Origin: Alphaproteobacteria bacterium
GTDB lineage: Bacteria > Pseudomonadota > Alphaproteobacteria > UBA7887
Assembly: GCA_030739735.1 (NCBI GenBank)
Contig: JASLYQ010000022.1
Span: 1-49,322, forward strand
Direction of reading: 5' to 3'
Length of the DNA stretch: 49,322 nt
In this document: positions 1 through 49,322 of the stretch, piece by piece
Layout of the letters: every line of letters starts with the position of its first letter
How positions within the stretch are numbered: the first letter of the stretch is position 1
Made by a program: the position numbers and the translations under genes
Notes under the pieces: model-generated
Told to the model about the DNA's origin: nothing
Databases searched by the model: none
Seen by the model: only the letters and a program-made list of their open reading frames with translations

Positions 1-730
1 GGCCCGCCTCGAGGCGCAACGAATCGCGCGCGCCGAGCCCAGCCGGACCAACCTCCGACAACGCCAGTAGACGCTCCGCCAGAGCCCGGGCGCGGTTGCC
101 GGGAACCGAGATCTCGAAGCCGTCCTCGCCGGTATAGCCCGAGCGGCAGATGAGGCAGGATATGCCGTCAATGGCGAGCCGCGCATTGCCCATGAACCCG
201 AGCTCGGCAGCGGCTGGACAAAGCCGCGCCAACGCCATCACCGCCTGCGGGCCCTGCAGCGCCAGCAACCCAAGTCCTTCGGCGGGCTCGAGGCTGGCGC
301 GATCGCTCAAGCGCTCGCTGATATGGGCGTAGTCCTGGGCCGCGTTGGCCGCGTTGACAATAAGCAGCAGCCGCTCGCCTTCAGGCGGGCGAACAATCAT
401 GAGGTCGTCGATAATACCGCCGTTCTCAGCCAGCAGCAGGGAATAGCGCATACGCCCGGGCGCTAGCCCGCGGATATCGCTCGGCACCAGAGTCTCCAGC
501 AGCCTGGCCACGTCCCCGTCCGCCGCCAGCCAAGCCTGGCCCATATGGGAGACATCGAATAGACCGGCCGCCTCGCGCACGTGGGCATGCTCGGCGAGAA
601 TGCCATCGCCATATTTCACCGGCATGTCCCAGCCGGCGAAGCCAACCATACGCGCACCAAGCGCCTGATGCAGACCGTACAATGGGGTACGCCGTAATTC
701 CGTCTGGGGAGCTAGATCGCTATTGCGCAC
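1..730 (-). CDS. gcvT: Aminomethyltransferase (glycine cleavage T protein), 5' part
   Basis: This is the start of the T-protein gene; the remainder lies outside the window (243 codons of about 370 usual). T protein transfers the methylene carbon of the aminomethyl group held on lipoyl-H protein to tetrahydrofolate and releases ammonia. The reading frame shows the family core: a GFAGWDMP-type segment near residue 30, LFDVSHMG at 57-64, and SGYTGEDGFE near 197-206. I place the start at the GTG at 730 because a GGAGG stands 5 bases upstream and the frame fits the family N-terminus. It follows a tandem glycine riboswitch and a strong promoter, so glycine very probably switches the gene on. No defect is visible in the part present. 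Confidence 0.95.
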   Translation of the reverse strand, partial: MRNSDLAPQTELRRTPLYGLHQALGARMVGFAGWDMPVKYGDGILAEHAHVREAAGLFDVSHMGQAWLAADGDVARLLETLVPSDIRGLAPGRMRYSLLLAENGGIIDDLMIVRPPEGERLLLIVNAANAAQDYAHISERLSDRASLEPAEGLGLLALQGPQAVMALARLCPAAAELGFMGNARLAIDGISCLICRSGYTGEDGFEISVPGNRARALAERLLALSEVGPAGLGARDSLRLEAG

Positions 731-764
731 CGGCGCCTCCGAGCCAGGGGGTGCCACGGCGTGC

Positions 765-955
765 CGTGACCCATGCCCCCTCTGTCTCGAAACCTGAGAG
801 CTTCACCCGCTCGAGGCTTACACCTTCGGTGAGGCTGTGGCGCGTGGTGCACCGATGCCTACTTTCCAGAGGTCGTGCGGCCCTTGCGGTCCGTTTGCCT
901 GAGAGATTCCGGGGCGGTTGCTCCTTCGGCGCCGGCTCGCAGCCGATCTCTCCCG
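765..955 (-). ncRNA. Tandem glycine riboswitch
   Basis: Read on the minus strand there are two glycine-aptamer signatures in a row. The first (about 951-864) has GGGAGAGA, the CGAAGGAGCAA core, ATCTCTCAGGCAAA and CTCTGGAAAG. The second (about 845-771) has CACCGAAGGTGTAAGC, then GCTCTCAGG and ACAGAGGGGG. This arrangement, with a short linker, is the classic gcvT element. Behind it a CACGGC/GCCGTG inverted repeat at 752-772 lies just before the gcvT ribosome-binding site and could act as the expression platform. Two aptamers upstream of gcvT usually mean that glycine activates expression. Confidence 0.93.
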
Positions 956-969
956 CAAGGGATGTGCGA

Positions 970-997
970 AGTGTACGACCTTCACAACCAACGTCAA
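970..997 (-). promoter_or_regulatory. Promoter for the glycine riboswitch-gcvT transcript
   Basis: The minus strand shows TTGACG (992-997), 16 bases, then TACACT (970-975), close to the sigma-70 consensus. It lies between the lipoprotein stop codon and the first aptamer, so transcription would start near 963 just before the riboswitch. Confidence 0.7.
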
Positions 998-1004
998 GCG
1001 TAGC

Positions 1005-1553
1005 TCAGTTTTGATTGCGGCGCTGGAACTCCAATTGGCCACGGTCGAGCAGGAAGCTCACCACCACCTCATATTGCCAGGGTGCGACAGCGGCGCCAGC
1101 GGGAAAGACCAGGCGGATCTCTTCGGGCTCGGACAGCGTGAACAGCTGTCCCGGCACCCGTGCGGCCACCGCGACATCGAAGCGAATGCGCTCGACAACC
1201 CGACGGTCAGGGCCAATCAGAGCAACGAAATAGGGCACTTGATCGCCTTTGGCCAGGGCCGCGGGACCACGCTCGACGCCAACCACCAGGTCGAGATCGA
1301 GCACCATGCGGCTGGCCGGATCATCGTCGTCGTCATACTCGCACGTGACTTCAAGCGACAGGAAGCTGGCCTCTATCTCCAAACCGTTGAGATCAACGAC
1401 GCCGTCGCGGAAGCGAGCGTAGCGCTCACCCTCGGCCAGCACGCGCACCTGCGGGCAGGGCAGTTGCACTGATTCGCCGCTGAAGATGGCCATGGGGTCG
1501 CACGCTACAAGCAGCGGCAGAAGCAGGAGCAAAAATACTAAGCATCTGGGCAT
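1005..1553 (-). CDS. Small lipoprotein of unknown function
   Basis: A 182-residue protein with a short positive start, a leucine-rich stretch (residues 5-16) and a lipobox ending LVAC, with the lipidated cysteine at 18. It is therefore probably anchored in a membrane facing the periplasm. The mature part is acidic (an EYDDDDD run near residue 75), lacks further membrane segments and reads as a compact beta-rich domain; I recognise no named family. Its start codon lies 2 bases after the stop of the CDGSH protein gene, so the two are probably co-transcribed. The function cannot be inferred from the sequence. Confidence 0.75.
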   Translation of the reverse strand: MPRCLVFLLLLLPLLVACDPMAIFSGESVQLPCPQVRVLAEGERYARFRDGVVDLNGLEIEASFLSLEVTCEYDDDDDPASRMVLDLDLVVGVERGPAALAKGDQVPYFVALIGPDRRVVERIRFDVAVAARVPGQLFTLSEPEEIRLVFPAGAAVAPWQYEVVVSFLLDRGQLEFQRRNQN

Positions 1554-1555
1554 GG

Positions 1556-1795
1556 TCAGACTGCCTCGTGGCTACCATCGCATTCCGGCACCATTCCCGT
1601 ATATTTGCAACCGCATAGCCACATGGTCTCATCCTTGGTCGCCTTCCAAACAATCGGCCTGATATCAGTTCCCTTATGCGTGCTACCGCAAAACGGCTGC
1701 TCGGCGCCCCGGCCACAGGCACACCAGGCATAGGACTTGCCCATTTTCACCTTAACCTTGTTGGGACCCCGTTGCGCAATGCGCGGCTTGGTCAT
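1556..1795 (-). CDS. Double CDGSH-type iron-sulfur protein
   Basis: A 79-residue protein with two CDGSH iron-sulfur binding motifs. The first has C25, C27, C36 and H40 (ending CGSTH, so the aspartate after the third cysteine is replaced by glycine). The second has C61, C63, C72 and H76 in the canonical ECDGSH form. Each three-Cys one-His set would hold a [2Fe-2S] cluster, as in mitoNEET-like proteins; the role is presumed to be electron or cluster transfer in the cytoplasm. It runs directly into the downstream lipoprotein gene. The family call is firm, the physiological role is unknown. Confidence 0.9.
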   Translation of the reverse strand: MTKPRIAQRGPNKVKVKMGKSYAWCACGRGAEQPFCGSTHKGTDIRPIVWKATKDETMWLCGCKYTGMVPECDGSHEAV

Positions 1796-1899
1796 GAATC
1801 ATTTTTCTTAGGCGAGTTCGGCCCGAGTATCGCACAGGGCCGGCGGCAGACAAGCACAGACACCTCCCCAGACCGGGCTTTTTGGCGTACAAGGCGGGC

Positions 1900-2862
1900 G
1901 TGGCTGTCTACACCGACATAGCCGACGCGGAGCTACGCGCCTTCCTCGCTGATTACGATATCGGCGAGCTAGTTTCTGTCATTGGCATTGCCGAAGGCGT
2001 CGAGAACTCGAACTACCTGCTCATCACCGATCGAGACCGCCACATCCTGACGCTCTACGAGAAGCGCGTGGCGCGCGACGACCTGCCTTTCTTCCTCGGC
2101 CTAATGCACCATCTTTCGACCCGCGGCATCGCCTGCCCAACACCGCTAGCGACACGTGATGGCACCACGCTGCGCGAGCTGGTCGGGCGGCCGGCCGTGA
2201 TCGTAAGCTTCCTCGACGGGGTCTGGCCACGGCGCATCTGGCCCGAGCATTGCCAATCGTTGGGCCAAGCGCTGGCCCGCTTCCACATGGCCGGGCAGGA
2301 TTATGACGGCCAGCGCGCCAACGACCTCTCCATTGTCGGCTTCCGGCCGTTGTTCGAGCACTCGCGGGCTCGCGCCAGTGAGGTGAGCCCGGGGTTAGCC
2401 GACGAGATCGACGGCGAGATCACGGCGCTCGAAGCGGACTGGCCCAGCGATCTGCCACAAGGGGTCATCCATGCCGACCTTTTCCCCGACAATGTCTTCT
2501 TCGCGGACGGCGCAGTCAGCGGCCTGATCGACTTCTATTTTTCCTGCAACGATTTCTTCGCGTACGATATCGCCATCTGCCTCAATGCCTGGTGCTTCGA
2601 GGTCGACGGTGATTTTAACGTAACCAAGGCACGACATCTGCTGCGGGCCTACCGCAGCCTGCGTCCCTTTTTGCCGGCCGAGCTAACGGCATTGCCGTTG
2701 CTTTGCCGCGGCGCAGCCATGCGCTTTTTGCTCACCCGCCTACACGACTGGCTGCACATATCGGAGAACGCTTTGGTCTCGCCCAAGGACCCCATGGAAT
2801 TCTTGCGCATCCTCCGCTTCCACCGCAGCGTTGCCGGCAGCGGCGAATACGGACTCGACTGA
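1900..2862 (+). CDS. thrB: Homoserine kinase (ThrB2, choline-kinase fold)
   Basis: Phosphorylates homoserine with ATP, giving the substrate of threonine synthase (thrC, also in this window). The 320-residue frame matches the alphaproteobacterial ThrB family in length. HADLFPDN at 191-198 is the catalytic loop and LIDFYFSC at 209-216 carries the metal-binding aspartate, as in aminoglycoside and choline kinase-type folds. I choose the GTG at 1900 because it yields the family N-terminus MAVYTDI; a TTG 18 bases earlier is the other option. rnhA starts one base after the stop codon, which suggests one transcript. Confidence 0.95.
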
Positions 2863-2863
2863 G

Positions 2864-3313
2864 ATGGCGGACGACGAGGTCGTCAAGATCTATACGGACG
2901 GCGCCTGTTCGGGCAATCCGGGTCCCGGCGGCTGGGGTGTCGTGCTGCGCTATGGCGAGGCGGAGAAGGAGCTTTACGGCGGCGAGCCCGCGACCACCAA
3001 CAACCGCATGGAGATGACCGCCGCAATCGAGGCGTTAGGCGCGCTAACGCGGCCCATGCAGGTGCACCTACACACGGATTCGACCTATCTGCGCAACGGC
3101 ATCACCGAATGGGTCACCACTTGGAAAGCCAATGGCTGGCGCACAAAAGCGGGCAAGCCGGTCGCCAATGTCGACCTTTGGCAGTCCCTCGATACGCTGG
3201 TGACCGGACACGACATCACCTGGCTCTGGGTCAAGGCCCACGACGGCGACGAAGGCAACGAGCGTGCCGATACCCTCGCCCGTCTCGGCGTCGAGCAGGT
3301 CAAACCAAAATAG
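2864..3313 (+). CDS. rnhA: Ribonuclease HI
   Basis: Cuts the RNA strand of RNA-DNA hybrids, for example Okazaki primers and R-loops. The 149-residue protein keeps the catalytic set: D12 in [12 protein letters not shown]50 in NNRMEM, D72 in HTDSTY, H126 in VKAHDG and D136 in NERAD. The ATG at 2864 is chosen because it begins one base after the thrB stop and gives the usual family length. The thrB-rnhA pair, with peroxiredoxin nearby, is a conserved alphaproteobacterial neighbourhood; here the peroxiredoxin faces the other way. Confidence 0.97.
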
Positions 3314-3340
3314 GTCGAGAGAACGAAAGATCCGCAGAGG

Positions 3341-3475
3341 GCGCCTTAAGTTGATGGTGAGTGAGTCGCATTTTTGGCGCGCCAGTCAAAAATACGAAGC
3401 GCCTATCTTAGGTCGGCCATGGACCCTTGACTGGCTTGTCGGATATGGCGAATGGCGACCATCGACTTAAGGCGC
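3341..3475. repeat. Nested inverted repeat, possible MITE or hairpin element
   Basis: An 18-base arm at 3341-3358 is repeated in inverted form at 3458-3475 with one mismatch. Inside it a perfect 9-base inverted pair (GCCAGTCAA at 3381-3389, TTGACTGGC at 3427-3435) and a small GGTC/GACC apex (3411-3425) follow. The spacers between outer and middle arms are 22 bases on both sides, as if a longer palindrome has diverged. It fills the gap between the convergent rnhA and peroxiredoxin genes. It could be a small mobile palindromic element or a two-way transcription end; there is no long T-tract. Confidence 0.6.
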
Positions 3476-3490
3476 GGGCCGCACTCGCTT

Positions 3491-3973
3491 TTAAAGCATC
3501 GCCAGAATTCTCTCGGCCGCGGAGACATCCAGCCCGGTGCCATCCTCGACCGCGAGATGCTTGACCACGCCGTCGTCGACGATCATGGCATAGCGCTGCG
3601 AGCGCACGCCAAAGCCGATGCCGCTGCCGTCAAGCATCAAGTCCACGGCGCGGGTGAAGTCAGCATTGCCGTCAGCCAGCATCAGCACCGAATCGCCGAC
3701 ACCGAGATCCCTGCCCCAGGCATCCATGACGAAGGCGTCGTTGACGGAGACACAGGCAATGGCCTCGACACCCCTGCCCTTGAGCGCCTCGGCATTCTCG
3801 ATAAAGCCCGGCACGTGTTTGGACGAGCAGGTCGGCGTAAAGGCGCCCGGCAAGGCGAATAGCACCACTTTCTTGCCACCCAGAAGCTCGTCGGTGGATA
3901 CCTCTTTGATGCCATCCGTGGTCATCTGCCGCAGGGTGATGGACGGAACCGTGTCACCTACCTTGATCGTCAT
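3491..3973 (-). CDS. Peroxiredoxin, Prx5-type (AhpC/TSA fold)
   Basis: A 160-residue thiol peroxidase that reduces hydrogen and organic peroxides. The active-site motif PGAFTPTCS places the peroxidatic cysteine at 49; R127 sits where the family has its catalytic arginine. C74 is the only other cysteine, so the resolving thiol is unclear and glutathione/glutaredoxin or an atypical route is possible. I start at the ATG at 3973, preceded by GAGAGGG, giving MTIKVGD; an upstream TTG-type start adds 17 unlikely residues. It follows the DsbD-like gene in the same direction with a 93-base gap, so a shared redox transcript is plausible. Confidence 0.95.
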   Translation of the reverse strand: MTIKVGDTVPSITLRQMTTDGIKEVSTDELLGGKKVVLFALPGAFTPTCSSKHVPGFIENAEALKGRGVEAIACVSVNDAFVMDAWGRDLGVGDSVLMLADGNADFTRAVDLMLDGSGIGFGVRSQRYAMIVDDGVVKHLAVEDGTGLDVSAAERILAML

Positions 3974-4066
3974 AAATATGCCCTCTCTGGCTCGCTGACC
4001 CACTGCCGGTCGGTTGAGAGTCATAGACGATCAATGCTCGCGGCCCAAACCCCAAAATGATTTGGG

Positions 4067-6172
4067 TTATACGTCTCCCGCAGCGTCCAGCGCCTCAAGC
4101 ACGGCTCCCGTGCTTAGCAATTCCGGCAGCACCAGGCCATAGCGGCTGGCCGGGCCGTAGACCACGTTAAAGGGAATGCCGTAGCGTCCGAAGCTCGCCA
4201 GATAGGTGGCGATGGCCGGATCAGGCCGCGTCCAGTCAGCGCGCATACAGACCACAGCGGACCCTTCTAAGCGCGCACGCACCGCCGCATCAGCAATGAC
4301 CAGGCGCTTATTGACCTTGCAGGTGACGCACCAGTCGGCAGTGACATCGACAAAGACCGTCTTGCCGGCTGCTACCGCCTCCCCGATCGCGACAATGTCG
4401 AAAGGTTGCCAGGATACGGCTGTCATCTCGTCGCCACCGCGCCCGCCGGCAGTCAACAGCCAGCCCGGCACGGCAAAGGCGAAGATCAGTGCCAACGCCA
4501 TCGCGCCAAGTGCAGCACGCGCCTTCTCCGGGCGCGCTTGGCGCAGCCAGCACAGCGCCCCGAGCGCGACCACCGCAACGGCGGCCCCGAACGCGACCGA
4601 GAGCCCGGCAACGCCCTCAAGCACCCAAAGCAACCAGACCACCGTCGCCACCAAAGCAAGGGCCAGAATGCAGCGCAAACGCAGCATCCACGGCCCCGGC
4701 CGTGGCAGGCCAGTAGCCAGGCCGGGAAAGACGGCGACGAGCAGATAGGGGGCTGCCATACCGATCCCGAGGGCCACAAATACGGCGAAGATCTCGGGCG
4801 CCCCGCGGACCAAGGCAAAACCGACGGCAGTGCCGAGAAAGGGTGCCGAGCAGGGCGTCGCCAGCAGCGTCGCAAAAGCGCCGGTGATGAAGTTGCCGAC
4901 CAGGCCACCGGCGCTCTTCCCTTGGCTGCCAGCCGCCAGGCCGAGATCGCCAAGCCAGCCCGGCAGGCGCATCTCGAACAGACCAACGAGGTTGAAGGCA
5001 AACAGCCCCACCACCAGCACTAGGAAGATGAGAAACAGCGGTTGCTGGAACTGGATGCCCCAGCCGACTGCGCCGCCGGCCAACTTGACCGCGACCGCGG
5101 TGGCGGCGAGCAGCAAAAACGAGGCGACGATACCCGCGGCCGAAGCCAGAAAGCCGAGCGAGACCCGGCGCCGCTCGCCGCCACCATGGCTGATGGCTCC
5201 CAGGATTTTAAGCGACAACACAGGCAGTACGCAGGGCATCAGATTGAGGATCAGACCGCCCAACAGGGCAAGCCCAAGGATGGCCCATAGCGAGGTTTTG
5301 GCAGTGCTCACGACCGGCGGCGCAGAAACCGCGGCAACGGTCAAAGGAAAGCTAACGGCGCGGTCTCCATCAACCAAAGTGACGGCGACTTCCTGGCCAA
5401 CCAGGTCGCGGTCGCCCCGTGCCTCCACCGCCACTTGAAGGCGCGCCTCAGTGCGGTCGCCCGACAGGCTGGCGACGCTTGCGGACAGGCGATAGCGGCT
5501 CGAGGCCTCGACGAACAAATCCGGTGCCGAGAATGGTACCGGCGAGCGCGCTACCACAAGTAACGTCTGCGCCGGTGGCTGCCCCACCGCGCCGGCTGCC
5601 GCAATCTCGACGGCCGCCGCTTCGGGCACGCCGGGAACGCGTGCGGCGTTGCGCTCGATAAGCTGGAAAAAAGGCGACGGCGCCGCCGGCCCCACCGGGA
5701 GCGTGAGGGAGAGCACCGCTGTCATCGGCACGCAGACCACCTCGCAGGCCTGGTAGTCAACCGTAGCGCGAACAGTTACGGGCGCGCCAGGGCGTGCCGG
5801 AATCACGGTTAGCGGCAGCACCACCTGATTCTTGTAGCCCACGGTCTCCAGTCCAGCGGCCTCGTGGAAGCGTTGTGGCGCCGGCCAGTGGAGCACCGTC
5901 TCGACGATGTTCTCAGATCCCGCCAGATCGAGGCGCGGCGGCGAGCCAGAATCGCCGGGGCTGCGCCAATAAATCTTCCAGCCCGGATTGAGCTGGAACT
6001 GCAGGCCGAGTTGCAGCCGTGCCGCATCGCCAACTGCCAGTGTCGCGGATAGTAGGCGCACTTGGCTGACGTCGCTGCTGGCCCAGGGCGAAGAGGCGGC
6101 AAGCGCCGGCCCGGCGCCGAACAGCAGAAGCACCCCCAAGCTTGCGCGAAAGTGTTTTTGTGTCCACGTCAT
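4067..6172 (-). CDS. DsbD/ScsB-type thiol:disulfide interchange protein
   Basis: A 701-residue inner-membrane protein that carries electrons from cytoplasmic thioredoxin to periplasmic partners. It has a signal peptide (residues 1-25), an N-terminal periplasmic domain with C143 and C147 (ACEVVC), about eight membrane segments from 293 to 572 with the paired cysteines C314 (NLMPCVLPV) and C441 (ATPCSAPF), and a C-terminal thioredoxin domain with WCVTC (C615, C618). The N-terminal domain resembles the DsbC/ScsB type more than E. coli DsbD. The peroxiredoxin gene downstream could be linked functionally. The family call is secure; the periplasmic target is not known. Confidence 0.93.
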   Translation of the reverse strand: MTWTQKHFRASLGVLLLFGAGPALAASSPWASSDVSQVRLLSATLAVGDAARLQLGLQFQLNPGWKIYWRSPGDSGSPPRLDLAGSENIVETVLHWPAPQRFHEAAGLETVGYKNQVVLPLTVIPARPGAPVTVRATVDYQACEVVCVPMTAVLSLTLPVGPAAPSPFFQLIERNAARVPGVPEAAAVEIAAAGAVGQPPAQTLLVVARSPVPFSAPDLFVEASSRYRLSASVASLSGDRTEARLQVAVEARGDRDLVGQEVAVTLVDGDRAVSFPLTVAAVSAPPVVSTAKTSLWAILGLALLGGLILNLMPCVLPVLSLKILGAISHGGGERRRVSLGFLASAAGIVASFLLLAATAVAVKLAGGAVGWGIQFQQPLFLIFLVLVVGLFAFNLVGLFEMRLPGWLGDLGLAAGSQGKSAGGLVGNFITGAFATLLATPCSAPFLGTAVGFALVRGAPEIFAVFVALGIGMAAPYLLVAVFPGLATGLPRPGPWMLRLRCILALALVATVVWLLWVLEGVAGLSVAFGAAVAVVALGALCWLRQARPEKARAALGAMALALIFAFAVPGWLLTAGGRGGDEMTAVSWQPFDIVAIGEAVAAGKTVFVDVTADWCVTCKVNKRLVIADAAVRARLEGSAVVCMRADWTRPDPAIATYLASFGRYGIPFNVVYGPASRYGLVLPELLSTGAVLEALDAAGDV

Positions 6173-6253
6173 TGTGTGAGACTATACACAGGATCGCCCC
6201 AGCACACGGGGTAAAGCCCTTGCACAATCGCGCAACCCGGCGTTCGTGCCAAC

Positions 6254-6847
6254 ATGGTGGAGGCAAAGGCAGGCTTGAGCGACCAGGAAGGCTATCTCCC
6301 GGGACATCTGCTTATCGCCATGCCGCAGATGAGCGACCCGCGCTTCGAGCACGGTGTCGTCTACATGTGCGCCCATAATGCCGACGGCGCCATGGGTCTG
6401 ATGATCAACAAGCTGGTCGACGCGCTGTCTTTCTCCGATCTGTTGAAGCAAATGCAGCTATCGGGCGCCGACGAGGGTCTCGACGACCGCGTCCAAGTAC
6501 ATTTCGGCGGTCCCGTGGAATCGGCGCGCGGCTTCGTGCTGCACACCCCAGACTATGTCAGTGATGCAACGCTGCGCGTCAGCGAAGATTTTGCCATGAC
6601 CTCGACCATCGACGTGCTGCGCTCGATCGCCCGCGGCAATGGCCCGGGCAAAGCCATGCTGGCGCTCGGCTATGCCGGCTGGGCGCCCGGCCAACTCGAC
6701 GACGAAATCCAGCAGAACGGCTGGCTACATGTGGCGGCCGACCACGACCTCGTCTTCGGTCGCGAGCACGACAGTAAATGGCAAAGCGCTGTCGCCAAGG
6801 TCGGCATCGACCTCGCCCTGCTCTCTGGCGAAGCCGGGCATGCCTGA
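6254..6847 (+). CDS. YqgE/AlgH family protein (UPF0301)
   Basis: A 197-residue protein of the YqgE/AlgH family. The signatures visible are GHLLIAMPQM near residue 16, HNADGAMGLMIN near 41, FGGPVES near 81 and GYAGWAPGQL near 138. The family is widespread in proteobacteria; its biochemical role is not settled and the AlgH link to alginate regulation is not general. It is divergent from the DsbD-like gene with an 81-base gap that must hold both promoters, and convergent with the GNAT gene across an AT-rich spacer. The start at the ATG at 6254 lacks a clear ribosome-binding site. Confidence 0.92.
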   Translation: MVEAKAGLSDQEGYLPGHLLIAMPQMSDPRFEHGVVYMCAHNADGAMGLMINKLVDALSFSDLLKQMQLSGADEGLDDRVQVHFGGPVESARGFVLHTPDYVSDATLRVSEDFAMTSTIDVLRSIARGNGPGKAMLALGYAGWAPGQLDDEIQQNGWLHVAADHDLVFGREHDSKWQSAVAKVGIDLALLSGEAGHA

Positions 6848-6864
6848 GCCTTATATCTGGTGGC

Positions 6865-6949
6865 GGTTTCTTATTTTTCATGAATGTTCGATTTATTATC
6901 AATATGTTAAAATTAATGATTATCTCGATATTCAAAATTATCTGAAACC
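6865..6949. repeat. AT-rich imperfect palindrome between convergent genes
   Basis: GGTTTC at 6865-6870 is mirrored by GAAACC at 6944-6949, and the AT-rich inner arms also match with small gaps (TGAAT..TCGA near 6880 against TCGATATTCA near 6925). The island is far more AT-rich than its surroundings. It lies just after yqgE and before the end of the GNAT gene. It may be a two-way terminator or the remnant of an insertion. A smaller GGGAAA/TTTCCC hairpin follows at 6990-7007. Confidence 0.45.
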
Positions 6950-7061
6950 CCACGTATTTAACAAGTAACTGTCACCACTCTGTGCTGCGGGGAAAGATTT
7001 ATTTCCCACCAAACCCAACTGAGACTTTCATTTGTCGATCGGGCGTTTGCGAGATATCAGC

Positions 7062-7757
7062 TCAGCTTCCGCCAGCGCCGAGCTTAAGGCTCGCAGTGCG
7101 GGCCAGAACTTCATTGACCTCAGCCTTGAAGCGCCGCGCCGCGCGCTTGGGCGCTTCGGCCGCCGTCAGTGGCCGGGCATCAGTATTAAGCATGGCATAG
7201 ATCACATGGTCGCGCCATTCGCCGTTGATACGCAGGTAGCGCCGGGCAAAACCTTCCTCCGTGAAGCCGACCTTTCCCAGCACCCGCCGACTGGCCGTAT
7301 TGTGCGGCAAGCAAGCGGCGGATAGCCGTTGCAGGCGCAGCCGGTCGAAAGCGAAAGGCAGCACGCCGGCAACGGCCTCGGTCATATAGCCTTGGCCGGT
7401 ATGGGGCTGGCCCATCCAATAGCCGATGCTAGCGCTCTGGCTGTTGCCGCGGCGTACATGGTTGAGCGAGATGCCCCCGACCAGTGCACCGTCGGTGGCG
7501 CGGAACATGAGCAGCGCGTAGCCAACATCGGCCTGGGCGTTCATAGCATAGGCCTTGAGGCGCCGCGCGAAGGCCTTGCGGGTCAGCGTATCGGGCGCCC
7601 AGGTCGGCTCCCAGGGTTGCAAGAAGGCGCGGCTTTCCTCACGCAGGGCCGCCCAGCGCCGCCAGTCTGAGCGCGCAGGTGGCCGCAGATAGACCCGCCC
7701 TGCCGGCAGCGGTCGGCTGCGCATTAGCTCGCTTAGCGACTTCACCAGGCCCTTCAT
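7062..7757 (-). CDS. GNAT acetyltransferase, RimJ/RimL type
   Basis: A 231-residue acetyl-CoA-dependent N-acetyltransferase of the RimJ group, which acetylates N-terminal alanine or serine of ribosomal proteins; the true substrate here is unknown. The acetyl-CoA pyrophosphate loop reads QPHTGQGYMTEA, followed by the typical RLSAACLPHNTASRRVLGKVGF segment. I take the ATG at 7757, with GAGGAG seven bases upstream; the open frame continues upstream, but that part overlaps the M16 peptidase gene. The order thrC, M16 peptidase, GNAT on one strand is common in alphaproteobacteria. Confidence 0.93.
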   Translation of the reverse strand: MKGLVKSLSELMRSRPLPAGRVYLRPPARSDWRRWAALREESRAFLQPWEPTWAPDTLTRKAFARRLKAYAMNAQADVGYALLMFRATDGALVGGISLNHVRRGNSQSASIGYWMGQPHTGQGYMTEAVAGVLPFAFDRLRLQRLSAACLPHNTASRRVLGKVGFTEEGFARRYLRINGEWRDHVIYAMLNTDARPLTAAEAPKRAARRFKAEVNEVLARTASLKLGAGGS

Positions 7758-7822
7758 GCCCATGCTCCTCAGCAACGACGAGACAAACTTATCACGCGGC
7801 GCGCACCTCCTGCCAGCCGGGC

Positions 7823-9094
7823 TCAGGCGAGTCGTGCCGCAAGCGTCTCCAGGGCCGGGAGTTCCGCCACCGGCCCAAGCGCCGCGAAGGTCGGAGCGGC
7901 GCCGCTCAGCAGACGCCACATGCAGGCCTCGACCGCCGCCGCATCGACCGCATCCACGGCCGCCACGGTCTCAGCCACCGACTTGACGCGCCCGTAGATC
8001 AATGTCTGGCGGGCCAGCTGCTCACATCGCGAATAGCAGCTTTCCAGCGCCATCAGCAGGCCCGACTTGAGCTGAGCGCGGGCGCGCGCCACTTCGTCCT
8101 CACCGATGCCGTCGCAGGCCTTGCGCAGCTCGTCGCAGACCACCTCGAGCAGTTCAGGTCCCTCCTCGCCGCCACTGCCAGCATAGACACCGAACAGCCC
8201 GCCATCGACATAGCTAGCGGCAAACGTGAAGACGGAATAGGCAAGGCCGCGCTTCTCCCGCACCTCCTGGAAGAGGCGCGAGGACATGCCCCCGCCGAGC
8301 AGAGTAGAAAGCACCTGCAGGGCGTAAAAATCGTTGTCGTTGTAAGCGATGCCGTCGATACCGAGCACCATGTGCAGCTGCTCGAGATCGCGCCTGCCGC
8401 GAAACTCACCGCCCACGTAGCGGGCCCGCTCACAACCCGGCCCCGGCCCCGGCGCGATGCCGCCGAAGGCCTCCCCAGCCCAGTCCAACAGCTTGTCGTG
8501 ATCGATATTGCCCGCCACCGCGAGCACCATGTCGGCGGCGGTATAGCGCTCGCCGAGATACCCGAACAAATCCTCGCGCCCCAGCGCCGCGACACCATCG
8601 GCCGAGCCCAGCACCGGGCGGCCAATGGCCTGGCCCGGATAAGCGACTTCCTGGAAATTGTCAAAGACGATATCGTCGGGCGTATCGTGAGCCTGGCCGA
8701 TCTCCTGGATCACCACGTCCTTCTCGCGAGCCAGTTCGTCATCAGCGAGCTGCGAGTGGCAGAGAATATCGCCCAGCAGGTCCATGGCCAGCGCCTGGTC
8801 TTCCTTTAGCACCTTAGCGTAATAGGCGGTCTGCTCGCGCGAGGTATAGGCGTTGAGGTGGCCACCCACAGCCTCTATCTCGGTCGCGATAGCATAGGCA
8901 TCGCGGCGCTCTGTACCCTTGAAGGCCATATGCTCAAGCAAGTGCGAAACGCCGTTCAGCGCCGCGCTCTCGTGGCGCCCGCCCGTGTTTACCCAGACTC
9001 CGAGCGCAGCGGTCTCCAACGTCGGCATCTCCTGGCTGACTAGGCGCAGCCCGTTGCTCAGGCGCGCTGTGCGCACCTCCGGTCCCGTACTCAC
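7823..9094 (-). CDS. M16 family zinc peptidase (processing-peptidase-like)
   Basis: A 423-residue protein with the inverted zinc motif HxxEH (H51, E54, H55) and the third ligand E131, exactly 76 residues further on, so the catalytic site is intact. This is the single-domain bacterial group closest to the mitochondrial processing peptidase beta subunit. Members degrade peptides; the physiological substrate is unknown. No signal peptide is seen, so it probably acts in the cytoplasm. It starts 11 bases after the thrC stop and is followed by the GNAT gene, so the three probably form one operon. Confidence 0.94.
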   Translation of the reverse strand: MSTGPEVRTARLSNGLRLVSQEMPTLETAALGVWVNTGGRHESAALNGVSHLLEHMAFKGTERRDAYAIATEIEAVGGHLNAYTSREQTAYYAKVLKEDQALAMDLLGDILCHSQLADDELAREKDVVIQEIGQAHDTPDDIVFDNFQEVAYPGQAIGRPVLGSADGVAALGREDLFGYLGERYTAADMVLAVAGNIDHDKLLDWAGEAFGGIAPGPGPGCERARYVGGEFRGRRDLEQLHMVLGIDGIAYNDNDFYALQVLSTLLGGGMSSRLFQEVREKRGLAYSVFTFAASYVDGGLFGVYAGSGGEEGPELLEVVCDELRKACDGIGEDEVARARAQLKSGLLMALESCYSRCEQLARQTLIYGRVKSVAETVAAVDAVDAAAVEACMWRLLSGAAPTFAALGPVAELPALETLAARLA

Positions 9095-9105
9095 TCACAT
9101 CTCTC

Positions 9106-10497
9106 CTACAGCGTTGCCTTGGCGCGAATATAGGCCTGCACTTGGGCCGGGTCACGCGGCAAGCTATCGCAGCGCTCCTCGCCAGCCAGCCCCGCCGCCA
9201 GGGCCGGTGGCGGTTCGGGGCGGCGACCGGTGGCTCTCTCCACGGCCTCGGGAAACTTAGCCGGATGCGCTGTCGACAAGATCACAAGGGGGCTGCCGGG
9301 CTCTCGTTGCCCCCGACCGGCGCAAATGCCGACCGCGGTGTGGGGGTCGACCAGCAGACCGGTCGCGCCATGCACCTCAGCCATCGTTGCCAGGGTCTGT
9401 TCCTCGTCGACCCGCGCTGCCGAGAATATGTGCTGCGCCCGCGTCAACTGCGGCCTTGCAATAGTGAAGCCGCCGTCCGCCACCAGTTCCGCCATCAGCG
9501 CACAGATCTTGGTGCTGTCGCGATCGTAGAGCTCGAACAGCAGACGCTCAAAATTGCTTGAGACCTGGATATCCATGCTCGGCGACATTGTGGGCGCGAC
9601 CTCACCCACATGATAGTCGCCGTCGGCCAGCGCCCGCGCTAAAATATCGTTGCGGTTGGTAGCAACGATCAGCCGTGCCACATCGAGACCCATGCGCTGC
9701 GCTGCATAGCCGGCATAGACGTCGCCGAAATTTCCCGTCGGCACGGCGAAGGTCACTGGCCCCCTACCGGCCAGCGCAGCGGCAGCAGTGATATAGTAGA
9801 CAATCTGCGGCATGATCCGCGCCCAGTTGATCGAATTAACGGCCGACAGATTGAGGTCGCCCCGAAAGCGCACATCAGCGAGCATCGCCTTCACCAGCGC
9901 CTGGCAGTCGTCGAAGGTACCGTCGATGGCAATATTGTGCACGTTGGCGTCTACAACGGTGGTCATCTGACGGCGCTGCACCTCCGAGACACGGCCTTCC
10001 GGGTGCAGAATGAAGATATCGAGATTGTCACGCCCGCGGAAAGCATGGATCGCCGCCGAGCCAGTATCGCCCGAGGTGGCACCGATGATGGTAACGCGGC
10101 TCTGGCGCTCGCCAAGAAAGTGGTCGAAGAAGCGCCCGAGCAGCTGCAGCGCTAGGTCCTTAAAGGCGAGGGTGGGTCCGTGGAATAGCTCGAGCAGCCA
10201 TTCGTCGTGGCCGATCTCGACCAGTGGCGCAACTTCGGCATGGTCGAAGGTGGAGTAGGACTCGGTTACCAAGCGGGCCAGCACGTCGGGCGCAATATCG
10301 TCGCCGACAAAAGGCAACATGACCGCCTGGGCGGCCTCGGCATAGGGCAAGGGTGCGCGTATGGCCGGCGGCAGGGTGGGCCAGACCTCGGGCACATACA
10401 AGCCGCCATCCGCAGCCAGGCCGGCAAACAAGGTGTTGGAGAAACCGAGGCGGGGCGCCTCGCCACGGCTTGAGACGTAGAGATCCGCTTGTGGCAT
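9106..10497 (-). CDS. thrC: Threonine synthase
   Basis: Converts O-phosphohomoserine to threonine with pyridoxal phosphate, the step after ThrB. The 463-residue length fits the long (bacterial/fungal) class. The PLP lysine is K113 in PTLAFKDLALQ; the phosphate-binding loop is GATSGDTGSAA at 139-149. I use the ATG at 10497 (MPQADLYVSSRG); a TTG 18 bases upstream is less likely. It leads the thrC-M16 peptidase-GNAT group. No ribosome-binding site is evident at the start, which is unusual among its neighbours. Confidence 0.97.
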   Translation of the reverse strand: MPQADLYVSSRGEAPRLGFSNTLFAGLAADGGLYVPEVWPTLPPAIRAPLPYAEAAQAVMLPFVGDDIAPDVLARLVTESYSTFDHAEVAPLVEIGHDEWLLELFHGPTLAFKDLALQLLGRFFDHFLGERQSRVTIIGATSGDTGSAAIHAFRGRDNLDIFILHPEGRVSEVQRRQMTTVVDANVHNIAIDGTFDDCQALVKAMLADVRFRGDLNLSAVNSINWARIMPQIVYYITAAAALAGRGPVTFAVPTGNFGDVYAGYAAQRMGLDVARLIVATNRNDILARALADGDYHVGEVAPTMSPSMDIQVSSNFERLLFELYDRDSTKICALMAELVADGGFTIARPQLTRAQHIFSAARVDEEQTLATMAEVHGATGLLVDPHTAVGICAGRGQREPGSPLVILSTAHPAKFPEAVERATGRRPEPPPALAAGLAGEERCDSLPRDPAQVQAYIRAKATL

Positions 10498-10622
10498 GGG
10501 GCGCGGGTATCGCAAGCAAGGCCGGCGGTCAAGACATCAATGCAAGCACCATCACTTGCTCCGGTGCTCGCGCACCAGCGATAGTTCCAGCCATTATGCA
10601 CCTTGTCTGGCGAGGGGAGAGC

Positions 10623-10993
10623 ATGAACGCCGAAGTCTGGGTTCAATTCGTATTCGATTTCTGGCGTTGCTGGCGATTCTTGCCGCAGCGTACAATTGCC
10701 ACATGATCGCGTGGCTACCCGGCGGCGAGGACGCGGCCAAGGCCGTCGAGCGCATGACTGCCCTGATCAAGAAGACCGCAAGGCTGACCGCGCTCGGCCT
10801 GATGCTTTTCGTGTGCGGCAAGCTAATGGCCGAGTCCACGTCTTTGCCTGATATTCTTGGGGCGACCCGCGGTTGCTCGAAGCAACTCTTTAGATGCGTC
10901 GCGGCGCTTAAAAACGGTACCCCCGAATTGACTGGTGTGCCGGTCCTACCTGAAAAGCCGCTTCGGGCTATCACAATGGCTCTTTATCATTGA
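10623..10993 (+). pseudogene. Small membrane-protein gene, apparently frameshifted
   Basis: An ATG at 10623 follows a good AGGGGAG site and opens a frame reading MNAEVWVQFVFDFW before running into an early stop at 10702-10704. Near 10664 the neighbouring frame takes over with a membrane-like segment (LLAILAAAY), then an MIAWLPGGEDAAKAVERM-type loop and a second membrane segment (LTALGLMLFVCG). Adding one G to the GG at 10664-10665 would join them into one sensible small two-segment membrane protein. Either the gene is broken or the base is missing from the assembly. No family is recognised. The C-terminal part after about 10850 looks less protein-like. This fills most of the 505-base gap between thrC and lepA. 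Confidence 0.4.
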
Positions 10994-11002
10994 GCCTTGG
11001 TA

Positions 11003-12802
11003 TTAGGTCTCGATCCTGAGCGCCGCGAGAAAGGCCTCCTGGGGGATCTCGACGTTGCCGACCTGGCGCATGCGTTTCTTGCCGCGCTTCTGCTTTTCCA
11101 GAAGCTTACGCTTGCGGGTAATATCGCCGCCATAGCATTTTGCCGTAACGTCCTTGCGTAGGGCACTAACGGTCTCCCGCGCCACCACCTTGCCACCAAT
11201 CGCTGCCTGGATGGCGATCTTGAAGAGCTGACGCGGAATCAGCGCCTTCAGTCGCTCACACAACGCCCGGCCGCGGCTCTCGGAGCGTGCGCGATGGGCC
11301 ATGAAGGCGAGACTATCGACGCTCTCGCCATTGACCAGGATCGATACTTTGACGAGATCCCCGGTGGCGTAACCGTCGAGCTCGTAGTCGAAGCTGGCAT
11401 AGCCGCGGCTCACCGACTTCAAGCGATCGTAGAAGTCGAACACCACATCGTTGAGCGGCAGGCGGTAAACCGCCATGGCGCGGTTACCAACATAGGTCAG
11501 CTCGACCTGCTCGCCGCGGCGGTCGGTGCAAAGGCCGAGCACAGCGCCAAGATAGTCGCCCGGCACGAAGATGGTGGCGCAGATCCAGGGCTCGTCGATG
11601 TGGTCGATCCGTACCGGGTCGGGCAGGTCGGCGGGATTGTGCAGTTCAATCACATGCCCGTTGGTTTGGTGCACCTGATAGATGACGCTCGGTGCCGTGG
11701 TCACGAGATCAAGGTCGAACTCGCGCTCGAGGCGCTCCTGTACGATCTCGAGATGCAACAGGCCAAGAAAGCCGCAGCGAAAGCCCAGGCCCAGCGCGGC
11801 CGAGGTCTCGGGCGCGTACTCGAAGCTCGAATCGTTAAGGCGTAGCTTGGCGAGGCTGTCACGCAGGCGCTCATAATCGGCACTGTCTGCGGGATAGAGA
11901 CCGCAGAAGACCACGGGCACGCTGGGCTTGAAGCCGGGCAACGCTTCTGCTGTCGGTACATGATCGTCGGTGATGGTATCGCCCACCTGCGTATCCGCAA
12001 CCGTCTTGATAGCGGCGGTGATGAAGCCGACCTCCCCGGGGCCGAGCGCCTCCACTTGCACGCCCTTCGGGGTCAGCACGCCGACGCGCTCGGCTTGATG
12101 CGTCGTGCCGGTCGCCATGAAGCGCAGCTTCTGGCCCTTGTGAAGCTCACCATCAAGCACGCGCACCAACACCACAACACCAAGATAGGCGTCGTACCAG
12201 CTGTCGACGAGCAGTGCTTTGAGGGACGTCGAGACATCGCCGTCGGGCGGCGGCAGGCGCGTGACCAGCGCTTCGAGCACCTCGTCAATGCCCTCACCTG
12301 TCTTGGCCGAGATGGCGAGCGCATCGGAGGCGTTGAGCCCCACCACTTCCTCGATCTGCGTCTTGACACGCTCGGGCTCTGCTGCCGGCAGGTCTAGCTT
12401 GTTGAGCACGGTGACGATCTCGTGGCCCTGCTCAATCGCCTTGTAGACGTTGGCCAGGGTCTGCGCCTCAACCCCCTGGCTCGCATCTACCACAAGCAGC
12501 GAGCCCTCACAGGCCGCCAGGCTCCGCGAGACCTCGTAGGAGAAGTCCACATGCCCCGGCGTATCGATGAGATTGAGGATATAGGTCTTGCCGTCCTTTG
12601 CCGTATAGGTGAGGCGCACCGTCTGCGCCTTGATGGTGATGCCGCGCTCGCGCTCGATATCCATCGAATCGAGCACCTGCGCCGACATCTCCCGCGCTGC
12701 CAAGCCGCCGCAGCGCTCGATCAGCCGGTCGGCCAGGGTCGACTTGCCATGGTCGATATGCGCCACAATGGCAAAATTACGGATGTGTGCGAGATCGGTC
12801 AT
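11003..12802 (-). CDS. lepA: Elongation factor 4 (LepA), ribosomal back-translocase
   Basis: A 599-residue translational GTPase that acts on stalled or mistranslocated ribosomes and in ribosome assembly. The G1 motif AHIDHGKS is at 14-21, [11 protein letters not shown] near 80, NKLD near 134, followed by domain II, the EF-G-like domains and the LepA-specific C-terminal region ending [20 protein letters not shown]. The length is standard. It starts 13 bases after the pheT stop and so probably belongs to the infC-rpmI-rplT-pheST group rather than to a lepA-lepB pair as in E. coli. Confidence 0.98.
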
Positions 12803-12815
12803 GATCCGCCTGTGT

Positions 12816-15236
12816 TTATCCCCGCAGCTCGCCGCCGGTGGCTTTGGTCACCTGCGCGATCACGGCGTCGGCGACGGTCTTGATTTCGTCATCGGTCAGC
12901 GTGCGCTCTGTAGGTTGCAGGGTAATGGAGAAGGCGACGGACTTCTTGCCTTCGGCCATGCCCTCGCCCTCATAAATATCGAACAGGGTGATATCCGAGA
13001 ATGGTAGCTTGAGCGAGTTCTTAGCAGAGACTTGGCGCACAGCGCCCAGTACGTCTTCGGCGGGCACACCTTCATCAACCAGGAAAGCAAAGTCGCGCGA
13101 AACCGTCGGCAGGTCGGAGACCGTGAATGGCGGGCGGGCACGAGTCGCCTTGAGTTTCGGTCGCGGTAAGGCGTCGAGGAACAGTTCGAAGGCGGCGATA
13201 GGTGCCTCGACATCGAAGGCCCCAAGGATGCGCGGATGCAGCTCGCCGAAATGGCCGAGCACGGTCTTCGGCCCCAAGTGCAGCACACCGGAGCGACCGG
13301 GGTGGTACCAGTCGGGAGCATCGGCCGTGACGTTGACTCGGTCGGTTGGAATGCCGAGCGTGGTGAGCAGGGCAAGCGCATCACCTTTGGTGTCGAAGGC
13401 ATCGACCGAACGCGGCACATCGAGCCAGTTGCGCGGGCCACTCTGGCCACAACGCACGGCACCCGCTGCCACGCCCTGGCCTTCCGGCGTGTCGTCAGCG
13501 TAGATCGGCCCGACCTCGAACATCCCGAAACTATCGAACCCGCGTGCCCGATTGCGGGCCACGGCGGCAAGCAAATTGGGCAGCGTACTTGGACGCATAT
13601 CGGTTAACTCGCTGGAGATCGGATTGGCAAGCGCCAGAACCGCCTTGCCGCCGCCAAACAACGCCGCCTGTTCGCCCGAGAGAAACGACCAGGTAACGCA
13701 TTCATTGAGCCCGCGCGCGGCCAGCGTGCGCCGGGATTGGCGCACGCGCCGCTTGGGCCCGTCGAGCCCGGGCCGTGCCACAGCGTGTGCCCGCGGCAGA
13801 GAGACCGCGGGAATGGTATCGAAGCCCTTGACACGCAGAACCTCCTCGACGATGTCGGCTTCGCCGTCAATATCGTGGCGCCAGGTCGGCACGCGGACCG
13901 TAATATCCTCGGCGGTTGTTTGCGGCGCAAAGCCGAGGGAGTGGAGAATAGCCGTACTCTCGTCGCACTGCACATCGAGCCCACCCAGTGCGTGCACACG
14001 CCCGGGCCGGAACCTGATCTCACGCTTATCCCCCGGCGCACCCCCGGCAATGACAAGTTCGCTGGCCTCACCGCCACAAATATCGAGGATCAAGTGTGTG
14101 GCATATTGCGCGCCGGACACAGTGCCTTCGCGGTCTATGCCACGCTCAAACCGGTGGCGTGCATCCGATTCGATCTGTAGCTTGCGTCCGGTCGTTGCCG
14201 TGCGAACGAGATCGAAATAGGCGGATTCGAGAAAGACGTTAGTGGTCTTCGCCGTGCAGCCTGTGGGTGCGCCGCCGATCACGCCCGCGAGCGCTACCGG
14301 ACCGTCGTCGTCGGCAATCACCGTCATCTCAGGGTCAACCTCGTAGGTCTTATCGTCGAGCGCAGCCAAGCGCTCACCCGCGCGGGCCAGGCGCACGTGA
14401 ATATTACCGACCAGCGCGTCAGCATCAAACACGTGCAGCGGCCGCGCCCGGTCGAACGTAGCGAGATTAGTGATATCGACCAACGCCGAGATAGGCCGCA
14501 AACCCACCGCGCGCAAGCGCCGCCGCAACCAGTCAGGGCTCGAGCCGTTCTTCACCCCGCGGATATAGCGGCCGACGAACAGCGGACAGGCATCGGCAGT
14601 CTCTTGCGTGAAGTCGAGCCGCACGAGGATCGGGCTTGCAAAATCCCCCTGCAGCGGCTTAATCGCCGGCGTGATCAGCTTGCCGATGCCAGCGGCGGCC
14701 AGGTCCCGGGCGATGCCGAGCACGCCCAAGCAGTCGCCGCGGTCGGGGGTGATGGCAATATCGATGCGCGCATCATCGAGACCCACCAGCGGTGCGAAGG
14801 GCGCGCCGATCTCAGCGTCGTCAGGCAGCTCGATGATGCCTTCATGGTCGTCCGAAATACCCATCTCACGCTCGGAGCAGAGCATGCCGAAGCCCGTGAC
14901 TCCACGGATGGCACGCTTCTCCAGCACCATGTCGGTGCCGGGAATATGTGTGCCAATGGCCGCGAAGACGACTTTCATGCCGGCGCGCGCATTGGGCGCG
15001 CCGCAAACCACGTCCAACACTTCCGTGCCCGTGTTGACCTTGCACACACGCAGGCGGTCGGCATTGGGGTGCTGCTCCGCCGTCTCGACATAGGCGACCG
15101 TGAAAGGTGCGAGCTCGGCCGCGCGGTCATTTATCGACTCGACTTCCAAGCCTAGCATGGTCAGCGCCGAGGATATCTCGTCAAGCGAGGCCTCCGTTTC
15201 CAGATGCTCCTTGAGCCAGCTTAGGGTCAACTTCAT
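12816..15236 (-). CDS. pheT: Phenylalanine-tRNA ligase beta subunit
   Basis: The large subunit of the (alpha-beta)2 enzyme that attaches phenylalanine to tRNA-Phe. The 806 residues show the N-terminal EMAP-like tRNA-binding domain ([15 protein letters not shown] region), the B3/B4 editing domain, B5, and the C-terminal ferredoxin-fold anticodon-binding domain ([18 protein letters not shown] region). The ATG at 15236 ([12 protein letters not shown]) is the family start and overlaps the pheS stop as ATGA, so the subunits are translationally coupled. Confidence 0.98.
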
Positions 15237-16330
15237 CGACTTAAACCTTGGCCCAGGCTCGGCAGGTCGAGTGCCGCGAAGCTGTAATGGCGCAACCAGC
15301 GCAGATCGGAGTCGAAGAAGGCGCGCAGATCGAGGATGCCATATTTCAGCATCGCCAGACGGTCGATGCCCATGCCGAAAGCGAAGCCCTGATACTCGCC
15401 CGGGTCCAAGCCGCAATTTGCGAGCACGCGCGAATGCACCATGCCGCAACCCAAGATCTCCATCCAGCCGTCATCGTCATTGCCTTGGTGGCCGGCACGA
15501 AATTTGCCGCCAGAGGTGGTGCAGCCGATGTCCACTTCGGCCGAGGGCTCGGTGAAGGGAAAATAGGAGGGGCGGAAGCGCAGCGGCAGGTCGGCAACCT
15601 CGAAGAAAGCGCGGGTGAAGTCGATCAGGCAACCCTTGAGGTGCCCCATATGGGTCTCACGATCAACCACCAGACCTTCGATCTGGTGAAACATGGGCGT
15701 GTGGGTCATGTCGTAGTCGCAACGATAGGTGCGCCCTGGAATGACGATGCGGTACGGCGGCGGCCCACCCATCATGGTACGAATCTGTACCGGCGAGGTA
15801 TGGGTCCGCAAGACAAGCTTGGAGCCGTCGTCTTGTTCGGGGAAATAGAAGGTGTCGTGCATCTGCCGTGCCGGATGCTCGGGCGGGATGTTCAGCGCTG
15901 TGAAATTGTTGAAGTCGGTCTCGATGTCGGGGCCTTCCGCCACCTCGAGCCCCATGTCGGCGAAGATCTCGGTGATCTCGTCGAGCACCTGGCTTACCGG
16001 GTGAACGCTGCCCACAGTCTCAGGGCGTACGGGCGCGGTCACATCGATGCGCTCTTCGACAAGGCGGGCATCAAGCGCCGCTTTTTTCAATGCGCCGCGC
16101 CGCGCCTCGATGGCCTTGCCGAGCTCGCGCTTGAGGTTGTTGAGCAGGGGGCCTGCCTCCTTACGCTCTTCCGGACTCATGCCGCCGAGCCCACGCATCA
16201 AGTCGCTCACCGGGCCCTTCTTGCCGAGGGCGGCGACGCGCACTTGTTCAAGCGTCTCCAGGGTCACCGCATCGGCGATCGCGGCGGTGAATTCCTCGCG
16301 CACCCGTGCGGCGGTCTCGCTGATCGTCAT
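15233..16330 (-). CDS. pheS: Phenylalanine-tRNA ligase alpha subunit
   Basis: Catalytic subunit of phenylalanyl-tRNA synthetase, 365 residues. An N-terminal coiled coil (about 1-90) is followed by the class II core with motif 2 around residues 200-220 and motif 3 [18 protein letters not shown] near the end. I use the ATG at 16330; an in-frame ATG at 16360 would add ten residues and lies directly after a terminator-like hairpin. The gene is coupled to pheT by a 4-base overlap. Confidence 0.98.
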
Positions 16331-16362
16331 GTCGTGTCCCGTATTAAGCCTGAGGACCATCG

Positions 16363-16393
16363 AAAAAGGGGCGGTTCCAACTGGAACGCCCCC
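16363..16393 (-). terminator. Hairpin with U-tract between rplT and pheS (attenuator candidate)
   Basis: The minus strand reads GGGGCGTTCC, a short AGTT loop and GGAACCGCCCC, giving a 10-pair stem with one bulged base, then TTTTT at 16363-16367. It begins 28 bases after the rplT stop and ends 33 bases before pheS. This is a good intrinsic terminator in a place where enteric bacteria attenuate pheST; no Phe-rich leader peptide is visible, so the controlling mechanism is open. Confidence 0.7.
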
Positions 16394-16421
16394 CAAAACT
16401 AGCGGACTCGTGCGTGGCGTT

Positions 16422-16784
16422 CTAGCTTTTGGCGATGGCCTCGCGCACAGCCGTGGTCAGGGCCTCAAAACCACCCGGGTCGCGTGCCGCGATATCGGCC
16501 AACACCTTGCGATCTAGCTCGATGCCGGCCTTGGTCAGACCGTGCATAAACTCGCCATAGGTGAGGCCGTGCAGACGGGCGCCAGCATTGATGCGCTGAA
16601 TCCACAAACGGCGAAAGGCGCGCTTGCGGTTGCGGCGGTCGCGGTAGGCGTACTGGCCGGCCTTCTCCACCGCCTGGTTGGCGATGCGGAAAGTATTCTT
16701 GCGGCGGCCGTAATAGCCTTTAGCCGCCTTGATCACCTTCCTGTGACGGGCGTGGGTGGTAACGCCGCGCTTGACTCGTGCCAT
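16422..16784 (-). CDS. rplT: 50S ribosomal protein L20
   Basis: A 120-residue basic protein that binds 23S rRNA early in assembly of the large subunit; in many bacteria it also represses its own operon. The family start [17 protein letters not shown] and the YRDRRNRKR motif are intact, and length is normal. It lies 17 bases after rpmI and before a terminator-like hairpin that separates it from pheS. Confidence 0.99.
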
Positions 16785-16801
16785 GGGCCCTCTCCGCTCG
16801 C

Positions 16802-17002
16802 TCAGCCGTAAGGAAGAAAGTTGCGCTTGACGATTCGCGCGTCGGAGTCTGACATGATAGTCGAGCCGCGCTGGTTGCGGATGAACTTCTTGGTGCGCTT
16901 AATCATGCCATGGCGCTTGCCGATCTGGTTCATGCGGACCTTGCCGCTCGCCGTCAGGCGAAAACGCTTTTTGGCGCCACTCTTGGTCTTGAGCTTGGGC
17001 AT
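16802..17002 (-). CDS. rpmI: 50S ribosomal protein L35
   Basis: A 66-residue basic protein beginning [20 protein letters not shown], the usual L35 signature, and containing the KRHGM and NQRGSTIM segments. The start codon follows GAGGTAAAGAG, a good ribosome-binding site. It is preceded by a 393-base leader that holds hairpins, a promoter candidate and a terminator-like structure, which suggests that rpmI-rplT are controlled separately from infC. Confidence 0.99.
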
Positions 17003-17050
17003 TGCTCTTTACCTCAACGAAACGCCTATACCGGCGAATCTGGGCCGGCG

Positions 17051-17083
17051 AAAAAAACCCGGCCGACCATGCTGGCCGCCGGG
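17051..17083 (-). terminator. Intrinsic terminator or attenuator upstream of rpmI
   Basis: On the minus strand a CCCGGC-GGCCA stem pairs across a GCA loop with TGGTC-GGCCGGG (17058-17083, one bulge), followed by TTTTTTT at 17051-17057. It lies 49 bases before the rpmI start. It could end the infC transcript or act as a regulated stop for rpmI-rplT. Confidence 0.75.
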
Positions 17084-17095
17084 CACAGGCGGCGG

Positions 17096-17124
17096 TTTAT
17101 AGCTGGCAGAGCGCGCCTCTGCAA
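17096..17124 (-). promoter_or_regulatory. Promoter candidate in the infC-rpmI spacer
   Basis: The minus strand has TTGCAG (17119-17124), 17 bases, then TATAAA (17096-17101). Transcription would begin near 17089, only about six bases before the terminator-like hairpin, giving a leader that could stop after roughly 40 bases. The rest of the 393-base spacer holds a perfect CAAGCT/AGCTTG stem with a 4-base loop (about 17169-17184) and a CCTCTGC/GCAGAGG pair; I see no gene in it. Confidence 0.5.
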
Positions 17125-17395
17125 GACATTCTTAAAGCACCGGCAGAGGCCCCAAACGAAGTTTGCACAAGCTTTTCAGCTTGCACGTGGCCGTCACCCA
17201 TTGGCCTTGGCGGGACCTGTTCAGGCGGGGTCTTCGGATACACTTACGAGCTGCGAATTCCGACCGGTTGACCCAATCCCCAATAAGTGGTGCCAGGGCC
17301 ATGTGCCGGTAAACTTTCCCAAGACCGGCCATCCCGTGTCGCCACGAGGTAGTATAAGCGACAAAGAGAGGAACGCGAAGACCGGCGTACGCTCC

Positions 17396-17932
17396 TTATC
17401 TCGGGGCGATCACCATGGTCATCTGGCGCCCTTCCATCTTTGGAAATTGCTCGACCTTGCCGAGTTCGTCGAGCTCGTCACGGACCCGGTCTAGCACCTG
17501 CATGCCAAGGTTTTGATAGGCCATCTCGCGGCCACGGAAGCGTAGTGTTACTTTAACCTTATCGCCTTCTCCGAGGAACTCGACGATACGGCGCATCTTG
17601 ACATCGTAATCGTGGTTATCGATGCCGGGACGCATCTTGATCTCCTTGATATCTATGGTCTTCTGCTTCTTGCGCGCTTCTGCGGCGCGCTTCTGCGCAT
17701 CGTACTTGTACTTGCCGTAATCGAGAATCTTGCAGACCGGCGGCGCAGCGTTTGGCGAGACCTCCACCAGGTCAAGCCCGACAGCGTCGGCGCGGGCTTG
17801 GGCGTCTCCGAGGGACAACACCCCTATCATTTCACCGGCATCGTCGACCAGGCGCACCGGGTCGGCATGAATTTGGTCGTTGGCGCGTGGCCCCTCGCGT
17901 TGCGGGGGTACGGGCGGATGGAATCTGACTAT
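17396..17932 (-). CDS. infC: Translation initiation factor IF-3, apparent AUA start
   Basis: IF-3 binds the 30S subunit, prevents premature joining of the 50S subunit and rejects wrong start codons and initiator tRNAs. The frame shows the family N-terminus ([21 protein letters not shown]), the linker rich in lysine ([18 protein letters not shown]) and the C-terminal domain. There is no ATG, GTG or TTG that gives the full N-terminal domain: the first GTG (17857) would remove about 25 conserved residues. An ATA at 17930-17932 follows AGAGGAG by seven bases and gives 178 residues, the usual length. Atypical AUU/AUC/AUA starts are known for infC and serve self-repression. It follows thrS by 107 bases. 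Confidence 0.93.
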
Positions 17933-18039
17933 CGGCCTGCTCCTCTCGTTGTTAGCATCAAGGCACGCGCAAAACCCGGCGGCCCCTCCCTCCCAAGAGC
18001 CACGACACGACTTCGACAGCTCCGGGCAAAAACACCTCG

Positions 18040-19998
18040 TTAGATCTTGCCGGCCCGCGTCAGCGGATCGGCAGCTTCGCCGACAAGTATCGATTTCGCA
18101 TCGTCAAGAGCAAGCACTTCCTGTTTTTTTTCGCCCAAGCGGCGGATTGAGACTGTGCGCTCGGCCGCCTCGCGGGCGCCGACGACCGCGATTACCGGTA
18201 CTTTTGCGTGGCTGTGCTCGCGGACCTTGTAGTTGATTTTTTCGTTGCGCAAGTCGATCTCGCAGCGCAGGCCGGCGGTGGCGAAAGCATCGCGCACCTC
18301 GGTCGCGAAGGCGTCACCCTCGCTGGTAATGGTGGCGACCACAGTCTGGGTTGGAGCCAGCCACATGGGCAAGCGCCCGGCATAGTTCTCCACCAGAATG
18401 CCGATGAAGCGCTCGAAGGAGCCGAGGATCGCCCGGTGCAGCATGACCGGACGGTGCTTGCCACCGTCCTCACCGATATAGTTGGCGTCGAGCCTTTCCG
18501 GCAAGACGAAATCGACCTGCAGCGTGCCGCATTGCCAGTCGCGGCCGATGGCATCGCGTAGCACGAACTCGAGCTTCGGTCCGTAAAATGCGCCTTCGCC
18601 GGGGTTCGGCACGGGCTCAAGGCCCGCCACCCGGCAGGCCTCTTGCAACGCCGTCTCGGCACGATCCCAGACAGCGTCATCACCCGCGCGCACGGGCGGG
18701 CGGTCGGCAAACTTAACGGTCACGTCCTCGAAACCGAAGTCGCGATAAATATCGAGCAACAGGGTGCAGAATTCCACGGTCTCAGACGAAATCTGGTCCT
18801 CGGTGCAAAAGATGTGGGCGTCGTCCTGAACGAAGGCGCGCACTCGCATCAGCCCGTGCAGTGCGCCCGAGGGCTCGTTGCGGTAGCAGGCGCCGAACTC
18901 GGCCATGCGGAGCGGCAGGTCTCGGTAGCTCTTGATGCCCTGGCGAAAGACCTGCACATGGCAGGGGCAGTTCATGGGCTTGAGCGCCAGCACGCGGTCT
19001 TCCGACTCGGCAGTGAACATGTGTTCGCGGAATTTCTCCCAGTGGCCCGAGCGCTCCCAGAGCACGCGGTCGACGAGCTCTGGCGTGTGTACCTCAACAT
19101 AGCCAGCGGCGTCGAGGCGACGGCGCATGTACTCCCGGGCGGCGCAATATAGCGTCCAGCCCTTAGGGTGCCAGAAGACGCTGCCCGCCGCTTCCTCCTG
19201 AAAGTGATAGAGATTCATCTCGCGGCCGAGCCGGCGGTGATCGCGCTTCTCGGCTTCTTCAAGGCGGTGCAGATAGGCCTTAAGCTCCTTCTCGGACGTC
19301 CAGGCCGTGCCGTAAACGCGTTGCAGCATGGTATTGCGCGAATCGCCGCGCCAATAAGCGCCGGCTAGCTTGAGTAGCTTGAATGCCTTTCCGAGCTTGC
19401 CCGTGGACGCCAAGTGTGGGCCACGGCAGAGATCAGTGAACTCGCCCTGCTTGTAGATCGTGATGAGTTCGTCATCGGGAAGTTCCTGGACTATCTGTGC
19501 CTTGTACGTCTCGCCGATCTCTTCGTAAAAGTTAATGGCGTCGTCCCGGCGCCAAACCTTACGTGCTATCGGCTCGTCGCGATCGACGATCTCGCGCATG
19601 CGCCTTTCCATGCGCTCCAGATCTTCCGGAGTAAAGGGCTCATCGCGAGCGAAATCATAATAGAAGCCGTCCTCAATCACCGGGCCGATAGTTACCTGAA
19701 TATCGGGCCAAAGCTCCTTTGCAGCCTGGGCCAGCACATGCGCGGCGTCATGGCGCAACACTTCAAGCCCTTCCGCGTCCTTGGCTGTAACGATCGTCAG
19801 TTCGGCATCAGCCTCGATCTCGCGGTTGAGATCCCAGAGCGCACCGTTGACGCGCGCAACGATCGCCGCCTTGGCCAGCCCGGGCCCGATGGTGGCTGCC
19901 ACTTCTCCGGCGGTAACCGGACGCGGGAAAGCCCGGACGGAGCCGTCCGGCAAAGTAATAGCGATCTCTCGGAGTGTGGATTCGGAAATTGTTGCCAT
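18040..19998 (-). CDS. thrS: Threonine-tRNA ligase
   Basis: Charges tRNA-Thr and edits mischarged serine. The 652 residues show the N-terminal TGS domain (about 10-70), the editing domain with HDAAH near 83 and the class II core with the zinc-site MNCPCH segment, then the anticodon-binding domain near the end ([11 protein letters not shown]). The ATG at 19998 is the family start; the open frame upstream overlaps the GT9 gene and is rejected. It heads the thrS-infC-rpmI-rplT-pheST order seen in E. coli, and the GT9 gene ends 35 bases upstream. Confidence 0.98.
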
Positions 19999-20033
19999 CT
20001 CGGCGCGGACAATGGGTGCCGTGCGCGACCCTG

Positions 20034-20942
20034 TCAAGCGAGGCCAGCCAGGACTTTTTCGGGCGGCAAGTCGGCAAGCTGTGCCATTTGCAGCACGGTC
20101 ACATTTTCGCCGCGGGGCGCACATAGCGAGGGATCGGAGGCGGCGCTGAAGAGGACGACAGAGCGCGTGCCGCAGGCGGCGAGGATGTGCATCGGCCCGG
20201 TGTCGTTGCCAACGGCAAGTGCGGCGCTGCGCGCGAGGGGGGCAAGTTGGTCCAGGGTGGTCGCACCACAAAGGTTTTGGATTTCGCAAGAGGCTTCGGC
20301 CGCGATGACAGCCAGGGTATCCTGCTCGGCCTCAGCACCGATCAGCACAGGCAGGGTGCCGCGCTCGGCCAGCGCCTTTGCCAGCGCCGCGTAGTGCGGC
20401 CAGCGCTTGGTCGGACGGTGGGGAGCCCCGCCGGGCACCAGCAGGGCGTAAGGCGTACTCGGCAACGAGATATCGGCATCGAGCCAGGAGAGCGACGGCA
20501 GCGGCACCTCGGCGATATCAGCCATCGCCAGTTGCTCGGCCTGCCGGTCGAGGGTGTGCATAGCATCGCGCTCAGGGTTACCATGCGGGTGCGAGCAGCC
20601 GGCCGCAATGCCCGACCATTCGGGCCGCACACCGCGGGCAAACAGACGGAAATAGAGGCTGGAGCGGTCCGAGGTCTGCAGGTCGTAGACCCGCTCAAAG
20701 TCGGCCGCCACCAATCGCCGCCGCATGGCGAGCCAGACGCCTGGCCGCATCCAGCCGGGGCGTTCGTCCAACCATACCCGGTCGAACCAACCACAGGCCT
20801 CGCCCCAGCCCGCGAAGGCAGAAACGGTGAGCAACGTGATCTCGGCCCCAGGATGATACGCGCGGATGGCAGCGAACGGCCCCGTCGCCAGCACCCAGTC
20901 GCCGAGCGCGCCAAGCTTGATGACGAGGATCCTCTCAGCCAT
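20034..20942 (-). CDS. Glycosyltransferase family 9 (heptosyltransferase-like)
   Basis: A 302-residue GT9 protein of the LPS heptosyltransferase type. The N-terminal [19 protein letters not shown] (residues 5-23) is the acceptor-side loop with the general-base aspartate; [15 protein letters not shown] near 168 and the [11 protein letters not shown] segment near 245 make the sugar-nucleotide site. It probably adds a heptose or related sugar to the lipopolysaccharide core at the inner face of the inner membrane; the exact sugar cannot be told. It sits between a GT4 gene and thrS on the same strand. Confidence 0.9.
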
Positions 20943-21034
20943 GTTTTAGCGCCGCACTTAATTAGTAGCAGTTACTGTTTGCTGACACAGGCGGCTCCTC
21001 GGCGGCATGAAACGAAATTAATAACTGTCACCAA

Positions 21035-22165
21035 TTAAATTTCCAACAACTCATGATAGACGGCTAGCGTCATGGCGCACATTTTCTCGGCCGTAAAGCG
21101 CGCCCGGACGCGAGCGATCCCGGCGGCACCCATGGCTGCCCGGGCCGCCTCGGGCATGGCGAGACACCGCTCAAGCGCTGTCGCTAGGGCTGTAGCATCG
21201 CCCGGCGGCACCAACCAGCCGGTCTCGCCATCTGCCACGGACTCGAGCGAGCCACCATGGGCCGTAGCGATTACCGGGCGGCCTACAGCTTGGCCCTCAA
21301 TGGCAACGCGGCCGAAGGCTTCCGGATCGATTGAGGCCGAGACCACCACGTCAGCAGCGAGGCAAGCTGCTGCCATATCGCTCACGTCGCCGGGTATGAC
21401 CACACTGTCTGCAAGCCCCGCTACCGCAATCTGCTCACGTAGCCGCGCCACATAGCGCCCGCGGCCCTGCGCATCGCCAGCTAGCACAATGCGCATGGGT
21501 TGTTTGGCCAGTCGAGCCGCCTCGATCAGCACTGTCTGGCCTTTCCAGCCCGTCAACCGGCCCGGCAGCAGGACCACTGGGGCATCGTCCGCACCCCAGG
21601 TTTGGCGCAGGGCGGTGACGCGCTCGGGCGCCACCTTGGCCGCATCAAACACGGACAGATCGACGCCGCGGGGAATCACGCAGATGCGCTCCGGCGGCGT
21701 GCCATAGATTTTCTGCATGTGGCGTGCGATGTGCTCGGAGATAGCGATGACCCGGTCGCCCTTGGTCATAACAATATTGTAACGACGCTTGAAAGCGTTG
21801 GCATGGCCGTAGGTGCCGTGGAAGGTGGTAACGAAGGGGACGCCAGCACCATGTGCCGCCATGAGCGCGCTCCAGGCCGGTGCACGGCTGCGCGCATGAA
21901 CCAGGTCGATGTGGCGCTGGCGGATCAGGGCTTCGAGCCGACGAGCATTGGCGGCGATAGCAAAAGGGTTCTTGCTGTCGAGCGGCAAGGCGATGTGCTC
22001 GGCGCCTGCGGCCTCGAGCGCATCAACACCAGGACCCCCCGCGGAGGCGACCAGCGCCTGCCAACGGGCCGCGATCTGCGCTGCCGCCACCTCGATGGTC
22101 CCGCGCGGCACGCCACCGGCGCCCATCGCCGGCAGCACTTGCAGTACGCATCGCCCTCCAGCCAT
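21035..22165 (-). CDS. Glycosyltransferase family 4 (GT-B fold)
   Basis: A 376-residue retaining glycosyltransferase. The N-terminal half has VLQVLPAMGAGGVPRGTIEVA (residues 7-27), the donor half has LPGRLTGWKGQTVLIEA and the ExFGRVAIEGQAVGRPVIAT signature (PEAFGRVAIE), which holds the two glutamates for the nucleotide sugar. The neighbouring GT9 gene makes a role in lipopolysaccharide or another surface glycan likely. The gene is divergent from the alpha/beta hydrolase and ends 92 bases before the GT9 gene, across a small AT-rich spacer. Confidence 0.92.
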   Translation of the reverse strand: MAGGRCVLQVLPAMGAGGVPRGTIEVAAAQIAARWQALVASAGGPGVDALEAAGAEHIALPLDSKNPFAIAANARRLEALIRQRHIDLVHARSRAPAWSALMAAHGAGVPFVTTFHGTYGHANAFKRRYNIVMTKGDRVIAISEHIARHMQKIYGTPPERICVIPRGVDLSVFDAAKVAPERVTALRQTWGADDAPVVLLPGRLTGWKGQTVLIEAARLAKQPMRIVLAGDAQGRGRYVARLREQIAVAGLADSVVIPGDVSDMAAACLAADVVVSASIDPEAFGRVAIEGQAVGRPVIATAHGGSLESVADGETGWLVPPGDATALATALERCLAMPEAARAAMGAAGIARVRARFTAEKMCAMTLAVYHELLEI

Positions 22166-22289
22166 CGCCTCTGCCCTTGACCTGCGCGCAACCGCGCGCT
22201 TTCCTCAACACCATAGATAGCCCGCATGGGGAGCTACGACCATAACCGATCCTGAGCCAGATCAACTGAAGCGCCCGGATAGCCACTTC

Positions 22290-23003
22290 GTGGCCTATCA
22301 CCGAAGCCCTGGCAACGGACCGATGGTGATCTTCTGTGGCGGCTTCATGTCGGACATGACAGGCACCAAGGCGCAGGCGCTGGGGGCCTTTTGCCGCGAG
22401 CGCGGCCAGGGCTACGTGCGCTTCGACTATCATGGCCACGGGCAATCCTCGGGCGCGTTCGCCGACGGCACCATCGGGCGCTGGGTCGACGATGCACTGG
22501 CTGTCATCGACATGCTTAACGACGCACCGGTGCTGCTGGTTGGCTCCAGCATGGGCGGCTGGATAATGCTGCTGGCGGCGCTTGCCCGGCGTCAACGCGT
22601 CGCCGGGCTGGTCGGCATCGCTGCCGCACCCGACTTCACACGGCGCATGGTGGAAGAGGAATTCGACGACGAGCAGCGCCTGGCATTATTGCATAAGGGC
22701 AGGGTGGAAATGCCGTCTGAGTACGATGACGGACCCTACATCATCACACAGGCGCTGATCGACGACGGTAATGCCCGCTGCCTACTTCACGGGCCGATCG
22801 CGCTGGAAATTCCAGTGCGCCTCCTGCACGGTATGCAGGACACGGCGGTGCCCTGGCAGACCGCGCTTACCATCGCCGAGGCACTGGAAAGCGAGCGCGT
22901 CGCCGTGACGCTCGTCAAGGCGGGCGATCACCGCCTCAGCGAACCTGGCGATATCACCCGCCTTTGTGCGGCGGTGACGGAAGTCAGCGAGTTGATTGAC
23001 TAA
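22290..23003 (+). CDS. Alpha/beta hydrolase (ABHD10-like), start uncertain
   Basis: A serine hydrolase with the nucleophile motif GSSMGGW, an early oxyanion segment VIFCGGFMSDMTGTKA and a late histidine in KAGDHRLS, so the triad is probably complete. Relatives include the acyl-protein thioesterase/ABHD10 group; the substrate is unknown. The first normal start is the GTG at 22290 (237 residues). However, 16 codons upstream read like the usual family N-terminus (LKRPDSHFVAYH), and an ATA at 22242 follows GGGGAG by eight bases, which would give 253 residues. The gene is divergent from the GT4 gene and convergent with hinT. Confidence 0.88.
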   Translation: MAYHRSPGNGPMVIFCGGFMSDMTGTKAQALGAFCRERGQGYVRFDYHGHGQSSGAFADGTIGRWVDDALAVIDMLNDAPVLLVGSSMGGWIMLLAALARRQRVAGLVGIAAAPDFTRRMVEEEFDDEQRLALLHKGRVEMPSEYDDGPYIITQALIDDGNARCLLHGPIALEIPVRLLHGMQDTAVPWQTALTIAEALESERVAVTLVKAGDHRLSEPGDITRLCAAVTEVSELID

Positions 23004-23088
23004 AGTCGCGGTGGCGGACTGCCCCTTTTTACGATGGTGAGCAACCGGCAATACCGTCAAGGGTGCAGCCAGATAGTGCGTTCTCCTC

Positions 23089-23451
23089 TTACGAGCTGCG
23101 CCGCATGCCGCCGAGTTGGCGGCCGCCCATGACATGGAAATGCAGGTGTGGAACTTCCTGGCCACCGTGCTCGCCGCAATTGCTGACCACCCGGTAACCG
23201 CCTTCGGCGATGTCGTGCTGGTCCACGATGGCCTTGATGGCCGCGAACACCGCCGCTGCCTCGGCCGGACTTGCCTCTTTGGTGAACGCGGTCATGTCCG
23301 CATAGCGACCCTTGGGCACCACCAGCACATGCACCGGTGTCAGATGCGCAACGTCGTGGAAGGCGAGCACGTGCTCGTCCTCATAGACCTTATCTGCCGG
23401 GATTTCGTTCCTCAGAATGCGTGCGAAAATATTGCTGTCGTCATAGGCCAT
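23089..23451 (-). CDS. HIT family nucleotide hydrolase (HinT-like)
   Basis: A 120-residue histidine-triad protein with H102, H104 and H106 in PHLHFHVMGGR, and NIFARIL plus EDEHVLAFHD at the start. HinT-type enzymes hydrolyse adenosine phosphoramidates and acyl- or aminoacyl-adenylates. Its start overlaps the hisE stop as TGATG, so it is read with hisI-hisE; hisE next to a HIT gene is common in alphaproteobacteria. Confidence 0.95.
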   Translation of the reverse strand: MAYDDSNIFARILRNEIPADKVYEDEHVLAFHDVAHLTPVHVLVVPKGRYADMTAFTKEASPAEAAAVFAAIKAIVDQHDIAEGGYRVVSNCGEHGGQEVPHLHFHVMGGRQLGGMRRSS

Positions 23452-23777
23452 CAGGGCTCTCTGCTCTCTTTCTCGGTGATACCAGAAACGCCTTCGCGCC
23501 GCGCCAGCTCTTCGAGCACGTCGTCCGGCGCGATCCCAGCATCAGCCCACAGAATCATCAGGTGAAAGAGCAAATCGGCACTTTCCGCCACCACCGCCTC
23601 ACGGTCGCTGGAGACTGCGGCAATAGCGCATTCAACCGCCTCCTCGCCGACCTTCTGAGCTATCTTGGTCCTGCCCTGGCCGAAGCGCTTGGCGACATAG
23701 GAGGTCTCAGGATCGCCGCCCTTGCGCGCTTTAATCACCTCTTGCAGGCGCGCGAGAATGTCCGCCGCGTCAGCCAT
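23451..23777 (-). CDS. hisE: Phosphoribosyl-ATP diphosphatase
   Basis: Removes diphosphate from phosphoribosyl-ATP, the second step of histidine synthesis. It is a 108-residue MazG-like helical protein with the metal-binding KVGEEAVE (E45, E46, E49) and [10 protein letters not shown] motifs. The ATG at 23777 gives the family start [11 protein letters not shown] and overlaps the end of hisI by eight bases; the upstream extension lies inside hisI. Its own stop overlaps the start of the HIT gene. Confidence 0.96.
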
Positions 23778-24186
23778 AGAGCGTCTCCGGCGGCACCAGC
23801 ACCGGCGTGATCTCTGCGGCGCCGTTGTCAAGCGCGGTGAAAAAGCAGCTGCGCCGGCCGGTATGGCAGGCGACGCCGGTCTGGTCGACCAAGGCCAGTA
23901 GTGCATCGCCATCGCAGTCGACCCTAAGCGAGATTAGCCGCTGGATATGACCCGAGCTCTCGCCCTTGCGCCACAGGGCGCCACGACTCCGCGACCAATA
24001 GCAAATACGCCCCGTCGCCAGCGTCTCGGCCACTGCCTCGCGCGTCATCCAGGCGAGCATCAGCACCTCGCCCGTGTCGTGCTGCTGCGCGATCACCGAA
24101 ACCAAACCGTCGTCATTGAAAGCGATGCGGTCGAGTATGCTGTTGTCCATACGAGGCTGGCTAACAGATTTATCTGCGGGTGTCAT
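23770..24186 (-). CDS. hisI: Phosphoribosyl-AMP cyclohydrolase
   Basis: Opens the adenine ring of phosphoribosyl-AMP, the third step of histidine synthesis. The 138 residues contain [19 protein letters not shown] (62-80), the magnesium-binding DCDGD (90-94) and the zinc cysteines C91, C107 and C114. It is separate from hisE, as in most alphaproteobacteria, and overlaps it. Start choice is uncertain: the ATG at 24186 has GGAG directly against it, while the ATG at 24150 (MDNSILDR) has no clear site but resembles relatives. Confidence 0.95.
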
Positions 24187-24488
24187 CTCCAGGCGAGGAT
24201 GGCGAAGACGCGGTCAGCCCCGAGACCGGGTTGGTCGGGAAGCGGTTCGCAAGCAAGCGCGTGTGGTCGGCATCAAGGCACGCCACTTGCTCGGGTGACA
24301 GCCTGGTGCTGATACCGGCCCTGGCGCACGCACCCGGCCGCGCCATGCTTTGTGGGGGCTGGTCTACGTCGTAAGAAAAGGTCTCCAGCAACGTGTTCGG
24401 AAAAGTACACCAGAGGCCTATTAGACCAGACGGATTCGCACCTTACCCGAGAGGCAACAATACGCGGACTTGGGCAAAGACATCTTCC
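24187..24488. other. 302-base spacer between hisI and the methyltransferase
   Basis: I see no convincing gene here. A minus-strand frame at 24170-24391 encodes 73 residues, but it has no recognisable motif and overlaps hisI. No tRNA-like fold or good terminator is visible. The hisI promoter should be in it. Confidence 0.4.
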
Positions 24489-25529
24489 TTATTTTTTTAC
24501 CGCCAACACCGTGAAGCCTTCGCCGATGATACTGCGCTGGATGTTGGCGCTGAAGCCCGCCGTTTGTAGCAAAGTTTCCTGCTCCTCGCGGGTAGGCACG
24601 ATGTTGCCCCAGGTGAGCTCTTCAAAGCCGGTCTGCACGGGGAAAAGGAAGTCCTTCTCGCGGGCTTCGGCAAGCGTCGTCGGATAGGTCTCGTCGATAA
24701 TCATCAGCCAGCCACCCGGCCCAAGCGCACGATAGCAGGCGTTGATGACACTTTGGCGCATGGGTTGCCCGATCTCGTGAAGCACCTCGACCATGACCAC
24801 CGCATCAGCCGCACCTTCCAGCACGGCTGTGGCGACATTGCCTTCGATTAGCTGCACGCGATCGTCCAAACCGGCGGTGGTAATAGCCTCGCGCGCGGCC
24901 TTCATGCCAGTGGGGTCGATATCGACACCGACGCATTTAGCCTCGGGGAATGCCTTAGTGATCTGCAACAGATGGCGGCCCATGCCGCAGCCGACTTCGA
25001 GCACGGTCCCACCCGCGTCAAGCCGGTCCTTGAGACCGTCTAGCTCAGGCAACAGTTTGCGCGTGCTAAGCACCTGCAAACCAGTAGTCGAGTCCGCAAC
25101 GGCCATGCCGAAGGCCTCGCTGCGGCCCTGAAAGGGTACCGTCGCGCCATCGCGGAAGGCCTTGAGGCAGAAGCGGTGGTCCTCTGTCGCGTGATCGGTG
25201 CCGAGGCGCACATAGGCGCCGAGATAGCGCGGGTGCCCAGGCTTGGCGAGAATCTGGTCCATGTGAGGGCCAAGGCGCCAATTGCGCGTCTCATTGTCGG
25301 CCTCGAGCAGCCCGAAGGAATAGGCCGTGACGGACCAAGTCTCGACATAAGGCACATGCAGAGAAAGCCGCTCGGCCAGCGCCCCGGACGAGATACCCGG
25401 CTCCGCCTCGATCGCCTCGAACAGCCCCAGGCGGACGCCGATATCGATCAGATGCATGGCATTGAAACCACGCCGCCATTCAAAAATTCTGGCGACTTGA
25501 TCATCCGGTGTTGGTGTTTCTTGCGACAT
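24489..25529 (-). CDS. SAM-dependent methyltransferase with N-terminal helix-turn-helix fold
   Basis: A 346-residue class I methyltransferase. Residues 20-95 form a winged-helix dimerisation domain as in O-methyltransferases; residues 176-186 (VLEVGCGMGRH) are SAM motif I, GVDIDPTG (201-208) is the acidic loop, and EVLHEIG with GPGGWLMIIDE follow. Substrate unknown; small-molecule O- or C-methylation is most likely. The start is the ATG at 25529 after GGGAG. A perfect 18-base palindrome lies 30 bases upstream, so the gene probably has its own repressor or activator. It stands between hisF and hisI, where alphaproteobacteria usually keep histidine genes together, and so looks inserted. Confidence 0.9.
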   Translation of the reverse strand: MSQETPTPDDQVARIFEWRRGFNAMHLIDIGVRLGLFEAIEAEPGISSGALAERLSLHVPYVETWSVTAYSFGLLEADNETRNWRLGPHMDQILAKPGHPRYLGAYVRLGTDHATEDHRFCLKAFRDGATVPFQGRSEAFGMAVADSTTGLQVLSTRKLLPELDGLKDRLDAGGTVLEVGCGMGRHLLQITKAFPEAKCVGVDIDPTGMKAAREAITTAGLDDRVQLIEGNVATAVLEGAADAVVMVEVLHEIGQPMRQSVINACYRALGPGGWLMIIDETYPTTLAEAREKDFLFPVQTGFEELTWGNIVPTREEQETLLQTAGFSANIQRSIIGEGFTVLAVKK

Positions 25530-25558
25530 GGCCGTTTCTCCCTTCTTTATGCAGTCGG

Positions 25559-25576
25559 CCACATTTCGAAATGTGG
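25559..25576. promoter_or_regulatory. Perfect 18-base palindrome, operator candidate
   Basis: CCACATTTCGAAATGTGG reads the same on both strands over all 18 bases. Its end is 29 bases from the methyltransferase start codon, between the expected promoter and the ribosome-binding site, the usual place for a dimeric repressor. No regulator gene is adjacent. Confidence 0.6.
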
Positions 25577-25699
25577 TCTACACCATAAGTCGATGGTTGC
25601 CACAGACTAAGCAATTACCCGTCTTTGTCCGTCCATATGCTCGTCGCATTTGATTCTTGGTAGGAATGAGCCGTCACTTCTAAGCTCATCAAAACGAGC

Positions 25700-26458
25700 T
25701 CACACCTCTCTCACCGCCACGCCGCCATTGGCCATATGCGCCTTAGCCTCGGCTATCGAATATTCGCCGAAATGGAAGATCGACGCTGCCAGCACGGCGC
25801 TGGCGTGACCTTCAGTGACACCTTCGATGAGGTGGTCGAGAGTGCCGACGCCGCCCGAGGCGATAGTCGGCACGGGTACAGCATCGGCGATTGCGCGGGT
25901 CAGGCGCACGTCGAAACCCATGCGGGTGCCGTCGCGATCCATCGAGGTAAGCAGGATCTCACCAGCGCCGAGATCGACCATCCGGCTGGCCCATTCCACC
26001 GCGTCGATACCAGTGGCATTACGTCCGCCATGGGTGAAGACCTCGAAGCCGTCGCCCCGGCCTTTGGCATCGATGGCGACGGTGATGCATTGCGAGCCAA
26101 ACTTAGTCGCAGCTTCCGCCACCAGCTCAGGTCGGTTGACCGCAGCCGTATTGATAGAGACTTTGTCAGCACCCGCGAGCAACAGGCGGCGCACGTCGTC
26201 GACCGCGCGCACCCCACCGCCGACCGTGAGCGGCATGAAGCACTGCTCAGCGGTGCGCGCGACCACGTCGAGAATAATATTCCGATTGTCAGAGGAGGCG
26301 GTAATATCGAGAAAGCAAAGCTCGTCGGCACCCGCCGCGTCATAGAGACGCGCTTGTTCGACTGGATCACCGGCATCGACCAGATCGACGAAGTTGACCC
26401 CCTTAACCACCCGCCCGTCTTTGACGTCAAGGCAGGGAATGATGCGCACTTTTAACAT
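25700..26458 (-). CDS. hisF: Imidazole glycerol phosphate synthase, cyclase subunit
   Basis: Together with HisH it turns PRFAR and ammonia into imidazole glycerol phosphate and AICAR. The 252-residue TIM barrel has the catalytic D11 ([14 protein letters not shown]) and D130 (VAIDAKGRG), plus the phosphate loops GGGVR and ASGGVG. The start follows the hisA stop by three bases. A weak AGCTC/GAGCT hairpin lies after its stop codon, without a T-tract. Confidence 0.98.
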
Positions 26459-26461
26459 TAT

Positions 26462-27193
26462 TTAGCGTGCTAAGAACGTTAGCGCATCGCGCGGAGATAG
26501 GCGGCCATCATACAGCGCACGACCGGAAATTACACCCTCGATACCGGTTGCTGCGACTGTCTTTAGCACCTCGAGATCGGCCAGCGAGGTGATGCCGCCA
26601 GACGCGATCACCGGTGTCGTCACAGCTTGTGCCAACGCTACAGTGGCCTCCACGTTCATACCACTCATAGCACCATCGCGCTCGATGTCCGTATAGATGA
26701 TGGCGGCAGCGCCCGCGTCCTCGAAAACAAGTGCCAGATCACGAGCACTGGTCTCAGTCACCTCGACCCAGCCATCTACCGCGACCATGCCCCCGCGGGC
26801 GTCGATACCAACCGCGATTTGGTCAGGGAACAACCGGCAGGCCTCGCGCACCAGGGTCGGATCGCGCTGGGCCACGGTGCCGAGGATGACCCGTGTCACA
26901 CCCGCCTCAAGCCAATGCTCGATCGCCCTGAGGTCGCGAATACCGCCGCCGAGCTGTATCTTGAGACCGCCCACGGCGATAATGTCGGAAACCACCTCGC
27001 TATTGATCGGACGGCCGGCGAAGGCGCCGTTCAGGTCCACCACGTGCAGCCAACGAAAACCCATGGCGGCGAAGGCGCGAGCCTGGCCCGGGGGGTCATC
27101 GGAGAACACCGTAGCGCGGTCCATGTCCCCCTGGACGAGACGCACGCAAGCACCGTCTTTGAGATCGATCGCCGGGTACAGCGTCAGCGCCAT
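26462..27193 (-). CDS. hisA: ProFAR isomerase (HisA)
   Basis: Isomerises ProFAR to PRFAR, directly before the HisH-HisF step. The 243-residue TIM barrel has the catalytic pair D10 (YPAIDLKDG) and D131 (VGIDARGG), with LGGGIRD and ASGGITS phosphate loops. The ATG at 27193 gives the family start MALTLYPAID and overlaps the stop of the GNAT gene as TGATG, which rules out the longer open frame. Confidence 0.98.
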   Translation of the reverse strand: MALTLYPAIDLKDGACVRLVQGDMDRATVFSDDPPGQARAFAAMGFRWLHVVDLNGAFAGRPINSEVVSDIIAVGGLKIQLGGGIRDLRAIEHWLEAGVTRVILGTVAQRDPTLVREACRLFPDQIAVGIDARGGMVAVDGWVEVTETSARDLALVFEDAGAAAIIYTDIERDGAMSGMNVEATVALAQAVTTPVIASGGITSLADLEVLKTVAATGIEGVISGRALYDGRLSPRDALTFLAR

Positions 27194-27708
27194 CAGAGAT
27201 TCTTGATATAGAACGCGCCGGCGATCATCTCGCCATCGACCTCGTGGTAGCGGTCGAGCACGCCCCAGCGTTCGTAGCCGCATGATTCGTAGAGCTTGAT
27301 CGCGCGCTCCTGGATCACGCGCACGTCAAGTCGCATGACGCGGAAGCCTGCATCGCACGCCGCGGTCTCCGCCGCCTCCAGCAGTAGTCGGGCAAGGCCG
27401 TGACCGCGCGCCCAGGGGGCCACGAAATGAGTGTCGATATGCGTCGCGAAATGCCCTGCCTCAAAATTCGCTGACGGTTTAATGAGCTGCACCGAGCCCG
27501 CCACCGAGCCATCCACATGGCCGAGCAACAGCACGCGCTCGGGCACCAGGATGACACCGCGCCAATAGGCCTCCAGGCTCTGCCGCGGCGGCGGCGTGAC
27601 CCAGCCGAAGCCGATACCGCCCTCGATCGCCGCAACCGTGGCGGCGCAGAGGTCCGCCAGCTCGCCGCGGGCGAAGCGCTCCACCTCGCTGACGGATAAC
27701 TCCGCCAT
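27193..27708 (-). CDS. GNAT acetyltransferase within the his operon
   Basis: A 171-residue GNAT protein. The acetyl-CoA loop is VAPWARGHGLARLLLEAAE, followed by RLDVRVIQERAIKLYESCGYERWG, both typical of the fold. Substrate unknown. It starts at the ATG at 27708 with GGAGG five bases upstream and overlaps both neighbours by one base (hisH stop and hisA start, each as TGATG), so it is fully part of the histidine transcript. A GNAT gene in this place occurs in several alphaproteobacteria, which suggests a link with histidine or purine metabolites, but none is shown here. Confidence 0.92.
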   Translation of the reverse strand: MAELSVSEVERFARGELADLCAATVAAIEGGIGFGWVTPPPRQSLEAYWRGVILVPERVLLLGHVDGSVAGSVQLIKPSANFEAGHFATHIDTHFVAPWARGHGLARLLLEAAETAACDAGFRVMRLDVRVIQERAIKLYESCGYERWGVLDRYHEVDGEMIAGAFYIKNL

Positions 27709-28337
27709 CACGGCCTCCAAGCGAGAAAGTTTGAGATCACGGCAAGCCCAACCTGCTGACTCTTCTCAGGGTGGAATTGGGTGCCGACCATATTATCACG
27801 TCCGATCGCCGCCGTCACGGCACCGCCATGTTCGACTGTCGCCAAGCGTTCCTCACCGTCGACAACATCGAGTGCATAGCTATGCACAAAATAGCAGTGA
27901 GCACCCGGGTCGATGCCAGTGAAGACCGGATGCTCATGTTCTACTGTCAACGCGTTCCAGCCCATATGCGGCACCTTGATTGCCGCATCGTCTGGCTCGA
28001 GATGCGCCACCTCACCATCAATCCAGCCGAAGCCGTCATGGCTGCCGTGCTCGAGCCCACGGCGCGCCATCAGCTGCATACCGACACAAATGCCGAAGAA
28101 GGGCTTGCCCGCCTCACACACTCCCTCTTCCAGGACATCACGCATGCCGGGCACCGCCTCGATCCCCGCCAAGCAGTCGGCAAAGGCGCCGACGCCAGGC
28201 AGCACAATGCGGTCGGCCACAGCAACCTCGTCGGCATTTGCCGTGACCACGATACGCTCGCCGTTCGCGGCGTGCTCGAAAGCCTTGGCCGCAGAGCGCA
28301 GGTTCCCCGAACCATAATCTATGATCGCGACGGTCAT
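27708..28337 (-). CDS. hisH: Imidazole glycerol phosphate synthase, glutaminase subunit
   Basis: Class I glutamine amidotransferase that feeds ammonia to HisF. The 209 residues have the nucleophile C84 in FGICVGMQ, the oxyanion strand PGVGAF at 47-52, and H189 and E191 in FHPEKSQ. It overlaps the stop of the DUF2628 gene as ATGA and the GNAT gene start as TGATG. Confidence 0.98.
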   Translation of the reverse strand: MTVAIIDYGSGNLRSAAKAFEHAANGERIVVTANADEVAVADRIVLPGVGAFADCLAGIEAVPGMRDVLEEGVCEAGKPFFGICVGMQLMARRGLEHGSHDGFGWIDGEVAHLEPDDAAIKVPHMGWNALTVEHEHPVFTGIDPGAHCYFVHSYALDVVDGEERLATVEHGGAVTAAIGRDNMVGTQFHPEKSQQVGLAVISNFLAWRP

Positions 28338-28741
28338 GATCCTAACACCATCTGCGGTGCAGGTCGGCGCTGGAAGACGGCGTCTAAGAACCGGCGGTCT
28401 GCCTCGGTTTGGTCGCGGCCCGAGGCCAACCCCACCATCACCCAGCCACTACGTTCATATTTTTCGCGCCGCCAATCATTGCCACTACAGCCAGCATACA
28501 CGTTAAGCAACAAGAGCGCCGTAGCACCAACTTCCAGCGGCAGCCAGCCCTCGCCGACAGCGGCCTGGATCACCAAGTGTCCCGCCGCCAGCGCCAACGC
28601 AGCCAGCCACAGCCTGTAATAGACCGCCCACAGTGCACCGAATAAGAAGCCGCCCCAGGCAAAGCCCTCGCGCAGTGCGAGCGCCTCACCCGGCGATGTT
28701 TTACCGGCCTTCATGTGATAAGTGTAAAGGCGTGTGGCCAT
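28334..28741 (-). CDS. DUF2628 membrane protein
   Basis: A 135-residue protein with a short N-terminal part (MATRLYTYHMK), then a hydrophobic region with two to three membrane spans (about 28-83) beginning REGFAWGGFLFGALWAVYYRLW, and a polar tail. This matches the DUF2628 family, found within alphaproteobacterial his operons; function unknown. It starts three bases after the hisB stop and overlaps hisH by four bases, so it is co-expressed with both. Confidence 0.88.
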   Translation of the reverse strand: MATRLYTYHMKAGKTSPGEALALREGFAWGGFLFGALWAVYYRLWLAALALAAGHLVIQAAVGEGWLPLEVGATALLLLNVYAGCSGNDWRREKYERSGWVMVGLASGRDQTEADRRFLDAVFQRRPAPQMVLGS

Positions 28742-28744
28742 GGC

Positions 28745-29353
28745 TTAGCCGTGGGATGCACCCGAACCCAATACCCCCTTCGTCGAGGGCACCTTGGCCG
28801 CCGCCCGCTCATCAATCTCGACGGCCGCGCGCAAAGCCCGCGCAAGGCCCTTGAAGCAGGATTCGGCAATGTGGTGGCTGTTCTCACCGTAGAGGTTCTC
28901 CACGTGCAGCGTGGCGCCAGCAGCCTGGGCGAAGGCTTGGAACCACTCCTTGAACAACTCGGTGTCCACCTCGCCGACTTTGGGCCGCGGCAGTACGACT
29001 CGCCAGACCAAGTAGGGCCGCTGGCTGAGATCAATGGCAACACGCGTCAGGGTCTCGTCCATCGGCACCATAGCCTCACCCCAGCGGCGGATGCCGACGC
29101 GGTCGCCAAGCGCCTCTGCCACGGCAGCCCCAATGACGATGCCGGTGTCCTCGGTGGTGTGGTGCTGGTCGGTGTGCAAATCGCCTTCAGCCTTAACTTC
29201 CAGATCGATCAGACTGTGGCGCGAAAGCTGCTCCAGCATATGATCGAGGAAACCGATTCCGGTCGCCACCTCATAACGGCCTGAGCCGTCGAGATTGAGC
29301 GTTACTTGAACCTTGGTCTCGCGCGTCGCGCGCTCAAGCGTCGCCTTTCGCAT
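28745..29353 (-). CDS. hisB: Imidazoleglycerol-phosphate dehydratase
   Basis: Dehydrates imidazole glycerol phosphate, the sixth step of histidine synthesis. The 202-residue protein is the single-domain form without the phosphatase domain of enterobacterial HisB. Metal-binding segments visible are [28 protein letters not shown] and [19 protein letters not shown]. It leads the hisB-DUF2628-hisH-GNAT-hisA-hisF run and is divergent from hslV with a 100-base spacer. Confidence 0.98.
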
Positions 29354-29399
29354 CAGGGCCTCCTGAGTTGTCGCGCCGCCCTTGTATCAGGAACCGCCA

Positions 29400-29428
29400 C
29401 TTGACCCAAGCCGCAGGACAGCCAATCT
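29400..29428 (+). promoter_or_regulatory. Possible RpoH (heat-shock) promoter for hslVU
   Basis: CTTG (29400-29403), 18 bases, then CCAATCT (29422-29428) fits the alphaproteobacterial sigma-32 pattern CTTG-N17/18-CYTATNT with one mismatch. It ends 25 bases before hslV, leaving a short leader with AGGAAAGG. The same bases also read as TTGACC-17-AATCTA, a fair sigma-70 match. hslVU belongs to the heat-shock regulon in proteobacteria. Confidence 0.45.
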
Positions 29429-29453
29429 AAGGGCTTTCCAGGAAAGGCTCTCA

Positions 29454-30014
29454 ATGACATCCACAGATGATGGCCTTTGGCACGGCACCACCATCCTGTC
29501 GGTGCGCAAAGGTGATACCGTGGTCATCGCTGGCGACGGCCAGGTGACCTTCGGCCAGACCGTGATCAAAGCCAATGCGCGCAAGGTGCGCCGCCTCGGC
29601 GATGGCGCCATCGTGGCCGGTTTCGCCGGCGCAACAGCAGACGCTTTCACGCTCTTCGAACGCCTCGAAGGCCGCCTGGAGCAGTATCCCGACCAGCTCA
29701 CCCGCGCCTGTGTGGAGTTGGCCAAGGACTGGCGCACGGACCGCTATTTGCGCCGCCTCGAAGCCATGCTGGCGGTGGCCGATGCCGAGATCTCGCTGGT
29801 GCTCACAGGGACGGGTGACGTGCTGGAGCCGGCAGACGGCCTCATCGGCATCGGCTCTGGCGGACCTTTCGCGCTTGCCGCCGCGCGCGCCCTAATCGAT
29901 ATCGATGGTCTCGACGCCGAGACCATCGCCCGCAAGGCCATGGGTATCGCCGCCGATATCTGCGTTTACACCAACACCGAAGTCGTCGTCGAAAGCCTCG
30001 GAGAAAGTGCATGA
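29454..30014 (+). CDS. hslV: HslV peptidase subunit of the HslUV protease
   Basis: Proteasome-like peptidase that forms a double hexamer and is opened by HslU. The 186 residues include a short propeptide (1-11) cut before T12, the N-terminal nucleophile, in [20 protein letters not shown] and the [14 protein letters not shown] segment are typical. The ATG at 29454 follows AGGAAAGG and is chosen over an upstream start without such a site. It overlaps hslU as ATGA. Confidence 0.98.
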
Positions 30015-31321
30015 CCGAATTCAGCCCGCGCGAGATCGTCTCCGAACTCGACCGTTTCATCGTCGGTCAGAACGACGCCAAGCGCTCGGTCGCCATCGCG
30101 CTGCGCAACCGCTGGCGACGCATGCAGCTCGATGACGACCTGCGCGAAGAAGTGCTACCCAAGAATATCCTCATGATCGGCCCCACCGGCGTCGGCAAGA
30201 CTGAGATCGCGCGCCGGCTGGCGCGCCTCGCCCAGGCGCCCTTCGTCAAAGTCGAGGCGACCAAGTTCACGGAAGTTGGCTATGTCGGGCGAGATGTGGA
30301 ATCTATTGTCCGCGACCTCGTCGAACTCTCGCTCGCCATGACCCGCGAGCGTCACCGTGCCGCGGTGTGCGCACGCGCCGAAGCGACGGCAGAGGAGCGC
30401 GTACTCGACGCGGTCTGCGGCGAGAAGGCGAGCGCCGAGACACGCCAGAAGTTCCGCAAGATGCTGCGCGAGGGCACGCTCGCCGAGCGTGAAATCGACG
30501 TCGAGGTGCAGGAGGCCGGCATTCCCGGCATGCCGACCTTCGACATTCCCGGCATGCCTGGCGCCAGCATGGGGATGATCAACATCAACGAGATGCTCGG
30601 CAAAGCCATGGGCGGACGCACCAAGACCCGGCGTATGCGCATCGATGAGAGCTACGAGGTGTTGATGGCGGAGGAGAGCGACCGTCTGCTCGACGAGGAG
30701 CGCGTGGTGCGCGAGGCCATCACTGCGGTCGAGCAAAACGGCATCGTCTTTCTCGACGAGATAGATAAGATCTGCGCCCGCACCGAGAAGATGGGCGCCG
30801 ATGTCAGCCGCGAGGGTGTGCAGCGCGATCTGCTGCCGCTAATTGAAGGCACTGTGGTGGCGACCAAGCACGGCCAAGTGCACACCGATCATATTCTGTT
30901 CATAGCCTCCGGCGCCTTCCACCTGGCCAAGCCCGCGGACCTGCTGCCCGAGCTCCAGGGCCGCCTTCCCATCCGAGTCTCGCTCGATCCCCTCGACAAG
31001 GACGATCTCGTGCGCATTCTACGCGAGCCCGAGAACAGCCTGATCCGGCAATATACCGCCTTGCTCGGCACCGAGGAGGTCACCCTCGACTTCACCGACG
31101 ACGGCATCGAAACCATCGCTAGCCTCGCCGCAGAGGTCAACAGCGGGGTGGAGAACATCGGTGCCCGCCGGCTGCACACGGTGATGGAGCGCCTTCTGGA
31201 AGAGATTAGCTTCAGCGCTACCGACAAGCCCAGCACCAGCATCACCATCGACGCAGCCTTCGTCGAAGAGAACATCGGCGACCTGGTACGCAACGCGGAT
31301 TTGACCAAGTTCATTCTGTGA
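30011..31321 (+). CDS. hslU: HslU ATPase subunit of the HslUV protease
   Basis: AAA+ unfoldase that feeds proteins to HslV. The 436 residues have Walker A GPTGVGKT (57-64), the intermediate domain with the glycine/methionine-rich stretch ([15 protein letters not shown]), Walker [10 protein letters not shown] (245-253), and end NADLTKFIL, whose last residues activate HslV. It is coupled to hslV by a 4-base overlap. Confidence 0.98.
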
Positions 31322-31521
31322 GCGAACGATATCGCCCTGTCGGGCAGTCCGCGCGTGCCAGCAATTACCGTTCCGCAGCAGCTCCTCGGCTTGTGCCCGG
31401 CCCCGGTCGGCATACATTTTTCTCTACCAACTCGCCCGTGATCACTCCTTGTGGGGGCTCTGTCACCGCGTGGTATTCCGAGACCGAAGCTACCTCTGTG
31501 ATTGCGGCCGGCATCATTTAA
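31318..31521 (+). CDS. Short open frame overlapping the hslU stop
   Basis: A 67-codon frame opening with a GTG that overlaps the hslU stop as GTGA. The peptide has no recognised motif and no membrane segment, and the remaining sequence to 31635 is empty as far as I can see. The overlap could mean translational coupling, but chance is equally likely. This is the only candidate in the 314-base gap between hslU and smr. Confidence 0.2.
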
Positions 31522-31635
31522 GAGGTCGCCTTTCAGGCCAGCGTTGACGAACCCGCAATCCGTTCGGAAATAAGCATCTAGATCCGCTCCTTTATCTGAG
31601 TCGGATATGGTTCGCCCTAATCCTCCGCGTCCTTA

Positions 31636-32160
31636 CTACCACGCCTTCCTTAGCAGAACATAGAATGCCCCGCCGCCGCCGTCGCGGGGTTGTGCTTGCT
31701 CGATGGCGAGAATACGGCCGGCATTGGGGGCTTCGGCCAGCCAACGCGGCAGCGCCTGGCGCAGCACGCCTTCGCCGTGCCCGCCCTTGCCGGTGATGAT
31801 CAGCAGACAGCGGCGGCCGGCCGATTGCTGGCTGGCAATAAAGATATTCAGTGCGTGATGGGCTTCGCTCTGGGTGTGGCCGTGCAGGTCCAGCCGCGCC
31901 TCGATCGCGGTCTGACCGCGGCGCAGGCGCTGAGCGCTGCGCTTGTCAAGCCCAGCCGTGCGGCCCGGCTGCACCGGTGGCAGCTGGCTCACCGGGCGTG
32001 CCGGGCGACCACCTTTTGCTGCCGGCGCTGGCTCATCCTCGTTGTTGCCATCGCGGCCTGGTAAGCGTATGTCGCCGCGCGTGACGCGGCGCCACAGCGC
32101 TAGGTCCTCAGGGCTCAGCCCCGGCGGGGGCCCGGCCCGCTCACGCCGCCTCTGGCTCAT
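31636..32160 (-). CDS. Smr domain protein (MutS2 C-terminal-like)
   Basis: A 174-residue protein with a charged, probably disordered N-terminus (1-85) and a C-terminal Smr domain: LDLHGHTQSEA (90-100) and the TGKG loop (123-126) followed by GVLRQALPRWL. Smr domains are nucleases or nucleic-acid binders. In alphaproteobacteria this gene normally sits beside mltA; here lutABC lies between. Its start overlaps the end of lutC by 20 bases. Confidence 0.94.
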   Translation of the reverse strand: MSQRRRERAGPPPGLSPEDLALWRRVTRGDIRLPGRDGNNEDEPAPAAKGGRPARPVSQLPPVQPGRTAGLDKRSAQRLRRGQTAIEARLDLHGHTQSEAHHALNIFIASQQSAGRRCLLIITGKGGHGEGVLRQALPRWLAEAPNAGRILAIEQAQPRDGGGGAFYVLLRKAW

Positions 32161-32794
32161 CGACGATCACGATGTGGACGCGGCGCGGGCCGTGGGCGCC
32201 GAGCTCGATTTTTAAGGCGATGTCGCCGGTGCGCGAGGGCCCGCTGATCAGGCTGACAGCGCGCGGCAGGTCGCCGGTGACCCGCAGCCGCGCCATGGCA
32301 TCATCGAGAGTGCCCTCGATGCGGCTCGCACGCAGCACCACCACAGCTGTCTCAGGCACGAAGCTTGCCATGTGCGGGTTATCGGCATTAGCGGTCATGA
32401 CCAGGCTGCCGGTCTCAGCGATGCCGGCCGCGGCTTGGGCCAGACAGACCTGATCGGCGATGCCCGGCGTACCGCGAGTGATCTCCAGCATCGCCTGGGT
32501 GTTCCAGGGCACGGTGTCGAAGTCCGTATCCGCCGTCGCCATAATCGCCGCCGGTAGGTTCTGGCCTGCCAGATAATTAGAGACGGCCGCCGGCAGCGCC
32601 GCCATATCAGGGATACGCACGACTGTTGCGGCGACGGCCTCGGCCTGCTTGGTAAACAGCACAAGGCGCGCCTCACCCTCGACCTGGCCGCGGGCGGGGA
32701 TCGGAGCAGGCACCGGGCGCGGGCCGCGGTCGGTACCGGGTTTGCGCCCGATGCCGGCCCGTACCTTGGCGAGAATATCGTCGCGAGCGCTCAT
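32141..32794 (-). CDS. lutC: Lactate utilization protein C (LUD domain)
   Basis: A 217-residue LUD-domain protein, third component of the LutABC complex that oxidises L-lactate to pyruvate. The typical features are an N-terminal MSARDDILAKVRAGIG, an AETGSLVMTANADNPHMASFVPETAVVVL segment near 135-165 and SGPSRTGDIALKIELGAHGPRRVHIVIV near the C-terminus. The ATG at 32794 follows GGAAGGG and overlaps the lutB stop as ATGA. The 3' end overlaps smr. Confidence 0.94.
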   Translation of the reverse strand: MSARDDILAKVRAGIGRKPGTDRGPRPVPAPIPARGQVEGEARLVLFTKQAEAVAATVVRIPDMAALPAAVSNYLAGQNLPAAIMATADTDFDTVPWNTQAMLEITRGTPGIADQVCLAQAAAGIAETGSLVMTANADNPHMASFVPETAVVVLRASRIEGTLDDAMARLRVTGDLPRAVSLISGPSRTGDIALKIELGAHGPRRVHIVIVDEPEAA

Positions 32795-34203
32795 TTGCGA
32801 CCCTTCCACTGGCTCTGAAAAGAGCGGCGCGCCGGTGCCGGCATGTCACGCACCGAGGTCCAGGCGCCAGCCAGCGGCAGCCGGCGGATGCGGCCGTCAC
32901 GAGCCAGCAAGCGCATGCCGTGCACGGCAATGGCGGTTGCCCAGCGATAAAGCACCGGACGCTGCGCCAGCCAACGCCAAAAGGCAAGACCAAAGCGTTG
33001 GCGGAGTGGTTGTATCTTGCTTTCGAACTCCTGGCGCCGCCATTCCCGCATTAACTTGGGCAGGGGAATGCGCATGGGACAGACGGATTCGCAGCGACCG
33101 CAAAAGGTCGATGCATTGGGCAGGTGGCGGGCACGCTCGATGCCGACCAGAGCCGGGGTCAGCACGGCGCCGATGGGACCGGGATAGACCCAGCCATAGG
33201 CATGGCCGCCGACGGCGCCGTAGACCGGACAGTGGTTCATGCAGGCGCCACAGCGCACGCAACGCAACGCCTCCTGGAAGGGCGTGCCGAGCCAACCCGT
33301 ACGGCCGTTGTCGAGGATCACCACGTGGCAGGACTCGGGGCCCCCTTCCGCGTCTGTGCGCCGCGGGCCTGTCGACAACGTGGTGTAGGCCGCCATCTCC
33401 TGACCCGTGGCCGAGCGCGCCAAAAGGCGCAGCACGGTAGCGAGGTCGTTGAGGGTCGGGATGACCTTGTCGATAGTCGCGAGCACGATATGCATCTTGG
33501 CGAGCCCCTGGCTGAGGTCGCCGTTGCCTTCATTGGTGACGATCACCGAGGAGCCAGTCTCGGCGATGAGAAAATTAGCGCCAGTCAAGCCCACATCGGC
33601 CTCGAAATAGCGTTCGCGCAGAACCTGGCGCGCCTCGCCCACCATATCAGAAATCTCGACCAGCCGGCGGGCGGGATCGAGCGCGGCGTGGCTGTCGCGG
33701 AAAAGGTCGGCAACCTGCTCCTTGGTCTTGTGGATAGCCGGGCCGATGACGTGGCTCGGCGGCTCGTCTGCGAGCTGCAATATGTATTCGCCAAGATCGG
33801 TCTCAATGACCTCGATGCCTTCATCCTCTAGGAAGGGATTGAGCGCAATCTCCTCCGAGATCATGGTCTTACTCTTGGCCATGAGCTTGGCATCGACCGA
33901 GCGGCAGAGCCCCAGAATGATGCGCCGTGCCTCCTCACCGTCACGCGCCCAGTGCACGATGGCACCCTGTTCGGTTGCCTTAACCTCCCACGCTTCAAGG
34001 TAATGGTCGAGGTTCTCGAGTGTGTGGTTGCGGATATCACGACCGGCGTTGCGCAGGGCCCCAAACTCGGGCAGGCGTTCCACCGCAGTGGCACGCGCGT
34101 CGCCGAAGTTGGTGCGCAGCAGGCCAAGCGCTTCCTGTAGCTGGTCATCGTGCAGCGCCTTGTGAGCGATCTCCTTGAAAGCGGACGAGTTGACCTGCAT
34201 CAT
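32791..34203 (-). CDS. lutB: Lactate utilization iron-sulfur protein B
   Basis: A 470-residue protein with an N-terminal LUD domain (glutamate-rich substrate-side motifs such as FLIAETGSSVIVTNEGNGD) and two [4Fe-4S] motifs, CVRCGACMNHCP near 312-323 and CGRCESVCP near 366-374, followed by a C-terminal tail. It relays electrons from lactate oxidation in the LutABC complex. It overlaps both lutA and lutC by four bases (ATGA each). Confidence 0.95.
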   Translation of the reverse strand: MMQVNSSAFKEIAHKALHDDQLQEALGLLRTNFGDARATAVERLPEFGALRNAGRDIRNHTLENLDHYLEAWEVKATEQGAIVHWARDGEEARRIILGLCRSVDAKLMAKSKTMISEEIALNPFLEDEGIEVIETDLGEYILQLADEPPSHVIGPAIHKTKEQVADLFRDSHAALDPARRLVEISDMVGEARQVLRERYFEADVGLTGANFLIAETGSSVIVTNEGNGDLSQGLAKMHIVLATIDKVIPTLNDLATVLRLLARSATGQEMAAYTTLSTGPRRTDAEGGPESCHVVILDNGRTGWLGTPFQEALRCVRCGACMNHCPVYGAVGGHAYGWVYPGPIGAVLTPALVGIERARHLPNASTFCGRCESVCPMRIPLPKLMREWRRQEFESKIQPLRQRFGLAFWRWLAQRPVLYRWATAIAVHGMRLLARDGRIRRLPLAGAWTSVRDMPAPARRSFQSQWKGRK

Positions 34204-34958
34204 CCGCGTCCTATAGCCGGACCGCTCTCGCCCGCCAGGACCTCTGCAACATGGCGCACCTCGACGTCGCTGTTCTCGCGCGAGAGCTTACCGGCCATGT
34301 TAAGCAAGCAGCCGAGATCGCCCGCGAGCAGAGTCTGCGCACCGCTAGCTGCGACGGCTTCCGTCTTCTGGCCGACAATCTTGCCCGAGACTTCAGGATA
34401 TTTGACGCAGAACGTGCCGCCGAAGCCACAGCATTCTTCCGCTCCCTCCAGCTCACTCAGACTGAGGCCCACGACCGAGCCAAGCAATTTCCGCGGCTGC
34501 TCCTTAACGCCGAGCTCGCGCAGGCCTGAACAAGAATCATGATAGGTGACCGTGCCCTGATGACTAGCGTCGACCGCCTCAACACCGCGGCAATTGACCA
34601 GAAACGAGACCAGCTCCCAGGTCTTCTCGGCGAGCAACTCGGCGCGCGCTGACCAGACGGGATCGCTCGCCAGCAACTCGGGAAAATAAACTTTGATTTG
34701 AGCCGCGCAGGAGCCCGACGGCGCCACTACACAATCGAAGTTCTCGAAGGTGGCTATGACATCACGGGCAATGTTCGCCGCGCCCTTGAAGTCGCCCGAA
34801 TTGAAGGCCGGTTGGCCGCAACAGGTCTGGTTCTCAGGCACATACACGCGACAGCCCGCCGTCTCCAGCAACTTGACGGCAGCAAAGCCGACACCGGGTC
34901 GGAACAGATCGACCAGGCAGGTCACGAAGAGGCCGACATCGACCGCGTCGCGGTTCAT
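34200..34958 (-). CDS. lutA: Lactate utilization protein A (CCG-domain iron-sulfur protein)
   Basis: A 252-residue protein with two cysteine-rich CCG domains: C14 with C46-C47 (TCCGQPAFNSG), and C143 with C176-C177 and C184 (ECCGFGGTFC). These hold an iron-sulfur centre and resemble the heterodisulfide reductase and GlpC domains. It leads lutA-lutB-lutC. No lactate permease or LutR regulator lies nearby in the window. The order mltA-lutABC-smr suggests a cassette gained inside a conserved block. Confidence 0.95.
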   Translation of the reverse strand: MNRDAVDVGLFVTCLVDLFRPGVGFAAVKLLETAGCRVYVPENQTCCGQPAFNSGDFKGAANIARDVIATFENFDCVVAPSGSCAAQIKVYFPELLASDPVWSARAELLAEKTWELVSFLVNCRGVEAVDASHQGTVTYHDSCSGLRELGVKEQPRKLLGSVVGLSLSELEGAEECCGFGGTFCVKYPEVSGKIVGQKTEAVAASGAQTLLAGDLGCLLNMAGKLSRENSDVEVRHVAEVLAGESGPAIGRG

Positions 34959-34998
34959 AACGATGGTTCCTTACCAGGTAACTCGGGTGAGGCGGAAC

Positions 34999-36156
34999 CT
35001 AGCGCCGCGCGGACTCGACGTCCAGCCCGCGTGGGAGCAGCAGATATGCGTGGCCCGCGCTCTTCATGCGCCCGGCGATATCAGCAGCCGCATCGCCATG
35101 ACCCCAATAGACGTCGCCACGCACCGGACCGCGGATGGCACCACCGGTGTCCTGGGCAATCATCAGGGACTGCAACGGCGCCCCATCTGGTGTGGTGGTA
35201 TCGAGCCAGACCGGCGTCGACAGCGGCACGAAGCGGCGATCGACGGCCAGACTGCGGCCGGCGGTCAGCATCGCACCTTGAGCGCCGACCGGGCCATCGC
35301 CGTCGAGCACGTCAAAGAAGACATAAGACGCGTTCTCGTTCATCAGCGCCTGAGCCCCGGTGGGATTAGCGTCGAGCCAAGCGCGGATCGTCTGCATCGA
35401 CATGGCCTCGCGCGTCACCTCGCCACGGGCGATCAGCAGGCGGCCGACGGCAGTGTAAGGATGGCCGTTCTGGGCTGCATAGCCAACGCGCAACATGCGC
35501 CCGTCGTCAAGCGCGATGCGGCCCGAGCCCTGGATATGCAGAAAGAAGGCGTCCACGGGATCGTCCACCCAGACGATCTCCAAGTCACGTGCATTGAGAG
35601 CGCCAGCGGCGATCGCAGCACGATCGGCGTAAGGCTTGAGGCGACCATCGACGACTTGCCCGGCAATGCGCTCGCCTACCAGCTCTTTGCGAAAATCACC
35701 CAGGTTGACCATGACCAGCTCTCCGGGTCGCCGGTGTAACGGTGTCGCGTAGCGTTCGCTTCGCGTCAGTGAGCCGTTGAGTGAGGCCTCGTAGTAACCC
35801 GTATACAAACCCTTGCGTTTCTTGCCGTCGGCGGCGGCATACGGGCGAAACCAGTGTTCAAAGAACACGCGCCCGTCCGCCGGGCCGGCCGCCAGCGCGG
35901 TACACATCGGCCGCCAGTCGGCGACCTGGCCAGCAATACCCATGGTGCGCTCGTCAGGCAGGCTCGCCAGCCGATCACAGGAGCGCGCCAAAGCGCCGAG
36001 CGCCTGGCCCTGGTCGTCAGAGCCCCAGCCGGGGAGTGCGGCGAAGGAAACGCGGGTGAGCTGTAACGAAGGCTCGGCAAGCGGCAGCTTGTCCTTGAGC
36101 GTGCAGGCGGCAAGCAGCGCCGCCAGAACCAATGCCGCGAGACGCTCAGTCCTCAC
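34999..36156 (-). CDS. mltA: Membrane-bound lytic murein transglycosylase A
   Basis: Cleaves peptidoglycan glycan strands with formation of 1,6-anhydro ends, in the periplasm. The 385 residues have a lipoprotein signal (LLAAC, C18), an MltA domain in the middle (GLYTGYYEASLNGS region) and a C-terminal 3D domain with AQDTGGAIRGPVRGDVYWG (334-352), which carries the aspartates D336, D348. Its start overlaps the end of the Tim44-domain gene by 11 bases, as is usual in alphaproteobacteria. Confidence 0.96.
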   Translation of the reverse strand: MRTERLAALVLAALLAACTLKDKLPLAEPSLQLTRVSFAALPGWGSDDQGQALGALARSCDRLASLPDERTMGIAGQVADWRPMCTALAAGPADGRVFFEHWFRPYAAADGKKRKGLYTGYYEASLNGSLTRSERYATPLHRRPGELVMVNLGDFRKELVGERIAGQVVDGRLKPYADRAAIAAGALNARDLEIVWVDDPVDAFFLHIQGSGRIALDDGRMLRVGYAAQNGHPYTAVGRLLIARGEVTREAMSMQTIRAWLDANPTGAQALMNENASYVFFDVLDGDGPVGAQGAMLTAGRSLAVDRRFVPLSTPVWLDTTTPDGAPLQSLMIAQDTGGAIRGPVRGDVYWGHGDAAADIAGRMKSAGHAYLLLPRGLDVESARR

Positions 36157-36814
36157 TGTCGGTGTCGATGAGCTGCCAGTTTGGATCGCTCGAGCGGGTG
36201 TCGCGCACGAAGGTCCAGATGTCGGTAATCTTCGCTACTGTCACCGCATCGCCGTCTATCACACCGCCCTCACTGTCGCGCAGCACGTTGACCTGCTCGG
36301 TCAGAAACTTGACCGTCAGCTGTGCCTTGCGGCCAGCCATCTCAGCGCCAACAATATCAGCCAAGATAAAGGAAACCAGTGTGGTCTCGAGGCTCTCGCC
36401 GGCCTTCTCGCGACGATCAATCTCGTCAGCAAAACCTTCGTAGACCGATCCAGCCAGCAGCGCCTTAAGGCTGTGTTTGTCGCCGCTGGCGTACGCTTCC
36501 AGTATTGTTTCAAAAGCGTAGCGCGCCCCGTCGAGAAACTGGCCCTCGCTGAAGCCAGGATCGGCGATCTTGATCTGGGTCATACCGGCCGGCCCGCGGC
36601 GCGGCGGCGGCGGCGGTGCACCCTCCTCTTCGAGCGTCTCGTCGCGCTGTCCGTTGCGATCGGGAAGCGGTATCACTTCGCCGGCATCACGGCGGTGATG
36701 CTCAGGCGGCGGATGGTGGCCGGTGCGCCGGCCCAGCACGCGATGCAGACGCAGCACCAGGAACGCCGCAATCATCGCGAAGATAAATAGGTCGAAAAAC
36801 TGTAGTCCCTGCAT
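36146..36814 (-). CDS. Tim44-domain protein (TimA-like)
   Basis: A 222-residue protein with one N-terminal membrane segment (residues 6-24), a proline- and charge-rich linker and a C-terminal Tim44-like domain (about 90-220; FLDGARYAFETILEAYASGDKHSLKALL). Alphaproteobacterial homologues of the mitochondrial import component Tim44 are placed at the inner membrane; their role is not settled. I use the ATG at 36814 (MQGLQFFDLFIF); the upstream frame would add a charged stretch in front of the membrane anchor. Divergent from fxsA. Confidence 0.9.
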   Translation of the reverse strand: MQGLQFFDLFIFAMIAAFLVLRLHRVLGRRTGHHPPPEHHRRDAGEVIPLPDRNGQRDETLEEEGAPPPPPRRGPAGMTQIKIADPGFSEGQFLDGARYAFETILEAYASGDKHSLKALLAGSVYEGFADEIDRREKAGESLETTLVSFILADIVGAEMAGRKAQLTVKFLTEQVNVLRDSEGGVIDGDAVTVAKITDIWTFVRDTRSSDPNWQLIDTDSED

Positions 36815-36977
36815 GCCATACCTGGCTTCGCCACCGTCGCCATGCGCGAAATACGCCTCCCTTAAGGCGCTATCGGCCAGCGCAGCTTGACTGTAGTCTT
36901 TCCGCCGCCGTCGGTCCAGCCACTGGCGGTGGCGTGTAAAGTATCCCACATGGGGGCTTGCACAGAGGAGAACAAGC

Positions 36978-37421
36978 GTGGCGTTGGTGCTTTTAGCATT
37001 TCTTATCGGCCTGCCCTTGGTCGAGATCGCAGGATTCGTTTATATCGGCGAGGAGATCGGCGCCGCAGCCACTGTCGTCGTGACAGTACTAACGGCTGTG
37101 CTCGGCGTCGCCATCGTGCGCATCCAGAGTTCCGGCGTGGCCAAACGCATCCGCGCCGCCTTCGCCCGCAACAAAGAGCCCGTGGCCGAGACAGTCGAGG
37201 GCCTGGCGCTCGGGCTTGCTGGCATATTGCTGTTCCTGCCCGGCTTTGTCAGCGATACGGTTGGCGCGCTTCTCTTAGCGCCACCGTTGCGCTATCTAGT
37301 GGTTTGGTTGCTGCTCGGCTATTTGTGCAGGCGTGTCGCCGCATCGCGATTGCACAGCGAGCATATACTTGAAGGCAAGTACCGCGACGTCACGCCAAGC
37401 GACAAGGACAGCTCGTCATGA
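36978..37421 (+). CDS. FxsA family membrane protein
   Basis: A 147-residue inner-membrane protein with about three hydrophobic spans (3-25, 28-45, 75-115) and a polar tail. The LAFLIGLPLVEIAGFVYIGEEIG start and LFLPGFVSDTVGALLL segment identify the FxsA family, whose overexpression affects phage F exclusion in E. coli; its native role is unknown. The GTG at 36978 follows GAGGAG by seven bases. The fxsA-secB-dnaQ neighbourhood is conserved. Confidence 0.94.
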   Translation: MALVLLAFLIGLPLVEIAGFVYIGEEIGAAATVVVTVLTAVLGVAIVRIQSSGVAKRIRAAFARNKEPVAETVEGLALGLAGILLFLPGFVSDTVGALLLAPPLRYLVVWLLLGYLCRRVAASRLHSEHILEGKYRDVTPSDKDSSS

Positions 37422-37573
37422 TCCTGACGCCGCATGGCGAATCCGAACTCAATGTCGTCGCCGGCGTGATGCCGACCGATCCCAGAATCCGCGATCCCAA
37501 GCTGGCGCAGGAGAGCCGCAGCGCTCGACGTTCCGATCACCATCAAGCCGCTGGTGTGCAGCGCCGTGCCTAA
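37418..37573 (+). pseudogene. Short coupled frame after fxsA, possible gene remnant
   Basis: An ATG overlaps the fxsA stop as ATGA, with AAGGA nine bases upstream, and opens 51 codons reading MILTPHGESELNVVAGVMPTD and onward. After about codon 32 another frame looks more protein-like (LDVPITIKPLVCSAVPK), which suggests an interrupted gene. No family recognised. The rest of the 330-base gap up to secB holds no clear gene; the secB promoter should be there. Confidence 0.3.
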
Positions 37574-37751
37574 ACCTGAGACATCAGCCCTCCGACCTCA
37601 CCCTGGCGACCGCCTGGTCCGATTTGCGCATTTCCCTCATGCCTAAACGCTAGTGGCCTAGGGTCGAGGCTGTTTTCCACTCCTCATCAGGTTGTCTCCC
37701 TCCCTCATCCATGATAGCCAGCGCCAACCTCTGTAGAACAGGAAATCAACC

Positions 37752-38261
37752 ATGGCCGACGAGACCAGCGAAGCGGCAGCCGAGCAACAACACGCCGGCG
37801 GCGCTGAGCCGCAGCTTCTCATCCGTACCCAGTATGTGAAGGATCTATCCTTCGAGAATCCGCACGCACCAGCCAGCTTGCGCGAGAGCGCGGCCCCACA
37901 GATTGAGATCTCGGTCTCGGTAAACGGCAAATCCATGGAGGGTGACGACCACGAGATCGAGCTCATCCTCACGGCCAGTGCCAAGCGTGGCGACGAAGTC
38001 GCCTTCGTTGCGGAGCTGACCTATGCCGGGGTATTTCATCTTTCGGGCTTCACGCCTGAGCAGCTGCACCCGCTAGTCATGATCGAGTGCCCGCGCCACC
38101 TCTTCCCCTTCGCCCGGCGGGTGCTAGCCGACTGCACACGCGACGGCGGCTTCCCGCCCCTGATGCTCGACCCGATCGATTTTCTGGCCCTCTACCGTCG
38201 CTCCCAGGACGCGGCGGCAACCGAAACCAGTGGCGGCAACGGTCAGCAAAATAATGCCTGA
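37752..38261 (+). CDS. secB: Protein-export chaperone SecB
   Basis: Tetrameric cytoplasmic chaperone that keeps preproteins unfolded and passes them to SecA. The 169 residues begin with a glutamine/alanine-rich acidic tail, then TQYVKDLSFENPHAP (27-41) and the conserved EVAFVAELTYAGVFHLSGF and LFPFARRVLADCTRDGGFPPLMLDPIDF segments. Normal length. It is convergent with dnaQ. Confidence 0.98.
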   Translation: MADETSEAAAEQQHAGGAEPQLLIRTQYVKDLSFENPHAPASLRESAAPQIEISVSVNGKSMEGDDHEIELILTASAKRGDEVAFVAELTYAGVFHLSGFTPEQLHPLVMIECPRHLFPFARRVLADCTRDGGFPPLMLDPIDFLALYRRSQDAAATETSGGNGQQNNA

Positions 38262-38295
38262 GCTACATCGGCAAGGTTGCAAACACAAAATGGAG

Positions 38296-38342
38296 CTGAT
38301 GTCCCTTTATTAGGACATCGCAAGTTATTAGGACATCGCAAG
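38296..38342. repeat. Tandem 18-base repeat with overlapping hairpin
   Basis: TTATTAGGACATCGCAAG occurs twice with no gap at 38307-38324 and 38325-38342, ending directly at the dnaQ stop codon. GATGTCC at 38298-38304 is the inverted partner of the GGACATC inside each copy, so two competing hairpins with 7-base stems can form. It lies between the convergent ends of secB and dnaQ. Confidence 0.85.
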
Positions 38343-39023
38343 TCAGTTCCGTCGCCAAACGGGCTTTTTCAGGGTTTCGATAAAGGCGTCATGGGCGGCG
38401 AGCTCGTTAGCGTTGGCGGTGTGGGAGCGAGGCGAGCGCGGCTGCCGGGTGCTGCGAGCTGCTATGGTGGCCGGTTCGGCAGCAGCTGTCTCCGCTAGAT
38501 TGAGACCCGCCTGACGGCCGCCGACTAGCTCCACATAGACATCGGCCAGCAACGCCGCATCAAGCAGGGCACCGTGATGGGTGCGAGCCGAGTTGTCTAT
38601 GCCGAAATGCTTACACAGAGCATCGAGACTCGCCGGCGCGCCGGGAAATTTTCGCCGTGCCATTTGTAGGGTGTCGATCGCACGTGCCGTGTCGATGGGT
38701 GGGTGGCCGAGGCGCTCAAACTCCGCATTGAGAAAACCGAGATCAAAGCTCGCATTGTGGATCACCAGCCTAGCATCGCCGAAAAACGCTTCCATCTCTG
38801 CGACAATTTCGCCGAACAGTGGCTTGCCCGCAAGATGAACGGTACTGATGCCGTGGATGGCCTCGGCCTCCGCCGGCACCTCGCGCTCAGGATTGATGTA
38901 ATGGTGAAAGCTTTCACCAGTGACGGCTCGATTAATCAGCTCTAGGCAACCGATCTCGATGATACGGTCGCCGCCACGAGCATCAAGGCCGGTGGTCTCG
39001 GTATCGAGAACAATTTCACGCAC
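38343..39023 (-). CDS. dnaQ: DNA polymerase III epsilon subunit (proofreading exonuclease)
   Basis: 3'-5' exonuclease of the replicative polymerase. The 226 residues have all DEDDh catalytic residues: D7 and E9 (LDTETTGLD), D94 (HNASFDLGFLN), H150 and D155 (HHGALLDA). A basic C-terminal tail follows. The GTG at 39023 overlaps the end of coaE by eight bases. Order coaE-dnaQ is conserved in alphaproteobacteria. Confidence 0.97.
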   Translation of the reverse strand: MREIVLDTETTGLDARGGDRIIEIGCLELINRAVTGESFHHYINPEREVPAEAEAIHGISTVHLAGKPLFGEIVAEMEAFFGDARLVIHNASFDLGFLNAEFERLGHPPIDTARAIDTLQMARRKFPGAPASLDALCKHFGIDNSARTHHGALLDAALLADVYVELVGGRQAGLNLAETAAAEPATIAARSTRQPRSPRSHTANANELAAHDAFIETLKKPVWRRN

Positions 39024-39663
39024 CGCGCGGTTTCCTTGCCAGACGTCTGAGCAGACCGGGGTCGGATAGTATCTTGCAGATATGCTTGATCACACTCAAG
39101 GATAGTTTGCGCCCGAGCCCGGTAGGAATAACAAAATCGGCGCGGTGGCGCTTCTCCGCATCCGGCGTCTGCCGCACGAGAATGCCGGCGAGCTTGGCCT
39201 CGGTCATGCCAGCCCGACGTAGGGCCCGGTGGCGTTGTACGAAGCTCGGCGCTGAGACCACCGCCACATAGTCGCAGCGGCTATCACCACCAGTTTCGAA
39301 CAGCAGCGGCACATCGAGCACCACGAGTGGTACGCCGAGCGCTCTAGCTCGCCGTAAAAAGCACTCGCGCGCCTCACTGACCCACGGATGTAAGACGCTT
39401 TCGAGGCGTCTAAGGTCTTCTGGTTTGGCAAACACCATGGCGCCCAAACGCTTGCGATCAATCCTGCCGTTTTCGGCCACGACACCGGGAAACATCGCCT
39501 GCACAGCGCCATAGCCCCGTCCGCATGGCGCCATTATTTCGTGCACCGTCGCATCGGCGTCAAACACCGCTACACCGAGACGGCGGAAAGTCTCCGATGC
39601 TTGGCTTTTCCCCATAGCAATACCGCCTGTAAGACCAAGCACAACAGGCCGCCGCGCTTTCAC
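39016..39663 (-). CDS. coaE: Dephospho-CoA kinase
   Basis: Phosphorylates dephospho-CoA in the last step of coenzyme A synthesis. The 215 residues have the P-loop GLTGGIAMGKS (10-20), the VFDADATVHEI segment near 33 and the LVVLDVPLLFETGGD substrate motif near 113. It overlaps aroE (ATGA) and dnaQ. Confidence 0.97.
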   Translation of the reverse strand: MKARRPVVLGLTGGIAMGKSQASETFRRLGVAVFDADATVHEIMAPCGRGYGAVQAMFPGVVAENGRIDRKRLGAMVFAKPEDLRRLESVLHPWVSEARECFLRRARALGVPLVVLDVPLLFETGGDSRCDYVAVVSAPSFVQRHRALRRAGMTEAKLAGILVRQTPDAEKRHRADFVIPTGLGRKLSLSVIKHICKILSDPGLLRRLARKPRGA

Positions 39664-40505
39664 GGCATCAGATCCGCCAACATGAAGTTCCGCAAGCCCT
39701 CGTCAACCTCGGGTTCACACCCAAACCACGCAGCAAAGCTTGGGCGAGCTTGATGCAGCAACATACCGAGCCCATCAACACAGCGCAGCCCACGCGCGCG
39801 CGCGGTACTCAGCAGAGCGGTCTCAAGGGGCACATAGACGATATCCGCAACAACCGCCTCGTCATCAAGCGCGTCGAGCGACACTTCCAACGGTTCCTTG
39901 CCTACCATGCCGAGGGTGGTAGTATTCACTACCAGACCACAGCCGGCCACAGCGTCGCTGCGCGCGTCCCAAGCTACCACCTCGATACCCGCAGCGAGCT
40001 CGTCCGCTAGAGCTTCTGCGCGACTTCGCGTGCGGTTGGTGAGGCGTAGCGCCGGCACGCCTGCCTCTAATAGTCCAATAAGTATCGCGCGGGCCGCTCC
40101 ACCAGCCCCGAGCACCAAAGCGGCTTGATCATTCCGCCATTCGCCGACGCAATCCCCAAGGTTCGCTATGAAGCCATAAGCGTCGGTATTACTACCGGTT
40201 AGGCTCCCATTCTTCTCAACCACAATAGTGTTGACGGCGCCGATCCGCCGTGCCGTCTCCTCCATATTATCGACCACGGCAAAAGCCTTCTCCTTGTGCG
40301 GCACCGTCACATTACAGCCGACAAATCCTAGTGCCGGCAGTGCTTTAATTGCTTGAGCGATTCTCTCCTCTGACACTGCGAGAGGTAGATACGCACCGTC
40401 GATGCCATAACGCTCGAGCCAATAGCCGTGTAAGCGCGGTGAGCGTGAATGGCTTACCGACAAGCCCATGACACCGGCAAGCTTTGTTTTTCCCGTATAT
40501 ATCAT
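39660..40505 (-). CDS. aroE: Shikimate dehydrogenase
   Basis: NADPH-dependent reduction of dehydroshikimate in the aromatic pathway. The 281 residues include the substrate site GLSVSHSRSPRLHG (14-27), the catalytic pair K71 (VPHKEKAF) and D108 (SNTDAYGF) and the nucleotide loop GAGGAARA near 134. It is the AroE subtype with the usual length. Overlaps maf (TAATG) and coaE (ATGA). Confidence 0.97.
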   Translation of the reverse strand: MIYTGKTKLAGVMGLSVSHSRSPRLHGYWLERYGIDGAYLPLAVSEERIAQAIKALPALGFVGCNVTVPHKEKAFAVVDNMEETARRIGAVNTIVVEKNGSLTGSNTDAYGFIANLGDCVGEWRNDQAALVLGAGGAARAILIGLLEAGVPALRLTNRTRSRAEALADELAAGIEVVAWDARSDAVAGCGLVVNTTTLGMVGKEPLEVSLDALDDEAVVADIVYVPLETALLSTARARGLRCVDGLGMLLHQARPSFAAWFGCEPEVDEGLRNFMLADLMP

Positions 40506-41098
40506 TACTCTACTATTTGCTGATCGCGTAAATATGATAAGAGTGCCAATAATGGTAATCCCAGAATAGTGAAATAATCACCATCTATAGATTCAAAGAG
40601 ATGCACACCATATTCTTCCAAGCGATAAGCACCGACAGTCGAGCAGACCTTCTCCCCTACCGCGGTTAAATAGTTTTCAAGAAAAGCATCAGAAAAGTCG
40701 TGCATTATAAGATAGGGACTCTCGCAATGCTGCCACTGTATCACTCCATCCCGCACCACAGCGACAGCCGTTGCCAAGGCGTGTCGGCGACCACGCAAAG
40801 TCACTAAGTGGGCCCTAGCCTGATCTGTAGTCTCGGGTTTATCGAACCAGCGCCCATCACAGTGAAGAATTTGATCGCCACCAATAACCAGGGCGCCAGG
40901 GTGTCGCGACGAAACCACCGCAGCTTTGCGGATGGCCAGAACCAAAGCAGTATCTACCGCACTTCTACCGTCTGCCACCATCTCCATCTTTACAGAATTT
41001 TCATCTATGTTCGCCGGATCGATTGTTACACCAAGACCAGCAGCTTTTAGAAGGACGTGGCGGGAGCTGCTAGCCGAAGCTAGCACTAGGGTAATCAT
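40505..41098 (-). CDS. Maf family nucleotide pyrophosphatase
   Basis: A 197-residue Maf protein, which hydrolyses non-canonical or canonical nucleoside triphosphates. It begins LVLASASSSRHVLLKAAGL; the usual SPRR loop is replaced by SSSRH. The GGDQILHCDGRWFDKPET segment is intact. Codon use here is less GC-rich than in genes to the left, as it nears the origin. Overlaps ppsR and aroE by four bases and one base. Confidence 0.95.
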   Translation of the reverse strand: MITLVLASASSSRHVLLKAAGLGVTIDPANIDENSVKMEMVADGRSAVDTALVLAIRKAAVVSSRHPGALVIGGDQILHCDGRWFDKPETTDQARAHLVTLRGRRHALATAVAVVRDGVIQWQHCESPYLIMHDFSDAFLENYLTAVGEKVCSTVGAYRLEEYGVHLFESIDGDYFTILGLPLLALLSYLRDQQIVE

Positions 41099-41916
41099 AT
41101 CTCTTCCGGTATTGCGCGATAAAGTTGTAGGATCGCTGCAGCTGTCTCTTCAATTGACCGCCGAGAAACATCAATTATTGGCCAATCATGACGTGTGAAA
41201 ATGCGTCGTGCATCGCTAATTTCACGTCGCACCATATCAAGATCCGTATACTCGGTACTACGCATATCTTTCAGAGCGATAACACGGTTGCGACGAATTT
41301 GCACAAGACGGCTCGGAGATGTAGTTAAGGCCACAACCAAAGCGGTACTCGTGGCCAGACTATCCTCAGGGAAAGTCGAGTTACTGACAAAAGGTACGTT
41401 AGCAGCCTTAATACCTCGATTGGCGAGATAGATGCAGGTTGGTGTCTTCGACGTGCGCGAAACACCAACTAGAATCACATCAGCCTTATTCAGATTATCG
41501 ATAGCATGCCCATCGTCGTGAGCAAGTACAAACTGCATGGCCTCAATACGATTATAATATTCACTGTTAAGAGCATGCTGGCGCCCAGGGGTATGCTGTA
41601 CTTCAGTACCCAAAGTATTACTTAGCACGTCCATAACTCCTGCGAGTACGTCAACGCAGGGTACGTTAAGTTCGTAGCAGCCAGCTTCCAGTACATGACG
41701 AAGCTCCGGCTTGACTAAAGTGTAGAGAACAATACCAGGATGGGAACGTATAGATTGCAACACCTTCTCTATCTGCTCTAAGCTACGCACCAAGGCCCAG
41801 CTATGTTCCGCAGGATCACCGACTGAGAACTGTGCCATCGATGCACGCGCTACTGTGCTTACGGTCTCACCGGTCGAATCTGAGATTAAATGCAGATGAA
41901 AGGGTATCGCGCTCAT
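41095..41916 (-). CDS. ppsR: Pyruvate, phosphate dikinase regulatory protein (kinase/pyrophosphorylase)
   Basis: Bifunctional regulator that switches pyruvate phosphate dikinase or PEP synthetase by ADP-dependent phosphorylation and Pi-dependent dephosphorylation of a threonine. The 273 residues begin FHLHLISDSTGETV, with the nucleotide loop GVSRTSKTPT at 151-160, as in the DUF299 family. Noticeably AT-richer than the window average. It is the first gene left of the probable origin, and a DnaA-box match overlaps its start codon. Confidence 0.95.
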   Translation of the reverse strand: MSAIPFHLHLISDSTGETVSTVARASMAQFSVGDPAEHSWALVRSLEQIEKVLQSIRSHPGIVLYTLVKPELRHVLEAGCYELNVPCVDVLAGVMDVLSNTLGTEVQHTPGRQHALNSEYYNRIEAMQFVLAHDDGHAIDNLNKADVILVGVSRTSKTPTCIYLANRGIKAANVPFVSNSTFPEDSLATSTALVVALTTSPSRLVQIRRNRVIALKDMRSTEYTDLDMVRREISDARRIFTRHDWPIIDVSRRSIEETAAAILQLYRAIPEEI

Positions 41917-41924
41917 GTGTATAA
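41916..41924 (-). promoter_or_regulatory. DnaA-box match TTATACACA
   Basis: The minus strand reads TTATACACA, a full match to TTATNCACA. It touches the ppsR start codon, so DnaA bound here could also affect ppsR. Confidence 0.6.
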
Positions 41925-42266
41925 CTTCACTGAGATTGGGGATATCTAGATCTCATTAGCGCAACTCGCAATTTTTTCCGATATCACGCACAAACTGCTC
42001 ATGAATAGCTCAAACTATCCCCCTGTTGATAATCCCACCGTTAAGTGGCTTCATAATAATCCTATCCCAACAATTAACACTCACATATATAGCGACTTCG
42101 AGCCACTTACTAACAGGACTATCCACTGTAGCTATGTCAATTCACCAATCTTTCTCAAGATCTGTGGATAAAAGATAATCCCCATGATTTTCGCCCATCT
42201 ACAACAACAATATTTCTTACTATTTAAGAATAGATTCTAGAAAGAGAACATAGGATCTGTGGAAAA
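41917..42266. other. Probable chromosomal replication origin (oriC)
   Basis: A 350-base AT-rich spacer without a gene, between divergent ppsR and hemE. DnaA-box matches: 41916-41924 (full TTATNCACA match), 42024-42032 (one mismatch), 42163-42171 (perfect), 42258-42266 (one mismatch), and weaker ones at 42119-42127 and 42176-42184. A very AT-rich stretch at 42185-42257 could be the unwinding element, and a GANTC site occurs near 42233. In Caulobacter and Rickettsia the origin lies next to hemE in the same gene cluster. Genes on both sides point away from it. It also contains the ppsR and hemE promoters. Confidence 0.75.
42163..42171 (-). promoter_or_regulatory. Perfect DnaA box TTATCCACA
   Basis: The minus strand reads TTATCCACA, the consensus DnaA box, next to the AT-rich stretch at 42185-42257, as expected for an origin. 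Confidence 0.75.
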
Positions 42267-43283
42267 ATGAGAAAGCCACTGTTATGTGCGTTACGAGGTG
42301 AAGTGTTATCACAGCCACCAGTGTGGCTAATGCGGCAAGCGGGACGTTATCTGCCGGAATATCGAGAGCTGCGGGCTGAGGCGGTAGATTTTCTCAATTT
42401 TTGTTATCGACCTGAGCTCGCCTCTGAAGCGACGCTGCAACCGGTTCGGCGCTATGGCATGGATGCGGCAATCGTTTTTTCAGATATTCTCGTAATACCT
42501 GATGCCATGGGTGTTGATGTAAGTTTTGTAGAAGGTGTGGGACCAGTGCTGAAGCCGATCGATGACTACAGTAGTCTCTCGGTCGATAGTGTTACCGAGT
42601 ATCTTGAGCCAGTCTATGAAACGTTACGTCGGGTTGTTACAGCCTTGCCTAAATCTTGTACACTTATTGGCTTTGCCGGAGCGCCATGGACACTTGCTAC
42701 ATATATGATTGAAGGTGGCACCAGCCGAGATTTTTCTACTACCAAGCGCCAGGCCGTTAGCGAAACAGATAGTTTTTTTTCTTTGCTTATGTTGCTTGTC
42801 GAGGCGGTGACAGAGCATCTTATAGCACAGGTTAAAGCCGGTGCTGAAGCACTACAGATTTTTGACAGCTGGGCCGGTGTGGTTCCGGCTGAGGCTTTCG
42901 AGCGTTGTTGTTTGGCTCCAGTGGCAGAGATCACACGACGTGTTAAATCTCGTTATCCCGATGTGCCAATTATAGCTTTTCCACGCGGAGTTGGAATTGG
43001 CTATCAAGGCTATGCGACGGCAACAGGTGTTGACGGACTATCTTTGGATTCAAGTATACCGGCAAAATGGGGTGCAGCGCTTGATGCCATTACCGTGCAG
43101 GGAAATTTGGATCCACAATCGCTTGTCGTAGGCGGCGAGCAGATGTCCTTGGCGGCACGTAAAATTCTTGCTGATATGGCTGGGCGCAGCTTTATTTTCA
43201 ATCTCGGCCATGGCGTAGTGCCAGACACGCCTGTTGAGAATGTTGCTGAATTAATCTCGCTAGTGCGGGGTAGTCCAACGTGA
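42267..43283 (+). CDS. hemE: Uroporphyrinogen decarboxylase
   Basis: Decarboxylates uroporphyrinogen III to coproporphyrinogen III in heme synthesis. The 338 residues contain PPVWLMRQAGRYLPEYR (17-33), the IVFSDILVIPDAMG segment near 72 with the catalytic aspartate, and FAGAPWTLATYMIEGG. The gene is clearly AT-richer than the rest of the window. A degenerate DnaA box touches the start codon. It overlaps hemH by four bases. Confidence 0.98.
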   Translation: MRKPLLCALRGEVLSQPPVWLMRQAGRYLPEYRELRAEAVDFLNFCYRPELASEATLQPVRRYGMDAAIVFSDILVIPDAMGVDVSFVEGVGPVLKPIDDYSSLSVDSVTEYLEPVYETLRRVVTALPKSCTLIGFAGAPWTLATYMIEGGTSRDFSTTKRQAVSETDSFFSLLMLLVEAVTEHLIAQVKAGAEALQIFDSWAGVVPAEAFERCCLAPVAEITRRVKSRYPDVPIIAFPRGVGIGYQGYATATGVDGLSLDSSIPAKWGAALDAITVQGNLDPQSLVVGGEQMSLAARKILADMAGRSFIFNLGHGVVPDTPVENVAELISLVRGSPT

Positions 43284-44290
43284 AGAAGAGAGCGGTTATT
43301 ATTTTTAATCTCGGCGGACCAGATTCGCTAGAGGCTATCCAGCCCTTTCTTTTCAACCTCTTTTCTGATCCAGCGATTATTTCACTACCCGGGCCACTAA
43401 GGCGGCTGCTTGCTAAGCGAATTTCAACAAAGCGCGCACCGATCACACGTGAGATTTATGCTCATATCGGTGGATGCTCGCCATTACTGGAACTGACCCG
43501 CGCGCAGGCAGAGGCGCTGGAGCAGACACTGGGTGACGGCTATCGTGTCTTTGTCTGTATGCGCTACTGGCACCCCATGAGTGAGGTTGTGGCAAAGGAA
43601 GTTGCCGTCTGGCGACCTGATGAGATTGTATTGCTACCGCTTTACCCGCAGTTCTCCACTACCACCACAGAGTCATCGCTGGTGGACTGGCAACGTCACG
43701 GCCTTGATCAGCCATGCGCGGTTATTGGCTGTTATCCGACCGAGGATGGCTTGGTACATGCCCACGCAGAGAGACTTGCGATGGCTCTCGAAGGCCTCGA
43801 GAGGCCGCGAGTACTATTTTCCGCCCATGGCTTGCCGGAATCGGTGATAGCACGTGGTGATCCCTATCAGTGGCAGGTGGAACAAACGGTTGGAGCGGTG
43901 GTCAAGGCTATTGGTGCCGCCGATCTCGATTGGGTAATTTGTTATCAGAGCCGAGTCGGCCTACAACGCTGGATTGGACCCACGACAGAGGATGAAATTC
44001 GCCGTGCAGGGAATGACGGTGTGTCGCTTGTCGTAATGCCGATCTCGTTTGTCTCGGAGCATTCGGAGACCGTTGTCGAGCTTGATATTGAATATCGAGC
44101 TTTAGCAGAGAGCAGCGGTGTAACTGCTTATAGACGGGCCCCGGCTTTGGGTACGGACCCTGCCTTTATCAAGGGGTTGGCCAATCTTGTGCGCGCAGCA
44201 CGTGTAGATGCGCCGAACTTGCAGGATGCTGGGCGCCTATGTCCAGAAAGATGGTCGCGTTGTATCTGCCGGGCGGGGGGGATCCGATGA
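43280..44290 (+). CDS. hemH: Ferrochelatase
   Basis: Inserts ferrous iron into protoporphyrin IX. The 336 residues have IIFNLGGPDSLEAIQPFL at the start, YPQFSTTTTESSL near 130 and the metal-site LFSAHGLPESVI near 189, then PISFVSEHSETVVELDIEY. C321, C328 and C330 sit in the last 16 residues, so a C-terminal [2Fe-2S] cluster is possible, although the fourth ligand is not obvious. Coupled to hemE (ATGA) and to hemJ (ATGA). Confidence 0.97.
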   Translation: MKKRAVIIFNLGGPDSLEAIQPFLFNLFSDPAIISLPGPLRRLLAKRISTKRAPITREIYAHIGGCSPLLELTRAQAEALEQTLGDGYRVFVCMRYWHPMSEVVAKEVAVWRPDEIVLLPLYPQFSTTTTESSLVDWQRHGLDQPCAVIGCYPTEDGLVHAHAERLAMALEGLERPRVLFSAHGLPESVIARGDPYQWQVEQTVGAVVKAIGAADLDWVICYQSRVGLQRWIGPTTEDEIRRAGNDGVSLVVMPISFVSEHSETVVELDIEYRALAESSGVTAYRRAPALGTDPAFIKGLANLVRAARVDAPNLQDAGRLCPERWSRCICRAGGIR

Positions 44291-44733
44291 GCGAGTTTCT
44301 CAGCACCGTCTATCCCTGGCTGAAAGCGGTGCATATTATCTCCGTAATCTCCTGGATGGCAGGTATGCTCTATCTACCGCGCCTTTTCGTCTATCACTGC
44401 ACGGCGGAGCCAGGCTCAGCACTGTCCGAGACCCTGAAGGTGATGGAGTCGCGGCTGCAACGGGTTATCATGACGCCGGCCATGGCTGTGACGTGGTTGT
44501 TTGGCTTGTTGTTGCTGGCTTCGCCCATGATAGATATTAGTGAGCATTGGCTGCAGGTAAAACTCGTGCTGGTTATTGCCATGTCGGTCATCCATGAGAC
44601 TATGGCTCGCTGGCGGCGAGACTTTGCTGCCGATGTCAATCAGCGCTCGCAACGTTTCTACCGTATCGCGAACGAGGTCCCGACTTTATTGATGATCGGG
44701 ATCGTGATACTCGTTATCACGAAACCATTCTAA
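44287..44733 (+). CDS. hemJ: Protoporphyrinogen oxidase HemJ
   Basis: Inner-membrane heme-containing enzyme that oxidises protoporphyrinogen IX to protoporphyrin IX, the step just before HemH. The 148 residues have four membrane spans, the VHIISVISWMAGMLYLPRLFVYH motif with the conserved histidines, and the KLVLVIAMSVIHE segment. The ATG at 44287 is chosen because it overlaps the hemH stop and gives the family start MSEFLSTVYPWLKAVH; a longer frame lies inside hemH. It completes hemE-hemH-hemJ. Confidence 0.96.
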   Translation: MSEFLSTVYPWLKAVHIISVISWMAGMLYLPRLFVYHCTAEPGSALSETLKVMESRLQRVIMTPAMAVTWLFGLLLLASPMIDISEHWLQVKLVLVIAMSVIHETMARWRRDFAADVNQRSQRFYRIANEVPTLLMIGIVILVITKPF

Positions 44734-44939
44734 GGCGCGATTTGACTTAGCTGAGTGCCTAGGATAGAAGAGCGCCGTCGGGGTTTGCGCTAGTGGGCGC
44801 ACCATCTACTCCAGACTAAGATCTCTCTCAGCTAGCGATTCGAGACCATGGGCAGCCTTGCGCTGCGTTAGTCGGAAAACGAATCACTGCCGCTGTCTTT
44901 CCCACCCCCGTTGTGCACACGCCTCCATTCAAGGCACCG

Positions 44940-46196
44940 ATGAACCTCAAGGAACTAAAAAATAAGATTCCAACGGAGCTTCTCGACTATGCTGAGAAGG
45001 CTGGGGTCGAGAACGCGAATACTATGCGTAAGCAGGATTTGCTGTACGCTATTCTCAAGCAATTAGCCGACCAAGGACAACCAATCTCCGGCGAAGGTGT
45101 GCTGGAGATCTTGCAGGATGGCTTCGGCTTTCTGCGCTCGCCGGAAGCGAATTATCTGCCGGGTCCCGACGATATCTATGTCTCTCCGAGCCAAATCCGT
45201 CGCTTCGGTCTGCGCACCGGCGACACCATCGAAGGCGAGATCCGGCAGCCTAAGGATGCGGAGCGCTACTTCGCGCTGCTTAAAATCAATACCGTTAACT
45301 ACGAAACGTCTGAGGTTACGCGCCACAAGGTCCACTTTGACAACTTGACACCACTCTATCCGGACGAAGCGATCACGCTAGAGATCGACGATCCTACGGT
45401 TAAGGACAAAAGCGGTCGTGTCATTGATCTTGTGGCGCCTATCGGTAAGGGCCAGCGTGCGCTTATCGTAGCGCCGCCGCGTACTGGTAAGACCGTTATT
45501 CTGCAGAATATTGCCCATTCGCTTGAGGTGAACCACCCTGAGGTTTATCTCATTGTGCTGCTTATCGACGAGCGCCCAGAAGAAGTTACTGATATGCAGC
45601 GCTCGGTGAAGGGCGAGGTGATTAGCTCTACCTTTGACGAGCCGGCAACGCGCCATGTGCAGGTAGCTGAGATGGTGATAGAGAAAGCCAAGCGTCTCGT
45701 TGAGCACCAGCATCATGTAGTGATCCTACTCGATTCAATCACGCGACTCGGGCGCGCCTATAACACCGTCGTGCCATCTTCGGGCAAGGTGCTGACTGGT
45801 GGCGTCGATGCCAATGCCCTGCAACGGCCGAAGCGTTTTTTCGGCGCCGCGCGCAATATCGAGGAAGGTGGTTCGTTGACCATTATCGCGACCGCTCTGA
45901 TCGATACCGGCTCGCGCATGGACGAAGTGATTTTCGAGGAGTTTAAAGGTACTGGCAATTCGGAAATCGTGCTCGACCGCAAGCTCTCTGACAAGCGAAC
46001 CTATCCCTCGATCGATATTGGTAAGTCGGGTACGCGTAAGGAAGAACTGCTGGTTGAGAAGGGCGCTTTATCGAAGATGTGGCTGCTACGCCGTATTCTG
46101 ACGCCCATGGGCCTTACTGACGCCATGGAATTCTTGCTTGAAAAACTGAAGAATACGAAAACCAATCAGGAATTCTTTGACTCCATGAACCAATAG
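44940..46196 (+). CDS. rho: Transcription termination factor Rho
   Basis: Hexameric RNA translocase that ends transcription. The 418 residues have an N-terminal helical domain ([20 protein letters not shown]), the RNA-binding OSB fold ([23 protein letters not shown]), Walker A APPRTGKT (178-185) and the [14 protein letters not shown] Walker B and Q-loop region. I use the ATG at 44940, the family start, over an upstream GTG at 44913. The 206-base leader is C-rich near the end, which could let Rho limit its own synthesis. Next to hemJ, as in other alphaproteobacteria. Confidence 0.98.
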
Positions 46197-46232
46197 GGCC
46201 GTCGATCCTCAAGCGCTACCCGGAGGTTTGCC

Positions 46233-48914
46233 GTGTCACGTGTTGGTAGGGATAGTCTCGCGCTTCGCCGCACTTTTACCATCGATGGTCAGGAGGTGGA
46301 TTATTTTAGCCTCCCCGCGGTTGCTGAGGCTGGTCTCGGCGATCCCTCGCGGCTGCCGTTCTCGCTGAAGGTTCTGCTGGAGAACCTGCTGCGCTTCGAC
46401 GATGACGGCAGCGGTGGCATAGATGACATTCGCACCTTGGCAAGCGGGGAGGGCACCGGCCACGAGATTGCCTATCGACCTTCGCGCGTGCTGATGCAGG
46501 ACTTTACGGGCGTGCCGGCGGTGGTTGATTTGGCGGCTATGCGCGATGCCGTGGCCTCTCTCGGTGGAGATCCCGAGCGCATCAATCCCTTGGTGCCGGT
46601 CGATCTCGTCATCGATCATTCGGTGCAAGTCGACAATTTTGGCTCCGACAGCGCTTTTGCCGCGAATGTCGAGATAGAGATGCAGCGCAACCGTGAGCGC
46701 TATGCTTTTCTGCGCTGGGGTCAGCAGGCCTTCAAGAATTTCCGTGTTGTGCCGCCAGGTACCGGCATCTGCCATCAGGTTAATCTGGAATATCTTTCGC
46801 AGACCGTCTGGATTTCTGAGGATCTGAATGGGCGCAGCATCGCGTATCCTGATACTGTGGTTGGCACCGACAGCCACACCACCATGGTTAACGGTGTCGC
46901 CGTGCTAGCCTGGGGTGTTGGCGGCATTGAGGCCGAGGCGGCTATGCTCGGGCAGCCGATCTCAATGCTGATCCCGGAAGTGATCGGGGTAGCCTTGACA
47001 GGATCCTTGCCGCAAACCGCAACGATGACAGATCTGGCGCTGACACTCACGGCCATGTTGCGCGCTGAAGGTGTGGTTGGCAAATTCGTCGAATATACTG
47101 GTCCCAGCATTGATACGCTGAGCATTGCCGATCGCGCTACCATTGCCAATATGGCGCCGGAATACGGTGCCACCTGCGGCTTTTTCCCAATAGATCAGGC
47201 GACCATCGATTTTCTCGCCTTCAGTGGTCGCGATACCGCGCGCTGCCGCTTGGTTGAGGCTTACGCTAAGGCCCAGGGTATGTGGCGCGAGGCAAATGTA
47301 CCCGAGCCCGCATTCACAAAGGTACTCGAATTCGATCTCTCGACCGTCGAGCCTAGCCTCGCTGGGCCTAAGCGGCCTCAGGATAGGGTCGCCTTGAGTG
47401 CCGCAGCAGCGTCATTCGACGAAACGCTGAGCGAGGCCTTCGGCCGCGTGCCAGGCAGCACTAAGAGCGCAGCGGTGGCGGGTGCCGACTACGACCTCGA
47501 AGACGGGGCTGTGACCATCGCCGCCATCACCAGTTGCACCAACACTTCTAATCCGGATGCCATGATCGGTGCCGGGTTAGTGGCCCGCAAGGCCCGTGCC
47601 AAGGGACTCAACGTTAAGCCCTGGGTTAAGACCTCGCTGGCACCAGGCTCCAAGGTGGTGAGCGACTATCTTTCTCGCGCCGGCTTGCAGGACGATCTTG
47701 ATGCCCTTGGCTTCAATCTCGTCGGCTATGGTTGCACCACTTGCATCGGGAATTCTGGGCCTCTGCCCACAGCCGTCGGTAAGGCCATCGACGATGGCGA
47801 TCTCGTGGTCTCCTCGGTACTTTCAGGCAACCGTAATTTCGAAGGCCGCGTACACCAGCAGGTGCGCACCAACTATCTTGCCTCCCCACCCTTGGTGGTC
47901 GCCTATGCGCTGGCGGGAAGCTTGCGCACGAACATCACCACGACCCCCCTCGGCGAAGACGCAGACGGCAATGCGGTGACGCTTGCCAACATCTGGCCGA
48001 GCCGCGACGAAGTGGCAAAGGCAGTAGCCGAGGCACTTACACCTGAAATGTATAGCGACGAATATGCTGACGTCTTCTCGGGCGATGCGGACTGGCAGGC
48101 GATAGCTACGTCCGTGGCGCAGACCTACGACTGGCCTGATTCCACCTATGTTGCCAACCCACCCTATTTTTTCGGCATGGCGGAGCAGCCCGGCGGTATT
48201 GGCGATATCACGGGCGCCCGTATCCTTGCGATACTGGGCGATTCGGTGACAACTGACCATATCTCGCCGGCTGGCAGCATCGCCCGCAATAGCTCAGCGG
48301 GCAACTATCTGATTAGCCTCGGCGTCAAACAGGCAGACTTCAACTCCTACGGCGCGCGGCGCGGCAATCACGAGGTGATGATGCGCGGTACCTTCGCCAA
48401 CATCCACCTGCGCAATGAGATGGCGCCAGGCACGGAAGGCGGATGGACCCGTCTGATGCCGTCCGGCGAGCAGACCAGTATCTTTGATGCTGCCATGGCC
48501 TATGGCGAAAGCGGGACGCCGCTGGTCGTTGTGGCAGGCAAGGAATATGGCACCGGCTCGTCGCGCGACTGGGCTGCAAAGGGGCCGTATCTGCTCGGCG
48601 TGGGCGTGGTTATTGCTGAGAGCTACGAGCGTATCCACCGCTCAAATCTGGTAGGCATGGGCATCCTACCTTTGCAGTTTAAGGATGGCGATAACCGCAT
48701 GAGCCTTGACCTCGATGGCAGCGAGATACTTTCGTTCGGCGGTCTGGCCACTGGGCTGACACCGCGTATGGAAGTAGCATGTACGATTACCAGCGCCGAC
48801 GGTGCGATCCGGGAGTGCAACTTGATCTGTCGCATAGACACCGACAACGAGATGGACTACTTCCGCAATGGTGGCATCCTGCAATACGTGCTGCGCCAAC
48901 TTGCCGCCGGATAG
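46233..48914 (+). CDS. acnA: Aconitate hydratase A
   Basis: Interconverts citrate and isocitrate in the TCA cycle. The 893 residues have the three [4Fe-4S] cysteines C435 (SCTNTSNP), C501 and C504 (GCTTCIGNSG), the VVGTDSHTTMVNG segment and the swivelling C-terminal domain with GEEYGTGSSRDWAAKG-like KEYGTGSSRDWAAKG. The length fits the AcnA/IRP class. The GTG at 46233 is preceded by GGAGG. It lies 36 bases after rho, a place more often held by other genes. Confidence 0.98.
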   Translation: MSRVGRDSLALRRTFTIDGQEVDYFSLPAVAEAGLGDPSRLPFSLKVLLENLLRFDDDGSGGIDDIRTLASGEGTGHEIAYRPSRVLMQDFTGVPAVVDLAAMRDAVASLGGDPERINPLVPVDLVIDHSVQVDNFGSDSAFAANVEIEMQRNRERYAFLRWGQQAFKNFRVVPPGTGICHQVNLEYLSQTVWISEDLNGRSIAYPDTVVGTDSHTTMVNGVAVLAWGVGGIEAEAAMLGQPISMLIPEVIGVALTGSLPQTATMTDLALTLTAMLRAEGVVGKFVEYTGPSIDTLSIADRATIANMAPEYGATCGFFPIDQATIDFLAFSGRDTARCRLVEAYAKAQGMWREANVPEPAFTKVLEFDLSTVEPSLAGPKRPQDRVALSAAAASFDETLSEAFGRVPGSTKSAAVAGADYDLEDGAVTIAAITSCTNTSNPDAMIGAGLVARKARAKGLNVKPWVKTSLAPGSKVVSDYLSRAGLQDDLDALGFNLVGYGCTTCIGNSGPLPTAVGKAIDDGDLVVSSVLSGNRNFEGRVHQQVRTNYLASPPLVVAYALAGSLRTNITTTPLGEDADGNAVTLANIWPSRDEVAKAVAEALTPEMYSDEYADVFSGDADWQAIATSVAQTYDWPDSTYVANPPYFFGMAEQPGGIGDITGARILAILGDSVTTDHISPAGSIARNSSAGNYLISLGVKQADFNSYGARRGNHEVMMRGTFANIHLRNEMAPGTEGGWTRLMPSGEQTSIFDAAMAYGESGTPLVVVAGKEYGTGSSRDWAAKGPYLLGVGVVIAESYERIHRSNLVGMGILPLQFKDGDNRMSLDLDGSEILSFGGLATGLTPRMEVACTITSADGAIRECNLICRIDTDNEMDYFRNGGILQYVLRQLAAG

Positions 48915-49163
48915 ATCAGGCCTACTCCACCAGAAGTGATTGGCGCTTGAGGGGTCGGATGCCTACCTTGACGGGAGTGAACAACCGATTTCAGTCATGA
49001 CGAAATTGCGCTCTCCGCTCTCCGCGCATCGCTCTTAACTCTCCTTTTATTGCTACGGTTCTGCCATCCGCCGTGACGACTTTCTGAACGTCATCGTGGG
49101 GAAGGTGGGCCTACCGAAGATCGCTGGGAACGGAGCTCATATGGGCTTAGGGAACAGATGGAG
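48915..49163. other. Spacer between acnA and the insertion sequence
   Basis: No gene seen. A TGACG/CGTCA inverted pair near 49074-49098 is too weak to call a terminator. The sequence differs little from its surroundings. Confidence 0.4.
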
Positions 49164-49322
49164 TGACCTGAGCCCCGAAAACTCCCTCATCTGATAGGAG
49201 AGTCCGTCACAGAGGAGACGGACATGAGGCAATCACGGTTCACCGAGGAACAGATCATCGCGATTTTGGCTGAGCAGGAGCGTGGCCTGAAGACGGCGGA
49301 GGTCTGCCGCGAGCACGGCATC
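49164..49322 (+). mobile_element. Left end of an IS3-family insertion sequence
   Basis: TGACCTGAGCCCC at 49164 begins like the left inverted repeat of IS3-family elements of the IS407 group, and an OrfA gene follows 60 bases later in the expected direction. The rest of the element, the right repeat and any target duplication are outside the window. The exact left boundary is inferred from memory of this group. Confidence 0.75.
49224..49322 (+). CDS. IS3-family transposase OrfA, N-terminal part
   Basis: The first 33 codons of OrfA are present: MRQSRFTEEQIIAILAEQE and then TAEVCREHGI. This is the HTH_Tnp_1 DNA-binding start typical of IS3 elements, which normally make OrfAB by a -1 frameshift. 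The ATG at 49224 follows GAGGAGA. Whether the element is intact cannot be seen. Confidence 0.88.
   Translation, partial: MRQSRFTEEQIIAILAEQERGLKTAEVCREHGI

Follow-up and report, generated by a model that had tools for sequence, protein, structure and literature searches.

Dimeric repressors of the TetR, ArsR, Rrf2 and similar families have palindromic operators. For proteobacteria, PMC5343134 gives palindromic motifs of 15-25 nt for most of the regulators studied, and the NadQ site as ttATRCTCannntGAGYATaa. According to PMC4239095, the sites of MetR, SahR and SamR are palindromes of 15-24 bp, located before genes of methionine/SAM metabolism.

The site analyzed here is a palindrome standing before the gene of a SAM-dependent methyltransferase, within a stretch of DNA of 49,322 nucleotides, the whole of which is hereafter named the window. 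An earlier note on this DNA had read the palindrome as an operator for a dimeric regulator.

Palindrome and extended dyad

Direct reading of the sequence shows that CCACATTTCGAAATGTGG, at positions 25559-25576 (no strand assigned), is a perfect 18-bp palindrome, whose four central bases, TCGA, are symmetric as well. Both the coordinates and the perfect symmetry of the 18-base palindrome that the earlier note had placed upstream of the methyltransferase are thus confirmed. This palindrome forms the centre of a longer, imperfect dyad of 42 bp (25547-25588, no strand assigned), detected by a repeat finder as an ungapped inverted repeat with arms at 25547-25567 and 25568-25588. The arms are 81% complementary, with 17 of 21 pairs matched and a self-match of 81% over 42 bases, and they end in TTATG and CATAA. 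The core is located 30-47 nt upstream of the methyltransferase ATG (25529), between hisF and the ribosome-binding site, inside the 170-bp gap that separates the two genes (25530-25699, minus strand). By consensus, no sigma-70-type promoter was found around the dyad, and no intrinsic terminator (G+C-rich stem followed by a T run) on either strand of the 25450-25750 interval.

By itself, the 18-mer is not improbable, and is ordinary in a 49-kb window. Base composition (pair probability 0.264) leads to about 0.31 perfect palindromes of at least 18 bp per window, while a first-order simulation gave 0.5, at least one being present in 23 of the 60 simulated windows. A second perfect 18-bp palindrome, TGGTGAAAGCTTTCACCA, is indeed found in the window at 38902-38919, within an ORF (38343-39023) that we take to be dnaQ. 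Twenty stretches of 20 kb sampled from the same genome, 400 kb in all, contained none, for 2.5 expected.

The extended dyad behaves differently. It ranks first in the window, with a log-odds score of 24.6 against 18.6 for the next best, in a scan of centres of 0 or 1 base only. Since this score was reached in none of 60 second-order simulated windows, the symmetry of the full 42 bp is probably not due to chance, the evidence being moderate because the dyad was already known when the score was designed. In the 400-kb sample, 4 places reached the same score, two of them apparently A+T-rich, so that dyads this strong occur roughly once per 100 kb. An inverted repeat beyond chance, as expected for an operator, is therefore found in the 42-bp dyad and not in the 18-mer alone; the claim that the palindrome is unlikely by chance does not hold for the 18-mer, and does hold once its flanks are counted.

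Other long dyads were seen on contig C1 of the same genome. One, of 60 bp with 28 of 30 pairs (L050:3329-3388, i.e. C1:103329-103388), lies between convergent ORFs and overlaps both their ends; no further copy of it was found in a genome search. Another, hairpin-like and 81 bases long (L045:11087-11167), lies outside ORFs of at least 150 aa, and its first 30 bases recur at C1:250628-250657 with 97% identity.

Genomic context of the methyltransferase gene

The gene downstream of the dyad (24489-25529, minus strand) encodes a class I SAM-dependent methyltransferase of 346 aa (Pfam Methyltransf_25, 3.2e-17; Methyltransf_2, 2.4e-15). Its mechanical ORF starts at GTG 25562, inside the palindrome; the start codon was taken as the ATG at 25529-25527, which is preceded by a ribosome-binding site, AAGGGAG, recognized by eye at 25538-25544. 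By sequence, its closest solved structures are TnmJ (8g5s) and 5f8c, and none of the best 25 of the 43 NCBIfam models matched was above cut-off. The upstream gene, whose stop codon ends at 25700, is hisF (25700-26458, minus strand; Pfam His_biosynth, 6.6e-87); synteny and identity distinguish it from hisA. The downstream gene is hisI (23770-24186, minus strand; Pfam PRA-CH, 2.5e-34, and synteny).

In 6 of 8 other members of the family, the genes after hisF are hisI, hisE and that of a HIT protein, with no intervening methyltransferase. The remaining two, G003 and G002, have other sequence after hisF; in G003 (L085, from 2260 on), it is an ORF on the opposite strand whose product resembles, by eye, a metallo-beta-lactamase-fold protein. 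The best relatives of the methyltransferase within its own family are 42-44% identical. Relatives at 67-69% identity are found in Arenicellales, unclassified proteobacterial, gammaproteobacterial and Sneathiellales MAGs, and relatives at 69-70% identity in 2 of the 384 other genomes of the class that were searched; the viral contigs searched contained no relative of the protein. To judge from these comparisons, the segment 24187-25699 was probably inserted between hisF and hisI. Horizontal transfer is the likely route, given the hisF-hisI adjacency in the family and the fact that the nearest homologs belong to other orders and classes. As 6 of the 8 other family members have no methyltransferase gene at this place, and near homologs are patchily distributed, the gene could plausibly have a control of its own. 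A 16-nt direct repeat was also reported by the repeat finder, at 24360 and 25574 (81%); we rejected it as a mark of the insertion target, as its size is, by our estimate, that expected by chance in 1.5 kb.

Search for further copies and counterparts

The earlier note had suggested looking for the same palindrome in front of other genes. No second copy of the 18-mer exists in the genome when up to 2 mismatches are allowed; a single site with 3 mismatches is found, on contig C11, directly after what appears by eye to be a tRNA 3' end. With the 14-mer core, at up to 2 mismatches, one further site was obtained in the genome, against one for the control. Compared to its own genome, the 170-bp leader matched itself and otherwise just a 19-base stretch, at E 0.73.

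The search was extended to 60 genomes, own included, and at up to 2 mismatches the 18-mer was found in its own genome alone. Among 385 genomes of the class (own included), 9 contained the 18-mer with 2 mismatches or fewer, against 11 for the reversed control, the latter being counted by us from the table. Eight sites lie outside its own genome, and all of them overlap mechanical ORFs of 90 aa or more. The exact 18-mer was absent from the viral contigs searched, and the literature searched yielded no mention of the 14-mer core. An operator may be expected to recur in front of other genes; no such copies were found at up to 2 mismatches, but a regulator with a single target would need none.

Conservation in relatives was the other expectation, and it did not materialize: a comparable dyad was present in none of 17 homologous leaders, all from outside the genus. 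These correspond to 12 of the 14 loci of a first homolog set plus L065, L066, L067, L004 and L006. Two loci with too little DNA or a fragment only (L005, L042) and the 38-42% identical homologs (L068-L075) were left out. For each leader, 220 bases up to the start of the protein match were scored, which includes some coding sequence. All scores were at most 12.8, and the best was reached in 4 of 40 of its own simulated sequences, whereas the leader of the window, scored in the same way, had 20.9, reached in 0 of 40. An identical dyad was obtained for the Sneathiellales locus L040 and for L065, whose genome belongs to the class of the window; the two are probably one sequence, which points to Alphaproteobacteria as that class.

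A plainer scan, requiring exact arms of at least 6 bp in 13 loci, gave one perfect dyad with 8-bp arms, of different sequence, in L041, where the leader has 70% G+C and the dyad lies 167 bases before the protein match. Arms of 6 bp were found in L034, L036, L038, L040 and L041. None of these short dyads was counted as a counterpart: for L034, L038, L040 and L041, which were also scored against simulations, between 8 and 28 of 40 simulated sequences equalled the best dyad of the leader.

A candidate operator

The best explanation we can offer, and we offer it tentatively, is that the 42-bp dyad with its 18-bp core is a private operator for a dimeric repressor. The dyad would be a DNA site specific to the methyltransferase gene, bound near a presumed transcription start by a repressor encoded elsewhere, and the bound repressor would block transcription of a gene apparently inserted into the his operon. 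This reading is supported by the dyad score, above that of all simulated windows, by the intergenic place of the dyad, before the ribosome-binding site, by the symmetry kept in the four central bases, and by the palindromic motifs that most proteobacterial regulators studied in PMC5343134 have. Against it stand the lack of a second site, of counterparts in homologous leaders, of an excess over the reversed control, of a linked repressor and of a promoter in the searches made here. The operator proposed in the earlier note is partly supported: it is strengthened by the position and by the symmetry extending through the centre and out to 42 bp, and weakened by the absence of a genome copy at up to 2 mismatches and of a comparable dyad in the homologs examined.

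The accompanying remark that no regulator is encoded nearby agrees with the Pfam scans, in which no DNA-binding repressor family was found among 19 proteins of the window. These 19 are part of its gene set and include Rho, an AlgH-like protein and a kinase/pyrophosphorylase; cut-offs were 1e-3, 1e-5 and 1e-10, at which weak matches are missed. At most, the symmetric site is an ordinary candidate for a switch acting on a single gene. Should it prove to be an operator, it would illustrate how a gene probably inserted midway in a biosynthetic operon acquires private control, and the 42 bp could serve as bait in a search for the regulator. In the other case, it illustrates how ordinary a perfect 18-bp palindrome is in a 49-kb window, and the case for a function rests on the extended arms.

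Other explanations

It is also quite possible that the site has no present function, and is either a chance palindrome or a scar, left by the insertion of the methyltransferase gene or by quasi-palindrome correction during replication. A single copy and no counterparts, be it in the 59 other genomes or in homologous leaders, are allowed by a private operator as well as by an absence of function. The 0.3-0.5 perfect 18-mers expected per window, of which another one is present inside an ORF, go in the direction of no function, as does the location of the gene at a probable insertion point. What the chance hypothesis accounts for less well is a 42-bp dyad unmatched in simulations and located in a leader rather than in coding sequence. 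As to an insertion scar, no repeat marking the insertion was seen, the one at 24360 and 25574 being chance-sized.

The symmetry might instead serve in RNA. A stem-loop formed by the dyad in a hisF-methyltransferase transcript would protect the mRNA or alter how accessible the start codon is; the right arm has two possible partners, the left arm and the start codon region, which would give two exclusive states. We consider such an element rather unlikely. The 18-mer is predicted to fold with 7 pairs and a 4-base loop (-6.3 kcal/mol). The 42-nt RNA of the minus (coding) strand reaches -12.2 kcal/mol (z -2.76), as good a fold being obtained in only 1 of 200 shuffles, which argues for the element; however, a better fold is predicted for the opposite strand of the dyad, which is antisense to the gene (-15.2, z -4.31), and none of 200 shuffles equalled it. 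In predicted folds of the leader, an alternative pairing (25526-25564, minus strand) joins 25556-25564 (AUGUGGCCG, part of the right arm of the palindrome) to 25526-25534 (CGGCCAUGU, over the start codon). This helix dominates the predicted ensemble of the leader and is present in its predicted minimum, and the ATG is hidden to the same degree in only 19 of 400 spacer shuffles, which again is in favour of an RNA element. The stability of the whole leader, in contrast, is unremarkable (z -1.0), 311 of 1000 spacer shuffles being at least as stable.

A hairpin, moreover, needs no symmetry in its four loop bases. The TCGA centre is symmetric though unpairable in an RNA hairpin, which supports a feature at the DNA level; by our arithmetic, two symmetric central pairs have a chance of about 7% (pair probability 0.264). 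Because the symmetry runs through this unpairable centre, and because the non-coding strand gives the better fold, a DNA-level feature is favoured over an RNA one. Known RNA families brought no help to the RNA explanation: with 301 bases searched on both strands, Rfam returned a single match, at E 3.6, which lies elsewhere than the dyad and falls well short of its gathering score, and no model of a SAM/SAH riboswitch or of another known leader RNA matched. The lack of a terminator and of comparable dyads in the 17 homologous leaders also goes against it.

Both ideas may be combined in a translational switch, in which pairing of the right arm with the left arm would leave the start codon free, and pairing with the start codon would close it, the same DNA being also a protein site. 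Two layers of control would then exist for a methyltransferase inserted inside the his operon, but this model, built on predicted folds, seems to us very improbable. A mobile palindromic unit (REP or MITE-like) spread over the genome is the least credible explanation, and is largely ruled out by the single copy: other long dyads do exist in the genome, such as the 60-bp one on contig C1, but the leader has no match beyond itself apart from the weak one of 19 bases, and two stronger dyads of the genome, used as queries, did not match the 42-bp dyad at E up to 0.01.

Comparison with described regulator sites

The dyad may be compared to the sites of MetR, SahR and SamR, which resemble it in being palindromes, of 15-24 bp, placed before methionine/SAM genes (PMC4239095). 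The motifs quoted there were compared to the dyad by eye. The MetR motif ATGAA-N5-TTCAT is absent from the 42 bp, as is the MetJ motif AGACGTCT, and so is ATC-10-GAT, common to SamR and the gammaproteobacterial SahR sites (PMC4239095). The NadQ site (PMC5343134) shares with the dyad the outer TTAT and ATAA ends, whereas the inner half-sites and their spacing differ by eye.

Unlike operators of dimeric repressors, the dyad has no second site within 2 mismatches, lacks a counterpart before the homologs examined and matches none of these described motifs, and its cognate regulator is putative. Like them, it has a perfect core with an even centre, flanked by weaker arms, and stands in the leader of a single gene.
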